This document shows, piece after piece, positions 1-29,804 of a stretch of 29,804 nucleotides of DNA (position 1 is the stretch's first letter; each line of letters begins with the position of its first letter). The notes under the pieces were generated by a model. The model was not told the origin of the DNA and ran no database searches. It was given only the letters and a program-made list of their open reading frames with translations. Made by a program: the position numbers and the translations under genes. Source of the stretch: Nitrospinae bacterium RIFCSPLOWO2_12_FULL_45_22 (GTDB lineage Bacteria; 2-12-FULL-45-22); the NCBI GenBank assembly GCA_001803565.1, contig MHDQ01000092.1, positions 1-29,804 of the forward strand. Direction: 5' to 3'.

Positions 1-87
1 ATCGAAGAGAACGATTATAACATTTATCTCTTCAAGGTTTTCGCCAAGTGCTGGACAGTCACAAAAATTTATAAGAGGGGGGAGGAA

Positions 88-1341
88 ATGCTTAAAGATA
101 AGAGTTTGATTTTGGGAGGTTTCATCATATTCTTATTCTTAGGGATTATTCTGGCTAGTTTGCCCATAGAAGCCCAGCCACAGAGGGAAAGACCGCCAAG
201 ATTGAGTGCCGGGCCCCTGATTATCCATCCCCACTTTAGAGTGGATGAATCGTACGATGAAAATATCTTTTCCACCGAAAGTAACGAAGTAGACGATTTA
301 CTATCACGAATCAGCCCGGGCATACGGTTTGTTCTCCCTTATCACAACCATCGCATGGATCTGAATTATGACTTTACCGGTCTCTTTTACCGTAAGAACA
401 CAAAACTTGACAACCCTCTTCACAATTTGAGAGGATCAGCCGCGCTAGTGTTCTCTCCCCGCTTTTCGGTATCTTTAAATGAGAGGTTTTTAAGCTCAGT
501 CCATACCCGGGAGGCCGAGGAATTTGGGGAACGACTGGAGATAGATGAACGCTTCAAAAGAAATGATTTTTCCGCCCTGGCACGGATTGAGCACGGCCGC
601 CGGCTCTTTACAGAAGTGGGTTATTCCGGAAATGTCCTCATGTACAAGAATGACCAGCGAGCCTTTTTGGACAACTATTACAAGAATGCATTTTCTTTTG
701 CCTTCGGTTATATGACGACTCCCAGGACTGATATATTTGGCCAGTACGTCTTTGTCTATGAAAATTATACTGATATTGATCCGGGCAGTAGAGACGATCA
801 AAAAGATAATATCCAGAATATCTTTTTCCTGGGCATGAAGGGGGAAATAACCCCCCGGACTACCGGTATAATACAGTTCGGGATGGGGACAGCCGATTAT
901 CGTGGGGGAGAAGATTGGATCAATTTTGCCGTAAATGTTGATATTAGCCATCACCTGACCAGGCTCGCTACCTTGGATTTAAAATTAAGAAGGGGGGCGA
1001 TGGAGACCGGTTTTTCCACCAATAATAACTTCACTGCCACTGGGGGTGATCTGGACCTTACCTACAGATTGACCAGGAATCTTTCTATCTCTCTGGGTGC
1101 TACCTATCAGATAAATGAATATCCGAATGAGTCAACCATGTCCCGTGGGCCGGGAATATCATTAGATAGACAGAGGAGGGATGAACTCACCTATTTGAGG
1201 TCCAGGCTAACTTACAGAATACTGGATTGGTTCTCCGTAGCACTCCACTATAATTTAAATAGCAGGAACTCCAATTTTAATTTCAATAGCGCTAATCACT
1301 CCAGGAATGTCATCGGGATAAGATTCAATATAGAGATATAA
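88..1341 (+). CDS. Outer-membrane beta-barrel protein of the EPS locus
   Basis: 417 residues. The N-terminus has a charged start followed by a long hydrophobic stretch (about residues 8-27) ending near an IEAQP cleavage-like site, so a signal peptide is likely. The mature part alternates polar and hydrophobic residues in aromatic-rich strands and ends in a hydrophobic strand (VIGIRFNIEI), as outer-membrane barrels do. The region around VDESYDENIF and the repeated strand pattern match the BBP2-type barrel proteins often encoded beside polysaccharide export genes. Its likely role is an outer-membrane channel or scaffold for EPS secretion with the SLBB protein 18 bp downstream. ATG 88 was chosen because a strong GGGGGAGG Shine-Dalgarno lies just upstream, although the frame is open to the window edge. 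Family assignment is by pattern, and the exact function is inferred. Confidence 0.8.
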   Translation: MLKDKSLILGGFIIFLFLGIILASLPIEAQPQRERPPRLSAGPLIIHPHFRVDESYDENIFSTESNEVDDLLSRISPGIRFVLPYHNHRMDLNYDFTGLFYRKNTKLDNPLHNLRGSAALVFSPRFSVSLNERFLSSVHTREAEEFGERLEIDERFKRNDFSALARIEHGRRLFTEVGYSGNVLMYKNDQRAFLDNYYKNAFSFAFGYMTTPRTDIFGQYVFVYENYTDIDPGSRDDQKDNIQNIFFLGMKGEITPRTTGIIQFGMGTADYRGGEDWINFAVNVDISHHLTRLATLDLKLRRGAMETGFSTNNNFTATGGDLDLTYRLTRNLSISLGATYQINEYPNESTMSRGPGISLDRQRRDELTYLRSRLTYRILDWFSVALHYNLNSRNSNFNFNSANHSRNVIGIRFNIEI

Positions 1342-1359
1342 AAATTTATGGGTTGGTAG

Positions 1360-2265
1360 GTGACAAAGGTGCGCGGGAAAATTTTCATATTAGCCATGTT
1401 AATAGGGTTCTTTCTAGGGATTAACTTTATTTCCCATCTTGAAGCACAGGAAGCCTCTCCTAACAAAGAAACGCCTGAGTATCGCATAGGACCAAAAGAT
1501 ATCCTGGATATCTCAGTTTATGGACACGATGATCTTATCCGGACCATCCCGGTAACCCAGGAAGGTAAGATTGCTTTTCCTCTGATAGGAGAGGTGAAAG
1601 TAGCAGGTTTAACTACCAAAGAGGCAGCCGATAAGTTGGCTTATCTCTTAGAAAAAGATTATATCTATAATCCCCAGGTGACTGTTATTGTTAAAGAATA
1701 TGTGAGTCAAAAAGTGTCTATTTTGGGCGATATAGTAAAACCCGGTCCCTACTATCTAAAAAAACCTACCCGGCTAAGCGAGATTATATCCGAGGCAGGA
1801 GGGATCAAATCCGGCAACAAAAAGGGCAGAAAGATTATTATTCAACGGGGCGGGACGGAAAAAGCAAAGGGTCCGGAGAAAAAGGAGGGAAAGAATAGTT
1901 CTCAAAATACTATTACCCTGGACATGGCAAAGCTTCTGGTGGAAGGTGACACTAGAAGTGATATATTTTTACAAAATGACGATCAGATATATATCCCTGA
2001 CCCCAATATATTTTTTGTCTTTGGTGAGGTGAAAACCCCTGGCTCTTATATGATAGGCGATGATTATACCATTGTGAAGGCCATTACTGCCGCTGGCGGG
2101 TTCAATGAGTGGGCGGATACCAAAAAAGTAACTATCCTTCGGGAACAGGAAGGGAAAGAGGCCAAGATCCTGGTCAATGTGGATAAAGCGCTGAAAGGTG
2201 ATAGAAAAGAAGACATTCCTATTTTACCTAATGACGTTATAACTGTTCCTGCCCGTTTCTTCTAA
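1360..2265 (+). CDS. Polysaccharide export protein (Wza-like, SLBB domains)
   Basis: 301 residues. Signal peptide at residues 1-30, ending HLEAQ. No lipobox cysteine follows it, unlike classical Wza lipoproteins. A polysaccharide biosynthesis/export domain runs from about residue 41 (YRIGPKDILDISVYGHDDL) to 113, with the usual GKIAFPLIGEVKVAGLT segment. Two SLBB-type domains follow, at about 115-200 (VSILGDIVKPGPY) and 215-300 (VFGEVKTPGSYMIGDDYTI). The family forms the periplasm-to-outer-membrane conduit for EPS and docks with the Wzc-type co-polymerase encoded next. The start is GTG; upstream ATG 1348 runs into a stop, and ATG 1396 would shorten the signal peptide. At about 300 residues it is shorter than E. 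coli Wza (about 380), in the range of GumB/EpsA-like proteins. Confidence 0.9.
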   Translation: MTKVRGKIFILAMLIGFFLGINFISHLEAQEASPNKETPEYRIGPKDILDISVYGHDDLIRTIPVTQEGKIAFPLIGEVKVAGLTTKEAADKLAYLLEKDYIYNPQVTVIVKEYVSQKVSILGDIVKPGPYYLKKPTRLSEIISEAGGIKSGNKKGRKIIIQRGGTEKAKGPEKKEGKNSSQNTITLDMAKLLVEGDTRSDIFLQNDDQIYIPDPNIFFVFGEVKTPGSYMIGDDYTIVKAITAAGGFNEWADTKKVTILREQEGKEAKILVNVDKALKGDRKEDIPILPNDVITVPARFF

Positions 2266-2273
2266 CCTGATAG

Positions 2274-2426
2274 AACCGCCAAGGCACAAAGATTGACCAG
2301 AGAAGATGAACTATCAAACCAATCCAGAATCAAGTTCAGGATGACATTATTATTGGGGGCTGCTATCGAGGTTCTTCTTGATGGACAATCTTGTGAAACC
2401 TTTGCGATCTTAGCGTCTTTGCGGTT
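2274..2426. repeat. Inverted period-9 repeat element in the intergenic gap
   Basis: The left end (2274-2293, starting AACCGCCAAGG) and the reverse complement of the right end (2407-2426, starting AACCGCAAAGA) agree at 16 of 20 positions by hand alignment. The right end continues inward as about three degenerate 9-bp units of the form NCGCNAAGA. About 113 bp without a convincing ORF lies between. It fills nearly all of the 186-bp gap between the SLBB and kinase genes. It looks like a small dispersed non-coding element; I see no transposase. Confidence 0.55.
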
Positions 2427-2451
2427 AATTTAACTGAAAAAGGGTTTTGTA

Positions 2452-5193
2452 ATGACGGAAAAAGAAGAATTTAATTTTAAGGATTACCTAAGAATAATAA
2501 GTATGCGGAGATGGATGATCATCCTCCCGGTAGTCATATTGACTGTTTTAGTGGGGGTAGGATCAGCATTACAAACACCGTATTTTAAGGCTACGGTTAC
2601 CCTATTGATAGAGAAAGAAGAGCCGGAGATAATCAATATTAAAGAGGTATTAAATCCGGATACTAAAACCGCTGATTACTATGAGACCCAGTTTAACCTC
2701 CTTAAAAGTCGTTCTATGGCAGAAAGAGTGGTAGATGCCCTAGGGTTAGATAAGTTATCTTCTTCCACAGAAAAGCAAGAACCGTTAATTATGCGAGTAA
2801 TAAAGACCCTGATTAAATTGCCCCGTAGGTCCCTGCAAGGAGTGAAAGGACTCATAAAAAACGTCCTTGGAATGGAAGAAGATAAGGGCTATCAGAAACC
2901 CTACCGGCTGATGGTCACCGAAAAAGTACAAGCATCTATTGAAATAGAACCGATGCCCGAAACCAGATTAGTAAAGGTCAGTATGTGGTCAGACAACCCG
3001 GTTGCCTCTGCTAAAATGGCGAATACCCTGGGAGAGGCCTATATAGATAATAATCTAGAAATACGCCTCAATGCTGCCCTCCAGGCCGTGGACTGGCTAT
3101 CTAAAGAAGAGACCAGGCTAGGTAAAGAAGTGGAAGGGGCAGAGCTTGCCTTACAAAATTTTAAAGAAGAAAGAAAGATCGTGGGGATAGAAGAAAACGC
3201 AAATATAGTGGTGCAGAAGCTGGCAGAGCTCAGTTCTAAATATACCGAGGCCAAGACCCAAAGATTGGAGATGGAGACCCGGATCAATGAATTAAAAAAC
3301 CTATCCAATAAATCCCTCTCAAGAGAGTCCTTCCCGGATGTAATAAATAATCCTTTGATCAAGACCCTAAAAGAAGATTATGTAAAACTTGAGACTGAGT
3401 ATTCTCGTCTCTCGAGGCTTTATAAACCCAAACATCCCCAAATGGTTCAGTTGTTCTCGCAGAAAAGAGAATTGTCTGCCCGGATAAGTGGTGAAGTACA
3501 AAAGATAATAAACAGTATCCATGCTGAATATAATGTGTTACTGGCCAGAGAAAAGGCACTGAAGGATGCCCTGGAGGAACAAAAGAAAGAGTCTCTCCAG
3601 TTGAACCGGGATGAAATAATATACGGGGTCTTGAAGCGGGAAGTGGATAGCAAAATGCAGTTGTACAATATTATATCAGGTAGACTGAAGGAAACTAATG
3701 TGACCAAGGGTTTAGAGACGAATAATGTAAAAGTAATCGATGAAGCAGTAATTCCCACTAGACCTGAATTACCCAAGACCAAAAGAAATATCTTTCTTGC
3801 TCTAGTCTGTGGATTAGCCTTAGGCTTTGGTTTTGCCTTCCTCTCAGAACATCTGGATGACCGATTGAGGAACCCTGATGATGTAGAACGTATACTGGGG
3901 TTGACATTCCTTGGATTTATCCCGGCATATAAGCCTCTGGAAGGGAATAATAAGCAGGGGTTGACCCTCCTGGATGATTTAGAACCGGCTTTTGCTGATG
4001 CCTATGGTAGTCTTATGGTCTTTATCCAGTTCTTTGCCGATAGTAACGGACTGCGGACATTATTGGTAACCAGTGCCATACCCGAGGAAGGCAAATCGAC
4101 TACGGTATCCAATCTGGCTATCTCCTTTGCCAGAATTGGGAAAAGGGTATTACTTATAGATGCTGACCTGAGGCGCCCGACAATTAGTAAAATCTTTCAG
4201 TTAGATAACAGCACGGGCTTGAGAGATGTCCTGGCCGGGACAAAGCATTGGAGTTCGGTAGTGAAAGACACCCCGATTGAAAACCTGAAGGTAATGCCTA
4301 GCGGTGCAGTTCCCCATAACTCAACCGAACTCATTGGGTCTCAAGGGATGAAAGATTTAATAATGGAGATTAAAGATAATTTTGATCTAATATTAATAGA
4401 TAGCCCGATTACTGTTTCTACCCCGGATACGCCGATCTTAGCCTCGTTGACTGATGGGGTTCTCCTGGTCTATTCACCTACCCAATGCCCTGGAAGTATG
4501 CTGAAGCAGGCCAAGAAGCTATTGACGAGCAGCAAGGCCAACCTGTTAGGTGTTGCCTATAACAAGGTAGATGTCAAGAGAGAAGGTTACTATTATCACC
4601 AATACTATTATTATGACTACCGGGGTGAGGGGGAAAAGAAATCTGCTAGGGCATCTTCTTTCAAGGAAAAGGAAAAGAGGCCTGTTACTGAAAAGCGCCC
4701 CAGTAAGGTTGAATATATTGATCCGGGGCCAGCAAGAATTAGTGAAACAACCTGCGCTAACGACATGAGAATACTCATTAGCAAAAAGGATTTCACAAAT
4801 ACAATAGGGTCTTTAAATCTGCAAGATGGCGAGCGTTTTCTCATCCTCCATGTGACCTTATCTAACCAGTCTAATTCCAGTATAGTATTTGATCCAGAGA
4901 CCAGCTTTATCTCTTCGGATAGGATAGATAATAGCGGATACGGTATGGCTATAACGAAACTATATGGGACAGAGAAAAAATCAAATAGCGAGGCATTATT
5001 TGACCCTGAAGATCATATCTATCCCTTTGATTCTGATGCTGCCAGTCAACTTCCCTTGGGTATAAGCAAGAGAAGGGAAATACAAGCTCAGGGTATAGAC
5101 AAAGGGCTATTAACTTATCGTGTTAAAAAAGGATACCAAACCCTCCTCTTTAATTATCATGACGAAAGGCAAAAAATTACGATTCCTCTTTGA
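2452..5193 (+). CDS. Wzz/GumC-type chain-length regulator fused to BY-kinase, with extra C-terminal domain
   Basis: 913 residues. Wzz-type N-terminal domain from about residue 7; TM1 about 20-40; a long periplasmic region with coiled coil (about 210-410) and a GNVR-like segment; TM2 about 445-463. The cytoplasmic bacterial tyrosine-kinase domain carries Walker A (PEEGKSTT, 544-551), Walker A' (VLLIDADLRRP, 566-576) and Walker B (LILIDSP, 646-652). A cluster of eight tyrosines at 713-723 is the expected autophosphorylation tail. The family controls EPS polymer length and export with the SLBB protein. The oddity is about 190 residues after the tyrosine cluster: a charged linker and then a beta-rich domain (about 764-913) with GERFLILHVTLSNQS and a KGLLTYRVKKGYQTLLFNY ending, resembling DUF4352-like domains. 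The usual family ends soon after the tyrosines. ATG at 2452. Confidence 0.9.
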   Translation: MTEKEEFNFKDYLRIISMRRWMIILPVVILTVLVGVGSALQTPYFKATVTLLIEKEEPEIINIKEVLNPDTKTADYYETQFNLLKSRSMAERVVDALGLDKLSSSTEKQEPLIMRVIKTLIKLPRRSLQGVKGLIKNVLGMEEDKGYQKPYRLMVTEKVQASIEIEPMPETRLVKVSMWSDNPVASAKMANTLGEAYIDNNLEIRLNAALQAVDWLSKEETRLGKEVEGAELALQNFKEERKIVGIEENANIVVQKLAELSSKYTEAKTQRLEMETRINELKNLSNKSLSRESFPDVINNPLIKTLKEDYVKLETEYSRLSRLYKPKHPQMVQLFSQKRELSARISGEVQKIINSIHAEYNVLLAREKALKDALEEQKKESLQLNRDEIIYGVLKREVDSKMQLYNIISGRLKETNVTKGLETNNVKVIDEAVIPTRPELPKTKRNIFLALVCGLALGFGFAFLSEHLDDRLRNPDDVERILGLTFLGFIPAYKPLEGNNKQGLTLLDDLEPAFADAYGSLMVFIQFFADSNGLRTLLVTSAIPEEGKSTTVSNLAISFARIGKRVLLIDADLRRPTISKIFQLDNSTGLRDVLAGTKHWSSVVKDTPIENLKVMPSGAVPHNSTELIGSQGMKDLIMEIKDNFDLILIDSPITVSTPDTPILASLTDGVLLVYSPTQCPGSMLKQAKKLLTSSKANLLGVAYNKVDVKREGYYYHQYYYYDYRGEGEKKSARASSFKEKEKRPVTEKRPSKVEYIDPGPARISETTCANDMRILISKKDFTNTIGSLNLQDGERFLILHVTLSNQSNSSIVFDPETSFISSDRIDNSGYGMAITKLYGTEKKSNSEALFDPEDHIYPFDSDAASQLPLGISKRREIQAQGIDKGLLTYRVKKGYQTLLFNYHDERQKITIPL

Positions 5194-5301
5194 TGTCGTT
5201 TGAGCCATCCGAAAAGCCCTTTGCCTCATCGTTGCACTTTTGGAGAGCTAAATTTTATTCCTTGGCGCTATCCTAACCAAGAAATCTAATGAGGTGTTTA
5301 G

Positions 5302-6495
5302 ATGCAAATCTTGATGATTGCCCCGCAGCCTTTCTTTCGGCCCAGGGGGACGCCCTTCAGCATATTGTGGCGAATAAAGGCATTAGCTTCTCTAGGATAT
5401 CAAATTGACCTTTTGACCTATCATTTAGGACAGAATATAGAACTGGATGGAGTTAGGATTTTTCGGACTCCAAAAATACCCTTCATAAAAGATGTGCAGA
5501 TAGGTCCTTCCTGGACCAAAATCTTTTTGGACCTGTTTATCTTGATGAAAGCAATTTTTATGCTCTTAAAGAAGAGATATGATGTTATCCATTCCCACGA
5601 AGAGGCGGGCTTTATATCTATTATACTGGCAGCTATCTTTAAAACCAAACATGTTTATGATATGCACTCCAGCCTTCCTCAGCAACTAAAAAACTTTGAA
5701 CGCTTTAATTGCCGAATCTTTTATAAATTGTTTAAGATGCTGGAAAAAATGACTATAAATAAAAGTGATGCCATAATAACGATCTGCCCTGATTTGCAGG
5801 ATTATGTTTCTGCAATAAATAACAAGAAATTCCACATATTGATAGAAAACACACCTGACAATGGTATTCGTATAGATGATTCCGCTATAGCTCTTTCTCG
5901 GCTGAGGGAAAAATTCTTTCTGAATGATAAACTCATGATTTTGTATACCGGAACGTTTGAACCATACCAGGGTTTAGAATTGCTCGTGGATGCCATACCT
6001 TTAGTCGTTAAAGAATGCCCAGGGAAAGTTGTATTTGTCTTAGTCGGGGGCACATCAAGCCAGATATCTAGTTTAAGAGAAAGGGCTATAAGAAATCGGG
6101 TAGAAAAATATATATTATTTACTGGAACTATCCCGCCCGAAGAAATTCCCTATTATCTTAAATTAGCACATATTTTAGTATCACCTCGCATCGAAGGGAC
6201 GAATACTCCCTTAAAAATATATTCTTATTTGCAATCAGGTAAACCAATCGTTGCTACTAATCTATATACGCACACCCAGGTATTGAACCGGGATGTTGCT
6301 CTCCTGGTTGAACCCACCATAGACGCCTTTGCACAGGGGATTATTCGCTTATTAAGGGATTCCGCATTAAGTAATAAACTGACCCGCAATGCAGCCCAGC
6401 TTAGCCAAGAAAAATATAGTTATGCCGAGTACTTAAAACGAACAGAACAAATCTACTCCTACTTACAGACTAAGTACCTCTCGTCAAAATTATAA
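5302..6495 (+). CDS. Glycosyltransferase family 4
   Basis: 397 residues, a cytosolic GT-B enzyme. The N-terminal Rossmann half begins MQILMIAPQPFFRPRGTPFS, a glycine-rich acceptor-side loop typical of GT4. The C-terminal half contains LYTGTFEPYQGLELLVDA (about 214-231), FTGTIPPEEIPYYL and VSPRIEGTNTPLKIYSYLQ. The E-x7-E motif is present only as its first glutamate (E298), with K at the second place, a variant seen in some GT4 enzymes. It probably adds one sugar to the lipid-linked EPS repeat unit; donor and acceptor cannot be read from sequence. GAGGTG at 5291-5296 is a good Shine-Dalgarno for ATG 5302. The 108-bp gap before it holds no clear gene or repeat. Confidence 0.85.
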   Translation: MQILMIAPQPFFRPRGTPFSILWRIKALASLGYQIDLLTYHLGQNIELDGVRIFRTPKIPFIKDVQIGPSWTKIFLDLFILMKAIFMLLKKRYDVIHSHEEAGFISIILAAIFKTKHVYDMHSSLPQQLKNFERFNCRIFYKLFKMLEKMTINKSDAIITICPDLQDYVSAINNKKFHILIENTPDNGIRIDDSAIALSRLREKFFLNDKLMILYTGTFEPYQGLELLVDAIPLVVKECPGKVVFVLVGGTSSQISSLRERAIRNRVEKYILFTGTIPPEEIPYYLKLAHILVSPRIEGTNTPLKIYSYLQSGKPIVATNLYTHTQVLNRDVALLVEPTIDAFAQGIIRLLRDSALSNKLTRNAAQLSQEKYSYAEYLKRTEQIYSYLQTKYLSSKL

Positions 6496-6522
6496 GGGCA
6501 GAAGAATATAATCGGTATTTCC

Positions 6523-7356
6523 ATGATACTCGTCGATGCACACGTCCACATTTATAGCTGTTTTGATTTGCAAATTTTCTTTGATGCAGCTTTCGAGAAT
6601 TTCCAAGAAGAAGCGGTGCGAAACGGACAAGGGAATGGCTTTGCGGCTGTTTTGCTTTTAGCCGATTGGTCAGGGCAAAACTGGTTCCAACGTTTGGTTC
6701 ATAATTGCGATGATGGTTGTGGAACAGGAAGCAAAGCCATTGGAAACTGGACTTTTCACCGCACGGATGAAAGCGGTTCTTTATATCTGCAAAGGCGCGA
6801 TGGCAAAGGTCTCTTGTTGATTTCCGGATGCAAAATTATTACCGCAGAAAACCTGGAGGTTTTGGCCCTTGCCACCGAGAGAGTTTTTGAGGAGGGTACA
6901 TCGTTGGAAGAGGCAATCCAAACCATTAAGGAAAACGGTGCTATCCCGGTGATTCCGTGGGCGGCGGGCAAATGGATGGGACGGCGAGGGAAAATTTTGG
7001 AAAATTTGCTAGAATCAGCTAAGGTATCCGATTTTTTCCTCTGCGATAATAGAAACCGCCCTGTATTTTGGCCCCGTCCATATCATTTTAAGCTGGCAGA
7101 AAAAAGAGGGATCCGAGTCCTTTCGGGGAGTGACCCATTGAATTTTGCCTCCGAAGCCTGCCGTGTAGGTAGTTTTGGGTTCTCAGTCCAGGGACCTATT
7201 AATCATAAGCAGCCCATAAAGGATCTGAGGCAGATTCTTCTGGATCGAACAACAACCTTTGAATTATATGGCCACTTAGAGAATCCCTATTGGTTTTTTC
7301 GGAATCAGTTAGGAATTCAGATTTTGAAGAGAAGGCGGAAGAAGGGACTAGTATAG
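6523..7356 (+). CDS. PHP-like or amidohydrolase-like metal-dependent protein
   Basis: 277 residues. It opens with ILVDAHVHIYSCFD, the HxH metal-binding signature (H7, H9) of PHP and amidohydrolase folds. A later GSDPLNF (D near residue 206) suits a metal-ligand aspartate near the C-terminus. The middle contains GCKIITAENLEVLAL and GAIPVIPWAAGKW, compatible with a TIM-barrel hydrolase. It directly abuts the next gene (its TAG ends at 7356 and the next ATG is 7357), so the two are surely cotranscribed and may form one enzymatic step. The Shine-Dalgarno upstream of ATG 6523 is weak. The substrate is unknown; a phosphoester or cyclic sugar derivative is possible. Family-level confidence only. Confidence 0.6.
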   Translation: MILVDAHVHIYSCFDLQIFFDAAFENFQEEAVRNGQGNGFAAVLLLADWSGQNWFQRLVHNCDDGCGTGSKAIGNWTFHRTDESGSLYLQRRDGKGLLLISGCKIITAENLEVLALATERVFEEGTSLEEAIQTIKENGAIPVIPWAAGKWMGRRGKILENLLESAKVSDFFLCDNRNRPVFWPRPYHFKLAEKRGIRVLSGSDPLNFASEACRVGSFGFSVQGPINHKQPIKDLRQILLDRTTTFELYGHLENPYWFFRNQLGIQILKRRRKKGLV

Positions 7357-8898
7357 ATGGCAGAAATTACTCGAAAACCGGCACTAGCAGCTAAAGATAC
7401 CTACGATTTGATCATCATAGGAGGCGGAATTTATGGTGCCATGCTAGCCTTAGAGGCAATCCGGAGAGGATTGTATCCTCTTTTGGTCGAGCGCGATGAT
7501 TTCGGAGAATTCACCAGTAGCAACAGTTTACGAATCATTCACGGGGGGGTTCGCTATCTTCAGAGCTTGGATCTTTATCGCTTACGGAAATCAATTGCCG
7601 AACGTCGCTGGTTTTTGCAGAACTTCCCAAACTTGGTAGAACCATTACCCTGTCTCATGCCACTTTATGGAAAAGGATTACGGCGTCCATTCCTTTTGCG
7701 TATGGGCTTATTGGCCTATGAGTTTCTTTCCTACAAACCTAACCAAGGTGTTCGTTCAGATCGGCATATTCTGCCCGGACGAATCATTGACGCCACTCAA
7801 ACACGGGAGATTTTCAGCGATGTGGATACCGAAGGCCTGCAAGGTGGTGCGATTTGGTACGACGCCTTTATGCCGGATTCCCAACGCGTACTCATGGAAA
7901 TACTGCGTTGGGCCTGCAATTACGGGGCAACAGCCTTGAATTATGTTGAGGCCGTGCAACTGTTGAAAGATAAGAAAGGTATCGCCGGCATAATAGCAAT
8001 TGATCATGAAAGTGGGCAATACCATGAATTTAGAACTAATGTAGTGGTCAATGCTTGCGGTCCCTGGTGTCGAGATATTGCCGCACGCTTCGACCGGGAC
8101 GAACCAACTTTGTTTAGAAGCATGATGGCATGGAATGTACTTTTTAATAGAAAAGCCCTTGTCGACTATGGATTGGCAGTTACACCAAAAAGTAAGGGTG
8201 GGCGGACCTATTTCCTTGTTCCCTGGAAAGGGATGCTACTCGCAGGGACAGGACATGCCCCTTGGCTTAGTTCAGAAAAGAAACCGATACCGTCATCTGA
8301 ACAAATTCAGAAATTCCTTGATGATCTGAATTATGCGGTACCTGCTCTCGGGGTCTGTCAAAATGATATTCTTCGTATCTTTCCGGGACTCCAGTCAGCA
8401 GCGAAAGCAGGCGGTACCGAATTTGCCGTTCGCGACGTTATTCTTAACCATGTAAATCATGGCGGTCCCAATGGCCTGTACAGCATCTCAGGTGTAAAAT
8501 TTACGACAGCGCGTCTGGTGGCTGAAAAGACGTTAAACCAAATTTATCCTGAAAGGAAAATCTCTGAAGATGTTAGAAGGATAACCCCTAGGCCATCGTC
8601 ATATGCACAAAACGGGCGTGGGATTTATCCCTTTGACTGGTATCCTGTTGCTAATGACTCAAAATGGAAAGAATCTTTGCGCTCTCTTATCGCAGAAGAG
8701 TCTGTCCAACATCTCGACGATTTGATTCTTCGCCGTACCAGTCTCGGTGACAATCCTGTGAGAGCGCTAAAAATAGGACGTCTTACGGGTGATCTTTTCG
8801 AATGGGATGATTTACGTTTTAGCAAAGAAATAGCAAGGCTTAAAGAAAAGTTGGGCGGAGGTAAGGTCAAAGTGTCATACATAAAAGAGGAATGCTAA
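7357..8898 (+). CDS. GlpD-like FAD-dependent oxidoreductase
   Basis: 513 residues. The FAD Rossmann motif is DLIIIGGGIYGAMLALEA (about 17-34), followed by the acidic ribose-binding end of beta-2 (LLVERDDFGEFTSSNS). HGGVRYLQSLDLYRL is characteristic of glycerol-3-phosphate dehydrogenases (GlpD/DAO family). The substrate-side segments FLVPWKGMLLAGTGHAPW and YSISGVKFTTARLVAEK match GlpD landmarks. Length is similar to GlpD (about 500). Its position inside an EPS locus, immediately after the PHP-like gene, suggests it oxidises a glycerol-phosphate-like or sugar-derived intermediate used for the polymer rather than serving glycerol catabolism; this is inference. The start ATG directly follows the upstream stop, with an AGAAGGGA ribosome site inside the previous gene. 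Confidence 0.8.
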   Translation: MAEITRKPALAAKDTYDLIIIGGGIYGAMLALEAIRRGLYPLLVERDDFGEFTSSNSLRIIHGGVRYLQSLDLYRLRKSIAERRWFLQNFPNLVEPLPCLMPLYGKGLRRPFLLRMGLLAYEFLSYKPNQGVRSDRHILPGRIIDATQTREIFSDVDTEGLQGGAIWYDAFMPDSQRVLMEILRWACNYGATALNYVEAVQLLKDKKGIAGIIAIDHESGQYHEFRTNVVVNACGPWCRDIAARFDRDEPTLFRSMMAWNVLFNRKALVDYGLAVTPKSKGGRTYFLVPWKGMLLAGTGHAPWLSSEKKPIPSSEQIQKFLDDLNYAVPALGVCQNDILRIFPGLQSAAKAGGTEFAVRDVILNHVNHGGPNGLYSISGVKFTTARLVAEKTLNQIYPERKISEDVRRITPRPSSYAQNGRGIYPFDWYPVANDSKWKESLRSLIAEESVQHLDDLILRRTSLGDNPVRALKIGRLTGDLFEWDDLRFSKEIARLKEKLGGGKVKVSYIKEEC

Positions 8899-8949
8899 TT
8901 ATTCAGTCAAATATTGGTAGGGACAAGGAGTAAAAGGGAGAGATTGAAT

Positions 8950-9933
8950 ATGAAGATATTAGTAACAGGTGGCACAGGCTTTACAGGGGCTGCTCTGGTT
9001 TTACGATTACTGAAATCAGGACATCAGGTAAGGTCCCTCGACTATCAGGAGGGAATATGTTTTGACGAATTACGCAAAGCAGGGGCAGAGCTCATTATAG
9101 GTAGTATCGCCGACTGGCACACGGTTGATCGTTCCATGGAGGGTATTGAGTTTGTGTTTCATCTAGCAGCAGCATTCCGTGAACTCAACGTTCCTAATAA
9201 ATACTATCGGGATGTTAATGTAGGCGGCACCAGAAACGTGATGGAGTCAGCCAAAAAACATCATATCAAGAAGGTAGTCTATTGCAGCACCCAAGGGGTG
9301 CATGGCCACATCAACAATCCCCCGGGCGATGAAAACTCCCCGATCGCCCCAGAGGATTATTACCAACAAACAAAATATGAAGGAGAGGTAGTAGTACGTG
9401 AGTACATTAAGGAAGGAGCAAATGCCACTATTATTAGACCCACTGCCATATATGGTCCTGGTGATCCCGGACGGTTTCTCATGATCTTTAAGCGGGTAAA
9501 GAAAGGGCATTTCCCCATGTTTGGACTTGGAGAAACCTTCTATCATCCTGTTTACATAGACAATTTAGTTGATGCTTTCGTTCTCACCATGAAACCGGAC
9601 AGGGGGAAGGGAGAGGTATATATCATTGCCGATGAAGAATATCTGACCATTAAAACTTTAGTGGAAAAGGTCGGAAATGCTATGAATACGCCGGTTAAAA
9701 TTAATCACTACCCGATGCTACCCGTAGTCATTGCTGGGCATATTGTGGAAAAAGTCTGTAAACCATTTGGGATTACCCCTCCTATTTTTCCTCGGAGAGT
9801 CGATTGGTACAGGCAGAACCGGGCTTTTAAGATTAATCGGGCGAAGAACGACTTGGGTTATAACCCTAAAATAGGGATAGACGAAGGCTTAAGAATAACC
9901 GCACAGTGGTATAGAGAAAAGGGATACTTATAA
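8950..9933 (+). CDS. NAD-dependent epimerase/dehydratase (extended SDR)
   Basis: 327 residues from ATG 8950. The Rossmann motif VTGGTGFTG lies at the extreme N-terminus, and the catalytic Y-x-x-x-K is Y138-QQT-K142. RPTAIYGPGDPGRF is the usual nucleotide-sugar SDR segment. The family epimerises, reduces or dehydrates nucleotide sugars, so it probably prepares a donor for the EPS transferases; an NDP-sugar ketoreductase or a 3-beta-HSD-like activity is equally possible. A TTG at 8914 would add 12 residues (beginning VGTRSKRER), but ATG 8950 is preceded by GGGAGAG and puts the nucleotide-binding strand at residue 2, so I prefer it. It sits 51 bp after the GlpD-like gene. Confidence 0.82.
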   Translation: MKILVTGGTGFTGAALVLRLLKSGHQVRSLDYQEGICFDELRKAGAELIIGSIADWHTVDRSMEGIEFVFHLAAAFRELNVPNKYYRDVNVGGTRNVMESAKKHHIKKVVYCSTQGVHGHINNPPGDENSPIAPEDYYQQTKYEGEVVVREYIKEGANATIIRPTAIYGPGDPGRFLMIFKRVKKGHFPMFGLGETFYHPVYIDNLVDAFVLTMKPDRGKGEVYIIADEEYLTIKTLVEKVGNAMNTPVKINHYPMLPVVIAGHIVEKVCKPFGITPPIFPRRVDWYRQNRAFKINRAKNDLGYNPKIGIDEGLRITAQWYREKGYL

Positions 9934-9990
9934 TATATACCTGATTTTAGCTATAGTTAACCACCAAACAAAATTGAAAGGCAATAAATC

Positions 9991-11940
9991 ATGTGTGGAA
10001 TAGCCGGTATTATATCCGATGATTCCAATTTATATAAAGCTTTGCCTAAAATGCTGGCACTACTTGCCCATCGCGGACCGGATGATGAAGGGATAGAGTA
10101 TCTCAATGGTGCAGCCTTGGGGCACCGCCGATTGAGCATTATCGACCTCGATGGCGGGCATCAGCCCATGTTCTTTGTCTCTAAACCAGTGGCAATCGTT
10201 TTTAACGGTGAGATTTATAATTTCCCCGTTTTAAAGAGGCAACTGGAGGCTGAAGGAAGACGTTTCAATACGCGTTCCGACACAGAGGTGATCCTTCATC
10301 TCTACGAGAAATATGGTGCAGATTGCGTAAAGTATCTTGATGGAATGTTTGCTATTGCCATATGGGATGAAACCGAAAAAAAGCTTGTCCTGGCTAGAGA
10401 CCACCTGGGGCAAAAACCTCTTTTTTTCTGCGAAATACCCTGTGGGTTAGCATTTGCTTCAGAAGTTAAAGGCCTATTGGAAAGCAATTTTGTTAAGCGA
10501 GAGACTGATTTGGAGGCCTTATACCATTATATTTCTTTAAGATTTGTTCCGGATCAATTTACCTTGTTTAAAGGAATAAAAAAGCTTCCGGCGGCCCATC
10601 GACTTATCTATGAGAAGGGAAAACTAAGGATAGAACGTTACTGGGAATTTTCCTATCTCGATAAGATTAATGGGACGGAGGAAGAAATTACAGATCAATT
10701 GGATTTTATGCTCTTTCAGACTGTCAAGGATCATATGTTAAGTGATGTGCCTGTGGGTAGTTTCTTAAGTGGGGGAATTGATTCGAGCTTGATTACCGCC
10801 ATGATGGCAAGACAATCTGAAAAACCTGTTTCTACTTTCTCTATTGGCGTTAAGGAACAAGATTTCAATGAACTTCCCTTTGCAAAACTCTTGGCAGATC
10901 AATACAAAACCCAACACCACGAACAAGTAGTTCAGGCGGATTTGATTCATCTATTGCCCAAAATGATCTGGCATCTGGACGAACCTTCGGATCCCTTTGG
11001 GGTAGGCATATATCTGGTCTCCCAATTAGCGGCAAAGCATGTGAAGGTTGTCCTTAGTGGAGATGGGGGGGATGAGCTTTTTGCAGGCTATGATCGCTTT
11101 TCCGGGAATCATCTCGCGAATATATATTGCGTGATACCCAGGTTTTTACGTAAATCATTGTTGAAAAAGATAATTGAAATGGTTCCCGATAGCTTTACCT
11201 ACAAGAGCTTCTCTCAGAAATTACGCTGGTTGAATGAAATGTCTCTATTAGACCATGGTGATCGTTATGCCGAGAGCATGAGTTTTCTTAGATATACAGA
11301 AGAAGCTAAATCGCATTTATTTACGGAATGGGTTAAAAAGGAATTGGGCTACACTAATTCTAGAGAGAAGATATTAGTTCATTTCAATTGCCCTAATGTC
11401 AATGAGTTGGTTGACCGAATGTTATATACGGATCTGATGACCCGAATGCCTGACCATCTATTAATGATTGTGGATAGAATGGCAATGGCCCACAGTCTGG
11501 AGGTGAGGCCGCCTCTTTTGGAGCATAAAATGGTCGAATTTGCCGCCAGGATTCCTGCAAACTTAAAACTCAATGGAGTTAAATTAAAATATATTTTACG
11601 CAAAGTTGCTTCCAGATACATAGACCCAAGTCTCGTTACACGGAAAAAGCAGGGTTTTGGTTTTCCATTGGCCTATTGGATGAGAAAAGAATTAAAACCG
11701 TTTTTGAGAAACATTGTAAAGGAATCACGATTCATCGAGCATAAAATCTTTGATCATGAATATGTTCACAACATGACTGAGGAACACATCGCTGGTAAAA
11801 GAGATCATAACTTCAGAATATGGATATTTATGAATTTAGAAATTTGGTATCGCCTTTTTATTGAGCAGCAATCTTTTAATACCATCCAAGAATGGATAAA
11901 CAAATATATGAGAATGGAATATAGAGATAAACTGTTATGA
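9991..11940 (+). CDS. Asparagine synthase-type glutamine amidotransferase
   Basis: 649 residues. It starts MCGIAGI, so Cys2 is the class-II glutaminase nucleophile after Met removal. The GATase-2 domain spans about 1-200 (HRGPDDEG, LGHRRLSIIDL, FNGEIYNF). The synthetase domain has the PP-loop SGGIDSS at 260-266 and SGDGGDELFAGY at 356-367. Such AsnB-like proteins recur in EPS loci, including exosortase-associated ones, and are thought to amidate a sugar carboxylate rather than make free asparagine (family context; the acceptor is inferred). Its last 4 bases overlap the acyltransferase start (ATGA), implying translational coupling. GAAAGG about 10 bases before the ATG serves as ribosome site. 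Confidence 0.9.
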   Translation: MCGIAGIISDDSNLYKALPKMLALLAHRGPDDEGIEYLNGAALGHRRLSIIDLDGGHQPMFFVSKPVAIVFNGEIYNFPVLKRQLEAEGRRFNTRSDTEVILHLYEKYGADCVKYLDGMFAIAIWDETEKKLVLARDHLGQKPLFFCEIPCGLAFASEVKGLLESNFVKRETDLEALYHYISLRFVPDQFTLFKGIKKLPAAHRLIYEKGKLRIERYWEFSYLDKINGTEEEITDQLDFMLFQTVKDHMLSDVPVGSFLSGGIDSSLITAMMARQSEKPVSTFSIGVKEQDFNELPFAKLLADQYKTQHHEQVVQADLIHLLPKMIWHLDEPSDPFGVGIYLVSQLAAKHVKVVLSGDGGDELFAGYDRFSGNHLANIYCVIPRFLRKSLLKKIIEMVPDSFTYKSFSQKLRWLNEMSLLDHGDRYAESMSFLRYTEEAKSHLFTEWVKKELGYTNSREKILVHFNCPNVNELVDRMLYTDLMTRMPDHLLMIVDRMAMAHSLEVRPPLLEHKMVEFAARIPANLKLNGVKLKYILRKVASRYIDPSLVTRKKQGFGFPLAYWMRKELKPFLRNIVKESRFIEHKIFDHEYVHNMTEEHIAGKRDHNFRIWIFMNLEIWYRLFIEQQSFNTIQEWINKYMRMEYRDKLL

Positions 11941-12689
11941 AAACCTACCAGGCATTAAAGGTCCAAAAATCCCTTCGGGATGAAAAAAAATCTAATCTAC
12001 GAAAATATTCAGAATTGATTGTTGGAAGTGACAGCATTTGGGACTTGATTAAGTATGAGTTGATTATCAGTTTTATCAGTTGGCTGCCCGGTGCTATAGG
12101 GCTTTTATTAAGGAGTAAGTTCTACCCCCTAATAATGGGCCAAGTAGGGAAAAATGTAATTTTTGGGCGCAACATGACCCTCAGACACCCCAAGAAGATC
12201 AGGATTGGAAACAATGTCATGATTGATGATAACACGATGCTTGATGCAAAAGGTTTTAATAATAAAGGAATTACGCTTGGAGACGGGGTCTTTATCGGAA
12301 GGAACTGCATATTATATTGCAAGGATGGAGATATATATTTGGAAGAAAATACCAATATAGGGCACAACTGCACATTATTTTCGTCCAACACGATTACTAT
12401 CCATAACGACACCCTGATATCGGCTTATTGTTATATATTAAGCGGTGGTGAGTACGACTACCAGAATGCAGAAATCAAGATGATTGACCAGGACGGTTGC
12501 ACATCTGTCGGAAGTCTGGAGATAGGAAGTAATTGTTGGATAGGGGCAAAAGTTATTGTCACCGATGGTGCATGTATAGGGGATAATTCCGTTATTGGTG
12601 CAGGAGCTGTTGTGATAAAACCTATACCTCCTCGTTCCCTTGCTTTAGGTATTCCAGCAAAAGTTATTAGGAAAACAGTAAAAAACTAA
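11937..12689 (+). CDS. Left-handed beta-helix (hexapeptide) acyltransferase
   Basis: 250 residues. An N-terminal segment with a hydrophobic amphipathic helix (about 36-62) is followed by repeated [LIV]-G-x4 hexapeptide turns from about residue 65 to 240 (VGKNVIFGRN, IGNNVMIDDN, IGAKVIVTDGACIGDNSVIG). It ends with GIPAKVIRK, the typical closing motif of the NeuD/WcaF/LpxA-like acetyltransferases. It probably O- or N-acetylates a sugar of the EPS unit from acetyl-CoA. The histidine usually found in the active-site loop is not obvious in SAYCYILSGGEYDYQ, so catalytic competence is not certain. It overlaps the upstream amidotransferase by 4 bp, suggesting that both decorate the same residue. Confidence 0.85.
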   Translation: MKTYQALKVQKSLRDEKKSNLRKYSELIVGSDSIWDLIKYELIISFISWLPGAIGLLLRSKFYPLIMGQVGKNVIFGRNMTLRHPKKIRIGNNVMIDDNTMLDAKGFNNKGITLGDGVFIGRNCILYCKDGDIYLEENTNIGHNCTLFSSNTITIHNDTLISAYCYILSGGEYDYQNAEIKMIDQDGCTSVGSLEIGSNCWIGAKVIVTDGACIGDNSVIGAGAVVIKPIPPRSLALGIPAKVIRKTVKN

Positions 12690-12719
12690 AGCGATGGGGA
12701 AAATGGATGAGGTGAATGA

Positions 12720-13829
12720 ATGAAGATTGGGATTATGTTAAGACATATAAACGAGCTGGGAGGGATTGTCGTTTATACGGTAAATTTGATTGAAGAGCTT
12801 CTTAAGAACGATAGTAAAAATGAGTATGTTTTTATCTACAACAGACCGGAATTTTTGGGGCGATATTCGGGTTACCATAATGTCCGAGAAAAAGTGGTAA
12901 AGATGCCAAATAAGTTGCTCTGGGATCAATTTGCTGTTCCGGTAGTAGCTCGAAAAGAAAAACTAGATCTAATATTTAATCCTAAGTTGTCAATTCCCTT
13001 ATTTACTCATTGTAAGACCATCTTGGTATATCATGGAGCTGAACAATTTGCTGTTCCAGAACTTTTTAAGTGGCATGACCGCATGTATTTTAAAACTATT
13101 GTGCCATTTTACTTTGCTAAAGCTGATGCTGTTATCTCTATGACCTATAAAGGCAGTAAAGATCTCACTAGATTGGTTGGAGCAAATGAAAAAAAGATTA
13201 CCGCAATATACGAATCTCATCATAACAGGTTTAGGGTAATTGAAGACCAAAAGGCTTTAAAAAAGATCCGTGAAAAGTATAGGCTACCGGAAAAGTTCAT
13301 ATTGTTTGTTGGTGGGTTGGCGCCTTTGAAGAATTTTGGCAATTTGTTAAGGGCTTATCAAAAGCTTGACAAAAAAATTTCTATAAATCTGGTTGCCGTT
13401 GGATTTAAAAGATGGAAGTTTGAAAGCGACCTAAGGTTAATCAATGAATTAAAATTGGATGGCAAGGTAATTTTTACGGGTTTTGTGCCTGATGAAGATT
13501 TACCAGCTATATACAGCTTAGCCCACCAGTTCATATTGCCATCCTTTTATGAAGGATTTGGAATACCCGTCTTAGAGGCAATGGCTTGTGGATGTCCTGT
13601 TATAACAAGCACCACTGGGTGTTCATCTGAGGTTTCAGGTGATGCTGCTGTCCTTATTGACCCCAGGGATGTTGATGGAATTGCCGAGGCTATGTATAAG
13701 ATTGCCGTGGATACAGACCTTAGAAATAAAATGGTTGAAAAAGGATTGAAGCGCGCAAAGGATTTTAGTTGGGAGAAATGTGCAAGAGAAACCTTGGCAC
13801 TCTTTGAGTCTGTGGTAGATAGTCGCTAG
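12720..13829 (+). CDS. Glycosyltransferase family 4 (second copy type)
   Basis: 369 residues with GT-B architecture. N-terminal MKIGIMLRHINELGGIVVYT; the donor half has FILFVGGLAPLKNFGNLLRA and VIFTGFVPDEDLPAIYSLA. The complete E-x7-E motif is EGFGIPVLE (E278, E286), followed by AMACGCPVITS. This is the canonical GT4 retaining-transferase signature, more typical than in the GT4 at 5302. The sugar is unknown. ATG 12720 has GAGGTG at 12709-12714; a nearer ATG at 12716 is out of frame. Cotranscribed with neighbours (30-bp gap upstream). Confidence 0.9.
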   Translation: MKIGIMLRHINELGGIVVYTVNLIEELLKNDSKNEYVFIYNRPEFLGRYSGYHNVREKVVKMPNKLLWDQFAVPVVARKEKLDLIFNPKLSIPLFTHCKTILVYHGAEQFAVPELFKWHDRMYFKTIVPFYFAKADAVISMTYKGSKDLTRLVGANEKKITAIYESHHNRFRVIEDQKALKKIREKYRLPEKFILFVGGLAPLKNFGNLLRAYQKLDKKISINLVAVGFKRWKFESDLRLINELKLDGKVIFTGFVPDEDLPAIYSLAHQFILPSFYEGFGIPVLEAMACGCPVITSTTGCSSEVSGDAAVLIDPRDVDGIAEAMYKIAVDTDLRNKMVEKGLKRAKDFSWEKCARETLALFESVVDSR

Positions 13830-13869
13830 TATAGCGATGCAAAGGTCTGCAAGGCAAGAGGGAAGATTG

Positions 13870-14856
13870 GTGAATAGACAAAGTATATCATTCTATTTAC
13901 GAGTATTAATAAGTGTATCTCTAATAGTTTTTCTTTTGTTTTGGGTTAGGGCCACTAATCTAATTACCATAATTTCTTCAATCAAAATATACTACCTCCC
14001 GCTATTTTTTGTCCTTAGTTTTCTAGATCGCTCCCTCATGGCCTATAAGTGGGGTTTATTGTTAAAAGCTAAGGGGATGAATTTCTCTTTTCTCAAGATC
14101 TTAAAGGTATATTACATCGGGACTTTTCTAGGTTCATTTTTACCTTCCACTATCGGGGGAGATATCATCAAAATATCCAATTTGAACCGAGATTTAAAGA
14201 ACCTAAGAGATATAACCTCCTCGGTTATTGTCGAACGCTTGCTGGGGTTTTTCTCTTTAATCATCTTTGCTATTCCTTGCATGTTAATCTTGGGAAAGAT
14301 GGTCAGCATAGATATGGGCGGAATTTTTTTGACAATATTAGGGGTATCTTTAATTTTATTAATCCTATTTTTCCTTTCTTTTAACCGTTCTCTGATAACG
14401 CTCATGGAAAGATATTTATATTTTTTACAGGGGATCAGGCTGGTAGAAAAAGCAAGGCAATTTTACGTCTCATATTTAGAGTATATAACGCATAAGAGGA
14501 CGCTGGCAGTTTTTTGTATTCTATCCTTTATCGAGGTATTACTTCCAATCTTTGCTATCTTTGTGGTTGCCTTGGCTCTAAATATCCAGATCTCCCTAGT
14601 ATATTTTTTACTATTTATTCCTTTTATCCTGGTTCTTTCCCGTGTTCCTATATCATTGAGTGGTCTTGGGATTCAAGAGGGTCTTTTTATATACTTTTTT
14701 TCTTTTGTGGGGGTAACTCCAGCAAATGCTTTTTCCCTTGGATTAGTTGCGAATCTTTTAAACATAATATTTCTTTCCCCGGGAGGGATATTCTTTTTAA
14801 TCGATCTCTATTATAGTCCTCGCAAGGAATTACAATTGGAAAGGGCGATTACTTGA
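13870..14856 (+). CDS. Flippase-like membrane protein (lysylphosphatidylglycerol synthase TM / AglD family), copy 1
   Basis: 328 residues from GTG 13870. Highly hydrophobic, with about eight transmembrane helices. It carries family landmarks: STIGGDIIKISNLNRD and VIVERLLGFFSL (the conserved ER pair), then a late SGLGIQEGLFIYFF. The family (formerly UPF0104) resembles the membrane half of MprF, and members are proposed to flip lipid-linked intermediates. In this locus it may move a polyprenyl-linked sugar or a phospholipid; this is not proven for the family. ATG 13837 would add 11 residues but has no ribosome site, while GTG 13870 has AGAGGGA about 6 bases upstream, so I chose the GTG. A paralogue lies at 17156. 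Confidence 0.78.
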   Translation: MNRQSISFYLRVLISVSLIVFLLFWVRATNLITIISSIKIYYLPLFFVLSFLDRSLMAYKWGLLLKAKGMNFSFLKILKVYYIGTFLGSFLPSTIGGDIIKISNLNRDLKNLRDITSSVIVERLLGFFSLIIFAIPCMLILGKMVSIDMGGIFLTILGVSLILLILFFLSFNRSLITLMERYLYFLQGIRLVEKARQFYVSYLEYITHKRTLAVFCILSFIEVLLPIFAIFVVALALNIQISLVYFLLFIPFILVLSRVPISLSGLGIQEGLFIYFFSFVGVTPANAFSLGLVANLLNIIFLSPGGIFFLIDLYYSPRKELQLERAIT

Positions 14857-14898
14857 TATATCTATGTATGAGGCCAGAAAAAGGAGTGGATATAGATT

Positions 14899-16854
14899 AT
14901 GGAATTGAAGAACCCAGCCCATAATATAAAAATTATTCAACTGGCTATCCTATTTCTCGGTTTCTTCATTATGGGTTCAGGATTTTATCTGAGCGGAGAT
15001 CGGCTTGTCCCGTTTGTCCTGCGATATTCCCCAGATAGAATATTGCGGGAAGAAACAGTTACATTCTTATATAGTCTGAGAGGCAAAATCATCTTATGGG
15101 GGTTTTTGCTCGCTTTATCAGGAATTTTCTTAAGGTATTTCCTTTTATTAGAAAATTTTATTACCCGTAATGTGCGGTCTAATATTGATAAGTTTATTTT
15201 GTTTCTAGGAAGACTAATAAATTTGATTTATAGAATAATGGCCAATAAAAGAGTTGTCTGGTTAGTACTGATCATAATATTTATTACTTTTGCTCATTCA
15301 AGTGTGTATTACTCTCCCTCAGGCTGGCATAGCGAGGGTATTAATTTACAACCACCCAAAAACCTGGTTAAGCACGGGGTTTATGCTACCTTAACTACCC
15401 AAGGGTATGATGAATTTACTTATCGTATTTCTTCTGGACCCGGAATGTTACTTCCCACGGCTCTCATGTTTAAAATTTTCGGAATTAGCATGATCAATGC
15501 TAAGATCCTTATCTGGGTATTTATCGCCCTTCAGCTATTTTTGTTTTACTACATCAGTCGTAAATTATACGGCGAGAAAATCGCGCTACTTGCTTTAGTC
15601 TTTCTTTTGTTTACCCCGTCAGGTGATGTTTCACCATTAGGTGGTCAAATGGCCGGCACAGCATATCATGTAGCATCTGTTTATCTTATGATAGGAGCAC
15701 TATTTTGGTTTAAATCCATAGAGACAGCAAAAACCAAGTACCTTTTCTTGGCCAGTTTATGTTGGGCATTCTCCTTCCAATCGCAATGGCTTTTTCTTTT
15801 TGCAATTTTCGCCGCTATTCTTACCTGGTTTATTGTCCGCTTCTCTGATAAACCCATTGCTGCCAGATATTGGATCATACCGTCTCTTACGGTGATTCTG
15901 ATTACCGGAGGATGGTTTTCCTTTCGGGTATCGCAATTAGGCATTACCCAGGAATATCGGCATTTATTACGCTTCAAATATGAACACGGACATAGGGCAT
16001 TGGGAACAGCCACCCAGGAAGGAGTAATAGACTCAGCTCTCTCGTTCATCCGACCGATTAAATCCCTCGCCCAAATAGATCTATGGAAGGATCTAAATTT
16101 ATTTTTATTCGTCCCTGCCCTCCTGTATGTATTGATTCTGATAGCAAGAAGCAAAATGACTGATTATAGAAGCATATTTTTTCTCAATTTTACCTTGATT
16201 TGGTTTGCCTGGTGGCTCTTATTTAACTTTGATCTTCCAGAAACCCATCTGTTTGGTGTTTTCATGTTTAGTCAACTCTTTATTGCCAAATTAATCTATG
16301 ATCTATGGAACTATTCGGTTTCACGGAGAGATAATTTCCTGGATCTGGTAAAAAATGAGACAAGAGATAATACGATATTTTATCTGGTCAGGGTTGGCCT
16401 TATATGTATTGTTCTCTTAAAAATAATACTTCCTATGGCCAGGTCAGCCGATCGTTTGTATAGATTGAATCTCACATTGACAAGACCCTACACCGAGATG
16501 ATGAACCATGTACAAAATCATACAGAGGAGAATGCCATATTTTCTGGTTGGCGTTGGAGTTTGCCCTGGTATGTTGATCTTGATAATCATATAGATCGGA
16601 TTAATAAAGACCGCTCCACTTATCCCGCCGAACAGCGGGAACATGTCCCGGAATATTTTATTGTTTCTCCTGAATGGCCACTGGTTAAAGCTACTGATAA
16701 ATGGCCAATGGTTGATCCGGAGAGTAATTTCTCCGTAGAACAGAATAAGATGCGAAAGAAGTTTTTAGAACAGCACTGCAGCTTACTAGAGACCTTTGGT
16801 AATGGTGAGCACAAATGGCTTTTGTATAGGGTTAATAATGACAAATTACCTTGA
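14899..16854 (+). CDS. GT-C membrane glycosyltransferase (GT39/ArnT-like)
   Basis: 651 residues with many transmembrane helices. The first extramembrane loop (SSVYYSPSGWHSEGINLQ and the following KHGVYATLTTQGYDEFTYRI) and then SSGPGMLLPTALMFKIFGIS fit the PMT_2/ArnT superfamily, which uses polyprenyl-phosphate sugars on the periplasmic side. KLYGEKIALLALVFLLFTP is the usual helix-3 segment. The C-terminal region after about residue 530 is soluble and probably periplasmic. It may use the lipid-linked sugar produced by the DPM1-like GT2 at 21857. The canonical DE pair in loop 1 is not clear, so the GT39 subfamily is tentative. AAGGAG lies about 11 bases upstream of ATG. Confidence 0.75.
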   Translation: MELKNPAHNIKIIQLAILFLGFFIMGSGFYLSGDRLVPFVLRYSPDRILREETVTFLYSLRGKIILWGFLLALSGIFLRYFLLLENFITRNVRSNIDKFILFLGRLINLIYRIMANKRVVWLVLIIIFITFAHSSVYYSPSGWHSEGINLQPPKNLVKHGVYATLTTQGYDEFTYRISSGPGMLLPTALMFKIFGISMINAKILIWVFIALQLFLFYYISRKLYGEKIALLALVFLLFTPSGDVSPLGGQMAGTAYHVASVYLMIGALFWFKSIETAKTKYLFLASLCWAFSFQSQWLFLFAIFAAILTWFIVRFSDKPIAARYWIIPSLTVILITGGWFSFRVSQLGITQEYRHLLRFKYEHGHRALGTATQEGVIDSALSFIRPIKSLAQIDLWKDLNLFLFVPALLYVLILIARSKMTDYRSIFFLNFTLIWFAWWLLFNFDLPETHLFGVFMFSQLFIAKLIYDLWNYSVSRRDNFLDLVKNETRDNTIFYLVRVGLICIVLLKIILPMARSADRLYRLNLTLTRPYTEMMNHVQNHTEENAIFSGWRWSLPWYVDLDNHIDRINKDRSTYPAEQREHVPEYFIVSPEWPLVKATDKWPMVDPESNFSVEQNKMRKKFLEQHCSLLETFGNGEHKWLLYRVNNDKLP

Positions 16855-16978
16855 TAGCAACAGAAGGGACCGCTCCCTAGACATAAAAACTATCTGCGTT
16901 TATCAACCACCTTTGATAGCCCTTTACGATAAAATATATGAACCCAAGTTTTTCAAACATATACCTAATTCTTTGTAG
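16838..16978 (+). other. Short ORF ending in the REPIN-like repeat; possible gene remnant
   Basis: 46 codons from ATG 16838, overlapping the end of the GT-C gene by 17 bp in another frame. The segment DIKTICVYQPPLIALYDKIY reads like protein, but I recognise no family and there is no strong ribosome site. Its stop codon (16976-16978) is the TAG inside the GTAG of the repeat beginning at 16974, so a longer gene could have been cut by the repeat insertion. It may equally be a chance ORF. Confidence 0.2.
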
Positions 16979-17038
16979 GGCAGGGCTTTAGCCCTGCTAT
17001 TTCGGTGAATTAAAGCAAGCCTAACGGCTTGCCCTACA
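16974..17038. repeat. REPIN-like element: two inverted REP hairpins with GTAG heads
   Basis: The element starts TGTAGGGCA and ends with its exact complement TGCCCTACA. Inside are two hairpins: GCAGGGC-TTTA-GCCCTGC (16980-16997) and GCAAGCC-TAAC-GGCTTGC (17015-17032). Each hairpin is preceded, on its own strand, by GTAG, the tetranucleotide recognised by RAYT (REP-associated Y1 transposase) proteins. Two REPs in inverted orientation about 17 bp apart define a REPIN. It lies in the 301-bp gap between the GT-C and second flippase-like genes; the rest of the gap holds only the short ORF and a weak hairpin. No RAYT gene is in this window. Confidence 0.8.
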
Positions 17039-17096
17039 CCGGTTTGCAATTAACCCTGCATAATTCGGGCTAAACTCCTCACTAAGTTGAGATATC

Positions 17097-17120
17097 TCAT
17101 GCTTAGCTAAAAGAGCATGA
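17097..17120. other. Small inverted repeat upstream of the flippase-like gene
   Basis: TCATGCT (17097-17103) and AGCATGA (17114-17120) form a 7-bp stem around a 10-base loop, 35 bases before the next start codon. There is no following T-run, so it is not a rho-independent terminator. It could be an operator, an mRNA hairpin or chance. Confidence 0.3.
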
Positions 17121-17155
17121 TTTCCATAGCCTGCTAGCATTGGAGGAAGGCTTAT

Positions 17156-18169
17156 TTGACCATGAGAAAAAATAAAAAATTATGGATAGGTCTGATTAGC
17201 AGCCCGATTTTTTTGGCTTTGATATTTTATAATGCCGATCTCCATAGAATGAAGGAAGCCCTCATGACTGTCAATTATATCTATCTACCATTGGCGGTGA
17301 TGTTGAGCCTGGTGACAAATATTTTTCGCAGTTATCGCTGGAAATATGCTCTCAAGCCGATTCGAAATATCCGCGCCCTAGGCCTTTTCCCCGGGATAGC
17401 AATAGGATACATGGTAAATAATTTGCTGCCAGCACGCTTAGGGGAGTTTGTCAGGGCTTATATAGTCGGGAAGAGAGAAAATACCAGTAAAAGCTTAATT
17501 TTGGGTACCATTGTTGTTGAGCGAGTATTCGATGGAATAACGCTGCTCTGTTTTTTAGTTACGTTATCCTTATTTTTTTCCTTTCCTCCCTGGATCAAGC
17601 GGGTGGGGATAGTTGCATCTATCTTTTTCATGTCTGCAGCGGTATGTTTAGTTTTTTTAACGGACCAAAAAACCAAAGTAGGGCAATTAATAAAGAAGGG
17701 AATCGGTCTGTTCTCTTCCCTCATAGCAGAAAAGGTGGGTCGTCTCATGGATCCCTTCCTTTCTGGTTTAGCTGTAATTAAGAATAAGAGAAATATCTTA
17801 CTCGTTTTCTTTTTTACCGCTGTGGTGTGGCTAGTAGAGGCGATGACCTATTATATTGTTGGTTTGTCTTTCAGTATAAACCTCCCCATATATGTCTATT
17901 TATTCGTTGTTATAACAGTAAATTTGGGCATTATGATCCCCTCAGCACCAGGCTATGTCGGTACTTTCGAGTTTTTTTGTATGAGTGTCCTGGCGCTTTT
18001 TTCTATAGAGAAGAATATTGCCCTGAGCTTCGCTATAGTGCTCCACGCCATATTATTTATACCTATAACTATACTGGGAATGATTTACTTTTATAAAGAA
18101 GACTTAAGTTTTTCTAAAATAAATATACAAGAACCTATCCCCGTAAGATTGAGAAATCCATCTCAATAA
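17156..18169 (+). CDS. Flippase-like membrane protein (lysylphosphatidylglycerol synthase TM / AglD family), copy 2
   Basis: 337 residues with about eight transmembrane helices. The family signatures are clearer than in copy 1: LPARLGEFVRAYIVGKRE (RLGE..R) and TIVVERVFDGITLL (ERVFD), then a late PSAPGYVGTFEFF. The second half contains a charged cytosolic loop (DQKTKVGQLIKKG). Probably a lipid or lipid-linked-sugar translocase of the EPS pathway, by family. TTG 17156 sits 9 bases after GGAGG, while ATG 17162, two codons later, is 15 bases away; I kept TTG, but the choice is close. The REPIN-like element upstream separates it from the GT-C gene, so it may have its own promoter. I could not identify one. 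Confidence 0.8.
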   Translation: MTMRKNKKLWIGLISSPIFLALIFYNADLHRMKEALMTVNYIYLPLAVMLSLVTNIFRSYRWKYALKPIRNIRALGLFPGIAIGYMVNNLLPARLGEFVRAYIVGKRENTSKSLILGTIVVERVFDGITLLCFLVTLSLFFSFPPWIKRVGIVASIFFMSAAVCLVFLTDQKTKVGQLIKKGIGLFSSLIAEKVGRLMDPFLSGLAVIKNKRNILLVFFFTAVVWLVEAMTYYIVGLSFSINLPIYVYLFVVITVNLGIMIPSAPGYVGTFEFFCMSVLALFSIEKNIALSFAIVLHAILFIPITILGMIYFYKEDLSFSKINIQEPIPVRLRNPSQ

Positions 18170-18194
18170 AAGAGTTTCAGAGGAGGTATGCAAC

Positions 18195-20324
18195 ATGACC
18201 ATAGCCATATTAGGTGGCGGATTAGGGGGTTTAAGTACCGCCTGGCATTTGGAAAAGATAGGATTTTTTAACTATCATCTTTTTGAAAAAGAATCCAGGG
18301 TCGGGGGTCTTGCCCGTTCAGAAAACGTTGATGGTTTTATTTTTGATTTTACTGGGCACCTTCTGCATTTCAAGAACCAGTATGTTAAAGACCTGATTTT
18401 AAGGCTGCTAGGAGAAAATATTAAATGCATAGAAAGAAACTCATGGATCTTTTCCAAGAACGTTCATACCAGATATCCTTTTCAGAATAATCTCTTTGGA
18501 CTTCCTAACGATGTCATAAAAGAATGTATTATGGGGTTTGTTGAGGCCAATTATAGGAAAAACGGGAATGACCCTGCGGATAAAGACCTGGTTCGTCCTG
18601 AGGACTTTCCAGAAGAATATAAGACCTTCGAAGATTGGATATACACTAACCTGGGGACAGGAATTGCCAAGCATTTTATGATTCCATATAACGCGAAATT
18701 GTGGACCGTGCACCCACGAGAGTTAACCTGCGAATGGATGGGGAGGTTTGTCCCCCCGACTTCGTTGGAACAATTACTGGAAGGGGCCCTTTGCGATCAA
18801 TCAAAAAAAGTAGGATATAACGCCAATTTTTACTATCCCCTCCATGGTGGCATTGAGTCTCTACCTAAGGCATTTGCTTCTTCACTTTCTAATATCCATA
18901 TAAACCAGGAGGCCCGTGAGATAGACATCACAGAGAAAAAGATTACCTTTAAGGACGGTGAGCAAATTTATTACCATATGCTGGCATCGTCGATCCCTCT
19001 TCCTCAACTGGTCCATCTGATAAAACCCTTACCCAACGAAATAAAAGTTCTATCAAGAAATCTTAGATATAATTCTGTTCTGAATATTAACCTGGGCATC
19101 AACCGGAATGTTAGCGATAAACATTGGATCTACTTTCCAGAAGAAGATATATCCTTTTATAGGGTGGGATTTCCTGGTAACTTTTCACCATTCGTTGCCC
19201 CCGAAGGGGCCAGTTCTCTCTATATAGAAATTGCCTATTCTAATGATAAACCGTTAGATAAGAAAAAAGTTGTTGAAAAGGCAAAAGAGGATCTCAAAAA
19301 AGCTCATATACTCAAAGATTCGGACCAGATAATGGTGGAGAAATGTTTTGACATAGGCTGTGCTTACGTAATTTATGACAAAAACTACAGGGATAGCGTA
19401 GCCCGGATAAAAAATTTCTTGAATGAAAACGATATATATCCTATTGGACGATATGGCGCCTGGGAGTATTCTGGTATGGAGGACGCTATTTTACAAGGTA
19501 GTAAAGTGGTGGATGAGATAATTCGGGCAAACAAGGAGGTTTACCTCCCCAGAAGATCCGCGCAAGTCCCGCTTATTTCCATAGTTATACCCGTATATAA
19601 CGAAGAGAAGATCCTGGAAAGCTCCGTTAAAGAAATTATACGGGAGACTGACAAACTTCAAACCGATTATGAAATACTACTTTGCGAAAATGGCAGTACC
19701 GATCGTACTACGGAAATTGCCCATCAATTATCAACTATGCATCCTCAAGTCCGGGTTATCCATTATCCCGAGCCCAATTATGGAAAGGCTTTAGAGCGCG
19801 GAATTATCGAGGCTATTGGTCAGTATATCGTCTGTTTTGAGATCGACTTTTGGGATGCAGCGTTTATCGAGATTAGTAAGGTGCTACTACGAAAATATGA
19901 TGCGGTTATTGGGTCAAAGCGGGCTAAAGGTGCCAGAGATAAACGTCCCCTCATCCGACGAATGATAACCCTAAGCTTTAACTTATTCTTAAGATTCATA
20001 TTCGGTTTCCAAGGGACGGATACCCATGGTGTAAAGGCCTTTAGGCGGGATATGGCCCTGGACGTTGTTAAGGATTGTAAAACCGGCAAGGATATATTTG
20101 CTACCGAACTTATTTTAAGAATGGAGCGGTCAGGGTTCTATATGTGTGAATTACCCCTGGAAATAGAGGAAAAAAGACCCCCTTCTATAAATCTTATTAA
20201 GCGGGTCCCGAGTACTATAAAGAATCTTATTACATTATGGAAGGCCACACGAAATCTTAAGCGTTCAGACATTAAAAACTTGGAACCTGATCCCAAAATT
20301 ATGACTGAGACTTTAGTAAAGTGA
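18195..20324 (+). CDS. Fusion: FAD-dependent UDP-galactopyranose-mutase/protoporphyrinogen-oxidase-like domain + GT2
   Basis: 709 residues. Residues 1 to about 450 are an amine-oxidase-type flavoprotein: ILGGGLGGLSTAWHLE, then FEKESRVGGLAR, and WIYTNLGTGIAKHFMIPYNAKLWT, as in UGM-like and protoporphyrinogen-oxidase-like proteins of polysaccharide loci. Residues about 458-690 are a GT2 domain: LISIVIPVYNEEKILE, CENGSTDRT, and a DPM1-like TDTHGVKAFRR segment. At the metal-binding position the sequence is E549-I-D551 rather than D-x-D. The two halves are normally separate proteins. Joined, they suggest that one modifies the sugar (for example ring isomerisation or redox) and the other transfers it to lipid. 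AGAGGAGG gives a strong ribosome site. No frameshift or internal ribosome site is apparent at the junction. Confidence 0.82.
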   Translation: MTIAILGGGLGGLSTAWHLEKIGFFNYHLFEKESRVGGLARSENVDGFIFDFTGHLLHFKNQYVKDLILRLLGENIKCIERNSWIFSKNVHTRYPFQNNLFGLPNDVIKECIMGFVEANYRKNGNDPADKDLVRPEDFPEEYKTFEDWIYTNLGTGIAKHFMIPYNAKLWTVHPRELTCEWMGRFVPPTSLEQLLEGALCDQSKKVGYNANFYYPLHGGIESLPKAFASSLSNIHINQEAREIDITEKKITFKDGEQIYYHMLASSIPLPQLVHLIKPLPNEIKVLSRNLRYNSVLNINLGINRNVSDKHWIYFPEEDISFYRVGFPGNFSPFVAPEGASSLYIEIAYSNDKPLDKKKVVEKAKEDLKKAHILKDSDQIMVEKCFDIGCAYVIYDKNYRDSVARIKNFLNENDIYPIGRYGAWEYSGMEDAILQGSKVVDEIIRANKEVYLPRRSAQVPLISIVIPVYNEEKILESSVKEIIRETDKLQTDYEILLCENGSTDRTTEIAHQLSTMHPQVRVIHYPEPNYGKALERGIIEAIGQYIVCFEIDFWDAAFIEISKVLLRKYDAVIGSKRAKGARDKRPLIRRMITLSFNLFLRFIFGFQGTDTHGVKAFRRDMALDVVKDCKTGKDIFATELILRMERSGFYMCELPLEIEEKRPPSINLIKRVPSTIKNLITLWKATRNLKRSDIKNLEPDPKIMTETLVK

Positions 20325-20343
20325 TATTGGCGTAAGTAGGTTT

Positions 20344-21207
20344 ATGTCTGAAAATAAATGGGTCTATTATAAAAATAACGGAATAGCAAACAGGTCCGCC
20401 ATTACTGTTGACCTAGAAGACTGGTACCACAGCATAGAGTCTATTCCGGTTCAGGACTGGGATAAGTATGAATCTCGATTGGAGGAAAATACTTATAGGA
20501 TACTGGAAATTCTTAACCAGTATGAGGTAAAAGCAACTTTTTTTGTGCTGGGGTACGTGGCTGAAAAGTTTCCGGCCTTAGTAAAAACGATTCAATTATT
20601 AGGCCACGAAATAGCAACCCATGGATATTTTCATAGACTTATTTATCGGTTGACACCTGAAGCATTTAGAGAAGACTTGAAGCGGTCCATTAAGGTAATC
20701 GAAGACCTGACACAGCAGAGAGTTTTGGGGTATAGAGCACCTTATTGGACCATTACTAAAGAGTCTTACTGGGCTCTAGAGGTCCTTCAGGAGGAGGGTA
20801 TAAGATACGATTCAAGCATTTATCCGATAAAAACTTATCTATACGGTATCCCCGATTCGCCTAAATATCCTTATATCATCAAAGAAAATAACGGGAATAA
20901 ATTAATTGAGTTTCCTCCCTCGATTATTACGATCTGGGGTTTGAGGGTACCGATGGGGGGAGGTTTTTACATGAGGGCATTGCCATCTTGGTTCATACGC
21001 TGGGGGATTAAAAAAATTAACCAAGAAGGCCAACCGGCACTAATATATATCCATCCTCCCGAATTTGATCCTCTGAAACCGGTCATAAAATTACCCTTGA
21101 AAGAAAAAATACTACATTATTACAACCTGGGAGTAATTGAACAGAAGCTCAAATCATTATTATCAGCGTTTTCATTTTATCCATTAAAAGAAATCCTAAA
21201 TCTATAA
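20344..21207 (+). CDS. Polysaccharide deacetylase, XrtA/PEP-CTERM-locus type (NodB fold)
   Basis: 287 residues. The NodB motifs are clear: TVDLEDWYH (D23, E25, D26, H29), ATFFVLG, GHEIATHGYFH with H93-x3-H97 as metal ligands, and GYRAPYWTI. The C-terminal part (GGGFYMRALPSW and later YIHPPEFDP) matches the extra region of exosortase-locus deacetylases (DUF3473-type). There is no signal peptide, as usual for this subfamily, so it likely acts on cytosolic lipid-linked or nascent sugar, removing N- or O-acetyl groups. It sits 19 bp after the fusion gene and 12 bp before the YdjM-like gene, so they are cotranscribed. No exosortase gene is in the window. Confidence 0.9.
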   Translation: MSENKWVYYKNNGIANRSAITVDLEDWYHSIESIPVQDWDKYESRLEENTYRILEILNQYEVKATFFVLGYVAEKFPALVKTIQLLGHEIATHGYFHRLIYRLTPEAFREDLKRSIKVIEDLTQQRVLGYRAPYWTITKESYWALEVLQEEGIRYDSSIYPIKTYLYGIPDSPKYPYIIKENNGNKLIEFPPSIITIWGLRVPMGGGFYMRALPSWFIRWGIKKINQEGQPALIYIHPPEFDPLKPVIKLPLKEKILHYYNLGVIEQKLKSLLSAFSFYPLKEILNL

Positions 21208-21219
21208 ACACTTCAATAT

Positions 21220-21798
21220 ATGCCTTCTCCTATAGGACATTCAATAGTCGGATACCTTGGTTACCGTTATGGTTTTCAGAATAAAGAAAACGGTAACATG
21301 AAAGCCATGTTTTTTTGTATCCTCTGTGCAAACTTGCCAGACCTGGATTTTTTGCCAGGCTTAATCATTGGGCAGTCAGATAGATTTCATGGGGGTATTA
21401 GTCATAGTATGGGGGTTTCCTTTATATTGGCCAGCATTATGCCGTTGGCTCTCAGTACTAAAAACGCAAAAGGGCTCGGGAGAATATGGTTATTACTTTT
21501 AGGCATCTTTATTTCTCATCCGATTCTCGATTTCCTTGCGATCGATACGGGTTACCCTTTTGGGAAGCCTTTATTTTGGCCGATTAGCGCTGATTATTAT
21601 CAATCTCCTATACTCCTTTTCTCTGATGTCTGGCGGTCTCCTTCTAGCTCAGATTTCTTCATCAGCCTTTTCAGTTGGCATAATTTTTATGCTGTACTCA
21701 GAGAAATACTTGTTATGAGTTCACTCATTGCTTTACTGAAGATGGCCCTAATAACACAAAGGAGGTTTAAAGAGGGCTTGATAAAAGATATGGCCTAG
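21220..21798 (+). CDS. YdjM/DUF457-type integral membrane metal-dependent hydrolase-like protein
   Basis: 192 residues. It opens SPIGHSIVGYLGYRYGF, followed by CANLPDLDFLPG, FHGGISHSMGVSF and SHPILDFLAIDTGYPFG. The spaced His and Asp residues between transmembrane helices are the hallmark of the YdjM (LexA-binding, inner-membrane hydrolase-like) family. About four transmembrane helices. Its biochemical role is not settled; members often sit in EPS and lipid loci. No Shine-Dalgarno precedes ATG 21220, which lies 12 bp after the deacetylase stop, so it is probably translated by coupling. Confidence 0.8.
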   Translation: MPSPIGHSIVGYLGYRYGFQNKENGNMKAMFFCILCANLPDLDFLPGLIIGQSDRFHGGISHSMGVSFILASIMPLALSTKNAKGLGRIWLLLLGIFISHPILDFLAIDTGYPFGKPLFWPISADYYQSPILLFSDVWRSPSSSDFFISLFSWHNFYAVLREILVMSSLIALLKMALITQRRFKEGLIKDMA

Positions 21799-21856
21799 GA
21801 TCCTTCACCTGATATTTATTCTATTAAACCGATAAGTAAGAGTTAAGAGGTTAGCT

Positions 21857-22837
21857 ATGGTTGTTCAGACAAAAGAAAAAATCGATATTTCCATAATTAT
21901 TCCCGTATACAATGAAGAGAGGAATATCGCTCCTCTGTGCCATCTTATCACTGAACAGATGGATGGCATAGGGAGGGAATATGAGGTGTTATTTATTGAT
22001 GATGGAAGTAAAGACAGCACCTTTGAAGAGTTGGGCAAAATTGCTAAGGATAATAGACGGGTTAAGGTCATTTCCTTTAGGCGGAATTTTGGCCAGACGG
22101 CCGCTATGATGGCCGGTTTTGACCATGCCCGCGGAGAGATCATAGTAGCGTTAGACGGCGATCTTCAGAATGACCCTAAAGATATCCCTAAGATTCTGGA
22201 TAAGCTTGAAGAGGGGTATGATATTGTCAGTGGCTGGCGGAAAAGCAGGCAGGACAACTTTATCCTGCGGATAATCCCTTCTAAGATAGCCAATTGGCTA
22301 ATAGGATTAATCACTGGCGTAAGACTCCACGATTATGGTTGTTCGTTAAAGGCATATCGGGCTGAGGTAATAAAGAACATCCGGCTATATGGTGATATGC
22401 ATCGGTTTATTCCAGCTCTGGCCAGTATGGCCGGAGGCAAGATCGCCGAGATCGAAGTAAATCACCTTCCCCGCAAGTATGGTAATTCCAACTATGGGTT
22501 ATCACGCACATTAAAGGTGATCTTGGATCTAATTGCCGTAAAATTCCTCCTGGCTTTTTCCACCAAACCTATTCAGTTATTTGGGCTTTTAGGGTTATCT
22601 TCGGTCTTCGGAGGTTTTCTTTTTTTATCTTTAGCCATTTTTATGAAAATTTATCTCAATACAGATATGACCGGAAATCCCCTCCTGCTCTTATCAGTAC
22701 TTCTGGTCTTACTAGGGGTTCAATTCATTGGCACTGGTTTGCTGGCAGAAGTTACTGTCCGTACCTACCACGAATCGCAAAATAAACCTACCTATCTGAT
22801 AAAGCAAATCATTGATAACGGGAAAATGGTTGAGTAG
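21857..22837 (+). CDS. GT2 polyprenyl-phosphate glycosyltransferase (DPM1/GtrB/ArnC-like)
   Basis: 326 residues. GT2 domain with ISIIIPVYNEERNIAPL, FIDDGSKDST, and LDGDLQNDP carrying D100-G-D102, then VSGWRKSRQDN. Two C-terminal transmembrane helices (about 230-262 and 272-305) are typical of GtrB/ArnC-type enzymes, which transfer a sugar from a nucleotide donor to polyprenyl phosphate. It may supply the lipid-linked sugar used by the GT-C enzyme at 14899. AAGAGG lies 6 bases before the ATG. The last codons (ATG GTT GAG TAG) are already part of the period-16 repeat that fills the following gap, so the extreme C-terminus was probably set by the repeat. Confidence 0.9.
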   Translation: MVVQTKEKIDISIIIPVYNEERNIAPLCHLITEQMDGIGREYEVLFIDDGSKDSTFEELGKIAKDNRRVKVISFRRNFGQTAAMMAGFDHARGEIIVALDGDLQNDPKDIPKILDKLEEGYDIVSGWRKSRQDNFILRIIPSKIANWLIGLITGVRLHDYGCSLKAYRAEVIKNIRLYGDMHRFIPALASMAGGKIAEIEVNHLPRKYGNSNYGLSRTLKVILDLIAVKFLLAFSTKPIQLFGLLGLSSVFGGFLFLSLAIFMKIYLNTDMTGNPLLLLSVLLVLLGVQFIGTGLLAEVTVRTYHESQNKPTYLIKQIIDNGKMVE

Positions 22838-22940
22838 TTGAGTAGCTAAGTGGTTGAGTAGTTAACTGGTTGAGTGGGAGATTGGTTGAGTGGCTTCCTA
22901 CTTAACGACTCAACCAGTTTCCCACTCAACCATTTGACCA
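22827..22940. repeat. Palindromic period-8/16 array with long hairpin
   Basis: The unit GTTGAGTG/GTTGAGTA recurs every 16 bp in the left part. A 25-bp arm (22867-22891) is complementary to 22908-22932 around a 16-base loop; its two mismatches would be G-U pairs in RNA. It fills the gap between the GT2 and TauE genes and starts inside the last codons of the GT2. It may act as a transcript stabiliser or attenuator, or be a dispersed non-coding repeat. A related period-8 array occurs inside cysN at 28410-28465. Confidence 0.8.
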
Positions 22941-22950
22941 GAGGTTAAAG

Positions 22951-23721
22951 ATGGATCCGATAATAATTTTATTAGGATTTTCTGTAGGAATTTTGGTTGG
23001 TCTTACTGGCATGGGAGGCGGTGCCCTTATGACGCCGCTCCTTATCCTGGTTATGGGGGTACGGCCGGTCATTGCAATCGGAACAGATTTGGCCTATGCG
23101 GCCTTAACCAAGGTATTTGGTGCCTGGCAGCACTATCGTCAGGGAAATGTTGATACTAAGATAGCTTTCCCTATGATGAGTGCTAGTATCCCTGCTAGCC
23201 TTTTGGGGGTTTACCTTATACACATATTAAAGTCCCGATACCAGGTTAATGTTGATGCGCTGATCAAGAGTTCTTTGGGACTGGTTTTGATTTTAGTGGC
23301 CTTAATCCTCTTTTCTTTGCCCCTGCTGTTCCAAAAAAGAGGTGATACTACACAACTTATCCACTTGTGGGGTCCCAAATCGATAAAGAGTTTAATTCTA
23401 GGTGCAGTAGTGGGATTTTTGGTAGGCTTTACCTCCATAGGAAGTGGCACCCTGATCTTTGCCGGGTTAGCCTTTTGCTCTGCCTTACCACTCAAGAAGA
23501 TAGTCAGTACCGATGTCTTTCATGGGGCGTTTCTTACTGCCGCCGCAGGTCTAGCTCATTGGTGGAGTGCCAATATTGACCTCGCACTGCTGTTTCCTCT
23601 GCTCATAGGTTCTATACCCGGGGTATTAATAGGTTCAAAGTTGAGTGTATCTTTGCCCAATTGGATTTTACGGCCCATCCTCGCCAGTATCCTCTTATGG
23701 GCGGGAATAAAGTTAATTTAG
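22951..23721 (+). CDS. TauE/SafE family membrane permease
   Basis: 256 residues with about eight transmembrane helices in two homologous halves. Each half carries the family glycine-rich motif: GLTGMGGGALMTPLLI near residue 18, with IGTDLAYAALTKVFGAWQH, and GFTSIGSGTLIFAGLAF with STDVFHGAFLTAAAGLAHW. The family exports sulfite, sulfoacetate or related organosulfur anions, or takes them up; substrate direction varies. Next to cysDN it suggests sulfur-anion traffic. Start ATG with AGAGGT upstream. The following gene starts 14 bp after its stop, with a perfect GGAGGTG. Confidence 0.85.
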   Translation: MDPIIILLGFSVGILVGLTGMGGGALMTPLLILVMGVRPVIAIGTDLAYAALTKVFGAWQHYRQGNVDTKIAFPMMSASIPASLLGVYLIHILKSRYQVNVDALIKSSLGLVLILVALILFSLPLLFQKRGDTTQLIHLWGPKSIKSLILGAVVGFLVGFTSIGSGTLIFAGLAFCSALPLKKIVSTDVFHGAFLTAAAGLAHWWSANIDLALLFPLLIGSIPGVLIGSKLSVSLPNWILRPILASILLWAGIKLI

Positions 23722-23735
23722 TGGAGGTGCCAAAT

Positions 23736-25841
23736 ATGCATGCTTTAAGGGATGTATGGGATATTTTTACTTCCAGCTCCTGGTGGTTAATCGGCAACCC
23801 TAAAGTAGAACAGGTTCGCTACTTTGAGATCCTGGACCATGCCCAGGGCATAGTAAAAGCCGCCCATGAGTTGGAAAGTATAGCAGTGGGTTATGCGCCG
23901 TTAGCGGAGCTACTATTCCCTGTAGGAGAGATATTTAAAGATAGCCCGGTGGGATTGGGTAGCCAGCGTATACCCTGGGACCCCAGTGGGCTTCATACCG
24001 GTGGGACTTCCCCGGTAATTCTGAAAGAAGCCGGGGTTATCTTTGGCTTAATCGGGCATAGAGAAGCCCGGGATGACCTTGGCGAAGGACCACATCTCAA
24101 TAAACAGATAGGAATAGCATTGGATTATGGCATTATCCCTATCTTATGCTGTGGAGAGCCAAAAGGTTCTCTGGTAGAGTCAGAGACCGCACGGGAAAAG
24201 GCTTTAGAAGCAGAATTACTACCAGCCCTCGAGGGGTTTACCGCCGAGGAGCTCCTCCAGGGACAGCTCACCATAGCTTATGAGCCGGGTCATGTTATTG
24301 GGTTGGACCAACCTGCAGATATGGGCTATATCAGGAGCGGATTCTCCTTGATAAACAAGATATTGAGCAAACATCATCTGGAGGGCTTAGCCAGCAAAGG
24401 GAGGCTCCTCTATGGTGGTGGGGTAAATTCCGATACTATCCAGCAGGTATGGGGCCTGGATAGGCCGACCAGGGTCTTCTCGGGCGAGAACTGGGCAGGC
24501 TTCCTGGTGGGTAGGGCCAGTGCCTCACCAGACTTTATGGATATGATGGAAAAATGGCAGACCAAATTACGAGGAAAGGCAAAGGAAAAGGTAGAGGAAG
24601 AGGTAAAGGTACTTCAACCTCAACCTCTGCCTATACCTCGGATAGTGGCCCCCAAAAAGAGGGTCAGAGTAGCCGTCTATGGTATAGGGGAAGTGGGAGT
24701 TGGGTTTATAACCTCGGTATTTAAAGAAGACAATATAGAGATTGTCCAGTTGTTTAATATGGAAGTGGATACCGAGGACATCCGGGCAAGGATTTATAAG
24801 AGCCTGTTTATTGATAAAGATAAGGTATTTATAGATGACCACCATGTGGTGATAAGGGATGAGGTAAATCTGGCCGGAGAGATAGAGCTCGATGGTGAAG
24901 CAATAGCACTACAGACCCTGTTGAACCCCATAGGAAATGATTATACCAGGGTAGTAAAGGTCTTACGAGACCAGAGGATGTTAGTCACCCCGGCCCATGA
25001 CCCCCGAGAAGCAGCCTCACAGATGGTAAAGGATATAGATATTGTCGTTTTTACCGTCGGGGGACTGCTTAAAGAGTGGCACTTGCTCAATCCATTCCTG
25101 GAAGCCGGTGCTAAGCACATCATTGTCAGCTCTACCAGCCCGGCCGCCGATATCTCTATTGTCCCCGGATATAACCACCACCTGTTTAATCCTGCCCTGC
25201 ATAAGACTATAGCCTTAGGCTCTTGTACCAGCAATTGTGGGATACCCATAGCCGCTATTGTGGAGGAGGCTTTAGGCAAAGGTTCTATCCTGGGTTCCCT
25301 GGTGGTTACTATGCATTCCAAGACTAACTCCCAACAGATTGGTGACAAAGGGGCAGACCCTAAAGAAGAGGGCCTGCTCAATAACTTAATCTTAACTACC
25401 ACGGGGATCAAAGATATATTGAACAAAGAAGGCTTTTTCCCCTCCATCGGTACTGCTATAGATGCCTTCTCTACCCGGGCCCCGGTAGAAAAGGCATCCC
25501 TATTGGTTATGCTCCTACAAGTCCAATGGGCCGATGGGCTGACGCGTGAGGGCTTGCGTGAGATATTCAAAAAGGCTGCGGCCAGCCCCCGATGGCAAGG
25601 GATAGTGAATTATGATGCCGACCATGATGGGTCCAAGATCTACCAGAAAAGCCCTGCCGCAGCGGATATCTTTGGCCGGTTGATTAATGTGTGGCCCAAT
25701 CCCTGTCTGACCGAGAAACATAATGGGAAAAAGAGTAGCTCAGGTATCTCTACCCTGATTATCCCGGCGGCCTATGCCAATGTCTATGGCTATGGCTGCC
25801 AGGCCAAACGCCTCATGCAATATATGGGACAATTCCTCTAA
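23736..25841 (+). CDS. Fused triosephosphate isomerase-like and glyceraldehyde-3-phosphate dehydrogenase-like protein
   Basis: 701 residues from ATG 23736 (GGAGGTG at 23723-23729). Residues 1-272 are TIM-like and keep the catalytic set: N21 and K23 in IGNPKV, H108 in LIGHRE and E183 in AYEPG; the phosphate loop is LYGGGVN. Residues about 307-701 are GAPDH-like: Rossmann motif VYGIGEVGVG, catalytic C497 in SCTSNC, and H527 in TMHSKT as the likely base. The GAPDH half is divergent: HSKTNSQQIGDKGADP replaces the usual tyrosine-containing TATQK region. A lysine/glutamate/proline linker (about 273-306) is encoded by a period-6 repeat. Both halves could act on consecutive triose-phosphate steps or on a triose analogue such as a sulfo-triose (speculation). 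The alternative start 23661 overlaps TauE and is rejected. Confidence 0.85.
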   Translation: MHALRDVWDIFTSSSWWLIGNPKVEQVRYFEILDHAQGIVKAAHELESIAVGYAPLAELLFPVGEIFKDSPVGLGSQRIPWDPSGLHTGGTSPVILKEAGVIFGLIGHREARDDLGEGPHLNKQIGIALDYGIIPILCCGEPKGSLVESETAREKALEAELLPALEGFTAEELLQGQLTIAYEPGHVIGLDQPADMGYIRSGFSLINKILSKHHLEGLASKGRLLYGGGVNSDTIQQVWGLDRPTRVFSGENWAGFLVGRASASPDFMDMMEKWQTKLRGKAKEKVEEEVKVLQPQPLPIPRIVAPKKRVRVAVYGIGEVGVGFITSVFKEDNIEIVQLFNMEVDTEDIRARIYKSLFIDKDKVFIDDHHVVIRDEVNLAGEIELDGEAIALQTLLNPIGNDYTRVVKVLRDQRMLVTPAHDPREAASQMVKDIDIVVFTVGGLLKEWHLLNPFLEAGAKHIIVSSTSPAADISIVPGYNHHLFNPALHKTIALGSCTSNCGIPIAAIVEEALGKGSILGSLVVTMHSKTNSQQIGDKGADPKEEGLLNNLILTTTGIKDILNKEGFFPSIGTAIDAFSTRAPVEKASLLVMLLQVQWADGLTREGLREIFKKAAASPRWQGIVNYDADHDGSKIYQKSPAAADIFGRLINVWPNPCLTEKHNGKKSSSGISTLIIPAAYANVYGYGCQAKRLMQYMGQFL
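24571..24639. repeat. Palindromic period-6 array encoding the TpiA-GAPDH linker
   Basis: The left half (24571-24610) is a run of purine 6-mers of the form AAAGGN/AGAGGN. The right half (24612-24639) is the opposite-strand version, with CAACCT and CTACCT-like units. It stays in frame and encodes the charged then proline-rich linker between the two enzyme domains. The same 6-bp motif flanks the IVP gene at 28745. Confidence 0.65.
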
Positions 25842-25923
25842 TTAAACCCAAATAGAAATCAAATAGAAATGATTTAATGAACCATCACTTTATTTTAAAT
25901 TCTTTTACCCCTAAACTATAACT

Positions 25924-26005
25924 AACGTCATCAGTAATTAGTCATTGGCCAATGCAGGCTATAAGGCTTTAAACTAATGACTAATGACGAGTAACCAATG
26001 ACGTT
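25924..26005. repeat. Palindromic period-7 array (TAATGAC type)
   Basis: The ends are exact inverted copies, AACGTCAT (25924-25931) and ATGACGTT (25998-26005). Inward, each arm consists of four 7-bp units related to TTAGTCA or its complement TGACTAA, around an unrelated centre of about 22 bp. It occupies the 219-bp gap between the TpiA-GAPDH fusion and cysD. Just upstream, an 11-bp unit AAATAGAAATC is repeated twice (25851-25871). No gene is seen in this gap. Confidence 0.7.
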
Positions 26006-26060
26006 CCATATATGATCAACGAATTAGAATGAACATATCAAAAATTAATGGAGGTGCTAA

Positions 26061-26864
26061 ATGGATCATCTAGACGAGCTAGAAAGTAAGAGTATCTATA
26101 TTATCAGGGAGGCGTATTATCAATTCAGAGACATCGGGATGCTCTGGTCTATCGGCAAGGATTCGACTACACTATTGTGGCTCTGCCGCAAGGCCTTCCT
26201 CGACCAGATCCCTTTCCCGGTCATCCATATTGATACCGCCTACAAATTTCCGCAGATCTATGGCTTCAGGGACAGATATGCAAGAGAATGGGGGTTGGCT
26301 CTGAAAGTGGCGCGAAACGAAGAGGCCCTCATGCAAGGGGTGGGCCCAAATAGTAATGACAAATTAAAGTGCTGCACGGAGCTCAAGACCATTGCATTAA
26401 AGCAACTAATTGCCAGGGAGGGCTATAAGGCTATTTTGCTGGGGATCAGACGGGATGAGCATGGTATAAGGGCCAAAGAGAGATACTTTTCTCCCCGGGA
26501 TCAACAATTCACCTGGGACTACAAGAACCAGCCTGCGGAGCTTTGGGACCAGTATAAATCCGAAGCAGATGATGAAACCCATTTACGGGTACATCCCCTG
26601 CTGCATTGGACTGAAGTAGATATCTGGAGCTATATCAAGCGAGAAAATATCCCCTTTATAGACCTTTACCGGGCAGTGGACGGGAAGAGATACCGTAGCA
26701 TTGGGTGCGAAACCTGTTGTGATCCAATACCCTCAGAGGCCGATGATATTGATTCTATTCTGGACGAACTTATCAATACTAAAACACGGGAAAGAGCTGG
26801 CCGGGCGCAAGACAAAGAACAGGCTTATATGATGCAGAAGCTTCGGGCATTGGGTTATATGTAA
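26061..26864 (+). CDS. cysD: Sulfate adenylyltransferase small subunit (PAPS-reductase-fold ATP pyrophosphatase)
   Basis: 267 residues, slightly shorter than E. coli CysD (about 300). PP-loop SIGKDST at residues 30-36; FPVIHIDTAYKFPQIYGFRD is the typical second strand; LGIRRDEHGIRAKERYFSPRD and the C-terminal IGCETCCDPI segment match CysD. With CysN, the family makes adenylyl-sulfate (APS) from ATP and sulfate, driven by GTP hydrolysis. GGAGGTG precedes ATG. In most genomes cysN follows directly; here an IVP gene within inverted repeats lies between them. The C-terminus runs to 2 bp before the first repeat arm. Confidence 0.88.
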   Translation: MDHLDELESKSIYIIREAYYQFRDIGMLWSIGKDSTTLLWLCRKAFLDQIPFPVIHIDTAYKFPQIYGFRDRYAREWGLALKVARNEEALMQGVGPNSNDKLKCCTELKTIALKQLIAREGYKAILLGIRRDEHGIRAKERYFSPRDQQFTWDYKNQPAELWDQYKSEADDETHLRVHPLLHWTEVDIWSYIKRENIPFIDLYRAVDGKRYRSIGCETCCDPIPSEADDIDSILDELINTKTRERAGRAQDKEQAYMMQKLRALGYM

Positions 26865-26866
26865 GG

Positions 26867-27329
26867 ACGTTCAGGGTTCAACGTTCAACGTTCTGCGTTA
26901 TGAAGATAGAAAGATTTGAGGATATAGAGGCATGGCAAGCAGCACGGAAACTGGTCCAGGAGGTCTATCGAATTACAAAAGGGATAGATTTTTCAAAAGA
27001 CTATGGGTTAAAGGATCAGATACAGAGGGCGGCTGTATCTGCTATGGCCAATATAGCAGAAGGGTTTGATGATCGATCAAATCAAGCATTCATCCAGTTT
27101 CTCAATTATGCTCTTCGATCTGTAACAGAAGTCCAGTCCCATTTATATGTAGCATTGGATCAGGAATATATAACCCAGAGTAACTTTGACGAACTTTATC
27201 AGCAGGCCAATCGAATAAAAAGTATAATAAACGGGTTTATCAGATACCTAAAAACATCAAAATTTGGCTATAAAACTTAGAACGTAGCACGTCGAACGTA
27301 GAACCAAGAACGTAGCACGTCGCACGAAC
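26867..27329. mobile_element. Candidate IVP cassette: ORF enclosed by inverted period-7 arrays
   Basis: The left arm 26867-26899 ends at the base before the ORF's ATG, and the right arm 27281-27313 begins at the base after its TAG. By hand alignment the left arm and the reverse complement of the right agree at 27 of 33 positions, and both are built of 7-bp units related to GAACGTA. The right array continues to about 27329. In RNA the arms would pair and enclose the ORF as a loop. No transposase or clear target duplication is seen, so mobility is inference. Confidence 0.55.
26900..27280 (+). CDS. Four-helix-bundle protein, IVP/S23 (23S rRNA-intervening-sequence protein) family, copy 1
   Basis: 126 residues, normal length for the family. 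It begins with the typical RFEDIEAWQAARKLV, then LKDQIQRAAVSAMANIAEGF, the most conserved motif, and a third-fourth helix region with SVTEVQSHLYVALDQEYI. Family members occur inside intervening sequences of 23S rRNA genes in Leptospira and Coxiella, resemble the Avd accessory protein of diversity-generating retroelements, and are small basic helical proteins. Their function is not established. There is no Shine-Dalgarno: the base before ATG ends a repeat arm. It separates cysD from cysN and is likely to share their transcript. Confidence 0.88.
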   Translation: MKIERFEDIEAWQAARKLVQEVYRITKGIDFSKDYGLKDQIQRAAVSAMANIAEGFDDRSNQAFIQFLNYALRSVTEVQSHLYVALDQEYITQSNFDELYQQANRIKSIINGFIRYLKTSKFGYKT

Positions 27330-27342
27330 AAAAGGAGGCAAA

Positions 27343-28743
27343 ATGGAGGATAAAAAATTAAAGTTGGTTATTGTGGGTCATGTGGACCATGGAAAATCAA
27401 CCCTTATAGGTAGATTGCTCTATGATAGCGGTTCTTTACCTCAGGGCCTTATGGAAGAGATTGAGCAGAGTCTGGTCCAATTGGGCAAACCAGTAGAATT
27501 TGCATATATAATGGATCACTTAGAAGAAGAGAGGATAGAAGAGAAGACTATTGATACGGCCCAGTCTTTCTTCAAAACGGATAATCGGAATTATGTGATT
27601 ATCGATACCCCGGGCCATAAGGAATTCATCAAGAATATGCTTACTGGAGCTTCGCAGGCCGACGCCGCAATCCTTATCGTCTCGGCAATAGAAGGCATAG
27701 AAGAGCAGACCAGGCGGCATGCTTATATTTTGGGTATGTTGGGATTGAAACAGGTCATTTTGGCCATTAATAAAATGGATTTAATAAATTATAGCCAGAC
27801 GCGATTCCAGGAGTTAAAAAATGAGGCTTTGTTATTTCTCGATTCTATGAAAATAAAGCCTCAACGTATCATCCCCATTTCTGCTAAGCAAGGAGATAAT
27901 ATTGGCTCTGTTTCAGGTAATATGAGTTGGTACCAGGGGCCATTTATCCTGGAGGCATTAGACCAGTTTAATATCAGGGAGTCCCTGAATGATAAGCCCT
28001 TTCGGTTTCCTATCCAGGACGTTTATTATGACGTTCTACGTTCAACGTGCGACGTTCCCGCAGAACGAAGAACCTCGAACGTAGAACCTATCCTGGTAGG
28101 AAGGGTGTCATCAGGTAAAATAAGGGTAGGTGATGAAGTAATAATATTTCCTACCAAGACCAGGACCAGAGTGAAATCTATCGAGATATTTCATAAAGAG
28201 AAAGATATAAAGTTAGAGGCCGAGGCAGGAGAGAGCATCGGGTTAACTTTGGAAGACGACCTAGAGGTAAGAAGGGGGCAGGTCATTTGTGCCTATTCCC
28301 CAACAGCCACAGCTCAATACCCATGGTTAACCACCAGGATAAACACAAATATCTTTTGGATCTCTCCCATCCCTTTAAATATTGATGCTCAATCGAGTAT
28401 TTCCTCACCCAACCACCCAACCACCCAACCGCCCAACCGCTCAACCACTCAACCACTCAACCACTCCCCCATCACCATTCGCTGCGCTACGACTGAAGAG
28501 ATTTGCTCGATAGATAAGATTGAGACAAAGTTTGATTCTTCTACCTTAGAGATCATAGAGGAAGATGGGAAGGTATTGGGAGAGACAGAGGTGGGAAAAG
28601 TTGTTATTTCTATTGAAAAACCCATGGTATTTGAGGACTTTAATGAGATTGAAGAACTTGGACGCTTTGTCCTGGTAAAGGAAGGACAGATCTGTGCCGG
28701 GGGCATCATTACAGATATAGATAGAGGTATAGGTGGAGGATAA
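27343..28743 (+). CDS. cysN: Sulfate adenylyltransferase large subunit, EF-Tu-like GTPase, with repeat-encoded insertions
   Basis: 466 residues. GTPase motifs: GHVDHGKST (12-20), IDTPGH (87-92), NKMD (143-146) and PISAK. Two beta-barrel domains follow. The family activates CysD for APS synthesis. There is no fused APS kinase. Two stretches look foreign to the fold: residues 230-249, encoded by a palindromic period-7 array, interrupt domain 2 between QDVYY and ILVGRVSSG; residues 356-375, encoded by a period-8 array, sit between SPIPLNI and [10 protein letters not shown] in domain 3. The C-terminal DRGIGGG is encoded by a period-6 array. All keep the frame, so the gene appears intact and probably functional, with loops enlarged. 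AAGGAGG lies before ATG. Confidence 0.85.
28030..28088. repeat. Palindromic period-7 array inside cysN (GAACGTA family)
   Basis: Four 7-bp units of the form NACGTTC (28030-28057), a 5-base centre CCGCA, then units GAACGAA, GAACCTC, GAACGTA and a partial GAACC (28063-28088). The two halves are inverted copies of the same family that encloses the IVP gene at 26900, but without an ORF between them. It is read in frame as about 20 cysN codons. Confidence 0.8.
28410..28465. repeat. Tandem period-8 array inside cysN (CAACCACY units)
   Basis: Seven consecutive 8-bp units: two CAACCACC, CAACCGCC, CAACCGCT, then three CAACCACT. On the other strand the unit is AGTGGTTG, the same family as the GGTTGAGTG array at 22827. 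Because 8 is not a multiple of 3, the encoded peptide cycles every three units, giving a Pro/Thr/Asn/Gln-rich loop. There are no spacers, so it is not a CRISPR. Confidence 0.9.
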
Positions 28744-29077
28744 GGTGTTTAAGACATTTAAAGATATGCCCATATGGCAAGAGGCAATGGCAGTGGCTGA
28801 GAATATTTTTAAACTTACAGAAAATTTACCTACGAAAGAAGATTATGGGTTTACCTCGCAAATCCGGAGGGCAGCCTTAAGCATTTCTGCCAATATAGCG
28901 GAGGCCTATGGCCGCAATCATACATTGGATAAGATCAATTTCTATTACTTTGGCCGGGGATCAATTACGGAGACCCAAAGCCAGCTTGAATACGGCCGCA
29001 GAGCTCGATACCTTATAACTTCTTTTAAAAGTAAAATTGAGAAATAGCCAATTCCCTCTCCCTTTACCTCTACCTCA
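28723..29077. mobile_element. Possible second IVP cassette flanked by period-6 arrays
   Basis: The left array (28723-28746) has units AGAGGT, ATAGGT, GGAGGA, TAAGGT. The right array (29054-29077) has CCCTCT, CCCTTT, ACCTCT, ACCTCA, which is the opposite-strand form. About 16 of 24 positions pair by hand alignment, weaker than at the first IVP gene and low in complexity, so chance is not excluded. The left array also encodes the end of cysN and supplies the ribosome site of the enclosed ORF. Confidence 0.35.
28745..29047 (+). CDS. Four-helix-bundle protein, IVP/S23 family, copy 2 (short C-terminus)
   Basis: 100 residues from GTG 28745. FKTFKDMPIWQEAMAVAENI and the core motif SQIRRAALSISANIAEAYG identify the family, and ITETQSQLEYGRRARYL matches the start of the last helix. 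It then ends about 20 residues early (LITSFKSKIEK), so the last helix is probably incomplete or altered. GGAGG 5 bases before GTG 28745 makes this the likely start; GTG 28733 inside the cysN end is less likely. It begins 1 bp after the cysN stop. It differs in sequence from copy 1, so the two are not a recent local duplication. Confidence 0.75.
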   Translation: MFKTFKDMPIWQEAMAVAENIFKLTENLPTKEDYGFTSQIRRAALSISANIAEAYGRNHTLDKINFYYFGRGSITETQSQLEYGRRARYLITSFKSKIEK

Positions 29078-29095
29078 TATCAAAGGAGACATGCC

Positions 29096-29804
29096 CTGAA
29101 TATTTTTAGGAGAAAGAGGAAACATAAGGCATTTATCCTGGGACTGGATGGAGTCCCTTGCAGCCTGCTTCAAGGACTTATGCAAGAAGGGATTATGCCT
29201 AACCTATCTCAAATTATAAAAGAGGGCACATTATTGGAGATGGAGGCCTCATTACCAGAGGTCTCATCCACCTCCTGGGCCACTTTTATGACCGGAGTTA
29301 ATCCTGCCAGACATGGTATCTATGGCTTCATGGACTTGGAACCGGGCACTTATAAGCTTTATTTTCCTAACTCCATCAATATTAAAAGCGATACCTTTTG
29401 GGAAATCCTGGGAAGAGAGGGAAAGCGGAGCATTGTATTGAATGTCCCTTCTACCTACCCAGCTAAACCATTAAACGGTATCCTTACGGCGGGTTTTGTT
29501 GCGATTGACCTCAAAAAGGCTACCTATCCTGAATCAGCTTACCAATATCTGAAGGGCATTGATTACCGCATGGATGTAGAGGCCGAGAAGGCTGCTGAAT
29601 CCCTGGAGGCTCTGGCAGAAGAGATAGATTTTACTTTTAAGAAGCGCCGGGAAGCCTTTTTGCACTTTTTACGGGCAGAGAACTGGGATCTCTTTATTGC
29701 TTCTGTAACCGAGACTGACCGCCTGCACCATTTTCTCTGGGTTGCCCTGGAAAATAAGGAACATCCTCTGCATTCCTTCTTTATTGATTTTTATCGTAAA
29801 TTAG
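29096..29804 (+). CDS. Alkaline-phosphatase-superfamily protein (type I phosphodiesterase/nucleotide pyrophosphatase-like), 5' part
   Basis: Open to the window end. AFILGLDGVP supplies the first metal-binding Asp. LPEVSSTSWATFMTGVNPA followed by RHGIYGFMD is the nucleophile region of AP-superfamily phosphodiesterases, and ASVTETDRLHHFLW holds metal-ligand D and H residues. No signal peptide is seen: a basic start (FRRKRKHK) precedes the domain. The start codon is unclear. An AAAGGAGA ribosome site (29082-29089) is followed by ATG CCC TGA in another frame and by CTG 29096 in the correct frame at proper spacing. I therefore place the start at CTG; a sequencing or real frameshift near the five-T run at 29103-29107 is the alternative. 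The partner pathway may involve APS or nucleotide turnover (inference). Confidence 0.7.
   Translation, partial: MNIFRRKRKHKAFILGLDGVPCSLLQGLMQEGIMPNLSQIIKEGTLLEMEASLPEVSSTSWATFMTGVNPARHGIYGFMDLEPGTYKLYFPNSINIKSDTFWEILGREGKRSIVLNVPSTYPAKPLNGILTAGFVAIDLKKATYPESAYQYLKGIDYRMDVEAEKAAESLEALAEEIDFTFKKRREAFLHFLRAENWDLFIASVTETDRLHHFLWVALENKEHPLHSFFIDFYRKL

Follow-up and report, generated by a model that had tools for sequence, protein, structure and literature searches.

An IVP gene enclosed by inverted heptad arrays at a cysD–cysN junction, a probable copy of a small, widespread mobile element

In the Nitrospinae bacterium RIFCSPLOWO2_12_FULL_45_22, a complete gene of the IVP family (PF05635) is inserted between cysD and cysN and is enclosed by two inverted arrays of seven-nucleotide repeats. 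On balance, this feature probably represents one occurrence of a small, widespread mobile element with the general form (RGTYNNN)n-IVP-(NNNRACY)n, operating by the mechanism proposed below. PF05635 owes its name to an accident of location; it is a large family with solved structures for which we know of no function. In the open-licence literature, no published description of heptad arms around IVP genes was found, and a report elsewhere is possible. The arm–IVP–arm units look like very small mobile elements that form a so far undescribed family.

The stretch of DNA analyzed here (the window) comprises 29,804 nucleotides and represents contig 92 of a draft genome of 3.67 Mb that is 85% complete. 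The features of the junction are as follows.

26061..26864, + strand: cysD (PAPS_reduct family), upstream of the unit and co-directional with it
26867..26899, + strand: 5′ arm, heptads ACGTTCA GGGTTCA ACGTTCA ACGTTCT GCGTT with a GTTC core, starting 2 bp past the cysD stop
26900..27280, + strand: IVP ORF (PF05635), 126 aa, four-helix bundle
27274..27326, + strand: 3′ arm, inverted heptads GAACGTA GCACGTC and following, with the complementary portion at 27281–27313
27343..28743, + strand: cysN (EF-Tu-like GTPase), downstream and co-directional
28031..28090, no strand assigned: solo hairpin without IVP, same GTTC/GAAC heptad family as the arms, in frame within cysN

The initial annotation had noted the complementarity of the two arms, and this is confirmed: without any shift, 26867–26899 and 27281–27313 form pairs at 27 of their 33 positions, a score reached or exceeded by 2 of 20,000 arm pairs of identical geometry placed at random within the window. 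Their inner ends abut the ATG and the stop of the ORF, which matches PF05635 as its sole family hit (123 bits, E=6e-36). TRF reports period-7 arrays at 26867–26893 and 27274–27326, the latter overlapping the IVP stop codon and terminating just 5′ of the cysN ribosome-binding site, so that the unit occupies the whole gap from the cysD stop (26862–26864) to that site. Other repeats are found nearby. A period-8 array within cysN (28406–28464, CACCCAAC) reads in frame as 22 residues that are missing from the related CysN of G006, and an intergenic solo hairpin of period 8 (GTTGAGTA/ACTCAACC) lies at 22829–22938.

Arms of this kind are by no means confined to one locus. When 84,980 species genomes were scanned and IVP loci picked by similarity to the window's IVP, 80 were obtained, distributed over more than 20 phyla (as labeled by sequence-record names), while a viral scan gave only five loci at 29–34% identity. 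When 120 bp on either side of each ORF were compared, inverted complementary flanks with a score of at least 15 were present at 59.7% of 77 IVP loci versus 0.95% of 315 control ORFs. In a permutation version, 56 of 115 loci exceeded the 99th percentile of permuted flanks versus 3 of 227 permuted pairs. A period of 7 fits best in 39 of 49 arms on the 5′ side and in 41 of 54 on the 3′ side, and the arms are polarized, with RGTYNNN 5′ of the ORF and NNNRACY 3′ of it; in the 5′ arms, RGTY occurs 183 times versus 22 for its complement RACY. Letters outside the RGTY core are locus-specific, and a universal single arm sequence is ruled out, since the units differ between loci. Spacing also varies: over 73 loci, the start codon lies a median of 16 bp from the 5′ arm and the stop codon a median of 7 bp from the 3′ arm, and the arm provides or overlaps the stop codon in about one third of them. 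The exact bounding of the ORF initially described therefore stands for the cysD–cysN locus, but as a rule it is excluded by these distances. About 40% of IVP genes lack clear arms, among them a second IVP gene of the window (28733–29047), which overlaps the end of cysN. Overall, arms and ORF almost certainly form one real unit.

The source genome itself contains nine IVP genes, most of them flanked by inverted short-period arrays whose word varies by locus: GTTCAAC at cysD–cysN, and TTCTAGG, AGAACAA, ATTAGGTC, TAAGCTGAT, and AATGCAAAATT elsewhere. One of these units sits between two tRNA genes. Arrays of period 7–8 are scattered genome-wide, many as solo hairpins without IVP and belonging to several unit families, and period-7 arrays reach a density of about 7 per 100 kb, versus 1.2 in IVP-free genomes and approximately zero in simulated sequence. 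The worry that the cysD–cysN arms might be a one-off is thus answered by the other, mostly armed IVP genes; nor do all relatives carry the same unit at the same place, as the flanks and likewise the arms change from one locus to another. Heptad-like arrays also occur in two genomes in which no IVP or Y1 gene was detected, which speaks against the model proposed below. One is G001, of the same order (68% complete), in which neither an IVP nor a cysD match was found; the other is G053 (complete, 6.8 Mb), where very long, near-perfect RGTYNNN tandem arrays are present (e.g., C1:5276498–5276634).

The suggestion that the unit is a mobile cassette is borne out by near-identical copies at new sites, by homology of units across phyla, and by empty orthologous sites, so that the arm–IVP–arm unit is very probably mobile. 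In genome G055, one unit occurs four times at unrelated sites, and the copies, with their arms, are 96–99% identical over approximately 430–620 bp. One copy interrupts a ferritin gene, where no target duplication was seen. The right-end motif of this unit has 32 copies in the genome, some as BIME-like tandem arrays of 201 bp. Units of Desulfobacterota and Elusimicrobia share 76–77% DNA identity from about 40 bp 5′ of the ATG to 10–24 bp 3′ of the stop, between unrelated flanks; as judged from such DNA comparisons, horizontal spread of the unit between phyla is shown. Orthologous junctions without the unit, whose existence the initial annotation had proposed to check, were found. In distant relatives, the two genes either abut directly, as in G006, where the cysD TAA runs straight into the cysN ATG, or are separated by a plain spacer. 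Similarly, a Geobacter junction contains the unit in G060 and G072, an IVP-free heptad hairpin of a different kind in G071, and is clean in G070, and a Kuenenia unit present in G062 and G073 is missing in G074 (one of three species). In two Opitutales, units at the same site have switched word in both arms in concert. A second Geobacter locus (L178) was dropped as an empty site, being too rearranged to read.

Two further observations concern the surroundings of such units and fragments of IVP genes. Units of Desulfacinum, Phycisphaerae, and Calditrichaeota (L087, L103/L105, and L127) are followed by a homologous gene start, CLGxxFENDxARR, and L103 and L127 also have the upstream gene end KVRIVME in common, which suggests a recurrent target or the transfer of a larger piece. 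G009 (L059, G009:C7, and other places) contains many head-to-head pairs of short inverted IVP fragments at a spacing of approximately 170 bp, giving the impression of palindromes whose arms consist of the IVP gene itself.

Arms and protein vary together. Arm similarity rises with IVP protein similarity, even among between-phylum pairs alone (Mantel p=0.001), a trend that is nearly absent in a reversed-polarity control. The GTTC arm type requires 8 changes when mapped on the tree of IVP proteins versus 16 expected, and none of 200 shuffles was equally low. This signal is carried by four-letter arm cores and is absent for three-letter cores (16 changes versus 16.8 expected). The phylum label is clustered on the tree too (38 changes versus 43 expected), and some vertical descent is therefore present. 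It is somewhat more likely than not that each IVP recognizes its own arms, but the co-variation could also reflect simple co-inheritance of the unit.

No recombinase was found within the unit, and the most plausible source of mobility lies elsewhere in the genome. Genes of the Y1_Tnp family (PF01797) are present in 24 of 24 IVP-containing genomes versus 17 of 37 without IVP (Fisher p=3e-6). A reverse transcriptase as mover is disfavored, as such genes occur in 6 of 24 versus 10 of 37 genomes, respectively. RAYT genes in IVP genomes are likewise flanked by inverted repeats, for example GGGGTCAGGTCT, though these are not heptads and no motif common to RAYT arms and IVP arms was found. Because Y1 genes are present in all IVP genomes, reverse transcriptases are unassociated, and RAYT genes are themselves repeat-bounded, a RAYT acting in trans is the best candidate mover. 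That it does move the unit can be proposed only tentatively, at somewhat less than even chances, and the co-occurrence of Y1 genes could mirror genome ecology. Among the RAYT genes, those at L284, L290, and L292–L294, from two phyla, are bounded by a nearly identical inverted repeat (GGGTCAGGTCT), and at L302 (G055:C5:26438–26671) a RAYT-like HUH domain (MPNHVHILLEP) is in an open frame with downstream sequence to 817 aa.

The unit resembles several known systems, most closely the 23S rRNA intervening sequences and the RAYT/REP units, and satisfies the full definition of none of them. Intervening sequences (IVSs) with an S23/IVP ORF are found in the 23S rRNA of Coxiella and Leptospira. The unit shares with them this ORF (PF05635, E=6e-36), complementary borders that form a stem (27 of 33 pairs; predicted RNA z=−3.2), a sense orientation in the transcript, and a sporadic occurrence among close relatives, which makes the parallel with the IVS design drawn in the initial annotation an apt one. 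It differs in being located in protein and tRNA operons rather than in rRNA genes (Rfam gave no rRNA in the window or at 17 other loci), in its arms, which are period-7 arrays with a polarized RGTY core, and in occurring as many units per genome together with solo hairpins; moreover, 23S rRNA IVSs, with the same protein family and complementary borders, are removed by RNase III (PMC4990558), which for the unit would be a hypothetical step. In RAYT/REP systems, a small gene is likewise enclosed by inverted palindromes, which also occur alone at other sites (PMC2817692). As in REP/RAYT systems, REPINs, and BIMEs, the gene of the unit lies between inverted palindromic repeats; these are abundant elsewhere in the genome (as with the 32-copy motif of G055) and co-vary with the protein, and each of the 24 IVP genomes examined contains RAYTs. 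Unlike RAYTs, however, IVP is a four-helix bundle without an HUH/Y1 catalytic domain, its repeats present RGTY every 7 nt in tandem instead of a single hairpin with a GTAG/CGTC-type tag, and its units are strongly sense-oriented.

The kinship of IVP with Avd of diversity-generating retroelements (DGRs), also claimed at the outset, is upheld by the predicted structure (pLDDT 94), whose fold matches 2gsc, 2rld, and 4dwl (Avd), the latter with an rmsd of 1.8 and TM scores of 0.73/0.85. The same fold is seen in the DGR ribonucleoprotein 8ub7, and by this precedent the protein may have an RNA-binding accessory role. Sequence identity between the two is only about 10%, and IVP units have neither the link to a reverse transcriptase nor the template/variable repeat pair (TR/VR) of a DGR. 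MITEs and Rickettsia palindromic elements insert as short palindromes both between genes and inside them, and the in-frame hairpin of cysN is reminiscent of them. In contrast to these elements, the letters of the unit vary by locus, it carries the IVP gene, and no target-site duplication was seen. From classical IS elements and transposons it is set apart by the lack of its own recombinase and of a visible duplication at the ferritin insertion.

The best model is that the element is selfish and that its IVP recognizes its arms. A pentameric, Avd-like four-helix IVP, expressed off the promoter of the host operon, would read its own heptad hairpin, and a Y1 HUH transposase of the RAYT/TnpA-REP type would mobilize the element in trans via the folded arms. 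Heptad hairpins without IVP would be MITE- or REP-like derivatives mobilized likewise in trans. In the transcript, the arms would form a long stem presenting the IVP message in its loop, which may explain why the insertion is tolerated.

The main competitor, although unlikely, is an element acting at the RNA level, an mRNA counterpart of the 23S rRNA IVS that would spread or persist because RNase III excises the long stem formed by its transcript. Its insertion would be selected or made at the RNA level, and therefore a sense bias and sites in tRNA operons would follow. Indeed, among 79 IVP loci, both neighbors point the same way as the gene at 61 and the opposite way at 2, the corresponding counts for control gene triples being 173 and 36; the unit is therefore normally transcribed within a host transcript, and units are located between or beside tRNA genes at L007, L054, L047, and L064. 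HUH transposition alone leaves this bias unexplained, whereas either a need for the host promoter or tolerance at the RNA level would explain it; selection for being expressed off a host promoter accounts for it as well as an RNA-level element does. In the predicted RNA, the arms close into a stem (z=−3.2), and the excess of G-U over A-C among arm mismatches hints at RNA pairing when counted by site (144 versus 95, p=0.002), but it is not significant by locus (30 versus 21, p=0.26). The chances that the arms work as a functional RNA stem, as modeled, seem evenly balanced. While the Avd fold and the published IVSs (PMC4990558) point toward RNA, the unassociated reverse transcriptases and the solo hairpins found in frame within coding genes also argue against this alternative.

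The remaining explanations fare worse than the mobile element with its own arms. Heptad palindromes might be independent and REP-like, with a bare IVP gene entering their apex, as the common solo hairpins of several unit families in the same genome and the IVP-free hairpin of G071 at the junction occupied in G060/G072 would suggest; this is improbable given that both arms and their outer ends traveled along when recent copies moved, that cross-phylum DNA homology extends over the arms, and that arms co-vary with IVP subfamily across phyla. A still fainter prospect is a host device in which hairpin and IVP control the cysDN operon. The co-directional position between the two genes fits it, but the same type of unit lies between unrelated genes in every examined genome and the cysDN genes of relatives lack it, leaving control of cysDN, as one form of the regulatory reading in the initial annotation, without support. 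Finally, period-7 arrays are frequent enough in the source genome (about 7 per 100 kb) for neutral slippage beside a neutral ORF to come to mind. Chance coincidence is nevertheless ruled out by the flank permutation, control-ORF, and random-placement statistics, and with period, polarity, and co-variation equally contrary, this explanation is refuted at the family level and keeps practically no probability.

The association ties PF05635 to a defined nucleic-acid partner, namely polarized, co-varying period-7 palindromes, and thereby makes its function directly testable. It also offers an origin for the intervening sequences of 23S rRNA as well as for the heptad arrays dispersed through many environmental genomes, and bears on the origin of Avd in diversity-generating retroelements. 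More speculatively, and with slightly less than an even chance of being right, IVPs may be the specificity factors of a hitherto undescribed, phylum-spanning class of mobile palindromes, each subfamily reading its own heptad “word” (RGTYNNN) in folded nucleic acid, with the 23S rRNA IVS as the special case that landed in a ribosomal hairpin. If true, this would account both for the puzzling IVSs and for the widespread, unexplained 7-nt repeats of bacteria.
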